From Paludibacter sp. (GTDB taxonomy: Bacteria > Bacteroidota > Bacteroidia > Bacteroidales > Paludibacteraceae): a DNA stretch of 64,000 nt. Shown here one piece after another: positions 1-64,000 of this stretch. The stretch lies in contig JAQUWU010000025.1 of assembly GCA_028692715.1 (NCBI GenBank), forward strand, positions 1 to 64,000, in the 5' to 3' direction. The position numbers were made by a program, and so were the translations under genes. The first letter of the stretch is position 1. Each line of letters opens with the position of its first letter. The notes beneath the pieces are model-generated. The model had not been told where the DNA came from. It made no database searches and saw only the letters and a program-made list of their open reading frames with translations.

Positions 1-745
1 CTGCTATTGTGTTTGGAAATTGAGACTGAACTGATGGAGCCATAATTGCCACTAGTTTTTCACCTCTGTTTAATGTGGCAAAAATATCGAATACCTGAGA
101 CACTTCGAATATTGAACCAAAAGGACAGGCATTTATACATTTACCACAATAAATGCATTTACTTTCGTCGATGTGCTCAATGCCATTTTCATCTTTATAA
201 ATTGCTTTAACAGGACAAGCTTCTTCACATGGAACCGGAATAAATACAATAGAGTGATAGGGACAAGCTTCTTTGCAAATTCCGCAGTTGATGCATTTTT
301 TGGGGTCAATACGAGCCTGTCCGTTTTCCATAAAGCTTATGGCGTCTTTCGGACAGTTCATATAACACGAACTTGCAACGCAGCCTTTGCACAAATTTGT
401 AACTACATAATTCGTTTTTACACAAGCTGTACAAGCTTCATCTACCACTGTAAGAATAGTTTTGCTTTTTGTTTTGCGTATAAGTGCTGCCTCGGCATAG
501 GCTGATAAAGGCTTTAATTCATCTTCTTCATCCTCAATACTATAGCCTAGAATTGGAAGCATTTTATATTTTAATACTGCTCTTTCTTTATAAATACAAC
601 ATCTTCCACGTGATTGAGCGTTTTTAGGAGATAATTTTAAGGGTATACGATCAATTTCAGCTAATAGTTTTCCTTCTTTGTGTAGTTTGATCAGTCGTGA
701 CATTAATTCTCTTCTGATAATCTGCGTGTTGTTTACAAATGCCAT
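1..745 (-). CDS. [FeFe] hydrogenase, group B type, N-terminal part (cut by window edge)
   Basis: The reading frame starts at an ATG (complement of 743-745) and runs off the left edge, so about 248 N-terminal residues are visible. They hold a series of ferredoxin-like cysteine clusters: a CxxC pair with a following KGC near residues 125-145, then CINCGICKEACP and CIYCGKCINACP, two typical 4Fe-4S motifs. The visible end reads VAIMAPSVQSQFPNTIA, the usual beginning of the H-cluster domain in monomeric [FeFe] hydrogenases. The N-terminus MAFVNNTQIIRREL and the cluster spacing resemble the uncharacterised group B enzymes of Bacteroidales. Such enzymes are expected to evolve or oxidise H2 in the cytoplasm. 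The H-cluster cysteines lie outside the window, so an H-cluster sensor or a non-hydrogenase relative is not excluded. Confidence 0.78.
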   Translation of the reverse strand, partial: MAFVNNTQIIRRELMSRLIKLHKEGKLLAEIDRIPLKLSPKNAQSRGRCCIYKERAVLKYKMLPILGYSIEDEEDELKPLSAYAEAALIRKTKSKTILTVVDEACTACVKTNYVVTNLCKGCVASSCYMNCPKDAISFMENGQARIDPKKCINCGICKEACPYHSIVFIPVPCEEACPVKAIYKDENGIEHIDESKCIYCGKCINACPFGSIFEVSQVFDIFATLNRGEKLVAIMAPSVQSQFPNTIA

Positions 746-935
746 AATACTCCCTCTTTTCAGTTTTTTTGTTTCGAACGGCAAAGGTAGCTGTTTTGAA
801 TTAAAGAAATAATTCTTTAATTCAAAAATAATTTTATTTCTAATTTGACTGAAGGATTGTAATTAAAGACGTCGAAAACAAATAAATTCATTTTTTATGG
901 ACATGAATAGAATCAAATTGTATTTTTGAAAGCAG

Positions 936-969
936 AAGAGCCGTAAAAATAGATTTTTTACGACTCTTA
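936..969 (-). terminator. hairpin downstream of the peroxiredoxin gene
   Basis: An inverted repeat of about 14 bp with near-perfect arms (AAGAGTCGTAAAAA against its complement) lies 25-58 bp past the stop codon of the peroxiredoxin gene. Position and shape fit a terminator or 3' stabilising stem; the T tract is short. Confidence 0.5.
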
Positions 970-993
970 TTATTGCATTTAACGAAATAAAGT

Positions 994-1626
994 TTATTTC
1001 TCTGACAAATAGCTTGCAATGCCTTCCTGAGTTGCAACCAATGCTTTATCTCCTTTTTTCCAGTTAGCAGGACAAACGTCGCCATATTCTTCTGTAAACT
1101 GAAGTGCATCAATCATGCGAAGTACTTCATCTACATTACGTCCGAGAGACAAATCGTTAACCAATTGGTGACGAACAATTCCTTGTTTATCAATCAAAAA
1201 TAAGCCGCGGTATGCTTTAGGCTCACCTACAAGTACTACATTTCCTTCTTCATCATATTCATCAGCACCTATCAGTACATCATAATCTTTTGAGATATTC
1301 AATGACTGATCAACTACTAAAGGATATGTTACACCTTTGATACCCCCTTCTTTTTGTGGAGTTTGTAGCCATTTCCAGTGTGAGAATTCAGAATCGGTTG
1401 AAGCACCAATTACTACAGTATTCCTAGCCGCAAATTCAGCTGCTTTTTCTTCAAACGCAATTAATTCAGTTGGACATACAAATGTGAAGTCGGCTGGATA
1501 AAAGAAAAATACTACATATTTTTCACCTACGTATTGTTTCAACGAAAAGTTTTCTACAATTTCGCCACCGTTTATAACTGCTTTACTGTTGAATACCGGT
1601 GCTTTTTTTCCTACTAATACTGACAT
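994..1626 (-). CDS. typical 2-Cys peroxiredoxin (AhpC/Prx1 family)
   Basis: The 210-residue protein is full length for the Prx1/AhpC class and reduces peroxides in the cytoplasm using thiols from a reductase partner. The peroxidatic cysteine is C51 in PADFTFVCP, with the conserved PxxxT/SxxC arrangement. The resolving cysteine is C185 in DVCPANW, as expected for an obligate dimer. A GGIKG segment stands where oxidation-sensitive enzymes carry GGLG, and the C-terminus ends in SYLSEK rather than a YF motif, so sensitivity to over-oxidation is uncertain. A TAnnTTTG-type -7 element (complement of 1664-1671) lies just upstream. No reductase gene is adjacent. A second, 1-Cys type peroxiredoxin lies at 38.9 kb. 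Confidence 0.93.
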   Translation of the reverse strand: MSVLVGKKAPVFNSKAVINGGEIVENFSLKQYVGEKYVVFFFYPADFTFVCPTELIAFEEKAAEFAARNTVVIGASTDSEFSHWKWLQTPQKEGGIKGVTYPLVVDQSLNISKDYDVLIGADEYDEEGNVVLVGEPKAYRGLFLIDKQGIVRHQLVNDLSLGRNVDEVLRMIDALQFTEEYGDVCPANWKKGDKALVATQEGIASYLSEK

Positions 1627-1758
1627 AATTTTATATTTTTAAATTGTTTTGTTTATTCTGATACAAAAATACTGATTTAATTAAACAATACATCGTGAAA
1701 GTCTATAGAGTTTTTGTATAAGTAAATAGGTAAAACAAATAAAATAAAATGATGTTTA

Positions 1759-2241
1759 TTAAGCTTTGAAAATTAATACGTTGACGTATGCAGCTATTCC
1801 CTCTTTTCTTCCTATAAAGCCTAATTTTTCAGTGGTAGTTGCTTTGATAGAAATTAAATCGGTGTCAATTCCTAAAACTCCTGCCAGACAGTTTTGCATT
1901 TCTGGTATATGAGGACTTAGTTTTGGTTCCTGAGCACAAATAGTACAATCTGCATTTCCGAGTTTGTATCCTTTTTCTCGTAAAAGCAACATGGTTTCGA
2001 GTAATAATATTTTACTATCAATATTTTTATAATTTGCCGAAGTATCAGGGAAATGATAGCCGATATCTCTTAGATTAGCTGCACCTAGTAATGCATCGCA
2101 AAAAGCGTGAATTAAAACATCAGCATCCGAATGCCCCATTAAACCTAATGTGTATTCGATTTTTATTCCCCCCAGCCATAACTCTCTATCAGGGGCAAAA
2201 TTGTGTACATCGTATCCAAAACCAATCCGGGGAATATTCAT
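1759..2241 (-). CDS. ispF: 2-C-methyl-D-erythritol 2,4-cyclodiphosphate synthase
   Basis: The enzyme forms the cyclic diphosphate MEcPP with release of CMP in the non-mevalonate isoprenoid pathway and normally works as a cytoplasmic trimer. At 160 residues it has the usual length. The N-terminal GYDVHNF supplies metal ligands D11 and H13, and GHSDADVLIHAFCDALLGA supplies H45. The KATTTEKLGF segment near the C-terminus binds the CDP moiety. It follows porV on the same strand, separated by a hairpin that looks like the porUV terminator, so it probably has its own promoter. Confidence 0.96.
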   Translation of the reverse strand: MNIPRIGFGYDVHNFAPDRELWLGGIKIEYTLGLMGHSDADVLIHAFCDALLGAANLRDIGYHFPDTSANYKNIDSKILLLETMLLLREKGYKLGNADCTICAQEPKLSPHIPEMQNCLAGVLGIDTDLISIKATTTEKLGFIGRKEGIAAYVNVLIFKA

Positions 2242-2263
2242 AATGGTATTTTTGATTAATAAT

Positions 2264-2304
2264 TAAAAAGCGATTGTATCAACACATGGAAGATTACAAT
2301 CGCT
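2264..2304 (-). terminator. intrinsic terminator after porV
   Basis: Read on the minus strand, the arms AGCGATTGTA and TACAATCGCT enclose a 15-base loop and are followed by five T residues. The stem sits between porV and ispF and would end the porU-porV transcript. Confidence 0.7.
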
Positions 2305-2370
2305 CAATTTTTATTCTGTTTTTTTTTTCATAATTACGAATATTGAATTCTTAACTATGAATTGTTCGCT

Positions 2371-3489
2371 TTATTGCACCAAATTCTTTAATCCAAATAA
2401 ATCAAACGATAATGAGAAACGCAAGGTTTGATCAAGTGGATTCGATTGAGATGTTGCAATAACATAGGCAGCATCCAATGTAAACACATTCAATTTAAAG
2501 CCGGCTCCTGCCGTAAAGTATTTACGATTGCCTTTGTATTGGCTTTCGTTGTAATAACCTCCACGTACAAAGAATTGATTGTTGTAGGCGTATTCAGCAC
2601 CTATTGACCACATGATTTCGCGTAATTCTTCAGCTGCACCATCCGGAGCATCGCTAAATGATTTGAAAATACCGGTTAATGGAGATAAATCAGTATATTC
2701 TTGTTCAGTCATGCTGTTTTGAGAGGGTACTAATAATTTGTTTAAATCGGCACTTACTGAAAATTTATTGTACGCATCAATAGGATAATCGAAAGAAGCA
2801 CCAAGTCGCATATTGGTGGGAATAAAATTACTCGATTCGAATTTATCGTAAGATATCTTTGACCCGATATTAGAGATATTCAATCCAATGCCCAATGTTC
2901 CATCAGACGTCTCTAATGCTATTGGCGTTTTATAATAGGCTGAAATATCTGCAGCAACTGCTGCTCCCGGATACATTTCAACACTTCCACTACCATTTCC
3001 TAAATCGGAATAGATAAACCGTAAGGTAACTGCTGCCGAGAAATTGTCTGATAACATTTGGGAATAAGCTGCATCTAAAGCATATTCGTTTGGATGTGCT
3101 GAACCTGCATCAATCCCAAATTCATCCATCAAAGTAATATCACCTAAAGAGAAGTAACGTAAAGAAGCACTTACTGCTGAACGTGGGTTAAATTTCCAAT
3201 AACCTGCCATATAGGCTAAGTCGATATCTGTTACCAATTGTCTTAACCATGGTGTGTATGAAATTGATACACCTGCATCACTTTCCATAAATACATATTT
3301 TGATGGATTCCAGTATTGTGAGTTAACATCGGGAGTTGTTGCAGCACCTACATCACCCATGGCACCTGCTCTCGCGTCAGGGGCAATTGATAAAGACGGT
3401 ACGGCTGTTACTATAGGATTATTTTCCTGAGCCAAAGCACTTGACGAGATGGTTGCTAATATGCATAGAACTAAAAAGATTTTTTTCAT
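2371..3489 (-). CDS. porV: type IX secretion outer-membrane protein PorV (LptO)
   Basis: PorV is the outer-membrane beta-barrel shuttle that takes T9SS cargo from the translocon to the PorU sortase. The 372-residue product starts with a signal peptide (MKKIFLVLCILATISSSALAQ) and continues with the conserved N-terminal block AVPSLSIAPDARAGAMGD, followed by WNPSKY and alternating beta strands through to a C-terminal aromatic strand. Length and N-terminal blocks match the family. It lies 83 bp downstream of porU on the same strand, the usual porU-porV order in Bacteroidota. Confidence 0.95.
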   Translation of the reverse strand: MKKIFLVLCILATISSSALAQENNPIVTAVPSLSIAPDARAGAMGDVGAATTPDVNSQYWNPSKYVFMESDAGVSISYTPWLRQLVTDIDLAYMAGYWKFNPRSAVSASLRYFSLGDITLMDEFGIDAGSAHPNEYALDAAYSQMLSDNFSAAVTLRFIYSDLGNGSGSVEMYPGAAVAADISAYYKTPIALETSDGTLGIGLNISNIGSKISYDKFESSNFIPTNMRLGASFDYPIDAYNKFSVSADLNKLLVPSQNSMTEQEYTDLSPLTGIFKSFSDAPDGAAEELREIMWSIGAEYAYNNQFFVRGGYYNESQYKGNRKYFTAGAGFKLNVFTLDAAYVIATSQSNPLDQTLRFSLSFDLFGLKNLVQ

Positions 3490-3572
3490 TCGAAATTTTT
3501 TATAAATTTTTGAGGGTACAATATTACTAAAATTAATTAAGACAGAGATTTAATAAACGCAAAAAAATGATT

Positions 3573-6500
3573 TTATTGCTCAATTATCAACATTTTATTC
3601 GTTTTTGATACTATATCACTATCTGATGTTTTTATACTTACTTTGTACAAATAAATGCCATTACCAACCTTCTGCCCATTATTGGTTTTTAAATCCCATT
3701 TTATATTATCAGCTGTAGATTGTGAGAATGACCATATTTTTCTTCCTGACAGATCAAATATCTCAACTGTAGTTTTCAGAATTGTTTCAGGTCTGTCATG
3801 ATTTACAACTATATTTGTACTTACCTTTACGGGATTAGGGAAATTTGATACATTAAAAATTTCCGGTGTCAAACCTTTCTGAACTTCGAATTCAATAGTC
3901 TTAGTTGTTGAGTTATTAAGCAAGTCCCATACACGGAATGTCAATGTGTGTTTGCCATCTTCCATTTCAGGTAATTTGTAATAAACAACACCTTGAGAAT
4001 AACTGTTTGCTGCAGATTCGAAATAATCATTTAAAACATAGGATTGAGTTGGATCCTGATCAATAGTAATCAAAATATCGTGACCAATACCACTTCCTAC
4101 AGTGTTAATTCCACTTATGTCATTCACATTGGCAATAAAGAGTGGAGTTTCATTCACTTTATTTCCTGAAACAAAATTTTGTGAATTCAAATATATATAC
4201 GCTGAGGGTCCATCTGTCTCCATCTCGTAGCTTTTATCTGTCCCGCCAATGATAAAGTTTTCAAAATATCCTTGTGCTTCATTATCATTAACATCATCTT
4301 CCGCATAAAAGTTTATTCGGCCAGTACCATAATTATATTTAATATCTTTTGGTAACATAAAGGAAATGCTGAAATCGCCGTTTTTCACTTCGGCTTTTCC
4401 GGAAAACAAAGTGTTTGGTCGGTCAGAGTACGTTAGAGCACCATCATTTTCATTGTTAAGAGTAGTAATACGCTGAATTTTATCATATACAGTTGCTTGA
4501 ATTGTCCCATTAAAGTTTGTAACTTTATTTCCATTTTCATCTTCAATAAAGCCTACAATATTCGCAATAGATAATGCTCGCAGTGTGTCATTTCCCAAAA
4601 CAGAATTTTCATTTATTTGGCTGGTTTTTACAGTGTATTTATTCGGATAGTTCAACATAAGAGCTGGATCACCCATATAAATATAAGACAATTTGTTAAT
4701 TTCGGTGCCGACATTGTTTTTTGCAACTTTCAATACATCCCCAATTCGTGGATTATACCCATTTATTTTCTTGAACAAGTTTTCGTTAAAAAGCTTGTTG
4801 ATAGTAAGATTTTGTGATGCATATACCGGTCGAGCTGCTGATAAAATTCCAATTCCACCACCTGATGAGTTTAAAACAACATGCTCGCCGGCTGAGACCG
4901 TTTTTACATCAAACTGAAGAAAATCACAAGTTGCACCTATGAATATAGGTAAATGTTTATTAGAAAGTGACTTTACATCATTAACCGATAAAATTGACTC
5001 ATTACTCCAACCAGCTGGTCCTGCATGACCGGTGTAGTCGAGGACTAACAAACCCGATCGTAATAAATTCTGGAAGCGACTTTTAGCTAACGGATATGTT
5101 TCACCACTAGCTGAAATTTCCTGAAGATATGCATCGAGGTAAATTTTATTAACCTGATATGATGGATATAAACGGGTAATCATTGATGCGACACTGTCAG
5201 CCTGTTTCATGTGTAATGCTGCATCGCCATCATCGGCTAGGTAACACAACTGGTTTTTCCAGTTACCTTTACTCTGATTATTCATGTAACTGATGGTTTT
5301 ATTTACAACATCTGTTGCCTCCTGAGTTGTAGTTACCGGAAAACGTCCAACACCTATATCTACAAGGTTTGCAGGGACATTACTCCCTTCATTATCATCC
5401 AAAAACCCAAAATAATCGTCGGTTACATATGACAATGTTAATACTAATGAGTTTTCTGCCTGATAAGTTAAAATAAAATTGTCTCCCGATGATGAAAGCA
5501 ATTTCCTGTTGTCGTATGTTCCCCTGCCAAATAATAAAAGATATTTGGGAGCATCGTCCGTATTTTCAGCCTTTAATGCCCTATCGTACAACCTTTTCAT
5601 TACCCAACGATAGGCTGTTGCATCGGGCGTTCCAGATGAAAATTCATTATAAACCTGTTCAGTTGTAACTACGGCAACAGTCATCAAATCCTTTTCGCGA
5701 TGAGCCTGAGCAAGGGTTTCGGCTTGAGCCAAAAAATCAGGATGAGTGATTATAACCAAATCGACAGGTGAAATTCCATGAAGATTCTGATTCGTAATTT
5801 GTCCCACAATTTCTGGTTTGGGGAAATTCACAGCTGCTGTGGGATCAATGGCAAGATAAGTATTCACATCGTTTCCTGAAGATGTAAATGTTAATTTATT
5901 GTCAATATTTTCAGCCTCGACTTTACTTATGTTTTGCTGATCTGTAATATCCCATATTTGTACATTAGCATTTGCGTCACTTAGCTTATATTTATTGTAT
6001 ATATTTAACCCGAGATTGTCAACGTTCTGAAATTGCATAGCTGATCCGCTCATTATCAATTGTCTGCGAGCGTTTATTTCGATGTAGTTCAGGTAACCTA
6101 CCGAAGTTGATGAAGGTTTGGAGTAGGTTAGTTTTATAGCAAAATTATCGGATTGAGGCGTGTAATTAAAAGTGCCGTTTCCTCCTTTAGCTAGTTCGTA
6201 AATGTCACTATCGTTACGTTTCGATACATTAAGAATCTTTTCCTGAGCAGAATTCAACATCATAGAGAAACTGGAAATAGTTGTAGAGTTAGATGCAACA
6301 TCTAATCTGATATTTGTTGAATTTGTTTTTAGAACATTCGGAAAATTAAAATTGAAATTATAGGTTGTAATGTCGTTGAATTTTTCTCCATAAAATTCTT
6401 TGCCGGATTCAATCAAGCTTGTTTTGTCACTCTCATAAACTGTATAATCAGTAAATTCTTCTACCGGTTGAATTATTGCATTTGCAGGAACTTCAATAGC

Positions 6501-7376
6501 TTTATTTTCTATCTTTTTCCCAATTCCGGCATCAGAACTAACAAAATAATATCCTGCCGTTGAATAAGAATTTATCTGATGAATAAACAATTGCTTTGTT
6601 GTGTCGTATGTCCATTTCATAATGCCCTGAGCATAAAAAAGAATGTAATCTCCGGCATTGAATATCCCATCTGTCCCTTTTTGCATGCTGATGGCTATTT
6701 CTGGTAGATCGTCAATCTTAGGCATTGAAAAGTTTTGATCTAAAATGGCCCCTCCATAACCAAAAACTCTGACATTAGCAGGGTTAACTCCCATTGAAGT
6801 TAAATCTTCATACGTTAGTTTGTAGACACCAGTATTACTAATTTTTATTTTAATAAATTTTCCTGTGGCTAAAACAGAATTTTCAGCATAAGTATGAAGC
6901 TGACTAGCTGCTACTTTTTGCGCCTTAACTTGTTCCGAAATTTCTAAATCAAAAGATTTCAATTTCATTATTTTCCCTTCAATAGTAGCAAAAGGAAGAA
7001 TATTTATATCGAGATATTTAATCCCGCGTGAATTTAATATATTGTTGTTGATATTTGGTGAATTTGTTATCTCATTATTCTCTTCAAAAAATGACATTTC
7101 TTGAACTGAAAGAGGAATATATTGTGGATTTATTATATCGACCGCATAAACAAAAGCGGGGTCGCATTCAATACGATGATTAAAATAAGGTAATCTGTTT
7201 TCATTTGGGTATCGGGCATCTCTAAACGAAATTACATTTACAGACATCGAATCTCCAATAGTCCATTTTTCAATACCGTTCCAGTGAATGGTTACGGGGC
7301 TGGTTTGTGTTGTCTGAGCTTTTAAAGTTGTAAAAATAAAGCTCAAAAGTATTAGGAATAAAAACTTATATTTCAT
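3573..7376 (-). CDS. porU: type IX secretion sortase PorU (C25 cysteine peptidase family)
   Basis: PorU is the surface transpeptidase that removes the C-terminal signal from T9SS cargo and attaches the protein to the cell surface. The 1267-residue protein has a signal peptide (residues 1-21, ending TTLKAQ), a long N-terminal beta-rich region, and a gingipain-type C25 domain at about residues 540-910. The likely catalytic residues are His in DYTGHAGPAGW (near 783) and Cys in FIGATCDFLQFD (near 815). The C-terminus has an Ig-like segment and a T9SS-type end (NFPNPV, ending NKMLIIEQ), as other PorU proteins do. The length is at the upper end of the family. It is upstream of porV and probably cotranscribed with it. 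Confidence 0.95.
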   Translation of the reverse strand: MKYKFLFLILLSFIFTTLKAQTTQTSPVTIHWNGIEKWTIGDSMSVNVISFRDARYPNENRLPYFNHRIECDPAFVYAVDIINPQYIPLSVQEMSFFEENNEITNSPNINNNILNSRGIKYLDINILPFATIEGKIMKLKSFDLEISEQVKAQKVAASQLHTYAENSVLATGKFIKIKISNTGVYKLTYEDLTSMGVNPANVRVFGYGGAILDQNFSMPKIDDLPEIAISMQKGTDGIFNAGDYILFYAQGIMKWTYDTTKQLFIHQINSYSTAGYYFVSSDAGIGKKIENKAIEVPANAIIQPVEEFTDYTVYESDKTSLIESGKEFYGEKFNDITTYNFNFNFPNVLKTNSTNIRLDVASNSTTISSFSMMLNSAQEKILNVSKRNDSDIYELAKGGNGTFNYTPQSDNFAIKLTYSKPSSTSVGYLNYIEINARRQLIMSGSAMQFQNVDNLGLNIYNKYKLSDANANVQIWDITDQQNISKVEAENIDNKLTFTSSGNDVNTYLAIDPTAAVNFPKPEIVGQITNQNLHGISPVDLVIITHPDFLAQAETLAQAHREKDLMTVAVVTTEQVYNEFSSGTPDATAYRWVMKRLYDRALKAENTDDAPKYLLLFGRGTYDNRKLLSSSGDNFILTYQAENSLVLTLSYVTDDYFGFLDDNEGSNVPANLVDIGVGRFPVTTTQEATDVVNKTISYMNNQSKGNWKNQLCYLADDGDAALHMKQADSVASMITRLYPSYQVNKIYLDAYLQEISASGETYPLAKSRFQNLLRSGLLVLDYTGHAGPAGWSNESILSVNDVKSLSNKHLPIFIGATCDFLQFDVKTVSAGEHVVLNSSGGGIGILSAARPVYASQNLTINKLFNENLFKKINGYNPRIGDVLKVAKNNVGTEINKLSYIYMGDPALMLNYPNKYTVKTSQINENSVLGNDTLRALSIANIVGFIEDENGNKVTNFNGTIQATVYDKIQRITTLNNENDGALTYSDRPNTLFSGKAEVKNGDFSISFMLPKDIKYNYGTGRINFYAEDDVNDNEAQGYFENFIIGGTDKSYEMETDGPSAYIYLNSQNFVSGNKVNETPLFIANVNDISGINTVGSGIGHDILITIDQDPTQSYVLNDYFESAANSYSQGVVYYKLPEMEDGKHTLTFRVWDLLNNSTTKTIEFEVQKGLTPEIFNVSNFPNPVKVSTNIVVNHDRPETILKTTVEIFDLSGRKIWSFSQSTADNIKWDLKTNNGQKVGNGIYLYKVSIKTSDSDIVSKTNKMLIIEQ

Positions 7377-7463
7377 TGGATTTTTTTTCTAAAATTGTAA
7401 AAAACTTGTATACAAGTAACGGTTTAAATCGCAGTTTATTATCTTGCAATTTTAGTTGAATTA

Positions 7464-8075
7464 TTACTTTACGTTAAAGTCAAACATTTTGTTTTCGCCA
7501 ATGAATCCTTGAAGACGGTCATTGATGACAACTTTCCCAACTCCAACGGGTGTGCCTGTGAAGAGAATGTCACCTATTTTTATAGTAAAGAAACGACTAA
7601 CGTATGCTATAAGTTCGTTAACAGGAAAAATCATATCCTTTGAATTGCCTTGCTGAACTATTTTTCCATTAATATCAAGGCTGAAATCAATGTTCTGAAT
7701 GTCGTTAAATTCACTTATTGGCATAAAATCGCCTATCACAGCTGAATAGTCAAAAGCTTTACTAATTTCCCAGGGTTTTCCTTCGGCTTTTAGTCTGCGT
7801 TGAACATCACGTGCAGTAAAATCCACACCTAGACCAATTTCAGAAAAATAGCGATGTGCAAATTTTGCATCGATATTTTTTCCTATACGGTTAAATTTGA
7901 TAATCAATTCAGTTTCGTAATGTAATTCGTTGCTGAAATCGGGGATGAAAAAAGGTTTGTTGTTTTTTAATAATGCTGTGTCGGGTTTCATAAACACAAC
8001 AGGTTCTGTAGGATTGGTGCTGTTTAATTCTTTATTGTGCTCTGAATAGTTCTGACCAATGGCAAATATTTTCAT
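7464..8075 (-). CDS. fumarylacetoacetate hydrolase family protein
   Basis: This 203-residue protein is a compact FAH-fold enzyme. HYETELII provides the metal-binding ExE pair, GVDFTARDVQ follows, and the C-terminal block GDILFTGTPVGVG is the family signature. Members cleave or decarboxylate acyl-pyruvates or act as oxaloacetate tautomerases; the sequence does not say which. The start codon lies 2 bp from the rex stop codon, so rex and this gene are probably cotranscribed. A redox-linked function in central carbon metabolism is a guess from that pairing only. Confidence 0.88.
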   Translation of the reverse strand: MKIFAIGQNYSEHNKELNSTNPTEPVVFMKPDTALLKNNKPFFIPDFSNELHYETELIIKFNRIGKNIDAKFAHRYFSEIGLGVDFTARDVQRRLKAEGKPWEISKAFDYSAVIGDFMPISEFNDIQNIDFSLDINGKIVQQGNSKDMIFPVNELIAYVSRFFTIKIGDILFTGTPVGVGKVVINDRLQGFIGENKMFDFNVK

Positions 8076-8076
8076 T

Positions 8077-8760
8077 TTAATTTATTTTTGATTTTTTATC
8101 GCAGTTTTCGCACTCCTTCATGAAATTTAGACGATTGAACATTACTGCCAAGTGGGCATAAATAGATGTGTTTTGTACAATAATATTTTCAGGAACACGA
8201 ATACGAAAGGGTGTAAAATTCCAGATAGCACGTATACCACCGGCAATCATAATTTCGGAAACTATTTGAGCTTTATCAACAGGAACGGTAAGGATGCCAA
8301 TATTTATTTCTGTTTTGCGTTGCAATTCTACGAAATGATCGATATGATGAATCGGCACTCTGTTAATGCTCGAACCGGTTAGTTCTTGTTTAACATCGAA
8401 TCCTGCAACAATTTCAAGTCCAAACTGTTCCAGCCCGTTGTCGTGCATTAATGCCCCACCAAGGCTACCCACACCAAAAAGATAGGCTTTATGTGAATTG
8501 GTAAATCCCAGAAATGCTTCGAGAATATCAACTAATTCTTTAACGTCGTAACCCACTCTTGTCCGTCCGGATATATTTACGTAAGATAAGTCCTTCGCCA
8601 CCATAGAAGCGTCAACAGCTATATTCTTTGCTATCTGAGTAGAAGATAAATAGACTTCGCCTTCCTTTAAAACGAGTTGTGCATAAGCCAGATACCATGG
8701 GAGTCTTCTCAAAGTAGGTTCAGGGACCTTAAAAAGTAAAGCTGTTTTTTGTTCAGTCAT
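8077..8760 (-). CDS. rex: redox-sensing transcriptional repressor Rex
   Basis: Rex represses fermentation and respiration genes and leaves DNA when NADH binds. The 227-residue protein has an N-terminal winged helix (about residues 10-75, with PEPTLRRLPWYLAY and SGRTRVGYDVKEL, both family hallmarks). It is followed by a Rossmann domain with the dinucleotide loop GVGSLG at 96-101 and the C-terminal swapped-helix region ending near residue 215. The last ten residues are Lys/Asn rich and not conserved. A TAnnTTTG element lies about 35 bp upstream of the start. I found no clear Rex palindrome in the short region shared with leuS. Confidence 0.95.
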   Translation of the reverse strand: MTEQKTALLFKVPEPTLRRLPWYLAYAQLVLKEGEVYLSSTQIAKNIAVDASMVAKDLSYVNISGRTRVGYDVKELVDILEAFLGFTNSHKAYLFGVGSLGGALMHDNGLEQFGLEIVAGFDVKQELTGSSINRVPIHHIDHFVELQRKTEINIGILTVPVDKAQIVSEIMIAGGIRAIWNFTPFRIRVPENIIVQNTSIYAHLAVMFNRLNFMKECENCDKKSKIN

Positions 8761-8965
8761 TATTCGATGCGATTTAATTATTTAACTTACAAAAATAATC
8801 ATTTTTTTCGTACACCCGTCAATCATTGTACTTAAAATTCATTGAATGTGATTTTTAGCAGGCTTGCAGCCTCTTTATTCATCTAATTTGATTAACTTTG
8901 CAGGCTGTAATAAAAAGCAAAAATTATGCGGTGTATAATCGCTAAACATTTATTATCAATACATT

Positions 8966-11900
8966 ATGGAGTATAATTTCGTTGAGCTAGAACAAAAGTG
9001 GCAATCATACTGGAAGGAAAATAAAACCTATAAAACAGATATTGACCAAAAAAAACCTAAATATTATGTGTTAGATATGTTTCCTTATCCTTCGGGTGCA
9101 GGATTGCATGTAGGTCATCCGCTTGGTTATATTGCATCAGATATTTTTAGTCGATATAAAAGATTGCAGGGTTTCAATGTGCTTCATCCAATGGGTTATG
9201 ATGCATACGGTTTACCTGCCGAACAATATGCAATTCAAACAGGACAACATCCTGCTGTTACCACACAAAAAAACATTGCCCGCTATCGTGAGCAACTTGA
9301 TAAAATAGGATTCTGTTACGATTGGGATCGTGAAATACGTACTTGTGAACCAAATTATTATATTTGGACACAATGGGCTTTTATCCAAATGTTTAATCAT
9401 TATTTTGATTCAAAATTGCAAAAAGCACAACCAATAGAGTCTCTCGTTAAATGTTTTGAAACATTAGGCACAAAGGACGTAAATGCAGCATGTACGGAAG
9501 AACTTTCATTTACAGCAGAAGAATGGAAAACAAAAACAGAAAAAGAGCAACAAGAAATTTTATTAAATTTCCGTATTGCTTATTTGGCCGATTTGAAAGT
9601 AAATTGGTGTCCGGCTTTGGGGACAGTTTTAGCAAACGATGAAGTGAGTGAAGGATTGTCTGTTCGTGGTGGATATCCTGTAGAACAGCGTGTTATGCGT
9701 CAGTGGAGTTTGCGTGTATCTGCTTATGCTCAACGGTTATTAGATGGTTTGAGCTCAGTTGATTGGACGGATTCGTTGACGGAAACACAAAAAAACTGGA
9801 TAGGACGTAGCGAAGGAGCTGAACTAAGGTTTTACCTCTCCCCAGCCCTCTCCAAAGGAGAGGGAGAATCGGGAGAAAATGATTCTAAGAACTCAGAAAG
9901 CATTAAAACTCCAGGTTATTATACCTCTAACAAGCTTGATTGGAGTTTATTGCATGATCATGCTAAAGCAATGAAGAGTGAGCCAACTGAAGCTGAAAGT
10001 ATATTGTGGGAAATGTTGCGTGCTAAGAAAACAGGATATAAGTTCAGACGCCAACATCAAATTGATAGATTTATTCCAGATTTCGTTTGTTTAGAAAGGA
10101 AACTTATAGTTGAGGTAGATGGAGAATATCATTTTACAGATGAGCATCGAGAACTTGATATAGCTCGAACAGAAATTCTTGAGGAATTAGGATATAAGAT
10201 TGTAAGATTTTCGAATGATGAGGTTAAAGAAACTCCTCATTTTGTTGTCGAAAAAATAATTGTTGAGTTACAAAAAACAGACAATTTAATCGGTAATGAT
10301 ACCTTGAAACAAAACGCTGCTTCTCTCTCCTTTAGAGAGGGTCAGGGAGAGGTCATTGAAGTTTTTACCACCCGTGCCGATACTATTTACGGTGTTACCT
10401 TTATGGTTCTGGCACCGGAAAGTGAATTGGTCTCAAAATTGACTACCAAGGAGCAAAAAGAAGAAGTAGAAAATTATATTGCAGCAACCAAAAAACGAAC
10501 AGAACGTGAACGTCTGGCCGATAGAAAAGTATCAGGGGTTTTTTCAGGATCGTATGCTGTCAACCCGGTGAGTGGAACAGAGATTCCGATTTGGATTTCC
10601 GATTATGTGTTGGCCGGTTACGGTACAGGTGCAATTATGGCTGTGCCTGCGCACGATAGCAGGGATTATGCATTTGCAAAACATTTTGATTTGCCCATTA
10701 TTCCACTGATTGAAGGATGTGATGTAAGTCGGGAAAGTTTAGACGCCAAAGAAGGAATTATGATGAATTCAGGCTTTTTGAATGGATTGACAGTAAAAGA
10801 AGCCATTGTAAAAGCTAAAGAATATATTGCCGAAAATAAATTAGGACGGGTAAAAGTGAATTTCCGTTTGCGAGATGCTATTTTTAGTCGCCAACGTTAC
10901 TGGGGCGAACCGTTCCCTGTTTATTACAAGGATGGAATGCCTTATATGTTGGACGAAAGCAAATTGCCGTTGGAATTACCTGAAGTGGATAAGTTTTTAC
11001 CCACTGAAAAAGGAGAACCACCACTGGGAAGAGCGAAAAATTGGTTTTATACCCCACCCCAAACCCTCCCCGAAGGTGAGGGAGCTAGCTCCGGTTCAAC
11101 TTTGCAAAATAATGATATTTTGCCATCTTCTCCTTCATTGGAGGGGACTGAGGGAAAGTCTTACCCTCTTGAACTGAATACCATGCCAGGATTTGCCGGT
11201 TCATCTGCGTATTATTTACGTTATATGGATCCGAAAAACGATAAAATGTTGGTAAGTCCAGAAGCAAATCAATACTGGCGTAATGTCGATTTATATATTG
11301 GCGGTACCGAACATGCTACCGGTCATCTTATCTACAGTCGTTTTTGGAATAAATTTCTTTATGATTTAGGAATAGTTTGTGAAGATGAACCGTTTAAAAA
11401 ACTGATTAATCAGGGAATGATTCAGGGACGTAGTAATTTTGTATATCGTATTAAAGATACCAACACTTTTGTGTCATTGAACCTGAAAGATCAATACGAA
11501 ACCACTCAGATTCATGTTGATGTAAACATTGTTTCGAATGATATTCTGGATACTGAAAAGTTCAAAAACTGGAATCCCGAATATAAAACGGCTGAGTTTA
11601 TATTGGAATACCCTACTCCAACCCTCCCCAAAGGGGATGGAGATAGCTCTGAAACAACATTGCAAAAATCTGAAAGTTTGCACATTTCCCCTCCTTTGGA
11701 GGGGACTAAGGGAAGGTATATTTGTGGTTGGGCAGTCGAAAAAATGTCCAAATCAATGTACAATGTGGTGAATCCGGATGATATTGTTGAAAAATACGGA
11801 GCGGACACTTTACGTTTGTACGAAATGTTTCTCGGACCATTGGAACAATCGAAACCCTGGGATACAAATGGAATTGATGGCGTTCACCGTTTTCTTAAAC

Positions 11901-12421
11901 GTCTCTGGAGTTTGTTTTATAAAGATGAAATTCTTCTAGTGAATGACGAAAAGGCAAATGCAGAAGAGTTGAAAATACTTCATAAAACTATTAAGAAAAT
12001 TACGTTTGATATTGAGAATTTCTCTTACAACACTTCTGTTTCGGCTTTCATGATTTGTGTTAACGAATTATTTACATTGAGATGCAGCAAGAAAGAAATT
12101 CTTGAACCTTTAGCAATTTTAATAGCACCTTTTGCTCCACATATTGCTGAAGAAATGTATCATATTTTAGGACATAATACAACCGTTTGCGATGCAAAAT
12201 TTCCGATTTGTAACGAAGATTATTTGGTGGAGAGCTCGGTTAAATATCCAATTTCGTTTAATGGGAAAGTACGTTTTATGCTACAATTGCCGGCAGATAT
12301 GAGTAAAGAAGATGTTGAAAAAACGGCTATGGCGAACGAACAAACAGCAAAATATCTAGATGGAAAAACACCTAAAAAAGTAATTGTTGTTCCGGGAAAG
12401 ATTGTGAATATCGTAATTTAA
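8966..12421 (+). CDS. leuS: leucyl-tRNA synthetase with three in-frame element insertions
   Basis: LeuRS charges tRNA-Leu and edits misacylated products. The signature HVGH (residues 48-51) and KMSKS (926-930) are intact, as are the editing-domain TTRADT motif and the C-terminal anticodon-binding region. The product is 1151 residues, roughly 250 longer than I expect for this phylum. The excess is three inserts: about residues 290-462, inside the CP1 editing domain and holding a DUF559 domain; about 696-731, before [14 protein letters not shown]; and about 881-917, nine residues before KMSKS. Each begins and ends with proline/glycine-rich peptide encoded by a palindromic repeat. Removing them restores an ordinary LeuRS of about 905 residues. 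No other leuS is visible in the window, so I infer that it is functional. A TAACTTTG -7 element is at 8893-8900. Confidence 0.96.
9834..10353 (+). mobile_element. DUF559-carrying palindromic element inserted in leuS
   Basis: About 520 bp inserted in frame in the LeuRS editing domain, between EGAELRF and [11 protein letters not shown]. The two ends are inverted copies of each other: CCTCTCCCCAGCCCTCTCC at the left matches CCTCTCCCTGACCCTCTCT read from the right end, and each end also holds its own hairpin of the CTCTCC-AAA-GGAGAG type. Between them, residues about 323-435 form a complete DUF559 domain: a TEAE motif, [14 protein letters not shown], then VEVDGEYH and [12 protein letters not shown]. 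These are the acidic and histidine positions of a Vsr-like PD-(D/E)XK nuclease fold. The domain has the orientation and frame of leuS and no start of its own. Mobility is inferred from the structure; I see no clear target duplication. Confidence 0.8.
11051..11158 (+). repeat. miniature palindromic element in leuS, copy 2
   Basis: About 107 bp inserted in frame, encoding a peptide that starts [11 protein letters not shown] and ends [10 protein letters not shown]. The left arm (CCAAACCCTCCCCGAAGGTGAG) and right arm (CTCCTTCATTGGAGGGGACTGAGGG) are inverted relatives of each other and of the ends of the DUF559-carrying element at 9.8-10.4 kb. The interior is about 45 bp, includes TTGCAAAAT, and has no gene. 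Confidence 0.8.
11608..11716 (+). repeat. miniature palindromic element in leuS, copy 3
   Basis: About 107 bp in frame, encoding a peptide from [13 protein letters not shown] to PPLEGTKGR. It has the same arms, spacing and interior (AGCTCTGA, TTGCAAAA) as the copy at 11.05 kb. It separates FILE from [13 protein letters not shown], which are close together in LeuRS of related bacteria, so the KMSKS loop is preceded by a foreign loop of about 36 residues. Confidence 0.8.
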
Positions 12422-12448
12422 GCCCCCTATCCCCAAAAGGGGAATAAA
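12421..12448. repeat. GC-rich palindrome abutting the leuS stop codon
   Basis: The sequence GCCCCCTATCCCCAAAAGGGG starts right after the leuS stop codon. The short form of this repeat recurs through the window (12.55, 26.5, 52.8-55.5 kb). It may act as a 3' stem for leuS. Confidence 0.7.
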
Positions 12449-12477
12449 ATTGAATCATTTTTTTAATAACAGTTTTT

Positions 12478-13431
12478 ATGAAAAATAAGATTGACAAATT
12501 AAATGATAAAATCAATTCTGTTGAATCTCAGTTACTAGCTAAAAATCCCCCTTTAGGGGTTAGGGGTAAACAAACCTGGCGAAATATTCGTGAGTATATT
12601 TTTATTGCGATCGGACTGTTTATGTATGCCGGAGCGTGGAAAGGTCTTTTGCTGCCTCATAAAATTACGGGTGGTGGTGTAACGGGTATTGGTGCATTAC
12701 TTTATTATGCCACCAATATTCCTATCTCGGTTTCGTTTTTTATAATTAATTTCATATTGTTGGTAATCGCAGTTCGATCGGTTGGGTGGGAATTCAGTTT
12801 GCGGACTATTTATGGAGTTGCTCTAATAACAATATATTTCGCAATTTTACCACAAGCACCTTTAGGAACTTTTGTAAATGCCGATGAAAATTTTATGGCC
12901 TGTGTGTTGGGTGGAATATTAATGGGGACTGGTATTGGTATTGTTTTCCTCTCTAATGGAAGTTCCGGAGGTACCGATATTATAGCTAAAGTGGTCAATA
13001 AATATCGAAATGTTACTTTGGGAAGAATTTTGTTGTATTGTGATGTAATTATTATATCGTCATCCTATTTTCTGAAGTTTGGTAGCATTGAAACCATTGT
13101 TTATGGGCTAACGACGCTGGGTATCTCAACTGTTGCGGTAGATATGGTGATAAACGGTGTACGTCAATCGGTTCAGTTTTTTATATTTTCCAAGGAATAC
13201 GAACAAATAGCCAACAGAATAAATTTAGAAGTGCATCGCGGAGTTACTATTTTAGATGGTATGGGTTGGTATTCGAAAGAACCGGTGAAAGTAATAACGG
13301 TTATAGCACGCAAAAACGAATCGATTAAAATTTTTCGAATAGTAAAAGAAATTGACCCGAATGCATTTATTTCACAATCATCGGCAATTGGAGTTTACGG
13401 CGAAGGATTCGATGTGATAAAAAGCAAATAA
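12478..13431 (+). CDS. YitT family membrane protein (DUF161/DUF2179)
   Basis: The 317-residue protein has five to six predicted membrane segments between about residues 40 and 215 (for example FIAIGLFMYAGAW and VSFFIINFILLVIAV), with the glycine-rich GGGVTGIGALLYY and SNGSSGGTDIIAKVV typical of YitT proteins. The C-terminal soluble DUF2179 domain includes EVHRGVTILDGMGWYS. Substrate and role of this family are not established. The cytoplasmic N-terminus includes NPPLGVRGK, encoded by a copy of the palindromic repeat (12546-12568), so this segment is probably an acquired extension. The gene starts 56 bp after leuS, across another repeat copy. Confidence 0.88.
   Translation: MKNKIDKLNDKINSVESQLLAKNPPLGVRGKQTWRNIREYIFIAIGLFMYAGAWKGLLLPHKITGGGVTGIGALLYYATNIPISVSFFIINFILLVIAVRSVGWEFSLRTIYGVALITIYFAILPQAPLGTFVNADENFMACVLGGILMGTGIGIVFLSNGSSGGTDIIAKVVNKYRNVTLGRILLYCDVIIISSSYFLKFGSIETIVYGLTTLGISTVAVDMVINGVRQSVQFFIFSKEYEQIANRINLEVHRGVTILDGMGWYSKEPVKVITVIARKNESIKIFRIVKEIDPNAFISQSSAIGVYGEGFDVIKSK
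12546..12568. repeat. palindromic repeat inside the yitT-like coding region
   Basis: TCCCCCTTTAGGGGTTAGGGG lies in frame near codon 25 and encodes PPLGVRG. It matches the short intergenic repeats near modABC in reverse orientation. Confidence 0.75.
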
Positions 13432-13449
13432 CCTTCAAACAGATTCACA

Positions 13450-14601
13450 ATGAAAATTCTCTTTTTGGCTTCATGGTATCCAACTGATAAAAATCCAAAC
13501 TTTGGTGTGTTTATTAAGGAACATGCATATGCTATAAAAAAAGCAGGAAATGACATTGTTGTCTTGGCTTTAGTGATTCATAAAGATAAAAAACACTACG
13601 CTTTTTCTGTGACTGATTTTATTGATGATGAAGGAGTTAAAACAGTTTTGATTGAAATAAACACCAAATACAGCAATTATCTCAACCACATCATTTCATT
13701 TCAATTTTTTCTGATTAATAAATATTTTAAAAAGCTCATTCAACCAGATTTTCAACCGGATATTATACACTCTAATGTAATTTTTCCCTCCGGAATTCTT
13801 GGGCATAAACTATCAAAGTCTCTCGGGAAACCTCATGTCATAACCGAGCACTGGAGTAGGATAAAAGGGTTTTTACAAAAACCTGTTTTCGGTAAAATGG
13901 CAACAAGAAGTTACTTGGCAGCGGATGCCATATTTCCGGTATCTGAATTTCTGAAAAAAAACCTTTTGACCTTAATCCCGGCACTTGATAGTGATAAAAT
14001 TATACCTGTTCCCAATATAATTGACACAACTATTTTCAATTTTAAGACCAAAGTTCCATCAAAAGATACTATTCGGTTTTGTGCTGTGGCTACATGGGCT
14101 AATAAAAAAATTCCGGATAAAATACCTGAATTTTTTATTGAGGCATTGGGACAAATCTCTATTGAAAACAACAGGAAAATACAGTTGACGATGATTGGAG
14201 GCGGCGATAAAATTCAGGAGTTAAAAGAAATGTGTTTGATAAACAACATTGATGCAATATTTACCGGCTATCAGGATAAAACTGAAATTGCAAAACATCT
14301 AAAAGCAGCTGATTTTTTTGTTCATGCAAGTACTATCGAAACCTTTGGTGTGGTTGTGGCAGAGGCACTCATGTGTGGAACACCTGTGATTTGTTCAAAG
14401 GTAGGTGCGTTGCCCGAACTTATAAATGAATTCAATGGCATTATGTGTGAAAATACTCATGATAGTTGGGTGCAGGCTATCAATAATGCGATGAATACTG
14501 ATTTTGATTATCAGTTGATATCGCAGAATATCCAAGATGATTTTAGTTTGATTGGCATAGGAAACAAAATATCATTAATATATACAAATATAATACTATA
14601 A
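13450..14601 (+). CDS. glycosyltransferase family 4 (GT-B fold)
   Basis: The 383-residue protein is a GT4-type glycosyltransferase, expected to transfer a sugar from a nucleotide donor to a growing glycan on the cytoplasmic face of the membrane. The N-terminal domain begins MKILFLASWYPTDKNPNFGVF with a following HAYAIKKAG helix, and IIHSNVIFPSG is the domain-1 strand. In the C-terminal domain, ETFGVVVAEALMCGTPVI contains the E-x7-E donor-binding motif. Donor and acceptor cannot be told. It is 18 bp downstream of the YitT gene and is the first gene of the polysaccharide island. Confidence 0.9.
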   Translation: MKILFLASWYPTDKNPNFGVFIKEHAYAIKKAGNDIVVLALVIHKDKKHYAFSVTDFIDDEGVKTVLIEINTKYSNYLNHIISFQFFLINKYFKKLIQPDFQPDIIHSNVIFPSGILGHKLSKSLGKPHVITEHWSRIKGFLQKPVFGKMATRSYLAADAIFPVSEFLKKNLLTLIPALDSDKIIPVPNIIDTTIFNFKTKVPSKDTIRFCAVATWANKKIPDKIPEFFIEALGQISIENNRKIQLTMIGGGDKIQELKEMCLINNIDAIFTGYQDKTEIAKHLKAADFFVHASTIETFGVVVAEALMCGTPVICSKVGALPELINEFNGIMCENTHDSWVQAINNAMNTDFDYQLISQNIQDDFSLIGIGNKISLIYTNIIL

Positions 14602-14603
14602 AC

Positions 14604-15401
14604 ATGAGCAACATAATGCATTTTTATGGGAGAACCAAAAAGAATATTAAATTAGTTGGATTTGATTTAAGCACTTTCATTCATTTTTTTCCTGGTTTAT
14701 GGTTTTATATAACAGACTATGCTAAAATCAAAAAAGCTAAAGGAAGTGATTCTACATTTAAATTTGGACCTAGTAATCTCATTTTAAACGATCGTTTCTC
14801 TAAATCAGGGATAATGTCAGGGCATTATTTTTATCAAGATCTTTACGTTGCAAGAAAAATATTTGAAAATAATCCCAAAAGGCATATAGATGTTGGTTCG
14901 CGTACTGATGGTTTTGTTGCACATGTGGCTGTGTTTCGCGAAATTGAAGTTATTGATATCCGAGAACTGACTAATAACGTTAAAAATGTAAAATTCAGAC
15001 GGGCTGATTTAATGCAACTACCCGAAGATATTGTGGATGCTTATGATTCAGTATCATCACTTCATGTTATCGAACATTTTGGATTAGGGAGATATGGCGA
15101 TCCGATTGATTATTTTGGTCATTTGAAAGGAATAGATAACCTTACAAAGATACTTAGTAAAGGTGGAAGATTATATATTTCAGTACCAATAGGTTCTCAA
15201 AGAATTGAATTTAATGCTCATAGAGTATTTAATATTGAGTATTTGCTGAAAATTTTTGATAAGAATTTTGAATTAAATAGTTTTTCCTATGTGGATGATA
15301 AAGGTGATTTCTATGAAAATATTGTTTTAAACAATATTGATATTCAGTCGAATTTAGGTTGCAAGTATGGTTGTGGTATTTTTGAGTTGACAAAAAAATA
15401 A
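14604..15401 (+). CDS. DUF268 family protein (methyltransferase-like)
   Basis: The 265-residue protein matches the DUF268 pattern: HIDVGSRTDGFVAHVA, EVIDIRELTN, then SSLHVIEHFGLGRYGDPIDY and a GGRLYISVPIG strand. The order of motifs is that of a class I SAM methyltransferase, with VGSR in the glycine-loop position, but activity is not established for the family. It starts 2 bp after the preceding glycosyltransferase, so the two are coupled. DUF268 proteins commonly sit in glycan loci. Confidence 0.82.
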   Translation: MSNIMHFYGRTKKNIKLVGFDLSTFIHFFPGLWFYITDYAKIKKAKGSDSTFKFGPSNLILNDRFSKSGIMSGHYFYQDLYVARKIFENNPKRHIDVGSRTDGFVAHVAVFREIEVIDIRELTNNVKNVKFRRADLMQLPEDIVDAYDSVSSLHVIEHFGLGRYGDPIDYFGHLKGIDNLTKILSKGGRLYISVPIGSQRIEFNAHRVFNIEYLLKIFDKNFELNSFSYVDDKGDFYENIVLNNIDIQSNLGCKYGCGIFELTKK

Positions 15402-15417
15402 ATACATAGATGTCTGT

Positions 15418-16311
15418 ATGATAATTGTTAGTTTGTTCGGAGGTTTAGGAAATCAGATGTTTCAATATGCCACAGCAAAGGCTATTGCATTTAAACTTGG
15501 TGTGGAGTTAAAACTGGATGTTTCTCTGCTTCAGGATCGAAGTCCCCGAAAAAATTTTACCTATAGAGATTATGAATTAAATGTGTTTTGTTTGAACGAG
15601 GATATTGCAACTATCAAAGAAGTCCGGAAATATGTACCTGATTTATGGAATAGTCCAAAAATTGTACATGCTTTTTATCATTTGAAACGCAAACTTTACA
15701 GAAGTCATTATTATTTTGAGAAAAAGAAATATCTAATAGAATCAGACGTTTTCAATATTAAGGATAATACTTATATCTATGGTTATTTTCAATCAGAGAA
15801 ATACTTTACTGATTATAGTTCCGAATTGCTCGATACTTTCAGTTTCGTTTCTGGTATAAATAAAGAGAATAAAGATCTTATCGGGCAAATAGAGAAAAAT
15901 AATTCGGTGTCAATTCATATTCGAAGAGGAGATTTTGTAAATTCCCCCTTTCAGTTGTTACAATTAGAAACTTATTATCTTCCTGCCATAGAGGCTATTC
16001 AACAAAAAGCCACTGATTTGACTTTCTATATATTCACCAATGACCACGAATGGGCCTCAGAACAATTTAGAAATGTGAATATCAAGAAGATTTTTGTTGA
16101 TATTAATAACAATAGTATGTCATATATGGATATGATTTTAATGAGTCATTGTAATCATAATATATGTGCTAACAGCTCATTTAGTTGGTGGGGAGCTTGG
16201 CTAAATCGACATCCCGATAAAATTGTTTATGTCCCTAAAAACTGGTTCAAAACGAATGAAGTAGAAATAGAGAGATGTGATTTAATTCCCAATGACTGGA
16301 TAATTATATAA
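15418..16311 (+). CDS. alpha-1,2-fucosyltransferase-like protein (GT11)
   Basis: The 297-residue length and motifs fit family GT11, which transfers L-fucose from GDP-fucose to galactose in alpha-1,2 linkage. FGGLGNQMFQYATAKAIA at the N-terminus and SIHIRRGDF (the HxRRxD motif) near residue 165 are diagnostic. NICANSSFSWWGAWL is the C-terminal family block. It is the last gene of the plus-strand trio beginning at 13.45 kb. No GDP-fucose synthesis genes are in the window. Confidence 0.93.
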   Translation: MIIVSLFGGLGNQMFQYATAKAIAFKLGVELKLDVSLLQDRSPRKNFTYRDYELNVFCLNEDIATIKEVRKYVPDLWNSPKIVHAFYHLKRKLYRSHYYFEKKKYLIESDVFNIKDNTYIYGYFQSEKYFTDYSSELLDTFSFVSGINKENKDLIGQIEKNNSVSIHIRRGDFVNSPFQLLQLETYYLPAIEAIQQKATDLTFYIFTNDHEWASEQFRNVNIKKIFVDINNNSMSYMDMILMSHCNHNICANSSFSWWGAWLNRHPDKIVYVPKNWFKTNEVEIERCDLIPNDWIII

Positions 16312-16344
16312 TAAAAATGGTGTAACGTTTGCTGAAATATCTTA

Positions 16345-17484
16345 TTAAGAGAAATCTTCTAATACTTCAATTTCAGCTTTAATACAAAGAAATTTAAGAA
16401 GTTCTTCCAATTGTACTTTCTCAGCTTTTGCTTTTATACGAATACACTTAAACCCTATTGGCAAATTTTCAATCAGTTCTTTGCAAATAGATGATACGGT
16501 ATTGTTTTTGAGATCGTGATAGAATTTACGGGCCTCACTTGGTCTATACGAAATTTCTATTGGTGATTGCAGCATTATGGTTCGCTCGGATTTTTTTTCG
16601 TAAAACAGAATCAAATTGTCGAAATAGTCGGTATAAGCGTTTTCTGTCCTTTGTTTCATGCTTCGGATATTGGCTTTGTAACATTTTGCAATATGCCGTT
16701 TCGATGCTTTTTTATTTAATACCGGCCCTTTTATTTTAAACCGTCTCAACAATTCTTTTTGAATAAGTGGAAATGGAACGGTAAAATAATCTGACAAAAA
16801 GAAGATAGATCTGAAACGGGTAAAATAAACCTCGAAATTTCCAATGACAGAATTTGTGTAGTTTTGGTCGTAAACCCGATAATGATACCAGGGAGTGGAG
16901 GTGTATTTTAAATTCAAACTGGTGACATTTTCATCCTGAAATTTCAACCAATAAGGCATATAATAGCTCAAATAATTATATCTCACATTTTTTTCAAATG
17001 CACTTCTGCGAACAAAAAAATGATCGAATGTGATATTTGAGCCTAACAGCGTGATTAGTTTTTCAACTGCACTTTTATCCATTCTTTTTGGGGCTGGACC
17101 AACCTCGTCGGGTTTTCCCGAATCGAAAAACTGATGAAAATCTCCATAAATTCCATCTATTTCGGGGTCTGAAAAATGCTCCAGATTTCTTTGCAAACAA
17201 TCGTTTGAATATAGACTGTCATCGGAATGCAACATCAATACGATATCGCCTGTAATGTATTGACAAAGATTATTTAAAGCCACTAATTGACCTTTATTTT
17301 CCTGACGAAAATAATGAATCCTTTTGTCATTTAGCCCGGCAACAGCCTTTTTAGTATTATCTTTACTGCCATCATCCATTATCAATAGTTCCCAGTTTGA
17401 ATAGGTCTGATCAATAACAGATTGTAGGGACGAAACTATGTGTTTTTCATCATTGTAGGTGGGCATTATAATTGAAATCTTCAT
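16345..17484 (-). CDS. glycosyltransferase family 2 (GT-A fold)
   Basis: The 379-residue protein opens with the GT2 nucleotide-sugar domain: ISIIMPTYNDEKHI, then QTYSNWELLIMDDGSKDNT and the metal-binding LMLHSDDS (DxD-like) near residue 90. The C-terminal 150 residues are basic and not recognisable, and no membrane anchor is evident. It is convergent with the fucosyltransferase gene and belongs to the minus-strand half of the polysaccharide island. Sugar specificity is not predictable. Confidence 0.9.
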   Translation of the reverse strand: MKISIIMPTYNDEKHIVSSLQSVIDQTYSNWELLIMDDGSKDNTKKAVAGLNDKRIHYFRQENKGQLVALNNLCQYITGDIVLMLHSDDSLYSNDCLQRNLEHFSDPEIDGIYGDFHQFFDSGKPDEVGPAPKRMDKSAVEKLITLLGSNITFDHFFVRRSAFEKNVRYNYLSYYMPYWLKFQDENVTSLNLKYTSTPWYHYRVYDQNYTNSVIGNFEVYFTRFRSIFFLSDYFTVPFPLIQKELLRRFKIKGPVLNKKASKRHIAKCYKANIRSMKQRTENAYTDYFDNLILFYEKKSERTIMLQSPIEISYRPSEARKFYHDLKNNTVSSICKELIENLPIGFKCIRIKAKAEKVQLEELLKFLCIKAEIEVLEDFS

Positions 17485-17565
17485 AACCTTATTTATAGTA
17501 GTTTTTTAAAGAAGTACGAATATCTATTGTATGGAATGTATAGTGAAAAACTATTTTTTCCCCTT

Positions 17566-18639
17566 TTAGGTATATAACCCAAGTTTTTTCAGAAAAAACC
17601 GAATAATTTTTATTTCTTTCCACTGATACGGTGGAATTATATATTGATCAAGATAACGAAGTATTGAAATAAACAATGAAGTTTTTTGATTTCTTTCAGT
17701 ATAATTCGGATAAGTTTCGTTGATAAATCGTATAAAATCATCGGCTCTTTTATCCCACGTATGCTCTTTCAAAGCTCTTTTTCGAGCATTTTGTGCTATT
17801 ACTTTTCTTTCGGCTTCATGGTTTAAATAATAATCAATTTTTTGAATCCATTCGTCAGGATCATCGGCGGTTGCAATTTCATCTTTCTTAAAATATTTGA
17901 TTATTGTTTGCTCACCATTGCTCACTTGACAACATTCTGCCATTGCCAAATCAAATAACCGATTGTTAGCATCCATTTCTTTATCTATTCCGGCATATTG
18001 TCTGTCGTTATGAATATTGATGCAGACTTTTGAAGCGTTATAAATATTATTTGTATCTACACCATGTTTCACAATTTGATACGGAAACCCAAAGTTGTCC
18101 CAACCTGAACCTGCCAAAAAAACGTTTAATTTGTTTGTTTTGGCATATTCTAAGAGCTTTTTTATATACTTGTCGCGGCCTGATCCACTGCTTGCATTCC
18201 CTAAAAAAGTAATATCATATTTCTTTTCCATTTCCACCGGGTGGAAAATATTGTTGTCTGATCCAAATGGGAAATGATAATATGGAATTCCGACTGAGTT
18301 ATATTTATTAAAGTTAAGCGTTGCAAAATCAGGATTATATGCAAACAGAAACCTTGATTTCCAGCGTTTCAGAAATGATTTGTAAAAACATATATAGGAA
18401 TTGTAAATACTTAAGATAATTGGACCTTTGAAGTTGTGCATTGCTTTCGAAGCTGAAATCTCGCCTGAGTTTCCAATGGATACAACCAAAATGTCGCCTT
18501 CAATTTCTTCAATTTTTGTTGTAAATTTCACGCACAGTCCCTTCAATTCCAGTTGTTGGAAAAAACTGAAATACATACTTCCAAAAATGGCATTGTTTTG
18601 GTCGTTTCCAAGTCCCGGAAAATAAAAACAAATCTTCAT
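17566..18639 (-). CDS. CgeB-like glycosyltransferase
   Basis: The 357-residue protein resembles GT-B proteins of the CgeB/DUF3880 type. MKICFYFPGLGN is the first strand, DITFLGNASSGSGRDKYIKKLL is the linker and first strand of the second domain, and a Glyco_trans_1-like C-terminal block follows (ANNRLFDLAMAECCQVSNG, then KIDYYLNHEAERKVIAQNAR). The start codon lies 1 bp from the end of the flippase gene upstream, so translation is likely coupled. Acceptor and donor are unknown. Confidence 0.82.
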   Translation of the reverse strand: MKICFYFPGLGNDQNNAIFGSMYFSFFQQLELKGLCVKFTTKIEEIEGDILVVSIGNSGEISASKAMHNFKGPIILSIYNSYICFYKSFLKRWKSRFLFAYNPDFATLNFNKYNSVGIPYYHFPFGSDNNIFHPVEMEKKYDITFLGNASSGSGRDKYIKKLLEYAKTNKLNVFLAGSGWDNFGFPYQIVKHGVDTNNIYNASKVCINIHNDRQYAGIDKEMDANNRLFDLAMAECCQVSNGEQTIIKYFKKDEIATADDPDEWIQKIDYYLNHEAERKVIAQNARKRALKEHTWDKRADDFIRFINETYPNYTERNQKTSLFISILRYLDQYIIPPYQWKEIKIIRFFLKKLGLYT

Positions 18640-18640
18640 T

Positions 18641-20038
18641 TTATTTTTTCTTGAATGATTTTAGGGTGTTAACTGAAATTGTAATTATATAGTGCGGTTT
18701 AATGTTAAGTTCTTTTATCACCATATAAGGCCATTTCCAATTGTGATACAACGACAGAACAATTCCGGGTGCCAAAACCATACTCCATACTCCTAAATTG
18801 GTGAAATTGAATAGGATAAATAACAAAAGCAATGATGCTCCTCCGGAAATAAGCACGGACTTGAAAAATGGGACTTCGTTTTTAGTGAGTAAAGTTGAAG
18901 TCGAAATGGACTGACAGGCTTCAAAAAACGAGAAGATTAACATTGCAAGTAATATCCAATTATTCAACAAAAATGTCTTACTGTGAATCATTTCCAAAAT
19001 AGAATTACCAAACCAGAGAAGTCCTGTCCCTGCCACAATAAAAACAATAGCGACGGTCAAAATCCCTTTTACGTACAGACGTTTCACGTTTTCGTTTTCG
19101 TCTCTGATGCGGTATTGAGTTAATTGAGGATAAAAAGTGCCAAACCAAGTACCACCGATACTCAAAATCAAACTAACCAGTTGCTTTGAAATGCCATATT
19201 CAGCCACTTCCGAAAGAGTTAGGTAGAAAGGTGAAATTAAAAGAATGGCCTGAGTTAAGGCAAAATAACCAAGGGTTGTTAATCCTATTTTAAAAGCATT
19301 TGGCGCCATAATTTTCATAACTTCCATTACAGGCATTACTATTGCTTCTTTAATTTGCGCTTTAATTTTTTTGTCGTAAAACGAATAATAGGAAAGCGTG
19401 CGGTTTACAATATCGCCGAAAAACATTCCGATAATCATCGAAATAATTCCCATTTTCAGCAACAGGCAAATCACAGAAACCAGAATGCGAACTGACTGAG
19501 ATATAATGATAATCTGCATGTTCCGTTTTATAAGTCCTCTGCCTGTCAACAATGAGTTATAATAATAAGTATAAAACTCATAAGCAACAATAACTCCGTA
19601 TGTAAACCATGCAATCCAGATTTCTTGTTTATCCCCAGAATATTTTTGTAGCACCGAATTCATATAAACCGGACTTGCAACAATGAATATAACTAAAAAA
19701 ATCAATGACATTGCACCGTAATAGCGCTTCATAGCAGTTATTACACTTTTCAGTAAACTATAATCAATTGGTGAATCTTTTAATTCAACGGCAACATAAC
19801 CTTTGGCTTTTAATTCGGTTACACCACTGAAAACATACACTATATTTCGGGAAAATGAGTTTGAAAAACCAAAGTCGAGTAAAGTTATTAGGGAACTTAT
19901 GGTCAGAAATATGCTCCACAAACCATATTCTTCGGTAGGCAGCATTTTGAGCACCAACGGTAAAATAATTATTCCCGATGCAATGCGCATAAATGTTGCC
20001 ATATAATTCCAAAAGATATCTTTACGACCTATTTTCAT
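18641..20038 (-). CDS. polysaccharide flippase, Wzx/MATE-like
   Basis: The 465-residue integral membrane protein has about 12-14 hydrophobic segments and an N-terminus (FWNYMATFMRIASGIIILP, then EYGLWSIFLTISSLITLLDFG) typical of Wzx/PST lipid-linked oligosaccharide flippases of the MOP superfamily. Its expected role is moving undecaprenyl-linked repeat units across the inner membrane, consistent with surrounding glycosyltransferases. No Wzy-like polymerase is evident in the window. Confidence 0.88.
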   Translation of the reverse strand: MKIGRKDIFWNYMATFMRIASGIIILPLVLKMLPTEEYGLWSIFLTISSLITLLDFGFSNSFSRNIVYVFSGVTELKAKGYVAVELKDSPIDYSLLKSVITAMKRYYGAMSLIFLVIFIVASPVYMNSVLQKYSGDKQEIWIAWFTYGVIVAYEFYTYYYNSLLTGRGLIKRNMQIIIISQSVRILVSVICLLLKMGIISMIIGMFFGDIVNRTLSYYSFYDKKIKAQIKEAIVMPVMEVMKIMAPNAFKIGLTTLGYFALTQAILLISPFYLTLSEVAEYGISKQLVSLILSIGGTWFGTFYPQLTQYRIRDENENVKRLYVKGILTVAIVFIVAGTGLLWFGNSILEMIHSKTFLLNNWILLAMLIFSFFEACQSISTSTLLTKNEVPFFKSVLISGGASLLLLFILFNFTNLGVWSMVLAPGIVLSLYHNWKWPYMVIKELNIKPHYIITISVNTLKSFKKK

Positions 20039-20117
20039 ACTTTACTTAGTTCCATGTTTCGATGATTATTCATTCAAAAATTAGTTATACCGATTGTAAA
20101 CATTTAAAATGATTGGG

Positions 20118-20966
20118 TTATTTTAATGTACTGTTGGTATCATTTGCCTTGTAATTTTGAATGAATTCCTTATATTTTTCAATTAGATTTGAATGTTCCT
20201 TTAAAAAATTTGTATTCAGTTTATTTTTCAGAATCAATAAATTATCACTGTACTCATCATTCCTGATGCAATCAACAGTAGCTTCTTCAAACATATATTC
20301 AGCCAACTCCCGAACGTTTACCTCGTCAAAAACATGCATGTGCATAAAGGGATAGGAAACGGGATAAGTCTTATGAAATTCGCACTGATACCCATTTTTA
20401 TCAATAGCTGACATAGTATAATCTTCCACATGAGTTTCGTCATTAAACCAGATCATTTTTTTAAAATCATCAATTATATGTTCCAGAGTTGTAGGTTTTC
20501 GGAATTCATCAAAAGTATAGCGATAATTGGGTATTGCATGGTATTGATATCCTCCTTCTTTAGTGATGAAATAGAAATTCAGCAAAAGCCATATAGGATT
20601 TGGAGAATGTTCAATCATATTGCTTGATATGGAGGCGTCAAATTTATGTTGGATATTTGGCTGATTAGAAGCAAAATGCAAATCCAAAATCACTGTTTTA
20701 CGGTCACGCATTTCGCGTTCGCCATGCAAAAGATATACCATCTCCTGTCGGGTTTGGCGAATGGCAGTTCTCAGCATACTTTTTATTGATTTTACACTCA
20801 ACAAATTTCTAACTTTTCCATATCCACCATCAATAATATTGATATCCGTCACCTTACAATTATTATAATCCAGCAGTTGATTCATTCGTCCTCCTATACG
20901 TGCAACCTTGCCGGTAACTCTATCTTTTACAATCTCTTGAATGTTCGTATTACAAAGTAAACTCAT
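20118..20966 (-). CDS. SAM-dependent methyltransferase-like protein
   Basis: The 282-residue protein looks like a divergent class I methyltransferase. VTDINIIDGG occupies the acidic strand-2 position, FDASISSNMIEHSPNPIW is the strand-4/EH block seen in Methyltransf_11 proteins, and GGYQYHAIPNYRYTFD follows. The glycine-rich motif I is poorly conserved (RIGGRMNQLLD), so binding of SAM is uncertain. It sits in the glycan island between the flippase and a relic of wecB. Confidence 0.6.
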   Translation of the reverse strand: MSLLCNTNIQEIVKDRVTGKVARIGGRMNQLLDYNNCKVTDINIIDGGYGKVRNLLSVKSIKSMLRTAIRQTRQEMVYLLHGEREMRDRKTVILDLHFASNQPNIQHKFDASISSNMIEHSPNPIWLLLNFYFITKEGGYQYHAIPNYRYTFDEFRKPTTLEHIIDDFKKMIWFNDETHVEDYTMSAIDKNGYQCEFHKTYPVSYPFMHMHVFDEVNVRELAEYMFEEATVDCIRNDEYSDNLLILKNKLNTNFLKEHSNLIEKYKEFIQNYKANDTNSTLK

Positions 20967-20980
20967 TGTTGATGTGTTTG

Positions 20981-21163
20981 TTAGATTATTTCGTTTAATG
21001 TTATTGCTATTTCTTCGAATAAAACTTCAGAGATATTCGTGTCAAAATGCTGGCCTGTATGAACAATTATTTCTTCCACACCACACAGCGCAAATTGCTG
21101 ACTTAATGTTGAAACTTTTATAAACTGTGGACGTGCACCAATTATTGTGATTATTTCTTTCAT
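20981..21163 (-). pseudogene. truncated UDP-N-acetylglucosamine 2-epimerase (wecB-like) relic
   Basis: Sixty codons encode a good match to the first 50 or so residues of non-hydrolysing UDP-GlcNAc 2-epimerases: IITIIGARPQFIK, then EEIIVHTGQHFD. The match stops after VLFEEIAI and a stop codon follows within ten residues. The family is normally about 360-380 residues, and the next 15 bp lead straight into another gene, so about 85% of the enzyme is missing. The start overlaps the upstream glycosyltransferase stop (ATGA), showing where the intact gene once was coupled. The peptide itself cannot be an active epimerase. Confidence 0.85.
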
Positions 21164-22452
21164 AACTGGTTTAATAAATTAGTAAGTTGCTCTGTAAGTT
21201 TCTTTCGCGAATACTTCAAATAAGTATCATCATTTACATTACAAATATTATTCTTTTCCCACTCTTTTTTTATCTTGATAAGATAAGACGAAATCCCATC
21301 CTTGTCATCATAATCAAACACCTTTCCGGCATTACATTTTTCAATAATTTGTCCAGCTTCATTATTCGGAGGAGCAATGCATAATATGGGCCGTTTTGCG
21401 GCTAAGTATTCAAATAATTTCCCCGGAAGAAAAGCCGAATCTTTGTCGTTGTTTGGAATTAATAAGACTAAAACTGAACTGTCAGACATTATCTGCACTG
21501 CCTCAGCGTGTTTTACTTGTGGTAAAATTTCCGTAAACTGACTTAAATTTCGAGCTTGAATTTCGGGATTAATCACCTTTCCACTATGCCCTACAAATCT
21601 AAGAAGACAGTTCTCCTTATCATTCTGATTCTCGAATGCCGACAAAAGTGAGCTTAAGTCAGTTGAGTTATAAAGAATTCCTATATAAGTAATGGTGAAT
21701 TTTGCTAATTTATTCTGTGTTACCGAAAGGAAGTCGTCCTCATCAAATCCATTGGTTATAACATTAAATTTAGTAAAGTCAAGTTTGTTGCTTTTTAATT
21801 GAAATGTGTTTTGCGTCGATTCACACGTAACAATGATTTTATCAGCTTGTTCTAATACTTTTCTCTCATACCGTTTATTAATAATATCGGCTAGTTTTGT
21901 AGGATAAAGTTTTTTATAATAATGAATATCTGTCCAGGGATCGCGAAAATCGGCAATCCAATTTATATTTTTATATTTTTGCTTCAATTTCAACCCTATG
22001 AGTTGGGTTGAATGAGGAGGACTTGTGGTAACAATAGAATCGATTCCTTCTTGTTCTATCAATTTACATGCTTCTTTGTAGGCAAATCTATTCCATCCTC
22101 TTCGAGGGTCTGGTAAAAAAAAATTACCACGAATAAAACGAGATATTTTATGAAAAAGAGTCGGTTTTTCTTCATCTGTAAAGCCGCCAAAAGGAATTTC
22201 TTTTTCCGGTGATATTCGCTTATATAAATTCAGAATCTCAAACGTACTCGTTTTACTGATTTTAATATTTGAAGATATATCTTTCTCTAAGCTTTTATCT
22301 ATTTGTGGATATGAAGCTTCGTTTTCATTCACCGTTAAAACAATAGGTTCCCAATCGAATTGAGGTAAGTATTTTACAAATTTCAACCATCGTTGAACTC
22401 CCGACCCTCCGCTCGGAAACCAATAATAGGTTATTATTAATACTTTTTTCAT
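21160..22452 (-). CDS. glycosyltransferase family 4
   Basis: The 430-residue GT-B protein starts VLIITYYWFPSGGSGVQRWLK, the donor/acceptor loop typical of GT4 enzymes in Bacteroidota glycan loci, and carries WIADFRDPWTD and a C-terminal FLPGKLFEYLAAKRPILCI block. The acceptor is unknown. It overlaps the epimerase relic by 4 bp. Confidence 0.9.
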   Translation of the reverse strand: MKKVLIITYYWFPSGGSGVQRWLKFVKYLPQFDWEPIVLTVNENEASYPQIDKSLEKDISSNIKISKTSTFEILNLYKRISPEKEIPFGGFTDEEKPTLFHKISRFIRGNFFLPDPRRGWNRFAYKEACKLIEQEGIDSIVTTSPPHSTQLIGLKLKQKYKNINWIADFRDPWTDIHYYKKLYPTKLADIINKRYERKVLEQADKIIVTCESTQNTFQLKSNKLDFTKFNVITNGFDEDDFLSVTQNKLAKFTITYIGILYNSTDLSSLLSAFENQNDKENCLLRFVGHSGKVINPEIQARNLSQFTEILPQVKHAEAVQIMSDSSVLVLLIPNNDKDSAFLPGKLFEYLAAKRPILCIAPPNNEAGQIIEKCNAGKVFDYDDKDGISSYLIKIKKEWEKNNICNVNDDTYLKYSRKKLTEQLTNLLNQL

Positions 22453-22562
22453 TTTTACTTTTTGGGTTTTGTCTATTGTTATTCAAATTGAGGCATAATT
22501 TTAAATTTTCCTATAACTTTCTTACATTCTGAGAGGGGTGAACACTATAAAAATAGAAAAAT

Positions 22563-23354
22563 TTAAATTCTACTTAATTTTATCAAATAATAGCCTGTTG
22601 TCGTGAAAAAGTTTTTTAAATATGGAATAGAAGCAATTAATTTATTCAATTTTCGGGGTTTTAAACCAAACTTAATATCGTAATTAGGATTGATAAAATA
22701 CAAGGTTTTTTCTACTTTCTCGTACCCATTTTTCAGATACAATTGTTCGAATTGTTCCAGACTAATGCCTGTTTCTTTTATTTCAACAAGCGAATTCACT
22801 TTTACCTTACTTTCTCCAAAAAGTTTCAATAGCGCTTTGTATAAAAACATTGGAAGTAAGTGAAAATATGGTAAATGTGACAAAATTTTACTTTCGCAAA
22901 TTTGTTGGTGACCACCAAAAGGATTTTGCCAGGGGGGGAAAGCAAAAAAGGCAACTCCATCAGGCGAAAGCCATTTCTTCATCAGTCCCAAGAATTTATC
23001 CTGATCATGAATATGTTCAATTACATCACGCAAAAAGATAATATCAAATTTCCCATCAAAATCATTCGTCTTATAAATATCTTCACTAATTAGCTTTAGG
23101 TTTGCAACCATAGGATGCGAAGCAAAAAAAGCACGTCCTTTTTCGATTTTTGGTTCGCTAAAATCAACACCTGTACAAATGCACCCCCTATCCAGAAAAG
23201 GTTTCAGATTACCGGCTTCACCGCAGCCAATTTCCATTACCTGCATGCCCGGTTTTATCCCTTTTTTTTGCTCAATATACGGAACAATATATTTCTCGGT
23301 GGAAATAACCTGCTCGTTAACATATTGAAGTCGATCGATGTGTCGTTTTTGCAT
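22563..23354 (-). CDS. class I SAM-dependent methyltransferase
   Basis: The 263-residue protein has a full Methyltransf_23/25 motif set: VMEIGCGEAGNLKPFL (motif I), CTGVDFSEPKIEKG (motif II), FDIIFLRDVIEHIHD (motif III/IV) and LSPDGVAFFAFPPW. It probably methylates a sugar or small molecule in the polysaccharide pathway, judged by location only. It stands at the right end of the island before gltX. Confidence 0.85.
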   Translation of the reverse strand: MQKRHIDRLQYVNEQVISTEKYIVPYIEQKKGIKPGMQVMEIGCGEAGNLKPFLDRGCICTGVDFSEPKIEKGRAFFASHPMVANLKLISEDIYKTNDFDGKFDIIFLRDVIEHIHDQDKFLGLMKKWLSPDGVAFFAFPPWQNPFGGHQQICESKILSHLPYFHLLPMFLYKALLKLFGESKVKVNSLVEIKETGISLEQFEQLYLKNGYEKVEKTLYFINPNYDIKFGLKPRKLNKLIASIPYLKNFFTTTGYYLIKLSRI

Positions 23355-23447
23355 GTAAATTTTCTGTTGAACACTTGCTACCCAATTTATAGGCGGTAAG
23401 ATGAATATGTATTAAATTGGCTTAGTAGGTTATATTTTTCTTTCAAA

Positions 23448-23530
23448 TTCGCTCCCTAAACGGGAGAACAATAAATTTCAAAGACGAACCTTATGCCTTA
23501 CTTCCCTCTCCTCGGGGAGGTGGTGTAAAA
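23448..23530. repeat. degenerate GC-rich palindromic element before the methyltransferase gene
   Basis: Two short hairpins, CTCCCTAAACGGGAG at about 23451-23465 and CCCTCTCCTCGGGGAGGTGG at about 23504-23523, are about 40 bp apart. Arm composition and spacing resemble the miniature elements in leuS, with more decay. Confidence 0.5.
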
Positions 23531-23552
23531 ATGTATAGTGAGGTTTCAGTTC

Positions 23553-25076
23553 TTATCCTATTACTTCAATTGTTTTTTTCAACCGACTAATGGTTTCTTC
23601 TTTTCCTATAATCTCAATAATGTCGAACATGTGCGGTCCTTTCGGTTCACCCACTACCGATAAACGGAAAGCGTTCATTATTCCGCCCAAATTATATTCT
23701 TTGGCTGTTATCCACTCTTTTACAATATTTTCTGTGTTTTCTGCCGAAAAATCATCAATGGCTTCCAGAATTTTAATCAGTTCGGTTAGTTGAGCAGGCG
23801 TTTCAGCTTTCCAGCGTTTTTTGATTGTTTTTTCATCGTATTCGGTCGGTGCTTCGAAAAAGAAAGATGATTGTCCCCAAAGTTCATTTACGAAGTTGAC
23901 GCGTTCTTTCACGAGCGAAACAATTTTTACCAGTTTTTCCGAATCTTCGAAAATAGCTTTTTCTACTAATATTAAATGGAAGTATTCTGCTATTTCTTCG
24001 TCCGATTTCTGTTGCACATATTTATGATTGAACCATTTGCCCTTTTCGTAATCGAATTTTGCACCGCTTTTGCTCACTCTGTCCAGCGAGAATTGCTCAA
24101 TCAGTTCCTGCATACTGAAGATTTCCTGTTCGGTACCGGAGTTCCAGCCCAACAACGAAAGGAAGTTCACTAATGCTTCTGGAAAATATCCTGCTTCGCG
24201 ATAACCTGAATAGGTATCGCCGGTTTTATGATCTTTCCAGATAAGTGGAAATACAGGAAATCCGAGTCTGTCGCCATCGCGTTTACTCAGTTTTCCGTTA
24301 CCTTCGGGTTTTAGTAAAAGTGGAAGATGAGCAAATTCAGGCATTTGTTCTGTCCAGCCAAGGTACTTATATAAAAGCACATGGAGTGGGGCAGAGGGTA
24401 ACCATTCTTCACCACGGATTACATGCGATATCTCCATCAAATAATCGTCCACCACATTGGCCATGTGGTAGGTAGGCAATTCGTCCGACGACTTAAAAAG
24501 TACTTTGTCATCGATAACCGACGAATTTACAATTACTTCGCCCCGAATTAAATCCTGAACTTTTATTTCCTGATTGGGTTCTATTTTTATTCGAACCACG
24601 TATTGTTCGCCATTCTCAATGCGTGAATTTACTTCCTCGGCGGTTAAAGTCAGCGAATTGCTCATCATGCCACGTGTTTTAGCATCATATTGGAAGTTAG
24701 CAATCTCTGCGCGTTTTGCTTCGAGTTCTGCCGGCGTATCGAAAGCAATATAAGCCAATCCCGCTTCAAGCAGTTGGTCAACATATTTGCGATAAATAGT
24801 TTTACGTTCGCTTTGGCGGTAAGGTGCGTGAGGACCATTTTCGCCCGATACAGAACCTATTCCTTCGTCGATAGTAATGCCTAGCCAGTGAAGCGATTCC
24901 ACAATATAATCTTCGGCTCCCGCTACAAAACGAGCGGAGTCGGTATCTTCAATGCGGAGCAACATGTCGCCTCCGTGTTTTTTTGCAAAAAGGTAGTTGT
25001 ACAATGCGGTTCGTACCCCGCCAATATGTAAAGGTCCGGTAGGACTTGGTGCAAAGCGCACTCTTACTCGTTTCAT
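23553..25076 (-). CDS. gltX: glutamyl-tRNA synthetase
   Basis: The 507-residue class I synthetase charges tRNA-Glu. The HIGH-type motif lies in [20 protein letters not shown] (residues 8-27) and the KMSKS-type motif is KLSKRDGDR near residue 263. The C-terminal anticodon-binding part is complete. The length is normal for Bacteroidota and, unlike leuS in this window, the gene carries no palindromic insertion. Confidence 0.97.
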
Positions 25077-25223
25077 TTATATTTTTTTTTTAACTTCCAG
25101 AAAAATAACTAAAGTGAGGTGCAAAAATAACAAAAAATGTTGAGAATTAGGCAGAATACAATGCAAACAGAGATCAGAACGCAAATAACGCAAATAAACT
25201 CAGATATTCACAAAAAACGAAGG

Positions 25224-25475
25224 TAAGTAAATGGAACAAATTAATGTACCATTTAGAAACATTAATAGAACGCTGATTTATCGGAAAATAAAGGATAAAA
25301 CAAAACGGATTTTTCTTGCCTTCGGCAAGATGATTAAGACGCAACTATCTGTAAATCATTCCGATTTATCGGAATTCAAATCCGTTTTTTCAAATCCACT
25401 CTATCAGTGAAAATCAGCGTTCTATTCTTAAATATTTTCATGCAAAATACGACATTATTTGTTTTCAATTACTTA
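25224..25475. repeat. long dispersed repeat, copy 1 (inverted relative to copy at 32.35 kb)
   Basis: About 250 bp, nearly identical to the reverse complement of 32349-32630. It holds nested hairpins: CTTGCCTTCGGCAAG and ATTCCGATTTATCGGAAT. It starts near AAGTAAATGGAACAAATTAA and ends near ACGACATTATTTGTTTTCAA. It has no coding potential. Confidence 0.88.
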
Positions 25476-25659
25476 AATAGGGAGGCTTTTAAGAAAAGTA
25501 TTTCTAATATTTAAGGATAAGTAGTAGTCAGGATTTATTGTTGCTGCAGAATTTACGTTCTGTATTCTTATTTTGACTTTGGAACTTTGTTCGTTCAACT
25601 GCCAATATTTATCGAAAAACAACAAATCCATTTTGTTGTTCGGGAAAAAACTACTTTCT

Positions 25660-25852
25660 TTGCGAAACCTTTTGACGTGCGAAAAAAACCTTTTACGTCC
25701 GCAGGATTCAAAAGCATTTAAAAGGATGAAGCAAGTCTGGCAAATGATCAAAACGCTCAAAGGTCTTCGACGCTTTGAGGTTTTTAGGTGAGATATTTGA
25801 AATTTTTACGCAAAAACCTTTTGACATCCGAAGTATTCAAAAGCGTTTGAAA
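25660..25852. repeat. three direct repeats upstream of the DUF2975 gene
   Basis: Units beginning AACCTTTTGACGTGCG (about 25667), AACCTTTTACGTCCG (about 25688) and AACCTTTTGACATCCG (about 25816) are partly followed by TTCAAAAGC, so each unit is an imperfect inverted repeat of the CTTTTGA/TCAAAAG kind. The last lies just before the DUF2975 start. They could be sites for the HTH protein encoded downstream, or a decayed repeat. Confidence 0.4.
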
Positions 25853-25867
25853 TAAACATAAAATTCC

Positions 25868-26524
25868 ATGAAGCGAATTAAAACATTATGTGTCATTTTA
25901 TTAGTTGTCTTTTTCGGCAGCCTTTATCAGGGTGCTATATTGCCTTTTATCGAAGGTTTGAAATTCGGCTTTACAACAGCAACTTACGAAAAAAATCATA
26001 AGCTAAGCACCGAAGATTTTGTGTTGCTCGATGTGGTGGCAAAAGACAATAATTACTTCGAACAATCGGAAACAAACTTGCTCACCGGCGAAAAAGTAAT
26101 GATTCGTCCCACCAACATGACCTTTTTAGTCCAATCGTTGCCCGAAAAACCGGCATGGTGGGGAGTAAGCAGTGTTATTTCCAATATTTTTCTGGTTGTA
26201 ATGTTGGTATTAGGTATATGGATTCCCTTTTTGGTGGTAAAAGTTGTGCGTTCGTTGCAACACTCTGCCGTCTTCGATCGACAGAATCTTGTTGTTATCC
26301 GACGTATAGGTGTTATTTTGGTGGCTATGGGAGTTCTGGAAACGGTTTTACAAGCCATCAATATCTTTTCGGCACAGGCAATGATCGATTTGATACATTA
26401 TAAATTAAGTTACGCAAAAGTGGTGGATTTTAATCCCTTAATCATGGGGATTGTGGTGCTGATAATGAACGAAGTATTGCGCATTGGTACCGAAATGAAA
26501 GAAGAACAAGATTTGACAATATAG
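25868..26524 (+). CDS. DUF2975 family membrane protein
   Basis: The 218-residue protein has four likely membrane segments: TLCVILLVVFFGSLYQGAIL near the N-terminus, NIFLVVMLVLGIWIPFLVV, then IGVILVAMGVLETVLQAI and LIMGIVVLIMNEVLRIG. This is the layout of DUF2975. Members are regularly followed by a small Cro/C1-type regulator, as here. The function is unknown; a membrane partner that controls the regulator is a reasonable inference from the pairing. Confidence 0.8.
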   Translation: MKRIKTLCVILLVVFFGSLYQGAILPFIEGLKFGFTTATYEKNHKLSTEDFVLLDVVAKDNNYFEQSETNLLTGEKVMIRPTNMTFLVQSLPEKPAWWGVSSVISNIFLVVMLVLGIWIPFLVVKVVRSLQHSAVFDRQNLVVIRRIGVILVAMGVLETVLQAINIFSAQAMIDLIHYKLSYAKVVDFNPLIMGIVVLIMNEVLRIGTEMKEEQDLTI

Positions 26525-26531
26525 AAAACAG

Positions 26532-26585
26532 AGCCCTAACCCCTAAAAGGGGGATAATATTTGTTCCCCTTTAAAAGTTAGGAGT
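26532..26585. repeat. miniature palindromic element between DUF2975 and HTH genes
   Basis: The left arm CCCTAACCCCTAAAAGGGGG and right arm TTCCCCTTTAAAAGTTAGGAG are inverted relatives separated by about 10 bp. It begins shortly after the DUF2975 stop codon and ends 9 bp before the HTH start codon, so it occupies nearly the whole gap between the two genes. Confidence 0.7.
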
Positions 26586-26594
26586 AATTATAAT

Positions 26595-26819
26595 ATGCCG
26601 ATAATAGTAAATTTGGATGTAATGATGGCACGACGAAAAATTTCGTTGAACGAGCTGTCGGAGCGGGTGGATATAACACCGGCCAACCTCTCCATCCTAA
26701 AAACAGGCAAAGCCAAAGCCATTCGCTTTAGTACTTTGGAAGCCATTTGCAAAGTGCTCGACTGTCAGCCGGCCGATATTCTGGAATTCAGCGAAGAACC
26801 TATTCCAGAACGCAAATAA
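26595..26819 (+). CDS. small Cro/C1-type (HTH_26/YozG-like) regulator
   Basis: The 74-residue protein is almost only a helix-turn-helix domain: MARRKISLNELSERVDITPANLS, then RFSTLEAICKVLDCQPADIL. It is the usual companion of DUF2975 proteins. The gene pair is split by a palindromic repeat. The last codons and stop (GAACGCAAATAA) come from another repeat that begins here, so the natural C-terminus may have been changed. Confidence 0.85.
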   Translation: MPIIVNLDVMMARRKISLNELSERVDITPANLSILKTGKAKAIRFSTLEAICKVLDCQPADILEFSEEPIPERK

Positions 26820-26910
26820 CGCAAATCGTCGCCAATTTCTTTATTGAGTTTTTTGAACATTTAAAAACAGACTGTTTTTTTGTTTGTGTAAATTTGCGCT
26901 ATTTGCTCAT
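26808..26910. repeat. interspersed repeat with GAACGCAAATAACGCAAAT end
   Basis: Starts inside the last codons of the HTH gene with GAACGCAAATAACGCAAAT and ends near AAATTTGCGCTATTTGC, a partial inverted counterpart. The same start occurs at 25177-25195. It belongs to the loose group of repeats rich in GCAAAT/GCAGAT common in this phylum. Confidence 0.5.
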
Positions 26911-27286
26911 GTCTACCGAACAGGCAGGTTTCACTCTTTTCTTTTGAAGTTTCGCGAAAAACCCTACTTTTTAGTAGTTAGGTTTCCGTTTCTATTTTAG
27001 TTCATAAAAATATATCTACCGTTATTTTATTAAAACATTAAAAAACTGCTATTTAGCTGTAGATAATTTTGTTGTAAATACTTGTATTTTTTTTGCATTT
27101 TTATCGAATAACCCTAAATTATTTCCTATCTTTGTTGACTGGCTAAACTTTATTTAGGCTTATTCTGTTTTGTAACTGTAATTTAATGCTAACATAAATT
27201 GCTGGAAACAAACATTTATTACTTTTACCGACAAATAAATATTAAATAAACTAATTACGAATATAAACTCTTTAAAAATTATCAAC
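26911..27286. other. non-coding leader region before the secreted protein gene
   Basis: AT-rich and without a supportable gene. A TATCTTTG -7-like element is at 27127-27134, about 150 bp before the start codon, which suggests a long 5' leader. No good -33 element is at the expected distance and no further structure is evident. Confidence 0.4.
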
Positions 27287-29350
27287 ATGAAGAAAACTAC
27301 TTTTTTGAAAAAAATTATTCTCTCCCTATTTTTAGTAATGGGCTTTACCGGTTTAAATGCTCAAACAACGCTTGCGCCGGGTGATTTAATGATAGTTAAT
27401 GTAAATGCTGATGATAATGACAACTTTGACTTTGTACCTTTAGTTGATTTAAGTGTTGGTACAGTTATTAGTTTTACAGATTGTGCATGGACAGGAACAG
27501 CACTAAATACAAATGAAGGAACAAAAACCTATACAGCAGCTGCTGCTGTTGCAAAAGGAACTGTTATTTCATTTGATGGTACAGTTTCAGAAACAAATGG
27601 TTGGACATCATCAGGAAGTTATGCACTAGCTGCATCGGGTGACAATTTATTGGCGTATCAAGGAGCTTCATCAGCACCAACTTTTATCTATGGTATTGGT
27701 TGGGCAATATCTTCTCCATGGATAACCACAGGAACGGTTGCTAATTCAAATTCATATATTCCTACAGGCTTAAGTGAAGCTGCTAAGACAATTGTGTCGT
27801 TGGGCACATCTGATAATTATCAATATGATGTTACCAAAGGAAAAACAGGCACTAAATCAGAATTGTTGACATTAATTGCTAATGCGGCAAACTGGGTAGG
27901 AAATGATGCAACTGCATATTCGGCAGTTGTAGGTCTTTTTACAGTAAATGCAGATGTTATACCTACGACTCCAACAATCACTGTAACTGAAGTTAGCATT
28001 CCAGAAATGGTGACATATGCTGGAGAAAATATAGTAGAAACAATTAATGTAAGTGGTATAAATCTGACTGAAAATATCGCAATGGAGCTCTCAGGAACAG
28101 ATGCGGCATTATTTGAGTTAAATACTGTTGAAGTATCTCAAACTGATGGAACTGCTGCAAGTATGGAAGTGTCTATTACATATAAACCTACTGCACCCGG
28201 TTCACATACTGCAACATTAACCTTATCAAGTGCCGATGCAACAGATGTTGTTCGCACCTTGACAGGAACTTCAACATGGAAACCTTTGGCTGTACCTGTT
28301 GCAACTGATGCTTCTGCATCGAATGCAAGTGGATTTACTGCCAATTGGGATGCTGTTACAGATGCTACTGAATATCAATTGGATGTTGTGACTAAAAGTT
28401 TAACTCCAACTGCAGATTTATTCATCTCTGAATATGCTGAAGGTTCAAGTAACAATAAATACATAGAGATTTATAACGGAACCGGAAGTAGTGTGGATTT
28501 GTCTACATACGTTGTAAAACAATCGAACAACGGTACAGGATGGCCGACAGATATAAATGCAAGCACATATTTACCATTAACCGGAACACTTGCCAGTGGC
28601 GATGTTTATGTTCTTGCTAATAGTTCTGCTGATCCAATAATTTTAGCATTAGCAGATGTGTCAATTGCATATAGTTCGAGTGTACAAGGTGGTACTGTTT
28701 TAGGTTTTAATGGTAATGATGCTGTTGGATTATTCAAAAATGATGTATTGATTGATTTATTTGGTGATCCTGCTATTACAACAAGTTTTGATGTTGCAGG
28801 AGTTGCGGGTGCAAGTGAAGAACATACTATGGTTCGAAAAGCGGTAGTTTCTTCAGGAAATACTGATTGGGCATTGTCTGCCGGTACCGATGAAGCAAGT
28901 TCTGAATGGGCTGTTTCTGCTCAGAACACTTGGATATTTTTAGGAGCACATGATTATGCAGGACTTGTTGCAACTCCAATTACAGGTTCTCCATTTACAG
29001 TTACTGAAACAACAAAAGCTCTTACCAGCTTGGATGCAGGTACTACTTATTATTATACAGTGACTGCCAAAAATACAACAAAGGGTTTGACCTCAGCAGT
29101 TTCAAATGAAATTCCTGCACTTACAGGTACTACCTCATTAGTTAATCCAACGATTGATTTAACGGTGGTTGCAATCAATGGCAGTATTAAATTCTCAGCC
29201 CTTGCCGGCGAAACAGTAGAAGTTTACAATGCTATTGGTCAGAAATTAATCAGCAAAACAACCGTTGACGGAATCAATACAATTCCTGTTGCTGCACGTG
29301 GTGTGATATTGGTAAAAGTAGGAACAAAAATTTCGAAAGTGATAATGTAA
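27287..29350 (+). CDS. secreted lamin-tail-domain protein with T9SS-like C-terminus
   Basis: The 687-residue protein has a signal peptide (ending GLNAQ, residues 1-26). Next comes a region at about 30-220 that often accompanies lamin-tail proteins (LAPGDLMIVNVNADDNDNF), a middle Ig/BACON-like region (about 225-335), a fibronectin-type fragment (ASNASGFTANWDAV), and a lamin-tail-like domain (LFISEYAEGSSNNKYIEIYNG) at about 380-500. A second fibronectin part and a C-terminal beta domain (TVEVYNAIGQKLISK to the end) follow, of the kind that directs proteins to T9SS. It is likely a surface or extracellular protein with an unknown substrate. A strong terminator follows. Confidence 0.82.
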   Translation: MKKTTFLKKIILSLFLVMGFTGLNAQTTLAPGDLMIVNVNADDNDNFDFVPLVDLSVGTVISFTDCAWTGTALNTNEGTKTYTAAAAVAKGTVISFDGTVSETNGWTSSGSYALAASGDNLLAYQGASSAPTFIYGIGWAISSPWITTGTVANSNSYIPTGLSEAAKTIVSLGTSDNYQYDVTKGKTGTKSELLTLIANAANWVGNDATAYSAVVGLFTVNADVIPTTPTITVTEVSIPEMVTYAGENIVETINVSGINLTENIAMELSGTDAALFELNTVEVSQTDGTAASMEVSITYKPTAPGSHTATLTLSSADATDVVRTLTGTSTWKPLAVPVATDASASNASGFTANWDAVTDATEYQLDVVTKSLTPTADLFISEYAEGSSNNKYIEIYNGTGSSVDLSTYVVKQSNNGTGWPTDINASTYLPLTGTLASGDVYVLANSSADPIILALADVSIAYSSSVQGGTVLGFNGNDAVGLFKNDVLIDLFGDPAITTSFDVAGVAGASEEHTMVRKAVVSSGNTDWALSAGTDEASSEWAVSAQNTWIFLGAHDYAGLVATPITGSPFTVTETTKALTSLDAGTTYYYTVTAKNTTKGLTSAVSNEIPALTGTTSLVNPTIDLTVVAINGSIKFSALAGETVEVYNAIGQKLISKTTVDGINTIPVAARGVILVKVGTKISKVIM

Positions 29351-29377
29351 ATTTCCAGAAAAATATATCTATATAAA

Positions 29378-29411
29378 AATAAGGCTGTTTCGCAGCCTTA
29401 TTTTTTTTTAC
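29378..29411 (+). terminator. intrinsic terminator after the secreted protein gene
   Basis: AAGGCTG-TTTCG-CAGCCTT makes a 7-bp stem (with flanking A/T pairs) followed by an uninterrupted T run of nine or more. Textbook rho-independent form. Confidence 0.92.
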
Positions 29412-29603
29412 AAAAAAAACATAGTTCTTCCCTTAATACTCATTGTACGATCGGTATAAAAGTAAAAAGAAACATAATTCTTCCCATTTGTGTTTTTTAT
29501 TATTTAGCACATTCCCTTTCGCCTCAAAATACACTGTTTTAGCCTCTATTCATCATGGCAACAAATTTATTTGGATATTTGTTGCTAAAAATGTACTAAA
29601 TAA

Positions 29604-29645
29604 TTTGTTTAATGAACAATAGTTCACTATCTTTGTAGTGAACTA
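29604..29645 (+). promoter_or_regulatory. promoter with overlapping palindromic operator before the DUF134 gene
   Basis: TTTG at 29604-29607 and TATCTTTG at 29628-29635 are 20 bp apart, which fits the Bacteroidota sigma factor consensus. The -7 box lies in the middle of a perfect inverted repeat: TAGTTCACTA (29620-29629), a 6-bp centre, TAGTGAACTA (29636-29645). A repressor on this site would block the promoter. The DUF134 protein encoded 14 bp downstream is the obvious candidate. Confidence 0.8.
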
Positions 29646-29658
29646 ATGATTAATAAGC

Positions 29659-30216
29659 ATGTCCCCTAGAATTAGAATGTTGCGAAAAGTCTTAAATCCA
29701 CCTAAAGTCAATGGGTTTAAGCCTTATGGTCAAGGATCGGAAAAGCTCAATTTGGAGTCGGTTAATTTGTTGTACGAAGAGTATGAAGCAATTCGTTTAA
29801 GTGACTACGACGCTCTTAATCATCATCAGGCATCTGTTATGATGGGAGTTTCCAGACCAACATTTACTAGAATATATGCTTCCGCTCTTCAAAAAGTTGC
29901 AAAAGCATTTGTCGAAGGACGGCAAATTTCGATAAAAGGAGGGGCGGTTTATTTTGACAGCGACTGGTATCATTGCAATACATGCAAGTGCTATTTTAAT
30001 AACCCTGAAAGAGATAAAATAGTAGAAAATTGTTCCTTATGTGGTAGTCAACAGGTTAATGAATTTGATTACACTTATGAAGAAACAGGTATTACACATT
30101 GCAATGATTTGTGTGTTTGTCCCAGTTGTGGATTTGAACAAAAGCATCAATATGGGAAAAAATGCAATCAGGAGAGATGTCCAACATGCGGTGCTGTTAT
30201 GAAAAGAGCATTATAA
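29659..30216 (+). CDS. DUF134 family DNA-binding protein with zinc-ribbon-like C-terminus
   Basis: The 185-residue protein starts SPRIRMLRKVLNPPKVNGFKP and carries a sigma-70 region-4-like helix-turn-helix (YEEYEAIRLSDYD, then VMMGVSRPTFTRIY) at about residues 40-95, the DUF134 core. The C-terminal 80 residues hold five CxxC pairs (HCNTCKC, CSLCGS, CVCPSCG, CPTCG among them) and are probably metal binding. DUF134 genes usually stand next to NifX-like and Mrp-type genes, as here. I infer a metal- or redox-responsive regulator of this cluster acting at the palindrome just upstream. Confidence 0.88.
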   Translation: MSPRIRMLRKVLNPPKVNGFKPYGQGSEKLNLESVNLLYEEYEAIRLSDYDALNHHQASVMMGVSRPTFTRIYASALQKVAKAFVEGRQISIKGGAVYFDSDWYHCNTCKCYFNNPERDKIVENCSLCGSQQVNEFDYTYEETGITHCNDLCVCPSCGFEQKHQYGKKCNQERCPTCGAVMKRAL

Positions 30217-30260
30217 TTGAATAAATTTAGCTAATCAATAATATTAAATAAAAGTAGAAC

Positions 30261-30578
30261 ATGAAAGTTGCAATCACATCAACAGGAAATTCATTAGAAT
30301 CAACAATTGACCAACGATTTGGTCGGTGTGCATACTTTGTGATTTACGATGATGAAAGTAAAGCAATGGAATTTATACCGAATCCATACAAAGAATCGGA
30401 AGAAGATGCGGGTACTGCTTCAGTGCAATTAGTAGCATCACGAAATGTAAATAAGATAATTTCAGGTGAATTTGGAATGAAAATAAAATCTTTGCTTGAT
30501 AGTTTAAAAATTCAAATGATTGTTCTGAAACAGCCTGAAAAAAAAATCATAGAAATTATAGAGTTATTAAATCATTAA
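30261..30578 (+). CDS. NifX/NifB-like iron-molybdenum cofactor binding domain protein
   Basis: The 105-residue single-domain protein of the dinitrogenase iron-molybdenum cofactor family (PF02579 type) has KVAITSTGNSLESTIDQRFGRCAYFVIYD and a C-terminal half with VNKIISGEFGMKIKSLL. The fold binds metal clusters; in Desulfovibrio a relative (the orange protein) holds a Mo-Cu cluster. No nitrogenase genes are present, so a role outside nitrogen fixation is likely. It lies between the DUF134 regulator and the DUF5320 peptides in what looks like one operon. Confidence 0.88.
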   Translation: MKVAITSTGNSLESTIDQRFGRCAYFVIYDDESKAMEFIPNPYKESEEDAGTASVQLVASRNVNKIISGEFGMKIKSLLDSLKIQMIVLKQPEKKIIEIIELLNH

Positions 30579-30590
30579 AAATACAATAAT

Positions 30591-30773
30591 ATGCCAAAAC
30601 TTGATGGTACAGGTCCGGAAAGAGAAGGTTCTCATACAGGACGTAATTTAGGAGAATGTAGCAACGCTACACAAGGTGATAAACTACAAAGATTAGGGAA
30701 AGGAATGGGTAAAAAACGTCTTTCCGGAGGAGGTGTAGGAAACGGAAAACGCCTAAGAAGTAATAAAATATAG
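30591..30773 (+). CDS. small DUF5320-like glycine-rich protein
   Basis: A 60-residue basic peptide with MPKLDGTGPEREGSHTGRNLG, the DUF5320 N-terminal pattern (GTGP..GSxTGR.lG.C). It has a single cysteine and no predicted enzyme fold. It starts 12 bp after the NifX-like gene. DUF5320 proteins accompany NifX-like and Mrp-type proteins in many anaerobes; their function is unknown. Confidence 0.75.
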   Translation: MPKLDGTGPEREGSHTGRNLGECSNATQGDKLQRLGKGMGKKRLSGGGVGNGKRLRSNKI

Positions 30774-30800
30774 TATTAACAATTTAAAAAGGAGGTCATT

Positions 30801-31040
30801 ATGCCAGGTTTTAATCAAACAGGTCCAATGGGACAAGGTCCTATGACAGGTCGAAGAATGGGACGTTGTTCCAATGTGGGCACAAGTGTCGGCAATCAAA
30901 CACCCGAATCAACAGAAAATACAACAGGCAATATACCTGAGAATTTTCAAGGAAGAGGCTTTGGAAGAGGTCTTGGGCGAGGTAGAGGAGGACAAGGGTT
31001 CGGTATGGGACGGCAGAACCGTTTCAGAGGCGGCTTTTAG
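30801..31040 (+). CDS. DUF5320 family protein
   Basis: A 79-residue protein with the classical DUF5320 start MPGFNQTGPMGQGPMTGRRMG and a long Gly/Arg/Phe-rich tail (GRGFGRGLGRGRGGQGFG). An AAGGAGG ribosome binding site lies 8 bp upstream, unusually strong for this phylum. The preceding DUF5320-like gene is a paralogue. The function is unknown; the context suggests metal-cluster handling. Confidence 0.82.
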   Translation: MPGFNQTGPMGQGPMTGRRMGRCSNVGTSVGNQTPESTENTTGNIPENFQGRGFGRGLGRGRGGQGFGMGRQNRFRGGF

Positions 31041-31048
31041 ATGAATTA

Positions 31049-31076
31049 GAGAGAGGTTAATTTAGCCTCTCTTTGT
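31049..31076 (+). terminator. hairpin between DUF5320 and ferredoxin genes
   Basis: AGAGAGAGG and CCTCTCTTT arms with a short AT loop, then a T-rich stretch. It could terminate or attenuate the transcript between the DUF5320 gene and the ferredoxin gene. Confidence 0.5.
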
Positions 31077-31114
31077 TTAAATAAAAATAGAATTTTTTTG
31101 AAAAAATATATATT

Positions 31115-31543
31115 ATGTTTGGAAAAGGACAAAATCAACGAAATAAATTTCAACAGAGAGGAATGGGTTCAACATCATTTGGTGTTTGTAGTTGCCCTAA
31201 ATGCAATTACTCAGTTACTCATCAACGAGGAGTTCCCTGCACGACATTAATATGTCCTAATTGCAATATTCCGCTCGTAAGGCAAGATAAGTCTGAAAAT
31301 AGCAAAAGCAACAACAGCAACAACAGCAATAACATCAACAAACAACAAGTACCTAATAAAACCACTAAAATCAAGGATTTTCCAAAGATTGATACTGAAC
31401 TGTGTATCGGTTGCGGAACATGTGTAGATAAATGTCCTTCAGAAGCTATTCATATGGAAGATGGTAAAGCAAAAATAACGATAGCAAACTGTAAAAAATG
31501 CAGGGCATGCGTAAGTGTTTGTCCGGTAGGAGCAATCGCATAA
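31115..31543 (+). CDS. two-cluster ferredoxin with N-terminal zinc-ribbon-like domain
   Basis: The 142-residue protein has two parts. Residues 1-55 hold CSCPKCNYSVTH and CTTLICPNCNIPLVR, a four-to-six-cysteine ribbon. Residues about 90-142 are a bacterial 2[4Fe-4S] ferredoxin (CIGCGTCVDKCP and CKKCRACVSVCP). A Ser/Asn-rich linker joins them. The ribbon sequence resembles the cysteine-rich tail of the DUF134 protein. The likely role is electron supply to the cluster's metal-handling proteins. Confidence 0.85.
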   Translation: MFGKGQNQRNKFQQRGMGSTSFGVCSCPKCNYSVTHQRGVPCTTLICPNCNIPLVRQDKSENSKSNNSNNSNNINKQQVPNKTTKIKDFPKIDTELCIGCGTCVDKCPSEAIHMEDGKAKITIANCKKCRACVSVCPVGAIA

Positions 31544-31605
31544 TAAAATATGAAGAATAATTATAACTCAAAAGCATTTTAATTTTAAAATTTATCCTTA
31601 GAACT

Positions 31606-32121
31606 ATGGATCTGAAAATTATTAAATATGGGTCTCACATCCTTAGGGAGAAGTCGATTGAAGTAATTGAAAAAGATAATATTGCTTTAATTGTTGAAAA
31701 TTTATTTAGCACTCTTAAAAAAGAAGGTGGATTAGGGCTTGCCGGACCACAAGTGGGGATACAGAAACGAATATTTGTTATTGATACTTCCCCTCTCGCA
31801 GAAGAAGACTTATCTATTCCGAAAATTGAGAAAGCTATTGTGAATCCCGAAATTGTAGGGTTTAGCAAAGAAAATGGATATTATACTGAAGGTTGCCTCA
31901 GTATACCGGGTATTTATGAGAATGTGTTACGCCCGAAAAATATCGATGTACGGTATTATGATATAAATTTCAATTTAATTGAAGAAAGTCTCGACGGAAT
32001 AAAAGCCCGAATTTTTCAGCACGAATACGACCATTTGGAAGGTGTTCTTTTTATTGATAGATTAAGTTCAATGCAACGAAAACTTTTATCTAGAAAGTTA
32101 AATAGAATAAAAAACCGATGA
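31606..32121 (+). CDS. def: peptide deformylase
   Basis: The enzyme removes the N-formyl group from nascent proteins. At 171 residues, motif 1 is GLGLAGPQVG (residues 43-51 region, with Gly in place of the usual Ala), motif 2 is EGCLS with metal ligand C97, and motif 3 is QHEYDHLEG with H139, E140 and H143. All catalytic residues are present. An additional deformylase elsewhere in the genome is possible, as this copy sits among metal-cofactor genes instead of with fmt or ribosomal genes. Confidence 0.95.
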   Translation: MDLKIIKYGSHILREKSIEVIEKDNIALIVENLFSTLKKEGGLGLAGPQVGIQKRIFVIDTSPLAEEDLSIPKIEKAIVNPEIVGFSKENGYYTEGCLSIPGIYENVLRPKNIDVRYYDINFNLIEESLDGIKARIFQHEYDHLEGVLFIDRLSSMQRKLLSRKLNRIKNR

Positions 32122-32348
32122 AAGAACCGATTCATCAAATAGTTAACAGAATAATAGAAATAAAATTATCATCCGCAAAAGCTCCTGTAAATATTAAACT
32201 CAATTATTTTGTGTAATTCGTGGTTGTATTTTTTTTATTTATAGTAATTATTTATTTTTAAATCAAAAAGCAATATTAATCCTTGTTTCAACTTTTAATT
32301 AGGTCAACTTGCGGATAATCATATAAAATGAATTGGAGAAGTTTGACA

Positions 32349-32630
32349 TAAGTAATTGAAAACGAATAATGTCGTATTTTGCATGAAAATATCTAAGAAT
32401 AGAACCTGCCTGAGACAGGCAGGCGCAATTTTCACTGATAGAGTGAATTTGAAAAAACGGATTTGAATTCCGATAAATCGGAATGATTTACAGATAGTTG
32501 CGTCTTAATCATCTTGCCGAAGGCAAGAAAAATCCGTTTTGTTTTATCCTTCATTTTCCGATAAATCAGCGAAAATCAGCGTTCTATTAATGTTTCTAAA
32601 TGGTATATTAATTTGTTCCATTTACTTAAG
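32349..32630. repeat. long dispersed repeat, copy 2 (inverted relative to 25.2 kb)
   Basis: About 280 bp, nearly identical to the reverse complement of 25224-25475 but with an extra hairpin (CCTGCCTGAGACAGGCAGG) near its left part and a longer GATAAATCAGCGAAAATCAGCG end. It fills most of the 547-bp gap between def and the Mrp-type gene; I see nothing else there. Confidence 0.88.
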
Positions 32631-32668
32631 TCAATTTTGCATTTTTTTAATAAAAGGAGGAATCTATT

Positions 32669-33481
32669 ATGAATAACAATGAACAAAAAGAAAAGATTGA
32701 GCTAGAAAAAAAGAAAATATCCGACAATATTAGCCAAATTAAACACTGTATCGTGGTTTTTAGTGGCAAAGGAGGAGTCGGTAAAACAACAGTGAGTGTA
32801 AACCTTGCCTATGGATTACAGGTTCATGGTTTTAAAACAGGAATTCTGGATGCGGATATAACAGGTCCTAATGTTCCGAAAATGACAGGACTTACCGGGG
32901 ATGTGAATACGAACGATGGTAAAATTCTTCCACAAATAAGTCATGGAGTTAAAGTTATTTCAATGGCGAATTTACTTCCGGCAAATCAGGCAATTGTTTG
33001 GCGGGGACCGATGCGTTCTAAAATGATAAATGAATTTTTAGGAAATGTTGATTGGGAAAGTCTGGATTATCTTATTGCTGATTTACCTCCTGGAACCGGT
33101 GACGAAATTATTACTATTGTGCAAAATATGAAACCCGACATGGCAATTATTGTTAGCACACCACAAGAAGTATCATTAATAGATTCTGCAAGAGCTATCA
33201 GTATGGCAAAGAAAATGAATATACCCAAAATAGCACTAATAGAAAACATGTCGGGATTAATATGTCCGGAATGTGGACATCGGATAGATTTGTTTGGCTC
33301 GGGAGGTGGCAAAAAACAAGCAGAAGAAATGCACGTTGATTTCTTAGGAGAAATTCCAATAAATCTTGAAGCACGTGAACTGGCTGACCAAGGGAAATCT
33401 ATTATTTTTGAAAATAAAGAAGCTGACATGTCAAAAGCCATTTTTCACATTGTACGGGAAATAGAAAAGAAATACAATTGA
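32669..33481 (+). CDS. Mrp/NBP35-type P-loop ATPase (iron-sulfur cluster carrier family)
   Basis: The 270-residue protein has a deviant Walker A FSGKGGVGKTTVSVNLA near residue 32, switch DADITGPNVPKM, and Walker B LIADLPPGTGDE. Near the C-terminus, SGLICPECGHRIDLFG carries the CxxC that binds a bridging [4Fe-4S] cluster in the Mrp/ApbC family. The family loads Fe-S clusters onto target proteins in the cytoplasm. An AAAGGAGG ribosome binding site is 9 bp upstream. The DUF134, NifX-like, DUF5320 and ferredoxin genes on the same strand are its likely partners, though a repeat now separates them. Confidence 0.93.
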   Translation: MNNNEQKEKIELEKKKISDNISQIKHCIVVFSGKGGVGKTTVSVNLAYGLQVHGFKTGILDADITGPNVPKMTGLTGDVNTNDGKILPQISHGVKVISMANLLPANQAIVWRGPMRSKMINEFLGNVDWESLDYLIADLPPGTGDEIITIVQNMKPDMAIIVSTPQEVSLIDSARAISMAKKMNIPKIALIENMSGLICPECGHRIDLFGSGGGKKQAEEMHVDFLGEIPINLEARELADQGKSIIFENKEADMSKAIFHIVREIEKKYN

Positions 33482-33491
33482 CAAATGAAAG

Positions 33492-34085
33492 ATGAACCAG
33501 CTTAGCCTTCTAGAAAAACAAGAATCACTTGACGTTCTTAATTACCAAATTAGAGTGTGTGAAAAATGTGGATTATCGGCTACCCGAAAACATGCACTTA
33601 CGGGTGAAGGAAACATCAGTGCCCGTATTCTTTTTGTTGCGCTATCTCCTGGAGCCAAAGAAGATGCAGGAAACAGAATGTTTATTGGTCCTTCGGGGCA
33701 AGTCTTTGACAAACTGCTTCAATCAGCCGGAATTGAAAGACAATCGGTGTATATGACTAATTTGGTGAAATGTTTGTTGCCACAGAATAGGAAACCCACA
33801 TGGAATGAAATTGAATTATGTGGTTCCTTTTTGGATGACGAAATTTCAATTATTCAACCAAAAATCATTGTGCCCTTGGGTTATTATGCAACTCATTCAA
33901 TTTTGACTAAATATCACGCTGATCCTTCACGTGAAGAAATGAGTTTTAAAAATGTAAACGGCAAATTATTAGTGCTGGATGGAATGAATATATTTCCATT
34001 GACTCATCCGTCTGCGCTTTTATATAACCCATCTTTTGAACCGGGAACGTTAGCAAAATATATAAAATTGAAAACCTTTTTGTAA
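33492..34085 (+). CDS. iron-sulfur uracil-DNA glycosylase (type 4/5 family)
   Basis: The 197-residue protein has the four cysteines of Fe-S UDGs: CEKCG near residue 20, KC in TNLVKCLLPQNRKP near residue 95, and C in IELCGSF. The active-site block reads ALSPGAKEDAGNRMFIGPSG (usual form GEAPGxxED) and the C-terminal motif is LTHPSALLYNP. It removes uracil from DNA as the first step of base excision repair. It begins 10 bp after the Mrp-type gene, so Fe-S loading by that neighbour is plausible. Confidence 0.87.
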   Translation: MNQLSLLEKQESLDVLNYQIRVCEKCGLSATRKHALTGEGNISARILFVALSPGAKEDAGNRMFIGPSGQVFDKLLQSAGIERQSVYMTNLVKCLLPQNRKPTWNEIELCGSFLDDEISIIQPKIIVPLGYYATHSILTKYHADPSREEMSFKNVNGKLLVLDGMNIFPLTHPSALLYNPSFEPGTLAKYIKLKTFL

Positions 34086-34189
34086 AACGGTATAAAAAAC
34101 GTAATAAATTATCTTTTCTGATTTTTATAAAGCATTTACTCAACGTTGTAAGTATGTGGAAAGATATAATGTACTAAAGATATTTTTTA

Positions 34190-34440
34190 TTTTGAAACTG
34201 CAGGTTTTCGGATCGACCTCATAGGGTGAGCCGAAAAACGAGTGAAAAAGGCGGTTAAAAATCGTCCTTGTCTGAACCTCCGCTATTTGCGGAGGTGAGT
34301 TTGGACGGTTTGAGCCTTTTGAGCGTAGGTTTTTCGAGTGAAGCCTATGCAGTCTTGAATTTTTTTGCATACTTTTTTCTTTCAAGAAAAAAAAGTATGT
34401 GGGGTGCGGGGCTAGCCCCGATAAAATACGATATTATTTT
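34190..34440. repeat. multi-hairpin intergenic repeat
   Basis: The 388-bp gap before the UPF0316 gene contains successive stems: GTTTTCGG paired with a CCGAAAAAC segment (about 34204-34240), CCTCCGCTATTTGCGGAGG (34277-34295), and a 13-bp stem in CATACTTTTTTCTTTCAAG and its complement (about 34368-34399). A GGGGCTAGCCCC palindrome follows near 34409. It resembles a repeat type I associate with Bacteroidota genomes. No gene is supportable. Confidence 0.6.
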
Positions 34441-34473
34441 ATTCCAATTACCTATATTTAAAAATGAAGTATT

Positions 34474-35064
34474 ATGAACCCTCAATTTATCGATTCGAAC
34501 TGGTTTACTTATGGCTTATTGCCTTTATTAATCTTTCTTTCGAGAGTTACGGATGTCACCATGGATACCCTTCGTATTATTTTTGTTTCGAGGGGTAACA
34601 AAATAGTGGCACCCATCCTTGGGTTTTTCGAGATATTAATCTGGCTGATAGCCATTACCCGGATTATGGCAAATCTGGATAATTTTGTAACCTATATTGC
34701 CTATGCTTTGGGATTTGCTGTAGGCAATTATGTTGGGTTAAGGGTAGAGGAAAAACTAGCAATTGGCACACAACTCATCCGTATTATTACCGTAAGTGAT
34801 GCCAGTCGCCTGATTAATAACTTCCGGGAGAAAGGATTTGGAGCTACAGCTATTAATGCAGAAGGAAAAAATGGGTTGGTTCACGTTATTTTCGTTATTA
34901 CCCGACGAAAAATTGTACCCGAAGTTATTGGTATTTTGAATCAGTTTAATCCCAAAGCATTTTATTCCATTGAGGATATCCGGTCGGTTAATATTAATAA
35001 TAGTAATTATGTTTCAGACACAAATAAGGTCAATCCTTCAAGATGGATGCGGAAAGGAAGGTAA
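34474..35064 (+). CDS. UPF0316 family membrane protein (DUF5698/DUF2179)
   Basis: The 196-residue protein has three membrane segments in the first 95 residues (GLLPLLIFLSRVTDVTMDTL, ILGFFEILIWLIAITRI, YIAYALGFAVGNYVG) and a C-terminal DUF2179 domain (about 105-175). RVTDVTMDTLRIIFVSRG is the family signature. The function is not known. The same DUF2179 module ends the YitT-type protein at 12.5 kb. Confidence 0.88.
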   Translation: MNPQFIDSNWFTYGLLPLLIFLSRVTDVTMDTLRIIFVSRGNKIVAPILGFFEILIWLIAITRIMANLDNFVTYIAYALGFAVGNYVGLRVEEKLAIGTQLIRIITVSDASRLINNFREKGFGATAINAEGKNGLVHVIFVITRRKIVPEVIGILNQFNPKAFYSIEDIRSVNINNSNYVSDTNKVNPSRWMRKGR

Positions 35065-35129
35065 TAACCCACTTGTTATAGAAGTAATAGGAAGTAATCC
35101 CGATAGCTATCCGGGAATATTTCTTGAAA

Positions 35130-35315
35130 ATAAAAGAATGGAACGCAGATTTTCGCTGATAGGGCGGATTTGAAAAACAGATTAGATATCGCCTTTGGCG
35201 ATATGATTATCAAATACTTGTTTTTTTTATCCGTTCGCCGAAGGCGATAAAATCCATGTTAAAAATCCGTAATTTTCCGCTTAATCTGCGAAAATCTGCG
35301 TTCCATTTATTACAA
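35130..35315. repeat. divergent third copy of the long dispersed repeat
   Basis: Begins GGAACGCAGATTTTCGCTGA and ends TCTGCGAAAATCTGCGTTCC, so it has its own inverted ends. Internal hairpins are ATCGCCTTTGGCGAT and TCGCCGAAGGCGA. The architecture matches the 25.2 and 32.4 kb copies, but the sequence is clearly different. The remaining 200 bp before the radical SAM gene shows nothing recognisable. Confidence 0.7.
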
Positions 35316-35530
35316 ATAAAATAGTACAATATATTGTTCCAATTACATATCAATCAAAAAATCCATTTCGTGATAAATTGTTGAAATCAAAATAACAAAA
35401 TTGAGAAGCCGGAACATTAAACGAATTCATATTGGATTAAATATCTAAACTAAAAGGAGTCAATCCATTTTTACCAAATCGTTCTCGGATTAAATCTTGA
35501 ATATTAATCTTGAATTAAAAAATTAAAAAC

Positions 35531-36469
35531 ATGTATAAGCATCTTTTCGGACCTGTTCCTTCACGTAGATTGGGTATGTCATTGGGAATTGATTTAATAC
35601 CTAAAAAAGTTTGTTCATTAAACTGTGTTTATTGCGAAGTCGGCAAAACCACTAAACTTACACTCGACAGAATGGAGTATGTGAAATACAACCAGGTAAT
35701 TGATGAATTACAGCAGTTTATGAGCAATAAACCTAAAATCGATTACATTACATTTTCAGGCTCGGGAGAACCAACGCTCAATAGCAGAATAGGCGATGTG
35801 CTGAATTTTGTTAAGACAAATTATCCTGACATAAAAACCGCTGTTTTGACAAACGGGACTTTGTTTTCTAATCCGAAATTAAGAATAGAGCTATTGCAAG
35901 CCGATGTTATTTTGCCTTCTTTGGATGCAGCAAGTCAGGCAGTATTTGAAAAAATTGATCGTCCAAATTCAAACTTGAAAATAGAAACTTATATTCAGGG
36001 ATTAATTGATTTACGAAAAGAATACAAAGGAAAAATCTGGCTTGAAATATTCTTATTGAAGGATTATAACGATTCAAAAGAAGAATTGGATTTGCTTAAA
36101 AAAGCCATCCTGAGAATTAACCCCGACAGTATTCAATTAAACACGCTCGACCGTCCCGGAACTATTGATGGCTTAGTTCCTTTATCAAAAAGTGAATTGC
36201 AGGAAATAGTTGATGATTGGAATCTGCCAAATGTTGAGATTATTGCAGCGGCTCAGGAACGAACAACTATTGAATCCTATAGTGGAGACATTGAAACGGC
36301 TATTTTAGAAACCATAGCCCGTCGCCCTTGTACACTGGATGATTTACATGACTTTTTGGGTGTTCATGTGAATGAAATAAACAAATATTTAGGGCCATTA
36401 GAAGCTAAGAATAAAATAAAAACAATTCAGCTTGAGCGTGGTGTTTTCTATGAGTTAAAACAGAAATAA
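35531..36469 (+). CDS. radical SAM protein with C-terminal winged helix
   Basis: The 312-residue protein opens LFGPVPSRRLGMSLGIDLIP and has the radical SAM cysteines in CSLNCVYC (residues about 28-35), then FSGSGEPTLNS (the GGEPT-like block). The last 60 residues look like a winged helix (CTLDDLHDFLGVHVNEINKYL). Close family members are annotated only as radical SAM proteins. It is 55 bp upstream of a membrane exporter gene, so the two may be cotranscribed. The reaction is unknown. Confidence 0.88.
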   Translation: MYKHLFGPVPSRRLGMSLGIDLIPKKVCSLNCVYCEVGKTTKLTLDRMEYVKYNQVIDELQQFMSNKPKIDYITFSGSGEPTLNSRIGDVLNFVKTNYPDIKTAVLTNGTLFSNPKLRIELLQADVILPSLDAASQAVFEKIDRPNSNLKIETYIQGLIDLRKEYKGKIWLEIFLLKDYNDSKEELDLLKKAILRINPDSIQLNTLDRPGTIDGLVPLSKSELQEIVDDWNLPNVEIIAAAQERTTIESYSGDIETAILETIARRPCTLDDLHDFLGVHVNEINKYLGPLEAKNKIKTIQLERGVFYELKQK

Positions 36470-36524
36470 TTTTACATTTTGTACTGAATAAAATAAAGCG
36501 AAGGAGTATTAAAGTTTAGGAATT

Positions 36525-37553
36525 ATGGAAGCAATTTATCAACTGTTTTTAAAATCCGTCATGATATCGGGCTTTGTGTTTATCATGATGCTGGTGATTG
36601 AATATATAAACGTTCAATCGAAAGGAATTTGGCAAAAACATCTCACAGCGAACAAATGGAAACAGTATCTAATTGCCGGATTATTAGGAGCAGTCCCCGG
36701 ATGTCTGGGAGCATTCACCGTTGTGACCCTGTTCACACACCGATTGGTTTCTTTTGGCGCCTTGGTTACAACTATGATTGCAACAAGTGGCGATGAAGCT
36801 TTTATTATGTTTGCCATGTTTCCTAAAAAAGCAATATTCCTTACCCTTATCATTTTCGTTGTGGGGGTACTAGCTGGCTATCTTACCGATAAATTTTATA
36901 AACCCAAGGGAATATTGAAAGATATAGCTGATCATAACCTTCCACTTCATGATGAGCAGGATTGCAAATGTTTTGAAAAAGATAAATTCTGGCTTAATCT
37001 ATTTCATCCTTCGCTATATCGCTTGTCGGTAGCCGTTATCATTATTTCGCTTATATTGGGTGTGCTCACCGGAGTCCTTTCGGGTGAAGCCGATTTATGG
37101 ATTAAGATTACTCTGGTACTATCGTTTTCGTTTGCCCTTTTTGTAGCGGTAAGTGTTCCTGAGCATTTTCTTAAAGAGCATATTTGGAATCATATTGTCA
37201 AAAAGCATCTCCCTCGTATTTTCTTATGGATATTTGGAATCTTACTAGTCATACACTTTTTAATGATGTATATTGATGTGGAATCGTGGATATCTAATAA
37301 CATGTATGTTGTTTTGCTCATTGCTATTATAATTGGAATTATTCCCGAATCGGGTCCTCACCTTATCTTTGTCACCCTTTTTGCTTCGGGTGCCATTCCT
37401 TTTAGCATATTATTGGCAAGTTCAATATCACAAGATGGTCATGGAATGCTACCAATGCTTGCCGAATCAAAAAAAGGTTTTGTAGCCGTAAAGCTTATTA
37501 ATATGATTTTTGCCTTTATTGTTGGTACAACAGGCTTATTATTGAATTATTAA
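36525..37553 (+). CDS. ArsP_2-type putative heavy-metal (manganese/arsenic) exporter
   Basis: The 342-residue polytopic protein has about ten membrane segments, GAVPGCLGAFTVVTLFTH near residue 55, SGDEAFIMFAMFP, and the repeated block IIGIIPESGPHLIF near residue 268, which are features of the ArsP_2 family also labelled putative manganese transporter. A cytoplasmic loop at about 140-155 is rich in His, Asp and Cys (HDEQDCKCF) and may sense or bind metal. Export of a divalent metal or organo-metal is inferred from the family only. Confidence 0.8.
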   Translation: MEAIYQLFLKSVMISGFVFIMMLVIEYINVQSKGIWQKHLTANKWKQYLIAGLLGAVPGCLGAFTVVTLFTHRLVSFGALVTTMIATSGDEAFIMFAMFPKKAIFLTLIIFVVGVLAGYLTDKFYKPKGILKDIADHNLPLHDEQDCKCFEKDKFWLNLFHPSLYRLSVAVIIISLILGVLTGVLSGEADLWIKITLVLSFSFALFVAVSVPEHFLKEHIWNHIVKKHLPRIFLWIFGILLVIHFLMMYIDVESWISNNMYVVLLIAIIIGIIPESGPHLIFVTLFASGAIPFSILLASSISQDGHGMLPMLAESKKGFVAVKLINMIFAFIVGTTGLLLNY

Positions 37554-37827
37554 ATCAATTTTGCAACTTAAAAAATTGTATTATTTATAACTGAATCTAT
37601 ATTTTGACAGTAATTATTGTCTTAAATTTTGAATAGATAAGATGAAGTATTTAATTCCTATCGCAGTGTAGAACCTTTGTTGCGGAATGCAGCGAAGGTT
37701 TGGAGTCTCGAATGGAAATCGGTATAATTTGGTCATTATGAGCTATGAAACCTAAACTGTATTTCTGCCGACAAACAGTTAACATCCGAAAATAACAGAC
37801 AAATAATAGAATTTTTTGGAAAATAAT
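37554..37827. other. intergenic region without recognised gene
   Basis: The gap between the exporter and the Fur-family gene holds a short imperfect stem, ACCTTTGTTGC paired with GCAGCGAAGGT (about 37673-37700). I see no gene and no other repeat here. The promoter of the downstream gene begins at 37828. Confidence 0.35.
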
Positions 37828-37858
37828 TTTGGAAATTGAAAATAATTAATTACATTTG
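37828..37858 (+). promoter_or_regulatory. promoter of the Fur-family gene
   Basis: TTTG at 37828-37831 and TACATTTG at 37851-37858 are 19 bp apart, an exact fit to the Bacteroidota primary promoter. The start codon is about 38 bp downstream. The spacer is AT-rich (GAAATTGAAAATAATTAAT), the kind of sequence a Fur or PerR dimer could bind. Confidence 0.75.
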
Positions 37859-37896
37859 TTCTCAGAGGAGAATGATTCCTATTAAAGAGAAATTCA

Positions 37897-38322
37897 ATGA
37901 ACATTACAATTGAAGATATTAGAAAAAAAATATTAGAAAAAGGGTTAAAGATAACTCCTCAACGAACAATAATTCTTGAAGCTATCTGGAAATTGGAAAA
38001 TCATCCTACTGCTGATAGGATTATCGAATTTATTCGAGAAACTCATCCAAATATCGCAACAGGCACAGTATACAAAGTGCTGGAAACATTGGTTGAAAAT
38101 GGCTTAATTAAAAAGGTTAAAACGGATAAGGATGTTATGAGATATGATGGAATAATTGAAAAACATCACCATTTATATTGTTCTGAGTGTGATTTAATTG
38201 AAGATTATAAAGATGAGGAATTAGACGTATTACTTAAGAAACATTTTAAAAACAAAAAAATCGACGGTTTTGAAATACAAGATATTGTTCTTCAAATAAG
38301 AGGAACATTTGATAAATGCTAA
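37897..38322 (+). CDS. Fur family transcriptional regulator, PerR-like
   Basis: The 141-residue protein has a winged helix with GLKITPQRTIILEAIW and ATGTVYKVLETLVENGLI, followed by the dimer domain with HHHLYCSECDLIEDY, which supplies metal-site His and one CxxC. The usual second CxxC near the C-terminus is reduced to a single Cys (GTFDKC), so the structural zinc site may be altered. Genes for DPSL and peroxiredoxin follow on the same strand within 30 bp of each other, and this fits a peroxide-responsive PerR role. Confidence 0.88.
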   Translation: MNITIEDIRKKILEKGLKITPQRTIILEAIWKLENHPTADRIIEFIRETHPNIATGTVYKVLETLVENGLIKKVKTDKDVMRYDGIIEKHHHLYCSECDLIEDYKDEELDVLLKKHFKNKKIDGFEIQDIVLQIRGTFDKC

Positions 38323-38347
38323 TTAATTACATTAAAACTACTGTAAA

Positions 38348-38860
38348 ATGGGAAAACAAGGAATTAAAATTTTATCGGTTGATGTAGATGAACTTTTGAA
38401 AATGCTAAATGCTGCTCTCTCGGAAGAATGGCTTGCATATTATCAGTATTGGATTGGAGCAAGATTAATGGAAGGTCCAATGAGGAGCGAAGTAGAGCCT
38501 GAATTATTATTGCATGCTGACCAGGAATTAGGGCATGCTTTATTGGTTGTAAACAGGATAATTCAATTGGGTGGTACTCCCGTAATAAATCCAATTGACT
38601 GGATAAAATTATCTCGTTGTTCGTATGACGAACCGGCTGACCCCTATATTGAAGTGATTTTAGAACAAAATTTAAAAGGGGAAAGATGTGCCATTCAAAG
38701 GTATCAGGAAATTGCAGATTTCACGGAAGGCAAAGATCATTCAACACATCAAATGGCTGTTCAAATCCTTAATGAAGAACTTGAACATGAAAATGATATA
38801 GAAGATTGGTTAAATGATATTTCTCGTATGAAAGAAGAATGGAAAAAAATTAGAATGTAA
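38348..38860 (+). CDS. Dps-like thioferritin (DPSL), ferritin superfamily
   Basis: The 170-residue four-helix protein has ferritin-type iron ligands: SEEWLAYYQYW, HADQELGHA and EELEHENDIEDW. Two cysteines, C91 (SRCSYDEP) and C114 (GERCAIQRY), sit where DPSL proteins carry a cysteine pair near the ferroxidase centre, which separates them from classical Dps and bacterioferritin. DPSL cages use peroxide to oxidise and store iron and protect anaerobes from oxygen. The gene is 25 bp after the PerR-like regulator and 21 bp before a peroxiredoxin. Confidence 0.87.
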   Translation: MGKQGIKILSVDVDELLKMLNAALSEEWLAYYQYWIGARLMEGPMRSEVEPELLLHADQELGHALLVVNRIIQLGGTPVINPIDWIKLSRCSYDEPADPYIEVILEQNLKGERCAIQRYQEIADFTEGKDHSTHQMAVQILNEELEHENDIEDWLNDISRMKEEWKKIRM

Positions 38861-38881
38861 AACAATTTAAAAATTATTATT

Positions 38882-39598
38882 ATGGAACAAAATCAAGAAC
38901 AAGAGGTATTTAGTATGCCTAGAATTGGTGATGCAGCACCAGAATTTAAAGCTGTAACAACACAAGGTGATATTAATTTCCCGGCTGATTATAAAGGCGA
39001 TTGGGTAATTCTTTTTAGTCACCCTGCTGATTTTACCCCGGTATGTACATCGGAGTTTATGACCTTTGCTACAATGGAAGATAAATTTGCAGAAGCAAAC
39101 TGTAAACTTGTAGGTCTTTCAATAGATGGATTGTACAGTCATATTGCATGGTTGCGTACCATCAAAGAAAAAATAGAGTACAAAGGGATGAAAAATGTGG
39201 AAGTAAACTTCCCATTGATTGAAGATATTACCATGAATGTAGCCAAAAAGTATGGTATGATTCAACCCAACGAAGATACTACTAAGGCAGTTCGTGCAGT
39301 ATTTTTTATCGATCCAAAAGGTATAATTCGTGCCATTATTTATTATCCACTAAGTTTGGGTAGAAACTTTGATGAATTGTACAGAGTAATTATAGCACTT
39401 CAAGCTGCTGATGAATTTGGAGTTGCAACACCTGCCGATTGGCGTCCGGGCGATGATGTAATTGTTGGACCAGCGGGTTCGTGTGGTGCTGCTAAGGGTA
39501 GATTAGAAGATAGTGAACTAGACTGTAAAGATTGGTTCTTCTGTACTAAAAAATTGGATAAGGACACCGTTTTAAAAAAAATACTCAAGAAGAAATAA
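38882..39598 (+). CDS. 1-Cys (Prx6-type) peroxiredoxin
   Basis: The 238-residue protein has the peroxidatic cysteine C55 in HPADFTPVCTSEF, the Prx6 pattern, and the extended C-terminal domain of that class (about residues 165-238), with three further cysteines near the end (GSCGAAKG, LDCKDWFFC). It reduces peroxides in the cytoplasm. DPSL and the PerR-like regulator are upstream, so a peroxide-induced operon is likely. Confidence 0.93.
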   Translation: MEQNQEQEVFSMPRIGDAAPEFKAVTTQGDINFPADYKGDWVILFSHPADFTPVCTSEFMTFATMEDKFAEANCKLVGLSIDGLYSHIAWLRTIKEKIEYKGMKNVEVNFPLIEDITMNVAKKYGMIQPNEDTTKAVRAVFFIDPKGIIRAIIYYPLSLGRNFDELYRVIIALQAADEFGVATPADWRPGDDVIVGPAGSCGAAKGRLEDSELDCKDWFFCTKKLDKDTVLKKILKKK

Positions 39599-39632
39599 AT
39601 GAACGAAACATGAACATTGTTTCTTAAAACAG

Positions 39633-39669
39633 GCGGGTTTCAGGTTTATCAAAACTTGTAACCCGCTTT
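39633..39669 (+). terminator. hairpin after the Prx6-type gene
   Basis: GCGGGTT and AACCCGC arms with additional internal pairing (AGGTTT with AAACTT), followed by TTTA. It lies 35 bp past the stop codon and is a probable end of the oxidative-stress transcript. Confidence 0.65.
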
Positions 39670-39855
39670 AATGTTCGGGTAATTTGCCACTACTCATACT
39701 ATAAAAAGATTGACTAATGTCGCTAGCGACTGAATGTTAAGTTACTGAATATGTATAATATATGTGGCAGCTAATTAGTGATATAAAATTTCAGAAGTAC
39801 CAATAAATTGACACAAGATAAAAAAGAACAATCATCGAATAAAAAAGGAAACAAA

Positions 39856-40299
39856 ATGACTAAAATTGGAATTATCATTTGTGGACGTTACGTAAACTGC
39901 GGCGGAGGCAAATGTCTTAGAGCTTTAAAAGAACATGTTGGCGGATTTGCTAAATATCCAAAAGAAGAAAATTTGGAACTGGTTGGATTCTCAAATTGTG
40001 GCGGTTGCCCTGGAGGGAATATTGAATACGTACCTGAAGAGATGATTAAGAATGGAGCAGAAGTCATTCATTTTGCCACTGGAATGGTTGTCGGATATCC
40101 TCCATGTCCATACATTCAACAATTTAAAGAGTTTGTTGAGACACGTTATAAAATTCCAGTTATAATAGGGACGCACCCCATACCATTGAAATATTATAGT
40201 ACACATAACAAACTCTCTAGCTGGAAAACAATGAAAATGGATGAGATTTGCAAGCCATTGATGCTTGAGGATAAAAAAATTATGGAATCCTATAATTAG
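39856..40299 (+). CDS. CGGC domain protein
   Basis: I start the gene at the ATG preceded by AAGGA, giving 147 residues; a TTG 48 bp upstream is a weaker alternative. The protein has ICGRYVNCGGGKCLRAL at the N-terminus and SNCGGCPGGNIEYVPEEM in the middle, then GYPPCPYI: this is the CGGC (PF08821-type) metal-binding family. The cysteines could bind an iron-sulfur cluster or another metal. The function of the family is unknown. It follows the peroxide-defence genes after a terminator. Confidence 0.82.
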   Translation: MTKIGIIICGRYVNCGGGKCLRALKEHVGGFAKYPKEENLELVGFSNCGGCPGGNIEYVPEEMIKNGAEVIHFATGMVVGYPPCPYIQQFKEFVETRYKIPVIIGTHPIPLKYYSTHNKLSSWKTMKMDEICKPLMLEDKKIMESYN

Positions 40300-40392
40300 A
40301 GACGGCTGTTTATTCGTTGATATTTTTAAGTTATAAAAATGAGTATCCATTATAAACAAATCCGGCACTCTATTGTCGATTAAGGAATTATT

Positions 40393-40425
40393 AGACCTGT
40401 CAGGTTTTGAAAGCCTGTCAGGTCT
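40393..40425. terminator. bidirectional hairpin between CGGC and oxidoreductase genes
   Basis: AGACCTGTCAGG and CCTGTCAGGTCT form a 12-bp stem with one central mismatch and a 9-base loop. It lies between two convergent genes and probably terminates both. Confidence 0.6.
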
Positions 40426-40438
40426 TGTTGCTCTAAAA

Positions 40439-41380
40439 TTAGATATTTACCACTATTTTCCCCACAGTTCTGCCCGATTCCAACTCTAAATGTGCTGCGC
40501 CCATTTCACTAAAAGCAAAAGTTTTAGATATATGTGCTTTTACTGCTCCGCTTTCCAAAAGTGCTTTCAATGTATTCATGTCTACACCGTTGGACTGAAC
40601 CATAAATGGCAATACAGTTACATCCTTTTTGTCGGCAGCTTCTTTTAAATCGGCAGCTACGTCGAATATTGCAAGGGATACAATTTGACCGCCATCTTTC
40701 ATTACTTTTACTGTATCAAGAAGTACATCGTAGCCCATCGAATCTAAAACAAAGTCGATATTGCTTAGCACTTCATCAAATTTTTGTGTACGATAATCAA
40801 TATGCTCATCGGCTCCCAGTGACATTACAAAATCACGGTTTTTGGCCGAAGAAGTCGTAATTACATAAGCGCCCATGCTTTTTGCAATTTGAATCGCATA
40901 ATGTCCCACGCCGCCTGAACCAGCTTGAATCAATACACGGTCGTTTTTCTTTACTTTTCCCTGTAAGACTTGCAAGGCAGTTAATGCTGCTAATGTTGTG
41001 GCTGCGGCTTCTTCAAACGAAACATTGGTTGACATTTTTGCCAAATGGTTTTCTGATGCGGCTACATATTCAGCATAAGCATCTCCTGCACCCGGGAAAT
41101 TGATCATTCCAAAAACCCGATCGCCTATGGCAAATTGTGAAACTTCGTCTCCAATAGCTGCAACGACTCCTGCAATATCCCAGCCTAAAATTATTGGACG
41201 TTTTGAACCGTAAAGTATTCTAATAACATCTTCGGAACTTCTTAATTTATAATCTACCGGATTTACACTAATGGCTTTTACTTCAACCAATACTTGATTT
41301 GCTTTAATGGTTGGTTGAGCTATTTCTTGCATCACAAGATTCTCAACACTGCCTGCTTTTTCTAAAATAATTGCTTTCAT
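40439..41380 (-). CDS. NADP-dependent quinone/zeta-crystallin-like oxidoreductase (MDR family)
   Basis: Starting at the internal ATG, where MKAIILEKAGSVE resembles family N-termini, the protein has 313 residues. The GroES-like domain is followed by a Rossmann domain with AGSGGVGHYAIQIAKSMGA, the NADPH loop. There are no structural zinc cysteines, as expected for the quinone reductase branch. An earlier ATG at 41413 is only about 10 bp from the predicted transcription start and is less likely. The divergent HxlR gene probably regulates it. Confidence 0.9.
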   Translation of the reverse strand: MKAIILEKAGSVENLVMQEIAQPTIKANQVLVEVKAISVNPVDYKLRSSEDVIRILYGSKRPIILGWDIAGVVAAIGDEVSQFAIGDRVFGMINFPGAGDAYAEYVAASENHLAKMSTNVSFEEAAATTLAALTALQVLQGKVKKNDRVLIQAGSGGVGHYAIQIAKSMGAYVITTSSAKNRDFVMSLGADEHIDYRTQKFDEVLSNIDFVLDSMGYDVLLDTVKVMKDGGQIVSLAIFDVAADLKEAADKKDVTVLPFMVQSNGVDMNTLKALLESGAVKAHISKTFAFSEMGAAHLELESGRTVGKIVVNI

Positions 41381-41427
41381 TTGTATTTTTTGTTTTAATA
41401 TATTTGTATTCATTTGTTTTATTACGA

Positions 41428-41458
41428 CAAAAGTAGTACGTTTGTATCGTTATAACAA
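41428..41458 (-). promoter_or_regulatory. promoter of the oxidoreductase gene
   Basis: On the minus strand TTG (complement of 41456-41458) and TACTTTTG (complement of 41428-41435) are 20 bp apart, matching the Bacteroidota consensus. GTAC appears on both sides of the -7 region. Confidence 0.65.
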
Positions 41459-41478
41459 GTACATACTAAAAAGATATA

Positions 41479-41498
41479 TAGTAACTAAAAAGTTACTA
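41479..41498. promoter_or_regulatory. palindromic operator between the HxlR and oxidoreductase genes
   Basis: TAGTAACT-AAAA-AGTTACTA is a perfect 8-bp inverted repeat with a 4-bp centre, in the gap between the divergent genes. Size and location suit an HxlR-family dimer that controls both directions. Confidence 0.65.
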
Positions 41499-41541
41499 AT
41501 GTTGATAATGTGATATATAAACTGTATATAATTTTTATATT

Positions 41542-41877
41542 ATGGCAAAAAAAGAATTGGGTGCACCGATTTGTTCAATAGATTATGCATTCAGAAGGAT
41601 AGGTGGAAAATACAAAGCACGTATTTTGTGGTATATACAAAATGAAGATAATGTGCTTCGATATGGTGAATTGATGAAGATGTTGCAAAATATTACATCA
41701 AAAATGCTCACACAAACTTTGCGTGAGTTGGAAGATGACCAACTTATATCCAGAAAAGTTTATCCCGAAGTTCCACCCAAAGTTGAATATTCTTTGACAG
41801 ATACGGGACTGGAGTTGATTCCATTTATTGATCATTTGGGTTCTTGGGGGCGAAAACAAATGGAGTTGGGAAAATGA
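41542..41877 (+). CDS. HxlR family transcriptional regulator
   Basis: The 111-residue winged-helix protein of the HxlR/MarR-like group has FRRIGGKYKARILWYI, LRYGELMKMLQNITSKMLTQTLRELEDDQLI (recognition helix) and YSLTDTGLELIPF. It has one N-terminal cysteine (APICSIDYAF), at the position used for quinone or electrophile sensing in several relatives. Divergent from an NADPH quinone-type reductase, it probably responds to quinones or reactive aldehydes. Confidence 0.92.
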   Translation: MAKKELGAPICSIDYAFRRIGGKYKARILWYIQNEDNVLRYGELMKMLQNITSKMLTQTLRELEDDQLISRKVYPEVPPKVEYSLTDTGLELIPFIDHLGSWGRKQMELGK

Positions 41878-41928
41878 TTTTCAATTAATGTACTGTACAG
41901 CTTCTTTTTGTAAAATAGTAATTTTTTT

Positions 41929-42759
41929 ATGATACAAGATATTCATCCACATAGTTTTAATAATAAATTTGTTGTGACTAGCGGAATCCGGGAAAATGAT
42001 TATGTTTTCCATTTTATTGATAACTCTTTGTTGTTAAAGCAAGAGGACGATATTTTTTTAATTCCTATCAAAAAAGATTTAAAAAGATTGAGTGACGATG
42101 GGATTTTTTTGTTTGAGTTCAATAATATCAATTGCTTTCTGGTTTGGGAGTGCGTAATCCCGGAGAACAGTATGCTTGTTTATAATGAGATCAGTTTTCT
42201 TCGTAACCAAACGCAAAAGGAACTGGATTGGGTTACCTCTGTTGCTTTTCAGTTGAAGAATTGGTACGAGCAAAATAGGTTTTGTGGACGATGCGGTTCA
42301 GCAACCCAGCTTAAAAGTGATGAACGAGCCATTGTTTGCCCAAATTGTCACAAAGTGCTATTCCCTTCTATATCACCAGCCATAATAGTTGCAATTCGCA
42401 ACAAAGACAAAATTTTGATGGCTCGTAATGCACATTTTAAAAATGGTTTCTACTCATTAGTAGCTGGTTATGTTGATGCTGGCGAAACAGTAGAAGATGC
42501 CGTTCGCCGCGAAGTAAAAGAAGAAGTTGGTTTGGAAATAAAAAACATACGCTATTACAAAAGCCAACCCTGGCCATTTTCAAGCTCCATGATGATCGGT
42601 TTTATTGCCGATGTTGAAGATCTACATCAAAATATTTGCATTGACAATGTTGAAATAGTTGAAGCTGATTGGTATTCGCGTGAAAATTTGCCCACTTACC
42701 CTCCCAGCCGTAGCATTGCAGGTGAAATGATTGAGAAATTTATAGCAGGTGAACTGTGA
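41929..42759 (+). CDS. nudC: NAD(H) diphosphatase / NAD-cap RNA hydrolase
   Basis: The 276-residue protein has the zinc ribbon CGRCG and CPNCH (residues about 117-145), a complete Nudix box from G184 region (GYVDAGETVEDAV, then REVKEEVGL) and the NudC signature SQPWPFSSSMMIGF. It cleaves NADH into NMNH and AMP and can remove NAD caps from RNA 5' ends. The N-terminal part is family-like in length. The start codon is 51 bp after the HxlR stop. Confidence 0.93.
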   Translation: MIQDIHPHSFNNKFVVTSGIRENDYVFHFIDNSLLLKQEDDIFLIPIKKDLKRLSDDGIFLFEFNNINCFLVWECVIPENSMLVYNEISFLRNQTQKELDWVTSVAFQLKNWYEQNRFCGRCGSATQLKSDERAIVCPNCHKVLFPSISPAIIVAIRNKDKILMARNAHFKNGFYSLVAGYVDAGETVEDAVRREVKEEVGLEIKNIRYYKSQPWPFSSSMMIGFIADVEDLHQNICIDNVEIVEADWYSRENLPTYPPSRSIAGEMIEKFIAGEL

Positions 42760-42812
42760 AATAGCTGTAATTCGTTAATGATGTTTCGAGTTTTACCAAC
42801 TGCGTAAAAACA

Positions 42813-42850
42813 AAACTGCCACTGAGATTAATAAATCTCAATGGCAGTGT
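42813..42850. terminator. strong bidirectional hairpin
   Basis: ACTGCCACTGAGATT and AATCTCAATGGCAGT arms (14 of 15 paired) around an AATA loop between convergent genes nudC and the secreted unknown. Confidence 0.7.
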
Positions 42851-42882
42851 ATTATTTGCTAGATTTAAAAATGAAAATCAAA

Positions 42883-43872
42883 TTATTTTGAATGAATTAT
42901 TTCATCAAGGTCATAAAGAACTGGAGGAAATGGTGCTTTTTTAAAAAGGTCAATGGCATTTTTATCGGCAGTAATTCCATTTTTATAAACTTGTAATACA
43001 TTAGGGTATTCTTTAACCCAAGTATTACCTGGTTCTAGGTTTGCTATTGTTGAGGCGATGGCTGTGTATTCTAATACAAAGCCTTCTTTGGTGAGGTTTA
43101 TCATTAATATATAACAAAAGTCAGGCTCCCAGGCATCCGACACAAAATGAAACTCAGGTTTTCCTATGGTGCGTCTTAAAATATTTTCATTTTTCTCCCA
43201 GACACCTTGTAATTTTCCATTGTCATTACGAAGGAGCCAAGTACCAGCTCTCAAACCAGTCCATCCGCCAGTAGCAACCATTTGTATAGGATAAGCTTTG
43301 GGTTCACTCTTTTTAAATTTACTACCAAAAGTGCCTAAAACAGCTTTAAGTTCTCTCACTTCGCGGGTAAATTTCCAAATAGCGTCTATCACTTTTAGGC
43401 TGTCTTTTAAAGGTAGTATTTCAAGACGTATTACAGATTTTGTTGCATATTCGTATTTCCCATCTGCTTTGGTAGGACTGTTGTACAAGTCTTCAAAATC
43501 AGGTCGGAGTATGTAGCTTTTGTCTGGCGAAGTAAAAAACTGCATGGTCACATTTTTGTTGGGTTTGTACCATGTTTTTTTCTTTGTTTTGGCGAGTTCA
43601 GTAAATCCTTGTTTAGTAAGTTCTTTTACACAGTCATCTTGCGAAATTCCTGTTAAATCGCGCATGTGCGCCAAGGAATTATCGGCCATTTTGTTCAGGG
43701 GCTTTCCTGGTGCATAACAGTAGTAAGTGCCTGGACCCCAGTATTTGTTAGTGCGGGAATAAAGCATTTTTTCTGCATTAGAGACTTCGTTTGCGGTTTT
43801 TTTGCCTTGTGCCCATGATGGAGCACAAATAATTACCAGTGAAACAACGACGATAATTAGTTTTTTTTTCAT
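42883..43872 (-). CDS. secreted protein of unknown function
   Basis: I do not recognise this 329-residue protein. It has a clean signal peptide (IIVVVSLVIICAPSWAQG, residues about 5-23), then a soluble, lysine-rich mixed region with several Tyr/Trp (YWGPGTYYCYAP, TGGWTGLRAGTWLLRN) and no repeats, membrane anchor or sorting domain. It is probably periplasmic or released. The gene stands alone, with 490 bp upstream to the guaB-type gene. Confidence 0.7.
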   Translation of the reverse strand: MKKKLIIVVVSLVIICAPSWAQGKKTANEVSNAEKMLYSRTNKYWGPGTYYCYAPGKPLNKMADNSLAHMRDLTGISQDDCVKELTKQGFTELAKTKKKTWYKPNKNVTMQFFTSPDKSYILRPDFEDLYNSPTKADGKYEYATKSVIRLEILPLKDSLKVIDAIWKFTREVRELKAVLGTFGSKFKKSEPKAYPIQMVATGGWTGLRAGTWLLRNDNGKLQGVWEKNENILRRTIGKPEFHFVSDAWEPDFCYILMINLTKEGFVLEYTAIASTIANLEPGNTWVKEYPNVLQVYKNGITADKNAIDLFKKAPFPPVLYDLDEIIHSK

Positions 43873-44274
43873 AATTTGATTTTAACTGATTTGATTGAAA
43901 TTTTTAAATTGACAAGAGAAATTTGAGCATGGCTTTTCAATAATAGCGCCATAACTTATTTGTGTTTGATCAAAGATCTTTTAATTCTTATTTCTGTATA
44001 AATAGAGGTGAAAGGATAGGATATTTGTTAATATTGAATGGGTGTTTTTCAAACGTCAAATATAATATTTTTAAAAGGACTTAGACGATATAAAATTAAG
44101 TATTTAAAAAAAACAATACTTATTATTTTGCTTTTAAGAAACAAATTTCAAATAAAAACATAAAGTATTCATTTCAGTATTCTGTAATTTATTGGAAAAT
44201 AATATCTTATGAAAACTTGACACAAAAAGGTAAGCAAAAGCCCATTTCAAAAAATTCCGGCAATAAGCAGAAAG
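43873..44274. other. intergenic region without recognised gene
   Basis: Four hundred bases of AT-rich sequence between the secreted unknown and the IMP dehydrogenase terminator. I find no supportable gene, repeat copy or promoter of the TAnnTTTG form. Confidence 0.35.
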
Positions 44275-44314
44275 AGACGAGGCTAACAAAAATTAATTTT
44301 TATCAGCCTCGTTT
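44275..44314 (-). terminator. hairpin after the IMP dehydrogenase gene
   Basis: ACGAGGCTGATAAAAATT and its near complement (about 18 bp each, three mismatches) lie 50 bp past the guaB stop codon. Confidence 0.7.
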
Positions 44315-44363
44315 AAAGTATTAAACATGTGAATTTTGTGGTTTTATCTACTATGATAACCTA

Positions 44364-45866
44364 TTAATTAGTGCTTCTTGAATCTTTTACTACTACGTCA
44401 TGAGCGCCACCTTCAATAATACTTGTTGAAGAAACAAGCGTAATTTTGGCATTTTGCTTCAAGTCATCTAGATTAACAACACCACAGCTACTTAGTGTAG
44501 ATTTTATTTTCCCCAATGTAATCTCCAAATTGTCTTTTAGATTACCGGCATAGGGAACAAAGCTATCAACGCCTTCTTCAAATTTCAGATTTTCACCACC
44601 ACCCATATCATAGCGTTGCCAGTTACGAGCGCGATTCGAACCTTCTCCCCAATATTCTTTCATGTAGTTGCCATTTACAATTAGTTTTCGGGTTGGGCTT
44701 TCATCAAAACGGGCAAAATAACGTCCCATCATAATGAAGTCTGCTCCCATAGCCATTGCTAACACCATATGATAATCTTGTACAATACCACCATCGGAAC
44801 AAATTGGAACATAAACTCCTGTTTCACGAAAATATTGGTCACGAGCTTCTGCAACTTCAATAAGTGCAGTAGCTTGTCCACGACCTATCCCTTTCTGCTC
44901 ACGGGTAATACAAATAGAGCCTCCACCTACTCCAACTTTTACAAAATCGGCTCCGGCTTTTGCCAGATAAAGAAATCCATCTCTATCCACCACATTCCCT
45001 GCTCCAACTTTTACATGTTCACCATAGGACGTTTTGATAAATTCAATCGTTTCTTTTTGATAAACAGAAAATCCGTCGGAAGAATCGATACACATAACAT
45101 CTACACCTGCTTCAAGCAACGCTGGAACACGTTCTTTGTAGTCACGGGTATTAATACCGGCTCCTACTAATAGTTTCATATTATCGTCAGAAAGTTCATT
45201 TGGATTTGCTTTATGATTTTGGTAATCTTTTCGAAAAACAAAATACATTAAATTTTGATCTTTATCAATAATTGGAAGACAATTGAGTTTATTATCCCAG
45301 ATAATATCATTGGCTTCGCCTATAGAAATTCCAAACTCACCGGTTACAAGTTTTGAAAACGGAGTCATAAACTCTTTAACCTTCGTTTCCGGACTCTCAC
45401 GGGTTACACGATAATCTCGTCCAGTAACAATACCAAGTAATTTTCCTTGTGAAGTTCCATCTTCCGTCACTCCGATTGTACCATGTCCCGATATTTCTTT
45501 TAATTTAATAACATCATTCAAAGTGTGCTCGGGAGTCAGGTTAGCATTACTCACAACAAAACCGGCTTTAAAGGTTTTTACTTTGTTCACCATTTCAACC
45601 TGTGTTTCAATTCCTTGTGAACCATAAATAAAAGAAAGACCGCCGTTTCGGGCAAGTGCAATAGCCATTTTATGGTCGGATACTGATTGCATGATAGCAG
45701 ATACAAAAGGAGTATTGAGATAAATTTGAGCCTTTTCTCCTTTTTTGAATTTGACAAGTGGTGTTTTAAGTGAAATATTTGCGGGATTACACTCTTCTGT
45801 TGTTAATCCGGGAATCAATAAATATTCACTAAAAGTTCGGGAAATGTCGTTTAATATTTGTGCCAT
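44364..45866 (-). CDS. guaB: IMP dehydrogenase, Tritrichomonas-type
   Basis: IMPDH oxidises IMP to XMP with NAD, the committed step to GMP. I start at the internal ATG (MAQILNDI), 24 bp inside the longest frame. A promoter lies directly upstream, and with this start the catalytic cysteine in [13 protein letters not shown] is residue 319 and the flap dyad in NWQRYD is R418/Y419, the numbering known for the Tritrichomonas foetus enzyme. The loop [18 protein letters not shown], the end ([11 protein letters not shown]) and the length (500 residues) resemble that protozoan enzyme more than ordinary bacterial GuaB (usually GPGSICTTR). Paired CBS domains lie at about residues 100-220. Confidence 0.93.
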
Positions 45867-45889
45867 AATAGGGTTGAATAAATGTTGTG

Positions 45890-45921
45890 CAAAGATAACC
45901 AAAATTCAATTACCAGTCAAA
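45890..45921 (-). promoter_or_regulatory. promoter of the IMP dehydrogenase gene
   Basis: On the minus strand TTTG (complement of 45918-45921) and TATCTTTG (complement of 45890-45897) are exactly 20 bp apart. Transcription would begin a few bases before 45880, which rules out the upstream ATG at 45902 as the start. Confidence 0.8.
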
Positions 45922-46186
45922 TATTTTTCAACACGATAATTTTATCATTTGGCTGAAGGGTTACTTTCTTATATTTGTTTGATAATAATATCAATAGAAA
46001 ACTATTTGTCCTATAAATTTCGATTAATAAATACTAAAATTGATTTAATACTTTTTATTTCAAATATTAAATGATAACTTTGCGAAGCTTTTTAAGATAC
46101 AACACAACAAAACAAGCAAAATTTCGTTTAACTTCAGATATATTCAATTATATTCATTTAAAGTTTATTTATCATCTAAATAATTT
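45922..46186. other. upstream region of the foldase gene
   Basis: AT-rich, with a TAACTTTG -7 element at 46075-46082 about 105 bp before the start codon of the parvulin-type gene. No convincing -33 element and no other feature. Confidence 0.4.
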
Positions 46187-48127
46187 ATGAAATCACCCGT
46201 AATTACGTTATTAGCGTTTATTGCATTATCTTGCAGTTTATTTGCACAGGCAGCTGATCCTGTTTTAATGACCATCAATGGCAAACCTGTTTTAAAATCG
46301 GAGTTTGAATACATTTACAACAAAAACAATTCAAACAATTCGCTTGACAAAAAAACATTGGACGAATATGTAGATTTGTTTGTGAATTTCAAATTAAAAG
46401 TTGAAGAAGCTGAAGATCAAGGAATTGACACAACATCTTCATTTATAAATGAATTATCGGGATACCGTAGCCAGTTGACAAAACCCTATCTTACCGATCA
46501 AAAAGTAGACGACCAGTTATTGCTAGAAGCCTACAACAGAATGAAAGAAGATATCGATGTAAGCCATATTCTTATTCGCATTCCTCAAAATGCGACACCA
46601 ACAGATACTTTGAAAGCATGGAATGAGATTAATGAAATTTGGAAAAGAGTACAAAAAGAAGATTTTGGAAAAGTAGCTAAAGATGTATCACAGGATCAAT
46701 CGGCAGAACAAAACAACGGTCATATTGGCTGGATTTCTGCGTTTAGAACTGTTTATCCATTCGAAACAATGGCCTACAACACTCCTGTTGGAACAATCTC
46801 TAAACCAGTACGTACCGCATTTGGCTATCATATAATAAAAGTGCTCGACCGCAGAAACTCCTTAGGTGAAATTTTGGTTTCGCACATTATGACATTTACT
46901 TCTCAGGGTGATTCTACAGCAAACGACAAAGCAAAATTCAAAATTGACTCCATTTATAACCGTGTAGTAGCCGGCGACGATTTTGGAACATTGGCAAAAG
47001 ATTACTCAATGGACAAAGGATCTTCTGTTAAAAATGGAGAACTCCCTTGGTTTGGAACTGGACGCATGGTGCCTGAATTTGAAAATGCAGCTTTTGCATT
47101 GAAAAACATAGGAGATGTTTCAAAACCAATCCAATCATCTTACGGTTGGCATATAATTAAATTATTAGATAAAAAAGGCCTTGAATCTTTTGAAGATACA
47201 AAAGCAGATATTGAACGCAAAGTGAAACGCGACGAACGTGCTAACTTCGGTCAAAAAGCATTTTTAACTAAGCTTCGTGGCGAATATAATTTTAAAACCG
47301 TAAAACAAAGTTTTGCTACCTTTATTAATTTGGCTGAAAACACAGCAAACGATTCTATATTTATTATGGGAGCTTCAAGCTTAAATGATCCTATAATAAG
47401 TTTTGCCGACAAAACATATTCCCAAAAAGATTTCTTGGACTATTTAAAGATTATAAATAATACTGAAAAAACAACTACTCCGGAGTTAATTGAAGATAAA
47501 TTTATTGCTTTTGGAGATGCAAAATTAATTGCTTACGAAGATAGTCAACTTGAAAAGAAATATGACGACTTCCGTTTCTTAATGCAAGAATATCACGATG
47601 GTATTTTGTTATTCGAAGTAAGCAACAGAGAAGTATGGGACAAAGCCTCTAAAGATACAGACGGATTGGACAAATACTTCAGAAATCATAAATCTGATTA
47701 CACTTGGGAAAAACCACATTTCAAAGGACGTGTAATTTATTGTAAAGATAAAGCAACGTTTAAAGCTGCAAAAAAAATTGTATCTAAATCGAGCAAAGAT
47801 TCTATTGACAAATATCTTACAACACGATTGAATGACAGTATTAAATATGTAAAAATAGATAAAGGCTTATATGTTCAGGGTGAAAATAAAGCTATTGATA
47901 AGTATACATTTAAAACAAAAGATACATTTACACCCAGTACAGAATATCCTTACGTATTTGTAGCCGGTAAAAAGTTGAAAAAGATTCCTGAAGATTACAC
48001 CGATGTTCGCGGTTTGGTAACCGCCGACTATCAGGAATATCTTGAAAAAGAATGGATTAAAGCACTCCGTGGAAAATATACGGTTTCTATAAATAAAGAT
48101 GTTTTAACGCAAGTAAAAACAAACTAA
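46187..48127 (+). CDS. periplasmic peptidyl-prolyl isomerase, SurA-like, two parvulin domains
   Basis: The 646-residue protein has a signal peptide ending LFAQA. After an N-terminal chaperone region there are two PpiC domains: about residues 120-225 (VSHILIRIPQNATPTD to FGYHIIKVLDRR) and about 230-335 (VSHIMTFTSQGDSTA to YGWHIIKLLDKK). A C-terminal region of about 300 residues follows. It should assist folding of outer-membrane proteins in the periplasm. A second SurA-like gene follows, after a terminator-like hairpin. Confidence 0.92.
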   Translation: MKSPVITLLAFIALSCSLFAQAADPVLMTINGKPVLKSEFEYIYNKNNSNNSLDKKTLDEYVDLFVNFKLKVEEAEDQGIDTTSSFINELSGYRSQLTKPYLTDQKVDDQLLLEAYNRMKEDIDVSHILIRIPQNATPTDTLKAWNEINEIWKRVQKEDFGKVAKDVSQDQSAEQNNGHIGWISAFRTVYPFETMAYNTPVGTISKPVRTAFGYHIIKVLDRRNSLGEILVSHIMTFTSQGDSTANDKAKFKIDSIYNRVVAGDDFGTLAKDYSMDKGSSVKNGELPWFGTGRMVPEFENAAFALKNIGDVSKPIQSSYGWHIIKLLDKKGLESFEDTKADIERKVKRDERANFGQKAFLTKLRGEYNFKTVKQSFATFINLAENTANDSIFIMGASSLNDPIISFADKTYSQKDFLDYLKIINNTEKTTTPELIEDKFIAFGDAKLIAYEDSQLEKKYDDFRFLMQEYHDGILLFEVSNREVWDKASKDTDGLDKYFRNHKSDYTWEKPHFKGRVIYCKDKATFKAAKKIVSKSSKDSIDKYLTTRLNDSIKYVKIDKGLYVQGENKAIDKYTFKTKDTFTPSTEYPYVFVAGKKLKKIPEDYTDVRGLVTADYQEYLEKEWIKALRGKYTVSINKDVLTQVKTN

Positions 48128-48139
48128 TTTAAGCTATTT

Positions 48140-48187
48140 ACGCGGAAATTACATCAACTTTTTAGGGGATGTGTTTCCGCGTTTTTG
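48140..48187 (+). terminator. hairpin with T run after the two-domain foldase gene
   Basis: ACGCGGAAA and TTTCCGCGT arms, followed by TTTTG. It lies between the two foldase genes and may only reduce read-through, as the second gene starts 15 bp later. Confidence 0.75.
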
Positions 48188-48201
48188 TTTAAAAAAATAT
48201 C

Positions 48202-49053
48202 ATGAATAAATTTACAACCATACTATTATTGACTTTGCTAATTGCAACCTCCTGCACGAAAAAATCGCCTGAGGCAACGCGTGAACCATTGTTAGAAGTT
48301 GAGGGTAAATTTCTTTATGAAGATCAGATACAGCAGGTTATTCCACCGAATGTTGATAAAAAAGACAGTGCCGAAATTGCAGATAGTTATATTCGTAAAT
48401 GGGTGACTGATGTATTGATGTATGAAAACGCAAAAAGAAACATTACCAATCAAAAAGAGATTGATGAAATGGTGGAGGACTACCGGAAGTCATTGACAAT
48501 ACATCAATATCAGCAAAAAATGATTGTTCAACGTTTGCCTGCCACAGCGGCAGAAGAAGAGATAAAAGCATTTTACGATCAATACAGCAATCAATTTGTA
48601 CTCAACGAAAATGTTATTAAAGGCTTGCTTTTGATAGTTCCTAAAAAGGCTCCAAAATTAAGTAGTGTAAAAAGCTGGGTGCAATCAGGAAATACAAAAG
48701 CACTCGAAAGTATTGAAAAATACAGCCTCCAAAATGCAATTAGCTACGATTATTTTGGCGACAGATGGGTTACATTTACCGAAATTTTGAAGAAAATGCC
48801 CATTCAAATTGAAGACCCGGCGAATTTTGTTTCTTCAAGAAAATTCTATGAAACTGATGACTCTACTCAACATTACTTTTTACGCATTGAATCCTATAGA
48901 ACAGTCGGACAAACAGAGCCTTATGATATGGCTAAAAATAGCATTTCAAACATAATGTTAAATAAAAATAAAGCTGATTTTATTTCTCAGTTTGAAAAAG
49001 AGCTTTATAACGACGCTGTAAAAAACGAAGACGTTACGTTCTTTAAAAAATAA
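48202..49053 (+). CDS. SurA-like foldase lipoprotein
   Basis: The 283-residue protein begins with a lipoprotein signal (ILLLTLLIATSC, lipid-attached Cys near residue 18). It has a SurA-N-like helical region with YIRKWVTDVLMYENAKRN and IKAFYDQYSNQFVLNENVIKGLLL; the last segment resembles the start of a parvulin domain but the His residues of the active site are missing. I infer a chaperone without isomerase activity, working with the two-domain foldase encoded upstream. Confidence 0.75.
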   Translation: MNKFTTILLLTLLIATSCTKKSPEATREPLLEVEGKFLYEDQIQQVIPPNVDKKDSAEIADSYIRKWVTDVLMYENAKRNITNQKEIDEMVEDYRKSLTIHQYQQKMIVQRLPATAAEEEIKAFYDQYSNQFVLNENVIKGLLLIVPKKAPKLSSVKSWVQSGNTKALESIEKYSLQNAISYDYFGDRWVTFTEILKKMPIQIEDPANFVSSRKFYETDDSTQHYFLRIESYRTVGQTEPYDMAKNSISNIMLNKNKADFISQFEKELYNDAVKNEDVTFFKK

Positions 49054-49311
49054 GTCCTCTATCTTTACTCCAAATGTGTTTTTTATTTTATCAGTAAAAA
49101 ATCAACATCAAAAAATCAAATTTCTTTTCTATTCTTTGAGATTAGCGGGATCATCCTGCTATTATTCTCTATTTATGCATTAATTTACACCTTATTGAAA
49201 AATAAATACACCTGTATTTCAATAATTATAATCTATATTTGTCTTTAATTTGTAAAATGAAATTTTTACAATTTCTATTCAAACAACATTTTACTTCTTT
49301 TCCAGCTCTAA

Positions 49312-51465
49312 ATGAAAAAATACACACTTATTCTTTTTATATTATTTGCATTCTTAAGTGCAAAAAGTCAGAGTCATTGGGAATCAATAATATCTGGGAA
49401 TGATGCTTGGAGCTATCTTGCAGCAACATCAGCTCCACCAGTAAACTGGAATCAACCTGGGTTTGATGATAGTAGTTGGAATACCGGAATAGGTTGTTTT
49501 GGTTACTCCGATGGTGATGATGTTACAATTTTAAGCACTTGTAATTCGGTTTATTTACGCAAAATCTTAACCATTTCTGATATAACATTACTCAGTACAC
49601 TCTTATTAGACATTGATTACGATGATGCATTTGTTCTGTATTTAAATGGAAAGGAAGTTTCACGCTCTTCTAATGTGACAGACAACTTAGTACTTTATAA
49701 TTCTGCTGTCACTATTGACCACGAAGCATTGATTTATCAGGGACTTACCCCTGAGCGTTTTATATTAAACTTAAATGATTTACATGCAGGGGAAAACACA
49801 ATAGCAGTTCAGATTTTAAATTACAATATAAATTCAAGTGATTTAAGTGGTCTTGTTTTCCTTCAAAGCAAAGTCAATAGTACGGACATTTTATACAACT
49901 CTACTCCCACATGGTTTATTGCACCGGTAGAATCAAATTTACCCCTAGTGCAAATTGACACGAAGGGTCAAACCATATTGAATGACACCAAAATTACTGC
50001 CAATATGAAGGTGATTAACAATAAATCCGGAATAAACTCTCCTTCGGACACCACATATGAATACAATGGTTTTATTGGTATTGAAATTCGTGGATCTTCT
50101 TCACTTATGTTTGAAAAAAAGAGCTTTACAATTGAAACAAGAACGGATTCGGCTACCAATTTGAATGTTTCGCTTATGGGTATGCCAAAAGAAAATGATT
50201 GGGTTTTGTACGCTCCTTACAGTGATAAATCGTTGATAAGAAATGTACTGGCTTACAATATGGGAAATATGACCGGCCGCTGGTCGCCCAGAACGCGATA
50301 TTGCGAAGTTTATATTAATAACGAATACCGAGGTGTTTATGTATTGGTTGAAAAAATTAAAATAGACAAAAATCGTCTTGATTTAGCAAAACTGAAAACA
50401 ACAGACACAGCAGGCGAATTGGTTAGCGGTGGTTATATACTAAAAATAGACCGACCCGATTCAGGAAACTGGGTGTCACCATACAAAGCACGAAACAATA
50501 TTCAAAACGTTCCTATAAGTTATGTTTCGCCAAAATGCGAAGACCTTACCATTGAACAAAAAAACTATATAAAAGATTACGTTACAGCCTTCGAAACTTC
50601 ATTGTGGTCATCAAACTATAAAGATCCGGATGCTGGATACCTTCCGTATGTGAACATTACTTCGTTTGTTGATTACTTTATTATCAACGAAATATCTCGC
50701 AATTTGGATGCAAATCGCGTAAGCACATTTTTTTATAAAGACCGAGGTGGTAAAATTACCATGGGGCCATTTTGGGATTATAATATCGCATTTGGTAATG
50801 CTAATTTCTTTAGTGCCGGGAACACACAGGGTTGGGTGGTCGATGGCGTTGGAAATGGGGATGAATATGGTATCACTTTCTGGTGGGATAAATTTCGCTT
50901 AGATCCGTATTTCAATGGTAATCTTCGCAATCGATGGGATGAATTACGTGCTGTAAAATTCAACAATTATAATATTATCCGAATTATAGATTCCTGTGCT
51001 AGTGTACTGAAAGATGCCCAAGTTAGAAATTTCCAGAAGTTTAATATTCTAAGTAAATATGTGTGGCCTAATAACAATATTGGCAATACCTATGCCAACG
51101 AAGTTACATATCTTCGAAATTGGGTAACTTCACGCATGTTGTGGATGGATGGTCAAATAAAGCTCCTTTCACCATTGACGGCAATAACTGATTTTAAAAA
51201 TAATAGTTGCGAAGTGCTTACATTCCCAAATCCATTTACTGACAAGTTTAAAATCAATTTGAATTTAACCGCCGGAGTTTTTGTTAATATTCAAATCAGC
51301 AATATACTGGGAAAATCAGTTTTCAACCAATCGAAATACTGTAATGCCGGAGCGAATGAATTTGAGATAAATTATAACGAATTGGAAACCCATTCTGACT
51401 TATTTATTTATAAAATCAGCATTGATAATTTGCCTGTATCTTCAGGTAAAATAATGCATCAATAA
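49312..51465 (+). CDS. secreted CotH kinase family protein with T9SS sorting domain
   Basis: The 717-residue protein has a signal peptide (ending AFLSAKSQ) and a galactose-binding-like N-terminal domain (about 25-190: DAWSYLAATSAPPVNWNQPG and YLNGKEVSRS). A CotH-type domain follows at about 215-600, with IRGSSSLMFEKKSFTIET, RGVYVLVEKIKIDKNRLDL and GPFWDYNIAFGNA, the last holding the Asp of the atypical kinase site. The C-terminal 80 residues (FPNPFTDKFKINLNL onward) are a T9SS type A sorting domain. CotH proteins phosphorylate spore or surface proteins in other bacteria; the target here is unknown. Confidence 0.9.
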   Translation: MKKYTLILFILFAFLSAKSQSHWESIISGNDAWSYLAATSAPPVNWNQPGFDDSSWNTGIGCFGYSDGDDVTILSTCNSVYLRKILTISDITLLSTLLLDIDYDDAFVLYLNGKEVSRSSNVTDNLVLYNSAVTIDHEALIYQGLTPERFILNLNDLHAGENTIAVQILNYNINSSDLSGLVFLQSKVNSTDILYNSTPTWFIAPVESNLPLVQIDTKGQTILNDTKITANMKVINNKSGINSPSDTTYEYNGFIGIEIRGSSSLMFEKKSFTIETRTDSATNLNVSLMGMPKENDWVLYAPYSDKSLIRNVLAYNMGNMTGRWSPRTRYCEVYINNEYRGVYVLVEKIKIDKNRLDLAKLKTTDTAGELVSGGYILKIDRPDSGNWVSPYKARNNIQNVPISYVSPKCEDLTIEQKNYIKDYVTAFETSLWSSNYKDPDAGYLPYVNITSFVDYFIINEISRNLDANRVSTFFYKDRGGKITMGPFWDYNIAFGNANFFSAGNTQGWVVDGVGNGDEYGITFWWDKFRLDPYFNGNLRNRWDELRAVKFNNYNIIRIIDSCASVLKDAQVRNFQKFNILSKYVWPNNNIGNTYANEVTYLRNWVTSRMLWMDGQIKLLSPLTAITDFKNNSCEVLTFPNPFTDKFKINLNLTAGVFVNIQISNILGKSVFNQSKYCNAGANEFEINYNELETHSDLFIYKISIDNLPVSSGKIMHQ

Positions 51466-51684
51466 ATTATACTATCTGTAATTGTAAGTAAATGTAGCAA
51501 TAAAATATACTATTTACTCGAATAAATTGAACCTGCCTTTAGCAGACAAATGTGTTTTTTTATTCTACAAATAATATACGACATTATTTACTTCCGATTA
51601 TTTAAAACAACTCAAAGGTTGTATTATAATTCCACCCTGACTAATGTATTTGTACAAATAGTATTAACACAACTTGCAGCTAAT

Positions 51685-52172
51685 CCGACCAAAAAAAATG
51701 ATGATCACTAAGTTGAGCTTCTTCAAGTCCTGATTTGTGTACTACAGATATTTTCTTTTTGAACGGTGCGTATTTTTTTTAGGGCATCGTATAGTTGTAT
51801 TACTTTTTGATTTGGTTCGGAACAAAGTCTTATCTTGATGACTTCTTCCACATGATTTTGTGCCAAAGTTGTTACCGCTTTTTGGGGATTCATTATGCGG
51901 AAAATTTCACGCCAACCACTTTTTATCCCGTTATTCTTAATGGATATCTAAACGTATTTACCACTTAATAAGCCAACAGTCCCAAATGTAGATGAGCCAT
52001 TGTGTTTTCATCTTTCTAGTGATATATAGGATGTAAATCAAGGTCGGTTTTCAAAACTTTGAATGTAACTTTAATTTCACGTATTATATTGTAACATTGC
52101 TAAAGGAGCTCCTTGGAATCTGCCTCTAAGGTAGTAAGAAGAGAATACACCACAATTCTTGCATTTATATTC
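51685..52172 (-). pseudogene. decayed IS1634-type transposase fragment
   Basis: Translating the minus strand gives REIKVTFKVLKTDLDLHPIYH, a stop, KDENTMAHLHLGLLAY, a stop, VVNTFRYP, then after a frameshift GWREIFRIMNPQKAVTT, IKIRLCSEPNQKVIQLYDAL, and a further shift to YAPFKKK. This order matches the C-terminal third of IS1634-family DDE transposases. Several stops and at least two frameshifts make it inactive, and no terminal inverted repeats or N-terminal part remain. It fills most of the gap between the CotH gene and trmO. A fragment with AATATACGACATTATTTAC (about 51567-51586) resembles the end of the long dispersed repeats. Confidence 0.75.
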
Positions 52173-52273
52173 ATATTGGGTTTAACAGCCTACTTAATGG
52201 AAGTTGCTATTTGAATTTTTGGTGTTTCAGCAACAATGATGAGATCGTAAGTTATATAATCTAATTTACTTTA

Positions 52274-52759
52274 CTACTTAAACCGCTCATCAGAGCGCAA
52301 TTTTTCCAAAGGCATATCTCTATTTTTCTCCAACCAACCAATTTTTACATCCATCCGATTGTCGTAACGAGGGTAAAATGGTTTGATATCGATCAATGGT
52401 GATCCATCGAGCATATCAGCCTGTTCAATGTGAATGGTATCGCCTTCGACACTTATTATTTTCACAGTTGAAGTACCAATGGCATTAGGGCGTTTGGGCG
52501 ATCGGGTAGCAAAAATACCATGTGACACCGTATCCATAAACGGAATTACCTCCAGCTCGTATCCATTTATTTTGTGAAACTGATAAAGGAGTGTGATGTG
52601 CGAAAAACCTTCTAAATCCTTTAGTCCCGCCACATACTCAGGTTCTAATTTAATATATCCTTTTATACCTTCGGCAGCAATGGGCTGAATGGGCATGTTT
52701 TTAATGTCGTGATGTGGTGTGTAAATTGTTCCAATGGGTTTGATAATAATTTGTTCCAT
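52274..52759 (-). CDS. trmO: TrmO (TsaA/YaeB family) tRNA m6t6A methyltransferase-like
   Basis: The 161-residue protein carries the TrmO/YaeB core: KPIGTIYTPHHD, LKDLEGFSHITLLYQFHK, GIFATRSPKRPNAIGTSTV and DMLDGSPLIDIKPFYPRYD. Family enzymes methylate t6A37 of tRNA with SAM using a beta-barrel fold. It is the last gene downstream of modABC, 224 bp beyond modC and after a palindromic repeat. Stand-alone homologues near metal or molybdenum genes may have other substrates, so tRNA is the default and not proven. Confidence 0.88.
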   Translation of the reverse strand: MEQIIIKPIGTIYTPHHDIKNMPIQPIAAEGIKGYIKLEPEYVAGLKDLEGFSHITLLYQFHKINGYELEVIPFMDTVSHGIFATRSPKRPNAIGTSTVKIISVEGDTIHIEQADMLDGSPLIDIKPFYPRYDNRMDVKIGWLEKNRDMPLEKLRSDERFK

Positions 52760-52805
52760 AAGTTTGATTTTTATTATAATGATATTTTAAAATTTGTAAC
52801 TACTC

Positions 52806-52833
52806 AGCCCCCCAACCCCCTAAAGGGGGAGCT
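52806..52833. repeat. palindromic repeat between modC and trmO
   Basis: GCCCCCCAACCCCCTAAAGG and a following GGGA: a short copy of the family found in leuS and modABC. Confidence 0.75.
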
Positions 52834-52983
52834 TTTGAGCAATAATCAATTTCTGTGCGCTTAAATTTGACTGTTCTATTATCTAAATTCCAATTTTTTA
52901 CGCTACAATTTTTCTGAAAAATGTCAAATAAAAATTTCTTGAAGTGCTGAGTACATACCAAAATTTACTATCTAACATTTTGC

Positions 52984-53769
52984 TTAAATTGCTAAGCTGT
53001 TTTTATAAGCATAGAGTTGAGTGGTTCTTTTTTTAAAAATATCCTCGGGCTTACCGGTTTGCATAATGGCACCATTTTTAAGTACAATTACTGAGCTTGC
53101 TAATCTCTCAACTTCCGAAATGTTGTGACTTACCATGAGCGTTACCGTATTTAATAGTTCATGTACCTTGAGAATTTCTTCTTGTAATTCAACTCGTTTC
53201 TCAACATCCAATGCCGACAGTGGTTCGTCGAGCATAAGTACTTTCGGTTTCGAAGCCAATGCTCGAGCTAAAGCGACTCTTTGTTTTTGACCGCCAGACA
53301 GTTTAAAGGGCTTTTGCTTTTTCAATGATTCTAAATCAAATAATTTGATCAATGCATTGAGCTCCTCTTCATTTTTTACTTTTTGTCCAAAAGCAATGTT
53401 TTTCTCAACACTCATATGTGGAAACAAAGCATAATCCTGAAACATAAATCCGATATTTCGCTCTTGTGGGCTAAGATTAATTTTCAGCTCTGAATCGAAC
53501 CACACCTGATCTCCATAGCTAATTCTACCTTTGTCGGGCTTGGTTAGGCCAGCCAAAATTCTTAACAAGGTAGTTTTACCAGCTCCCGAATGTCCGAAAA
53601 TACAGAGGAACTCCTTGCCACAAATTTCAGTATCAATCATCAAATCGGCTTTTCCGTCCGAAGTGAGCATCGATTTCTGTATGGAGATTTTCAGAGTACT
53701 ACAGGCCCCTAAATCCCCTAAAGGGGACTTTTTGATAGTATTACCAATCGTTTTTATTTTTTCACTCAT
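52984..53769 (-). CDS. modC: molybdate ABC transporter ATP-binding protein
   Basis: ModC powers molybdate uptake with ModA and ModB. The 261-residue protein has Walker A GHSGAGKTTLL, signature KLSGGQKQRVALARAL, Walker B VLMLDEPLSALD and the switch histidine in MVSHN. It lacks the C-terminal TOBE domain of longer ModC proteins. The N-terminus is extended: residues about 14-22 (KSPLGDLGACS) are encoded by an in-frame palindromic repeat, and the core begins near residue 27. Start of the repeat-bearing frame is only 55 bp after modB. Confidence 0.92.
   Translation of the reverse strand: MSEKIKTIGNTIKKSPLGDLGACSTLKISIQKSMLTSDGKADLMIDTEICGKEFLCIFGHSGAGKTTLLRILAGLTKPDKGRISYGDQVWFDSELKINLSPQERNIGFMFQDYALFPHMSVEKNIAFGQKVKNEEELNALIKLFDLESLKKQKPFKLSGGQKQRVALARALASKPKVLMLDEPLSALDVEKRVELQEEILKVHELLNTVTLMVSHNISEVERLASSVIVLKNGAIMQTGKPEDIFKKRTTQLYAYKNSLAI
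53704..53730. repeat. palindromic repeat inside modC
   Basis: GGCCCCTAAATCCCCTAAAG plus GGGA, in frame near codon 15 of modC, read as SPLGDLGA on the minus strand. Confidence 0.8.
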
Positions 53770-53823
53770 AGCTACAAGTTTTTATTTGAGGTTCTGCCAT
53801 TTTTATTTGTTAGGAAGTTGAAA

Positions 53824-54498
53824 TTATAAATTTATTGGATTTCGTTTATTTATACTGAAAACCAAAGTGAGTATAACCAATGAAATCAGGAATAACACAA
53901 AAGAATATTGATTGGCTACTTCAAAATTCATGGCTTGTACTTCGTCGTAAATGGCAATACTCGCTACCCTGGTTTCGCCGGGCATATTACCACCCACCAT
54001 AATAACCACTCCAAATTCACCAATACAATGGGCAAATGTCATGGCAATACCGGTTACTATTGAAGGAATCATATTCGGAATCAGCACTTTGAAAAATGTT
54101 TCTAGTTTTGATTTTCCTAAGGTGTAAGAAGCTTCCCGCAGATTCACAGGTATGGACATCAGTCCATTTTGCAAGGGTTGTATCATAAATGGTAAGCCAA
54201 AAATGACACTAGCAACTAAAACGCCCTCGAAACTAAAAGCCAATCGGAGGTTAAAGTACTGCTCCATAAATTGCCCAAAAGCATTTTGCGGACTGTAAGC
54301 TACCAATAAGTAAAAGCCTAGTACCGTTGGAGGCAAAACCATAGGCATACTTATCAATGCTTCGAGCAATGATTTGAACCAAAATTTGCGGTAAGCCAGC
54401 AAAGCAGCCAAGGGAAAACTTATGAGCAAAAGTATGCCTGTTGTCCAACCAGCCAATTTAGCGGTTAACAGAAGTGTATTTATAAAGTCTTCGTTCAT
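53824..54498 (-). CDS. modB: molybdate ABC transporter permease
   Basis: The 224-residue inner-membrane permease has five to six membrane segments and the EAA loop LREASYTLGKSKLETFFKVLIP at about 130-150, which docks ModC. FAHCIGEFGVVIMVGGNMPG is the ModB/CysTW block. It begins after a palindromic repeat located upstream of the start codon. Confidence 0.95.
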   Translation of the reverse strand: MNEDFINTLLLTAKLAGWTTGILLLISFPLAALLAYRKFWFKSLLEALISMPMVLPPTVLGFYLLVAYSPQNAFGQFMEQYFNLRLAFSFEGVLVASVIFGLPFMIQPLQNGLMSIPVNLREASYTLGKSKLETFFKVLIPNMIPSIVTGIAMTFAHCIGEFGVVIMVGGNMPGETRVASIAIYDEVQAMNFEVANQYSFVLFLISLVILTLVFSINKRNPINL

Positions 54499-54512
54499 GA
54501 TGTTATCAATTT

Positions 54513-54537
54513 GCCCCCTAACCCCCTAAAGGGGGAA
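54513..54537. repeat. palindromic repeat upstream of modB
   Basis: GCCCCCTAACCCCCTAAAGG plus GGGA, about 15 bp upstream of the modB start codon. Confidence 0.8.
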
Positions 54538-54608
54538 TTTGGGCTACTTTCGTCTAAAATATTCCTTTTTATCATATCATCCTTTATTAAAATATTCAAT
54601 ACTAGTAT

Positions 54609-54680
54609 TTTCCTCCCCTTTAGGGGGCGGGGGTTATTTTTATTCCCCCTTTAGGGGGTTAGGGGGCCTAGTTAGGGGGC
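54609..54680. repeat. paired palindromic repeats at the modA 3' end
   Basis: Two copies (CCTCCCCTTTAGGGGGCGGG, then ATTCCCCCTTTAGGGGGTTA) and a half-copy (AGTTAGGGGGC) in 70 bp. The half-copy encodes the last two residues and stop codon of modA (GCCCCCTAA on the minus strand). Confidence 0.8.
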
Positions 54681-55484
54681 TATATATCCATATTTCTCCC
54701 AAAATCCTTTTGTTGCAGGTGATAGCACGAATTTTTTAAATTTAGCAGCCTCCGTGTTTAAGCTTTGGGTTTTAATAAAAATACAAGCTTGTTCAATGGG
54801 CGAATACATTTTTGGATTAACAATATAACAATGTCCCTTGCCAGCCATGTCGGGTGCTAAAGCGTAGGAATAGGCAATAAAACCCAGTTCCGTATTTCCA
54901 GTAAAGGCATATTGGGCCGCCTGCGAAATGTTTTCGGCAATTACAATTTTCCCTTTCAAGGCATCGTATATTTTCAAGGATTTCATAAGTTCCAAGCCGC
55001 GGGTTCCGTAAGTGGCTATTTCAGGATTTGCCAATGCAATTTTTTTTACGGACTGACTAGTCAATGCTTTAAGTCCGAGCTTATCTACTTCGAGCGTGAT
55101 GCTGTAAAGTGCCAATTTACCATATGCATAAGTTGACATTGGACCAACAGTCAGCCCTTTTTCTTTCAGTTTGAGCGGATACTCATTATCGGCCGACATA
55201 AAAAAGTCGAAAGAAGCTCCATTTGTAATTTGTTGCACCAAGGTTCCAGACGCACCAAAAGTAAGATTTACTTTGGCTTTTGGATTTTGTTTTACATAAG
55301 CCGTTTTAATTTCTTCCAATACATAACGCAAGTTGGCGGCAGCAGCTACATTTACTTTTTGTGCATTAGTACTCAATACCGAAAACAAAATGGTTAGTGA
55401 AATTAATCCTTTTTTAAATCGGCCCCCTAACCCCCTAAAGGGGGACATGAAGTTAATTTTATTTATTATTGTCCTGTTTTTCAT
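54672..55484 (-). CDS. modA: molybdate-binding protein
   Basis: ModA binds molybdate in the periplasm. The 270-residue protein has VNVAAAANLRYVLEEI, TFGASGTLVQQITNGASFDFFMSAD (with the oxyanion-binding Ser/Ala loop) and a C-terminal FKKFVLSPATKGFWEKYGY. The signal peptide is odd: the hydrophobic core (ISLTILFSVL) and cleavage site (STNAQ) are preceded by a long n-region, of which MSPFRGLGGRF is encoded by a palindromic repeat. The final two codons and stop are also repeat-derived. Confidence 0.93.
   Translation of the reverse strand: MKNRTIINKINFMSPFRGLGGRFKKGLISLTILFSVLSTNAQKVNVAAAANLRYVLEEIKTAYVKQNPKAKVNLTFGASGTLVQQITNGASFDFFMSADNEYPLKLKEKGLTVGPMSTYAYGKLALYSITLEVDKLGLKALTSQSVKKIALANPEIATYGTRGLELMKSLKIYDALKGKIVIAENISQAAQYAFTGNTELGFIAYSYALAPDMAGKGHCYIVNPKMYSPIEQACIFIKTQSLNTEAAKFKKFVLSPATKGFWEKYGYIAP
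55421..55445. repeat. palindromic repeat inside the modA signal peptide
   Basis: GGCCCCCTAACCCCCTAAAG plus GGGGA in frame, encoding SPFRGLGG of the n-region. Confidence 0.8.
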
Positions 55485-55520
55485 ATTGTTTTTTTTTAAT
55501 TATCTTCACTATTATTTCTT

Positions 55521-55549
55521 ATTCCCCTTCGGGGGATTTTAGGGGGCCT
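55521..55549. repeat. palindromic repeat overlapping the porin stop codon
   Basis: ATTCCCCTTCGGGGGATTTT followed by AGGGGGCC. The porin stop codon (TAG on the minus strand, 55548-55550) overlaps its end. Confidence 0.8.
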
Positions 55550-56831
55550 ATAAAAATGTTGGTTTAAAGCTTATCATTATATATCCCCACTGTGCAAATC
55601 GACTATCGGGTATGGTCGTGGAGCTAACCAGATCTTTGGCGATTAAAGTATTGTTATTTGCAAAATAGCAACAGTAACCAGCTTGTATACAAGTTATTTT
55701 ATTCATATTGTAAGTCAATAACAAATCCATTTCCGAGCCTAAATCTTTCTCGAATGCAATTCCTTTTTTATTTTTCCCTGCATATTCAGCATTGAAAACA
55801 TGGTAAGCTCCCTCTAAATCAATGACTTTATTCACCTTAGCTGTTGCCGAAGCATAGTAATCAAGCAAACCTTGCGTAAGGGGGGAATTCCAATAATCCA
55901 TATAGCCATTAAAATTGTGATTGGCACCATAATGCTTTTTGAAATTAGACTGAATACCATCCGTTGTTCCATTTTTATCACCCGAAATATAATCGGTACC
56001 CAAGTTTAGCGAAACAGCTTTATTCATGGCATAACAAGCTTTTAAGGCTAGCAATTTACCGTCCATCGTTTTTCCAGTACTGCTTTTACCCGCCTGAAAG
56101 TAGGCTGTTGCCAATCCTGAAAATGGAGTTTCGTTGTTTTCAAATTTCAAGTTACCGCCAAAAGTAAGTGCTTGTTTCAAATCAGTTTTACTATAAGCTG
56201 TACCTACGCCAGTGGTATCCTGCACACCCTCGGCTACAAACATGCCGCTTAAAGTAAAGCCTTTGTAGTTCGGTGTTGTAAGCCATGCATAAGCCAATGA
56301 ACGGTATTTATTGTCCGACGTATAATAGGTTTCACTGGATATTTCGCTGTTATTATTGTACGCCAAAGCTATATGTGCCTGATAATCATTGATACTGTAT
56401 TTGAATAAAATCAAATCGTGTGCTGTTCCCGACAAGTTCCATGTTGGCGATGAAAACATGCGATTATCATCGTACTTGATACATTGTCGACCTATTTTCA
56501 AACTCGCACCAGGTGCAAACAACATTTCAGCCCAAGCTTCGTAAATACTAGTACTTGCTTCAGTTGACGAAGAACTATACTGACCAAATATGCGTGCATC
56601 CTGCAAAGTAATTTGCGTTGTGAGCAAAGCCGATTTATAACCAAAACCCAAACGGGTGCGTTGAGATGTAAAGGCTCCGGCATTATTTGTTGAAAGCAGG
56701 GGTTTTGCATAGCCATCTCGGTATTCCATTCTCGGACGAATTTCGCCATCTATTGAAATTGTTTGTGCAAATAAATTTTCAACACAAAACACGGTTAATA
56801 AAAGTATGATTGAACTAATTATTTTTTTCAT
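55548..56831 (-). CDS. outer-membrane porin-like protein (alginate-export-like fold)
   Basis: The 427-residue protein has a signal peptide (ending ENLFAQ) and alternating beta strands. The N-terminus ISIDGEIRPRMEYRDGY and SQRTRLGFGYKSALLTTQITLQDARIFG resemble the alginate-export/phosphate-selective porin group of beta barrels, and the C-terminus ends with a strand and Phe-Leu. It lies 63 bp upstream of modA on the same strand, so it is a good candidate for the outer-membrane channel for molybdate or another oxyanion. The stop codon is formed at the edge of a palindromic repeat. Confidence 0.8.
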   Translation of the reverse strand: MKKIISSIILLLTVFCVENLFAQTISIDGEIRPRMEYRDGYAKPLLSTNNAGAFTSQRTRLGFGYKSALLTTQITLQDARIFGQYSSSSTEASTSIYEAWAEMLFAPGASLKIGRQCIKYDDNRMFSSPTWNLSGTAHDLILFKYSINDYQAHIALAYNNNSEISSETYYTSDNKYRSLAYAWLTTPNYKGFTLSGMFVAEGVQDTTGVGTAYSKTDLKQALTFGGNLKFENNETPFSGLATAYFQAGKSSTGKTMDGKLLALKACYAMNKAVSLNLGTDYISGDKNGTTDGIQSNFKKHYGANHNFNGYMDYWNSPLTQGLLDYYASATAKVNKVIDLEGAYHVFNAEYAGKNKKGIAFEKDLGSEMDLLLTYNMNKITCIQAGYCCYFANNNTLIAKDLVSSTTIPDSRFAQWGYIMISFKPTFL

Positions 56832-57111
56832 TTTAAAAAACTATTTGTACGATTTGTTATACCGTTTGCACAAACAATATAGTCTAATATCGACTTCGTC
56901 TCGTTAATACTATTTGTTTGAAGCAACGGCATTAAAAGCAGTAAGTAAACTAAATAACATAAGGTCATTTAATTTATACAGTTTGAATAACCTGCTTCAC
57001 TATGAATCGTAAATTATTAATTGTAAATAATTTATAAACCGATATCAACCTGAGAGTATAACGCTATTTAAAAAAAATGAAGGCGATATACTTTAAGATG
57101 AATAACGCAAA

Positions 57112-57468
57112 TCAAAAAAAACAGCTATCTAAATCTGCATTATTACTAGCCAAAAAATCCTTAAGAGCCAACTCTTTAGCATCGAAAGTACTTATTAGCT
57201 TCAGTCCATAATTGCTAATCACGCAGCCACCGCCATCCTTACCACCTTTTTGCCTAATCACTATGGGCAAGGGTGCCAGTTGATTGACTTTATCTAACAA
57301 ATGCCATGCATGCTGATATGACATCTTCAGATTTTTAGCCGCAGCCAGTATGGATCCATCTTTATTTACCTGTTTCAAAAGGCGTATCTGCAAATTGCCC
57401 AGAAAGATTTCTCCTTCCCTGCAAATTGTAAATGTTCCATCCAGATAAAAGTGTTTGAAATGATTCAT
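57112..57468 (-). CDS. ModE-like N-terminal domain regulator
   Basis: The ATG at 57468 gives 118 residues; a GTG at 57513 is a weaker start. The protein matches the ModE winged-helix domain: LGNLQIRLLKQVNKDGSILAAAKNLKMSYQHAWHLLDKVNQ, read in overlapping parts, then GGGCVISNYG. There is no molybdate-binding TOBE part, so it is a short ModE-type (LysR-like HTH) protein. It stands upstream of the porin-modABC genes on the same strand and probably controls molybdenum uptake. Confidence 0.85.
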   Translation of the reverse strand: MNHFKHFYLDGTFTICREGEIFLGNLQIRLLKQVNKDGSILAAAKNLKMSYQHAWHLLDKVNQLAPLPIVIRQKGGKDGGGCVISNYGLKLISTFDAKELALKDFLASNNADLDSCFF

Positions 57469-58066
57469 ACTTACTATTCTTTTTTGATTAAAAGCAATTG
57501 AAAACTCGTGCACTAAGTCTACAATTTGAGAACTTAGGTTTTCAATAGTTGTACCAAAACCGTAATATGTACATATGTAGATAGTTGGATGTTTTAAAAG
57601 CGTTTTATCCTATTTTATTATATACACAAGTGTGGTAGAATAGAAGTGATAATTACCAAAATGTAGGATTTTACCTTTCTAAATACAGATAGTTTTCTGA
57701 AAAATCCAATTGTTTTTATTACAAAAAAATACTTGTTTTGAAAATACTATGGGAATTATCTCTCCCTAGTATGTGCGGATTAGCAAATGCGGCTAAATCC
57801 AAAATGACTTGAAACTATCTTTTCAAATAATAGTGGTTGTAGATTAGCTATTGAGATGGTGTTTCTTATTATACAATGTGCTGTTATTACAAAAGAAAAT
57901 ATACAGTACATTCGTTGAAAAGCTAAATTTTTTAATAGTTATTCTGTTTAATGCATTTGGTCTGATATTCATGCATAAACTATAAAGAATAATAAGTAGA
58001 AAATGATTAATTTTGAGAACTTTAAATCAGCATTCAATAATACGTTTTTCTACAGCATTTAATACA
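57469..58066. other. intergenic region with palindrome and mgtC-leader-like sequence
   Basis: Contains ATATGTACATAT at 57565-57576, a perfect 12-bp palindrome upstream of the ModE-like gene. At about 57678-57765 it contains a stretch similar to the leader of the MgtC-type gene at 61.65 kb (AATACAGATAGTTTTCT and a following GGAATTATCTC). No other gene is supportable. Confidence 0.4.
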
Positions 58067-61000
58067 ATGAAAAAAATCCTTCTTGGCTTTATATTAAGAT
58101 CAATATTTTCGGCAAATGCATAGTTAAAAATCAATGAGATTATGCCCAAAAATGTTTCGGCAGTTTGGGACGATGCCTACAATCACTCCATGTGGGTGGA
58201 AATTTACAATACAAGCACCACTGCGACTTTTAGTCTATCGTACTATTATTTTACCGACGACTTATCTCAACCCCAAAAATGGGCGCCAAACTACAAACTC
58301 ATTGGGCCGAACAGTTATAGTGTTTTATGGTTCGAGAACGAGGATCGGACAGGACATTCAAATTTCAAGCTAGACCCCGAAGGTGGCAAACTATATTTGT
58401 TAAACTCCAGTGCTCAAATAATTGATAGCGTAAAATACCCAAAACAGTATAGAAATATTTCGTACGGTCGTAAAACGAATGGTTCAGACGAATGGGTATA
58501 CTTTGAAGATTTCAGTCCGGGAGCTTCAAACAATCTCAGGAAATCATCGAACTTACGATGCCCTGAGCCAGTTTTCAACTTAACAGCGGGGTTTTACAAT
58601 TCTACTCAAAATGCAAGTTTTGCCAGCCCGGAGTCAGGCGATACAATTTATTACTCAACTGATGGTACTGAACCTACACGTAGCAATTTTTTATATTCAC
58701 CTGGTTATACGTTGACATTAAATGCGACTACCATACTCAGAGCTAAGACTTTTTCGGGCAACAAACTACCAAGTGATGTAGTGAGCGCAACTTACTTTAT
58801 TAACGAACGCAATTTCAAGCTACCAGTAGTATCAATAATAACTGAACAAGCTAATTTAACTGACAATACCATTGGTATTTATGTGCAAGGAAGCAATGGA
58901 ATTATTGGAAATGGAATGAAATCGCCTGCCAATTGGAATCAGGACTGGGACCGACCAGTAAATTTTGAACTTTTCGACACCACTTTGGTATCGAGAATAA
59001 ATCAGGAAGTAGACATTTGCATTGCAGGTGGCTGGACACGTATGAATGAGGTGAAATCGTTCAAAATAAATCCAGGGAAGAAATTTGGAAACAACAAATT
59101 AGATTACAATATTTTTGCAGCGACTAAGCCAAACATGAAATACAAAAGTATTTTATTCCGCAATTCAGGAAATGATTTTGGGTATTCGTTGATGCGCGAT
59201 GGTTACATGCAATCATTAATTGCCAACAGAATGAACTTGGACAATATTGCCTATGAACCTGCAGTCTGTTTTATGAATGGCGTTTATTACGGAATTCAAA
59301 ACTTGCGCGAAAGAAGTGATGTCGACTATATTTATTCTAATTACGGCTTGGATGATTCAGATATTAGCCTGCTTGAATCGGCTGAAATGTCAACTGATAC
59401 TGAATTCTTAAAACTCACAAACTACCTGAGCAACAACGACATTACTCAGGAAAGCGTTTACGACAATGTCAGTAATCTGCTTGATATTGACAATACCATA
59501 AGCTATTTTATAACTGAGATTTATTATGGTAATACCGATTGGCCAGAAAACAATATTAAAGCTTGGAAGAAAAAAGTTGATGGCAAATGGCGGTGGATAT
59601 TCTACGACTCTGACTTTGGATATTCACTTTATAACACCAGTCTATACAATCACAACTCACTGACCTATGCTCTTGGAGAACTTAGCAGCGACTTACCACC
59701 AGCATGGTCAACTGCAATACTAAAACGTTTGGTGTTAAACGACACTTTTAGGAAGAAACTAATAGATCGCTTTTGTATTCAGATATCATCCACATTTGAA
59801 TATAATCGTTCGGCACAAATAATGGACAGTTTGGCTGCAAAAATATCTAACGAAGTGGTTTTCCATAAAGCCAAATGGGGTTCAGACAGAGAATTTACAA
59901 GCGACATAAGCAATATGAAAAACTTTGCGAGCAATCGTCCAAACACCATGTTGAATTTTATAAGCAGTCGATTTTTAGGAGGTGTAGACACACAAACAAT
60001 AGCCATTTCGGCCAACAATGCAAAAGCCAGTTACAAATTCAACGATGAAGCCATTATTGACCCAAGCATTAATTTAAAATACTTCAAAAACCAAGCAGCA
60101 TCAATAACTGCAAACTCAATTCCAGGTTTCAAATTCAAACATTGGGAACAAAGTTCAGGTAGCACTATCAGTACAATTATCCCCAATGGCAGCGAATGGA
60201 AATACTTTGATGGAAGTGCAACGCCAGCAGCAAACTGGTTTAGCAGCAATTACTCTGACAGCAGTTGGAAAAGTGGTGCTGCACAACTAGGCTTTGGAGG
60301 CAAAGGTGAAGTTACAACTATTGGCTATGGAGGAAACGCTTCAAACAAATACACCACAGCTTACTTCCGAAAAACACTTACAATTAACAATTTAGAATCT
60401 AAAAGCAATTTTTCTATATCGAGCTATTTTGACGATGCCATTGCAATATATGTAAATGGTACTGAAGTTGGACGAAACAATTTAGCGACTGGAACATTAA
60501 CTTTCGGAACTTTAGCCTCGAGCTTTAATAATGGTATAAATGCAACATTTAGCATTCCGCAAAATTTACTTAATGAGGGTGAAAACATCATTGCTGCTGA
60601 AGTACACCAAATAAACACCACTAGTTCCGATTTAATTTTCAATTTAGAACTTACTTGTAATGCTGCCACAACAACTCAAACAATCACAAATCCCACTTTT
60701 TCAACTAACTTAAGTACAGATATTACAATAAAAGCCATTTACGAACAGAGTATTTTCGAAGATCCTGATAAATATCTTAATGTGGTATTTAACGAAATTG
60801 TGGCAAGTAATAATATAATAAAAGATGAATTTGGCAATAGCGACGATTATATTGAATTATACAATAACAGCGATTACGAAGTAAATATTGCTGGTTGGTA
60901 CCTTTCCGACACACCAAACTTCAGCACTTTATACCAAATGCCTACTAGTGATTCACTAGCCACCGCCATTCCTGCAAAAGGCAGATTAGTTTTGTGGGCC

Positions 61001-61456
61001 GATAACGAACCCGAGCAAGGTGTTCTGCATATCGGGTTTAAACTCAGTAAAGATGGTGAGACATTGAAACTCACAAAAACGAATTACTTGGGCGCATTGG
61101 TTTTACTCGATTCTGTAAGCTTCCCATACATGGACCAAAACTGGAGTTATTCGCGTATCCCTGATGGCGGTTACGAATGGAAAATTACAAATACAACATT
61201 TAATTTGGCCAATGTCAATTATTCAGGTTTAGAAGAGCATAACATTGAAGTAGCCATTTACCCAACTGTAGTCGACGATTATTTAACTATTGTAAATGCG
61301 GGCAACAATATAATAAGGCTTTACGATTTAACAGCCAAACTTCTGCTTCAAAAAGAATCAAGTTCCGAAATTGAAAGATTACAACTTTCAAATCTTCAAA
61401 AAGGTGTTTACATTATTGCAATTGGTAGCAACAAGTTCAAGTTTATAAAACGCTAA
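58067..61456 (+). pseudogene. secreted CotH/lamin-tail protein gene with in-frame amber codon at the signal peptide end
   Basis: From the ATG at 58067 the frame reads MKKILLGFILRSIFSANA, then TAG at 58121-58123, then LKINEIMPKN and continues open for 1100 codons. A CAG (Gln) codon would be expected at this position, as signal peptides here end in AxAQ. Without suppression, translation can only start at the ATG at 58142 and give 1104 residues with no signal peptide. Domains: lamin-tail-like (to about 135), chitobiase/FN3-like C-terminal module (YYSTDGTEPTRSNFLYSP), CotH domain (about 250-620), galactose-binding-like (NWFSSNYSDSSWKSG), second lamin-tail and a T9SS sorting end (VAIYPTVVDDYLTIVN to KFKFIKR). 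The rest of the gene is intact, so the mutation is recent or the stop is read through. Confidence 0.75.
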
Positions 61457-61713
61457 AAAGCATAAAGGGCAGAAAGTCAGTTGTATAAAATATCGGTTTT
61501 CAAAGTATTAGTATCTCATTTGATCTCTTATTAAGCAGAAATTACATTTTTATTTTTTCTAATAGCCAGATTTAAGTATAAGATATTCAGTTGTATATGA
61601 CTTGTTTGAGTTTTTATTTACAAAAGTTTAAAACTTAACTAATTTAATACAGATAGTTTTCTAAAAATCTGATTATTTTTGTTGTGAAAAAAACTCTGAT
61701 TCTGATAGCTATT

Positions 61714-62991
61714 ATGGAAATTATCTCACAACTTCCCAAGGAACTTATCAACTTTTTATTGGTAGTTATATTCTCTTTAGTCATAGGTCTTGAACAACGT
61801 AGGTTACATATCGACACGGAATCCGAAGCTTTGTTTGGTACTGACCGTACCATTACACTCATTGGTATTTTAGGATTTATACTTTATACTGTTTTTCCAA
61901 CTAATTTAGCGGTTTTTTGGGGAGGTGGAATTGTTATTTCGGCTTTATTGGGTGTTTATTATTACAACAAAATAAAGTTGGCTAATAAATGGGGTTTTAC
62001 GTCTATTGTTATTGCCTTAATTACGTATTGTCTTACACCATTAATAGATTTAGAACCCCTTTGGTTGGTTATGCTGGTAGTAGTAACCATTCTCATTATT
62101 GTTGAAATTAAACAAAGCCTTTTCAATTTTTCAAAAAAATTTGATAGTAATGAGTTTTCCTTATTGGCTAAATTTATCATTATAGCAGGAATTGTACTTC
62201 CTCTGTTGCCTCACACACCGATTTCGGAGATTATTAATATTTCGGCTTATCAAATCTGGGTTTCAATAGTAGCGGTTTCGGGTATTTCGTATCTCAGTTA
62301 CTTGTTACGAAAGTTTGCCTTCCCCGATTCCGGAATTATTTTATCTGCTATTTTGGGTGGATTGTACAGCAGCACGGCCACTACCATTATTCTTGCCCGA
62401 AAAAGCAAACAGGAAAACAATACGACAAAAATTGTAGCCGGAATTTTTGGTGCAACCGGCATGATGTATGTGCGTATCTTGTTGTTAGCCTGGATTTTTA
62501 ATCCGCAAGTAGCTGTCAAATTAGTCCCATTATTTTCCATTATTTTGGTTGTGAATTTGTTGGTAATTGGCATTCCCTATTTCAAAAGAGGCAAGGAAAC
62601 CCCAACAAAGGAGTCGATTGTAAACAATACTCACAATCCGTTGGAATTTAAAACGGCAATATTCTTTGGGCTGTTATTTGCTTTTTTTGCTGTTCTCACA
62701 AAGTTTGTAGTAAGCAACTATGGAAATATGGGAGTCAGTATTCTATCGTTTATTGTAGGAGTTTCAGATATCGATCCTTATATTTTGAATTTATTTCAAC
62801 ATTCAAGTACCGATTTACTGATTTCAACCATAGTAAATGCCACCATCATTGCTACTGCAAGTAATAATTTGATGAAAATGATTTATGCTGTGAGTATTGG
62901 CAGTAAAGATATGCGTCGAAAAATAATTATTGGGTTTGGTGCATTGGTAATTACGAGTATTACTGTTGTGCTTGTCTCAAATCTTATTTAA
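61714..62991 (+). CDS. MgtC/DUF4010 family membrane protein
   Basis: I choose the ATG at 61714 (MEIISQLPKEL), giving 425 residues; a GTG at 61684 is in frame. The N-terminal domain with LVIGLEQRR and GTDRTITLIGILGF belongs to the MgtC/SapB type, followed by DUF4010 with about ten membrane segments (SGIILSAILGGLYSSTATT and later LFQHSSTDLLISTIVNATI). It is an inner-membrane protein, possibly linked to magnesium or other ion homeostasis. Its stop codon overlaps that of the convergent SulP gene. Confidence 0.87.
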   Translation: MEIISQLPKELINFLLVVIFSLVIGLEQRRLHIDTESEALFGTDRTITLIGILGFILYTVFPTNLAVFWGGGIVISALLGVYYYNKIKLANKWGFTSIVIALITYCLTPLIDLEPLWLVMLVVVTILIIVEIKQSLFNFSKKFDSNEFSLLAKFIIIAGIVLPLLPHTPISEIINISAYQIWVSIVAVSGISYLSYLLRKFAFPDSGIILSAILGGLYSSTATTIILARKSKQENNTTKIVAGIFGATGMMYVRILLLAWIFNPQVAVKLVPLFSIILVVNLLVIGIPYFKRGKETPTKESIVNNTHNPLEFKTAIFFGLLFAFFAVLTKFVVSNYGNMGVSILSFIVGVSDIDPYILNLFQHSSTDLLISTIVNATIIATASNNLMKMIYAVSIGSKDMRRKIIIGFGALVITSITVVLVSNLI

Positions 62992-64000
62992 TACAACAAC
63001 TTATCCACTGCAACCTTATATGTTGGATCTTCCAAAATATTGACATCAATAATATCATCGGCTTTTTGTAATAATTTTTTACAATCAGTACTCAAATGTT
63101 TGAGATGCAGTTTCTTGTCTAGTTTGTTGTAGCGTTCGGTAATTTTGTTGAGTGCTTCAATACCTGACATATCCATTACGCGACATTCAGTAAAATCAAT
63201 GATAACCTCATCAGGATCATTCGTTACATCAAATTTTTCGTTGAAAGCAGTGATAGAGCCAAAAAATAATGGTCCAAAAATCTCGTAATGTTTTATACCT
63301 TTTTCGTCAATAAAATTACGAGCCTGAATTCTTTTTGCATTTTTCCATGAAAATACTATTGCAGAAATGGCCACTCCAATTAATACGGCCAATGCAAGGT
63401 TGTGAAGGAAAACAGTCACCAGTGTTACGACAACTATTACAAAAACATCTGATTTTGGCATTTTATTGAAGGTGCGAAAACTTGCCCACTCAAATGTACC
63501 TATCGAAACCATTATCATCACACCGGTAAGTGCTGCCATTGGAAGCATTTCAATAATCCCCGATCCAAACATGATAAAAACCAGCAACATTACCGATGCT
63601 ACAATTCCCGATAACCGTGCACGAGCGCCTGAAGATATATTAATCAAACTTTGGCCAATCATAGCACAACCGCCCATTCCTGAAAAAAATCCTGTTACTA
63701 TATTAGCTGCACCCTGGGCTACACATTCTTTATTGCCCCATCCTCGGGTTTCCGTAATTTCATCAATCAGGTTTAATGTCAGCAAGCTTTCAATTAAACC
63801 TACTCCTGCAACAATCAAAGCATAAGGGAAAATAATTTTAAAACTCTCTAAATTGAAAGGCATTTCAGGAATATGAAAAGGGGGAAAACCGCCTTGAACC
63901 GATGCAATATCACCAACTGTTTTGGTATCGATATTGAATCCAATGGTAATAGCAGAAACTACTATGATAGCTGTCAAAGAAGAAGGAATGGCTTTTGTGA
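62988..64000 (-). CDS. SulP family anion transporter with STAS domain (5' part outside window)
   Basis: The frame continues past the right edge, where TKAIPSSLTAIIVVSA is visible. The 337 visible residues hold the last membrane segments (GGCAMIGQSLINISSGARARLSGI is the SulP signature, followed by IIEMLPMAALTGVMIMVSI) and a C-terminal STAS domain (EVIIDFTECRVMDMSGIEALNKI). SulP proteins move sulfate, bicarbonate or other anions. The N-terminal half is not in the window, so completeness cannot be judged. Confidence 0.9.
   Translation of the reverse strand, partial: TKAIPSSLTAIIVVSAITIGFNIDTKTVGDIASVQGGFPPFHIPEMPFNLESFKIIFPYALIVAGVGLIESLLTLNLIDEITETRGWGNKECVAQGAANIVTGFFSGMGGCAMIGQSLINISSGARARLSGIVASVMLLVFIMFGSGIIEMLPMAALTGVMIMVSIGTFEWASFRTFNKMPKSDVFVIVVVTLVTVFLHNLALAVLIGVAISAIVFSWKNAKRIQARNFIDEKGIKHYEIFGPLFFGSITAFNEKFDVTNDPDEVIIDFTECRVMDMSGIEALNKITERYNKLDKKLHLKHLSTDCKKLLQKADDIIDVNILEDPTYKVAVDKLLY

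Follow-up and report, generated by a model that had tools for sequence, protein, structure and literature searches.

A putative transposable element with inverted hairpin-forming ends and a DUF559 nuclease, inserted in frame in leucyl-tRNA synthetase and other genes of Bacteroidota

The leucyl-tRNA synthetase (LeuRS) gene in a 64,000-nt stretch of DNA from Paludibacter sp. (contig JAQUWU010000025.1; hereafter the window) contains an in-frame insertion that is probably a transposable element, made up of two inverted hairpin-forming ends and a small nuclease of the Vsr/EDxHD type (DUF559), and belonging to a branch that would be specialised for in-frame residence in essential genes. Across the genomes compared, the element is a discrete unit with defined edges that is patchily present at the same site, has more than one origin and occupies many host genes, and single ends as well as nuclease-less pairs of ends are found at element sites. 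A first-pass annotation of the DNA had proposed a DUF559-containing LeuRS insert of about 520 bp, and this was borne out by the open reading frame, the match of the NCBIfam model leuS_bact to the 1151-aa ORF, the match to PF04480 and the inverted arms (Table 1). Element 1, the nuclease-carrying insert, lies just before the editing-domain match, flanked by residues that align to positions 235 and 237 of the Thermus LeuRS (1h3n); DUF559 is placed between the catalytic part and the editing domain (Pfam). Its arms are inverted over 32 nt and both fold, and the earlier description of them as near-perfect is slightly generous because they are 84% complementary. The left arm is predicted to form an 8-bp hairpin; the predicted fold of the right arm varies with the stretch given, positions 10318–10356 yielding 15 bp with a 2-nt bulge and positions 10322–10353 a shorter pairing with the arm's own tail. 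Also in line with the annotation, which had found no start codon belonging to the nuclease, no ATG or GTG occurs in frame from the left end to the DUF559 domain; there is a TTG at 9950, and an ATG at 9971, inside the first helix. Filled LeuRS genes lack about 20 to 26 nt that are present in empty relatives, and element 1 seems to have replaced this host sequence and not to have been added cleanly.

Table 1. Elements, ends and end-like repeats in and around the LeuRS gene and elsewhere in the window.
Feature	Position	Strand	Basis
Host gene, LeuRS, 1151 aa, three in-frame inserts	8966..12421	+	ORF, Pfam, NCBIfam leuS_bact, alignment with 28 relatives
Element 1, nuclease-carrying insert in LeuRS	9834..10353	+	inverted arms; empty and filled relatives; 1h3n alignment
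Left end of element 1, pyrimidine tail and hairpin (9846-9864)	9834..9865	+	arm pairing, architecture scan, fold
DUF559 nuclease domain, I-x-D-F ... E-V-D-G-x-x-H intact	9953..10270	+	profile match, E 1.3e-31
Right end of element 1, foldable inverted copy of left end	10322..10353	-	arm pairing, fold
Element 2, in-frame paired ends without nuclease, LeuRS (edges approximate)	11053..11165	+	direct repeat with element 3; relatives; fold
Element 3, in-frame paired ends without nuclease, LeuRS (edges approximate)	11611..11718	+	repeat, relatives, scan, fold
Single end-like repeat over LeuRS stop codon	12418..12444	+	repeat comparison, architecture scan
Single end-like repeat, in frame near N terminus of next ORF (12478-13431)	12536..12566	-	repeats, scan, fold
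Single end-like repeat	26528..26554	+	repeat comparison, architecture scan
Cluster of end-like repeats: 52804, 53701, 54510/54642 (inverted pair), 55419	52804..55445	.	repeat comparison, scan

The DUF559 match covers residues 330–435 of the window LeuRS (PF04480, E 1.5e-30, 105.7 bits against a curated cut-off of 20.6), and only DUF559, MTES_1575 and Vsr were matched by the insert. In a profile search (hmmsearch) the nearest solved chains were 3hrl, an endonuclease-like protein (9.3e-30), followed by I-Bth0305I, an EDxHD homing endonuclease (3r3p, 2.1e-7). The predicted model of the domain (mean pLDDT 80) likewise found 3hrl and I-Bth0305I (3r3p_B, 9.5e-5) as its best Foldseek matches, then two mitoribosomal chains and then E. 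coli Vsr; a structure model of the whole LeuRS (mean pLDDT 51) was left unused. By profile and predicted fold, DUF559 groups with the Vsr-like PD-(D/E)XK enzymes. The catalytic motif I-x-D-F...E-[VIL]-D-G-x-x-H was present in all 43 copies found embedded in larger genes (see below), and pN/pS of the domain was 0.11 to 0.27 in 11 compared pairs, with synonymous sites near saturation in several of them. Within LeuRS, pN of the domain was close to that of the host part, the left linker being much less constrained (pN 0.37 to 0.41) than the domain; in three SpoIID pairs the left linker was about as conserved as DUF559. On these substitution estimates the nuclease is kept intact by selection.

Among the 29 LeuRS genes compared, which by choice include all 10 filled genomes of the family set, site 1 was full in 10, held a single end in one (G079, a member of the window's genus) and was empty in 18; within that genus alone, three genomes were full, one had the single end and three were empty. 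Sites 2 and 3 likewise occurred in paired, single and empty states. One genome of the same genus (G001, L143) is empty at all three sites, its LeuRS nevertheless having a long open frame of 1014 aa. The hypothesis that the ten LeuRS elements go back to one origin was rejected (p-AU 0.0019; 44 rows, 108 columns), and two of the ten nest, with starred support, among elements from MetH; three named loci that duplicated genomes already included were left out of this comparison. In genome G042, two copies with 96% identity over 433 nt occupy two sites in IleRS, on two contigs that both end within the gene, and the identity stops at CAGACCCCCC and GGGG(C/G)TCTG (edges CAG...CTG). The IleRS of its relative G011, identified with a protein query after the zf-FPG_IleRS family query had returned no IleRS match in either genome, is 88% identical over 593 matched residues; it appears to hold only a single end at one of the two sites and, at the other, no element but some 10 nt of host sequence. 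Target-site duplications were not observed. The mobility that had been claimed is thus upheld, as far as sequence can tell, by the patchy sites, the rejected single origin and the G042 duplicates. Separate arrival of the DUF559 domain and the repeats, to be recognised in empty relatives, had been named as a finding that would speak against it; the LeuRS sites were found full, with a single end or empty, and in the recent duplicate pair ends and nuclease are carried as a unit.

Elements 2 and 3 form a direct repeat of 107 nt with 75% identity, and their ends are of the same make as those of element 1. A tail-plus-hairpin scan of the window for this end architecture (a pyrimidine tail, then a C/T-rich stem with a short loop) gave 12 sites, whereas none of 10 first-order Markov controls gave any; the scan does not pick up the right arm of element 1, which is too imperfect. 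The related repeat CCCCTTTAGGGG has 63 exact copies in this genome, compared with none for the pattern read backwards; by eye, it matched exactly the ends of none of the genome's five full-length DUF559 loci. Three stand-alone DUF559 genes of this genome (G000; L001, L002 and L004 on contigs C34, C79 and C102) lie near other palindromes; two of them, L002 and L004, fall in a different DUF559 clade and have longer repeats of the GAGCGTAGCGGAGGGG kind. The IleRS of this genome (L195, at the editing site before TTTPWTLPSN) and that of G072 (L194) also carry inserts that contain end-like sequences but no nuclease; these lie at the entry to the editing domain, a location resembling that of the elements in LeuRS and ValRS.

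A profile search found DUF559 in 58 of 120 genomes of the host family. The analysis took in 87 of the 89 matches at E 1e-17 or below, and 43 of these lay in frame in ORFs of at least 400 aa: ValRS/IleRS (11), LeuRS (10), MetH (6), UvrA (4), PurL (3), a SpoIID-like protein (3), DegT-type aminotransferases (3), restriction-like proteins (2) and PrmC (1). All 10 proteins scanned with Pfam (eight from the 43-copy set and two named loci) had host domains beside DUF559, and in some a single host domain spanned it. The embedded regions, which were chosen by their open frame, contain no stop in frame 0, compared with 463 and 771 stops in the other two frames. Of the 43 embedded copies, 13 have an ATG or GTG in the 20 codons before the domain (28 if TTG is counted) and 30 have none, whereas 39 of 44 stand-alone copies have one. 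In a phylum-wide search 170 of 296 genomes had DUF559 matches, with at least 39 further matches in ORFs of at least 400 aa among those listed. Of 580 confirmed matches in a scan of named genomes, the best 80 (two labelled Anaerolineae, the rest Bacteroidota) included 60 in ORFs of at least 400 aa, among them LeuRS of Prevotella, Dysgonomonas, Flavobacteriaceae and Cyclobacteriaceae as well as IleRS, RecG, RecJ and MetH; host identity was read here from the flanks, with Pfam for two loci, and the motif-based host labels are incomplete. In line with the proposal that the element travels within essential genes, many copies sit there in frame; others lie between genes, and the ends also occur without the nuclease. 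In the LeuRS of one member of the Sphingobacteriales (L229), end-like units are repeated on both sides of DUF559 and translated as repeated P/G-rich blocks. Two distant-clade copies (L063, G079 C134; L079, G104 C231) lie inside restriction-modification-like proteins, and the former adjoins tandem repeats of the PSFGGVPNGRGGK type.

The association of ends and nuclease was scored as the best inverted match between the 450-nt flanks of each DUF559 locus. In the family set the mean score was 22.4 (86 loci), compared with 11.8 for reversed flanks (highest 18.6). Flanks paired between genomes, a second control, had a mean of 12.1 and a maximum of 28.4, which is expected if the ends of different elements are alike, and single scores are therefore not proof. 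Scores exceeded the reversed-flank maximum of 18.6 in 35 of the 43 embedded copies, the remaining 8 having no flanking repeat above it, and in 25 of the 43 stand-alone copies that were scored. Among the best 80 of the 580 named-genome matches, one of which had too little flank to score, the mean was 18.8 against 11.4 in the control, and 25 of 79 (15 of 60 embedded) exceeded the control maximum of 20.6; many of the ends in this set look worn. The likeness of the ends rose with nuclease identity between elements from a different host gene and genome (rho 0.39, 519 pairs) and from a different host gene and genus (rho 0.44, 436 pairs), and neither rho was reached in any of 2000 permutations of a Mantel test. 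This test was run on 36 of the 43 embedded copies and excluded two restriction-modification fusions and five copies whose flanks scored below 16. In these comparisons the covariation shows ends and nuclease travelling together, and as it could be explained by shared ancestry of whole elements, it is no proof that one acts on the other.

Outside Bacteroidota, 17 DUF559 loci were picked by hand, not at random, from 42 plasmid records. In twelve of them the inverted match between the flanks scored higher than the control maximum of 17.6 (mean score of all 17, 30.2 against 13.0 in the control), in one of these, from Neisseria, only just (18.7), and in eight the tail-plus-hairpin pattern was present on either side and pointed inwards; scores of the Azospirillum, Sinorhizobium, Methylobacterium, Picosynechococcus and Synechocystis loci were not above 17.6. 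Flanking by such ends is thus found in embedded, stand-alone and non-Bacteroidota copies, where the annotation had named its consistent absence from DUF559 genes elsewhere as contrary evidence. The Deinococcus loci lie between paaD and paaZ and at different places in hpa operons, and the sphingomonad loci between sufB and sufC and in a transhydrogenase operon; Pseudanabaena was also among the chosen loci. Inverted palindromes also form the ends of the Novosphingobium, Sphingobium and one Sphingomonas locus, but these are built differently. Of the 17 stretches, 12 are annotated, each with DUF559 as a small gene of its own, and five carry no annotation. Only two phage records matched DUF559, and searches of defence-system and phage profile libraries gave weak matches only. 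Three of the Deinococcus loci (L327, L328 and L329), in three species, place DUF559 at three positions by catabolic genes of the same kind and offer a natural series for insertion mapping.

RAYTs are HUH tyrosine transposases, and the RAYT–REP systems with GTAG-tagged REPs are known as REPtrons. The palindromic ends could accordingly be ordinary REPs moved by a RAYT, with the DUF559 gene as a passenger caught between two of them. Y1_Tnp genes are indeed present in 39 of 61 family genomes, this genome having seven, all outside the insert, and 20 of 36 RAYT loci have inverted flanks above 18.6. Yet the tail-plus-C/T-stem architecture occurred on both sides of none of the 36 Y1_Tnp loci, whose repeats differ and in some cases contain GGTAG, whereas 27 of the 43 embedded DUF559 copies had it on both sides, as did 23 of 43 stand-alone ones, compared with 8 of 300 random places that were themselves drawn from loci holding elements. 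The covariation of nuclease and end sequences also argues against a passenger, and on the flank comparison RAYT-driven REPs were rejected as the main reading; we regard this origin as very unlikely. Several RAYT loci of the host family (L304, L301, L309 and L315) have their own palindromes, several with GGTAG or GTAG, unlike the DUF559 ends.

An EDxHD/Vsr homing endonuclease gene copied into cut empty alleles of one site, the palindromes being incidental or part of the target, would agree with the profile and fold similarity to I-Bth0305I and with the repeated use of the same sites in LeuRS, IleRS and MetH. It is very improbable, however, given that related nucleases occur in host genes unrelated to one another and at more than one site within a gene, that most copies have inverted ends, which also occur in pairs without a nuclease, and that Pfam and Rfam revealed no splicing device. 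Fusion of DUF559 to its hosts for their own use, for example in repair or regulation, followed by vertical inheritance, could account for the purifying selection on the domain inside LeuRS, where its pN is near that of the host part, but is hard to reconcile with patchy presence within one genus, a rejected single origin, near-identical copies at two sites, inverted ends, single-end remnants, left linkers that are poorly conserved in LeuRS pairs and host enzymes that share no function; we consider such accretion highly improbable.

The element resembles REPtrons in having small palindromic ends, often as inverted pairs, around one small nuclease gene, and in the nuclease-free genomic copies. 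It differs in that the nuclease is a Vsr-like PD-(D/E)XK enzyme and not an HUH enzyme, the insert having no match to the Y1 HUH tyrosine transposase, and in that the ends consist of a C-run tail and a C/T stem and not of GTAG-tagged palindromes. The RAYT-like role that had been suggested for the nuclease is consequently to be taken as a functional comparison only; the repeats carried by RAYTs in these genomes also differ from the ends described here. An intein was rejected, as the insert had no Pfam match to a Hint splicing domain at E 0.001, and so was a group I or II intron: no Rfam ribozyme was over threshold in positions 8900–12700 (one sub-threshold sRNA match, E 0.17), and the frame is open throughout. 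MITEs and REPINs are nuclease-free elements with paired ends (see also PMC10969869). LeuRS elements 2 and 3 are likewise nuclease-free paired ends, but they are read in frame and share their end architecture with the DUF559 elements.

In two sources, one of them a review (PMC10969869), palindromes of Rickettsia are described as sitting in frame in host ORFs, and CGTC REPs as lacking a dedicated transposase (PMC3733652, PMC10969869). The present elements resemble these CGTC REPs in the in-frame insertion of palindromic repeats in host ORFs, but the full element encodes a conserved nuclease, none being described for the Rickettsia elements in the relevant passages of the two papers. A link of DUF559 to CGTC-tagged REPs received no support from tag-like words: among 36 Bacteroidota ends, CGTC occurred in one left end and GACG in none, neither was found in the matching right ends, and in the 17 non-Bacteroidota loci CGTCATTG or CAATGACG occurred twice, both times inside the DUF559 match, and CGTCATT once, 440 nt upstream in L289 and outside its inverted repeat. 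With I-Bth0305I, presented as an EDxHD homing endonuclease in PMC3943268, and other Vsr-like homing endonucleases the element has in common the catalytic domain, by profile and fold, and the reoccupation of fixed sites in essential genes; it differs in that no intron or intein was found, and in its inverted hairpin ends, its many host genes and a nuclease in the host frame. VsrA of Caulobacter is a DUF559 protein with a predicted PD-(D/E)XK/Vsr-like fold and a putative repair endonuclease, for which the passages available mention no mobile element or flanking repeats (PMC12907096). We judge the element to be a new kind because it departs in a defining feature from each known kind tried, the bare catalytic domain excepted. 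No description of such a DUF559/palindrome element was found in titles and abstract openings of the open-access literature, and within that scope it is a kind without known equivalent.

We propose that a nuclease-carrying transposable element would work as follows. With ends, linkers and nuclease open in one frame and the host's reading frame unbroken, the nuclease would be translated along with the host enzyme and should form an additional domain within it. The hairpin ends may be recognised and nicked by their cognate nuclease, which might act on the target as well, and movement could proceed by copying or repair into a short target stretch, which would be replaced (about 10 to 26 nt). Only in-frame insertions in tolerant loops would survive, and single ends would be scars of loss. 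The best reading of the Bacteroidota branch is that its members live as translated, unspliced passenger domains. DUF559 proteins may also have other roles, such as the Vsr-like repair considered for Caulobacter (PMC12907096), which would count against this reading.

On a wider view, towards which we lean only narrowly, DUF559 proteins would be the dedicated mobility enzymes of a large, unnamed superfamily of C/G-hairpin REPs that spans at least Bacteroidota, Deinococcota, Alphaproteobacteria and Cyanobacteriota, and thus a functional counterpart of RAYTs with an unrelated fold; one branch, in Bacteroidota, would be a protein-embedded transposon kept as an expressed and unspliced domain of essential enzymes, and DUF559 perhaps the missing mobiliser of Rickettsia-type in-frame palindromes. 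The nuclease would be a new type of candidate enzyme for palindromic repeats, some of them without a known mover, and a selfish element in essential genes would be seen to manage without splicing, with life as a tolerated, translated domain. How bacteria come by inserted domains in core enzymes such as aminoacyl-tRNA synthetases, and why DUF559 genes are scattered through genomes, now becomes testable, and annotators should bear in mind that mobile DNA may lie behind 'DUF559 fusions' and odd P/G-rich loops in these enzymes. Elsewhere in the window, positions 25224–25475 and 32349–32628 are inverted copies, about 250 bp long, that match in three blocks, one of them (144 nt) at 99%; these arms lie about 7 kb apart and might bound a mobile or invertible segment.
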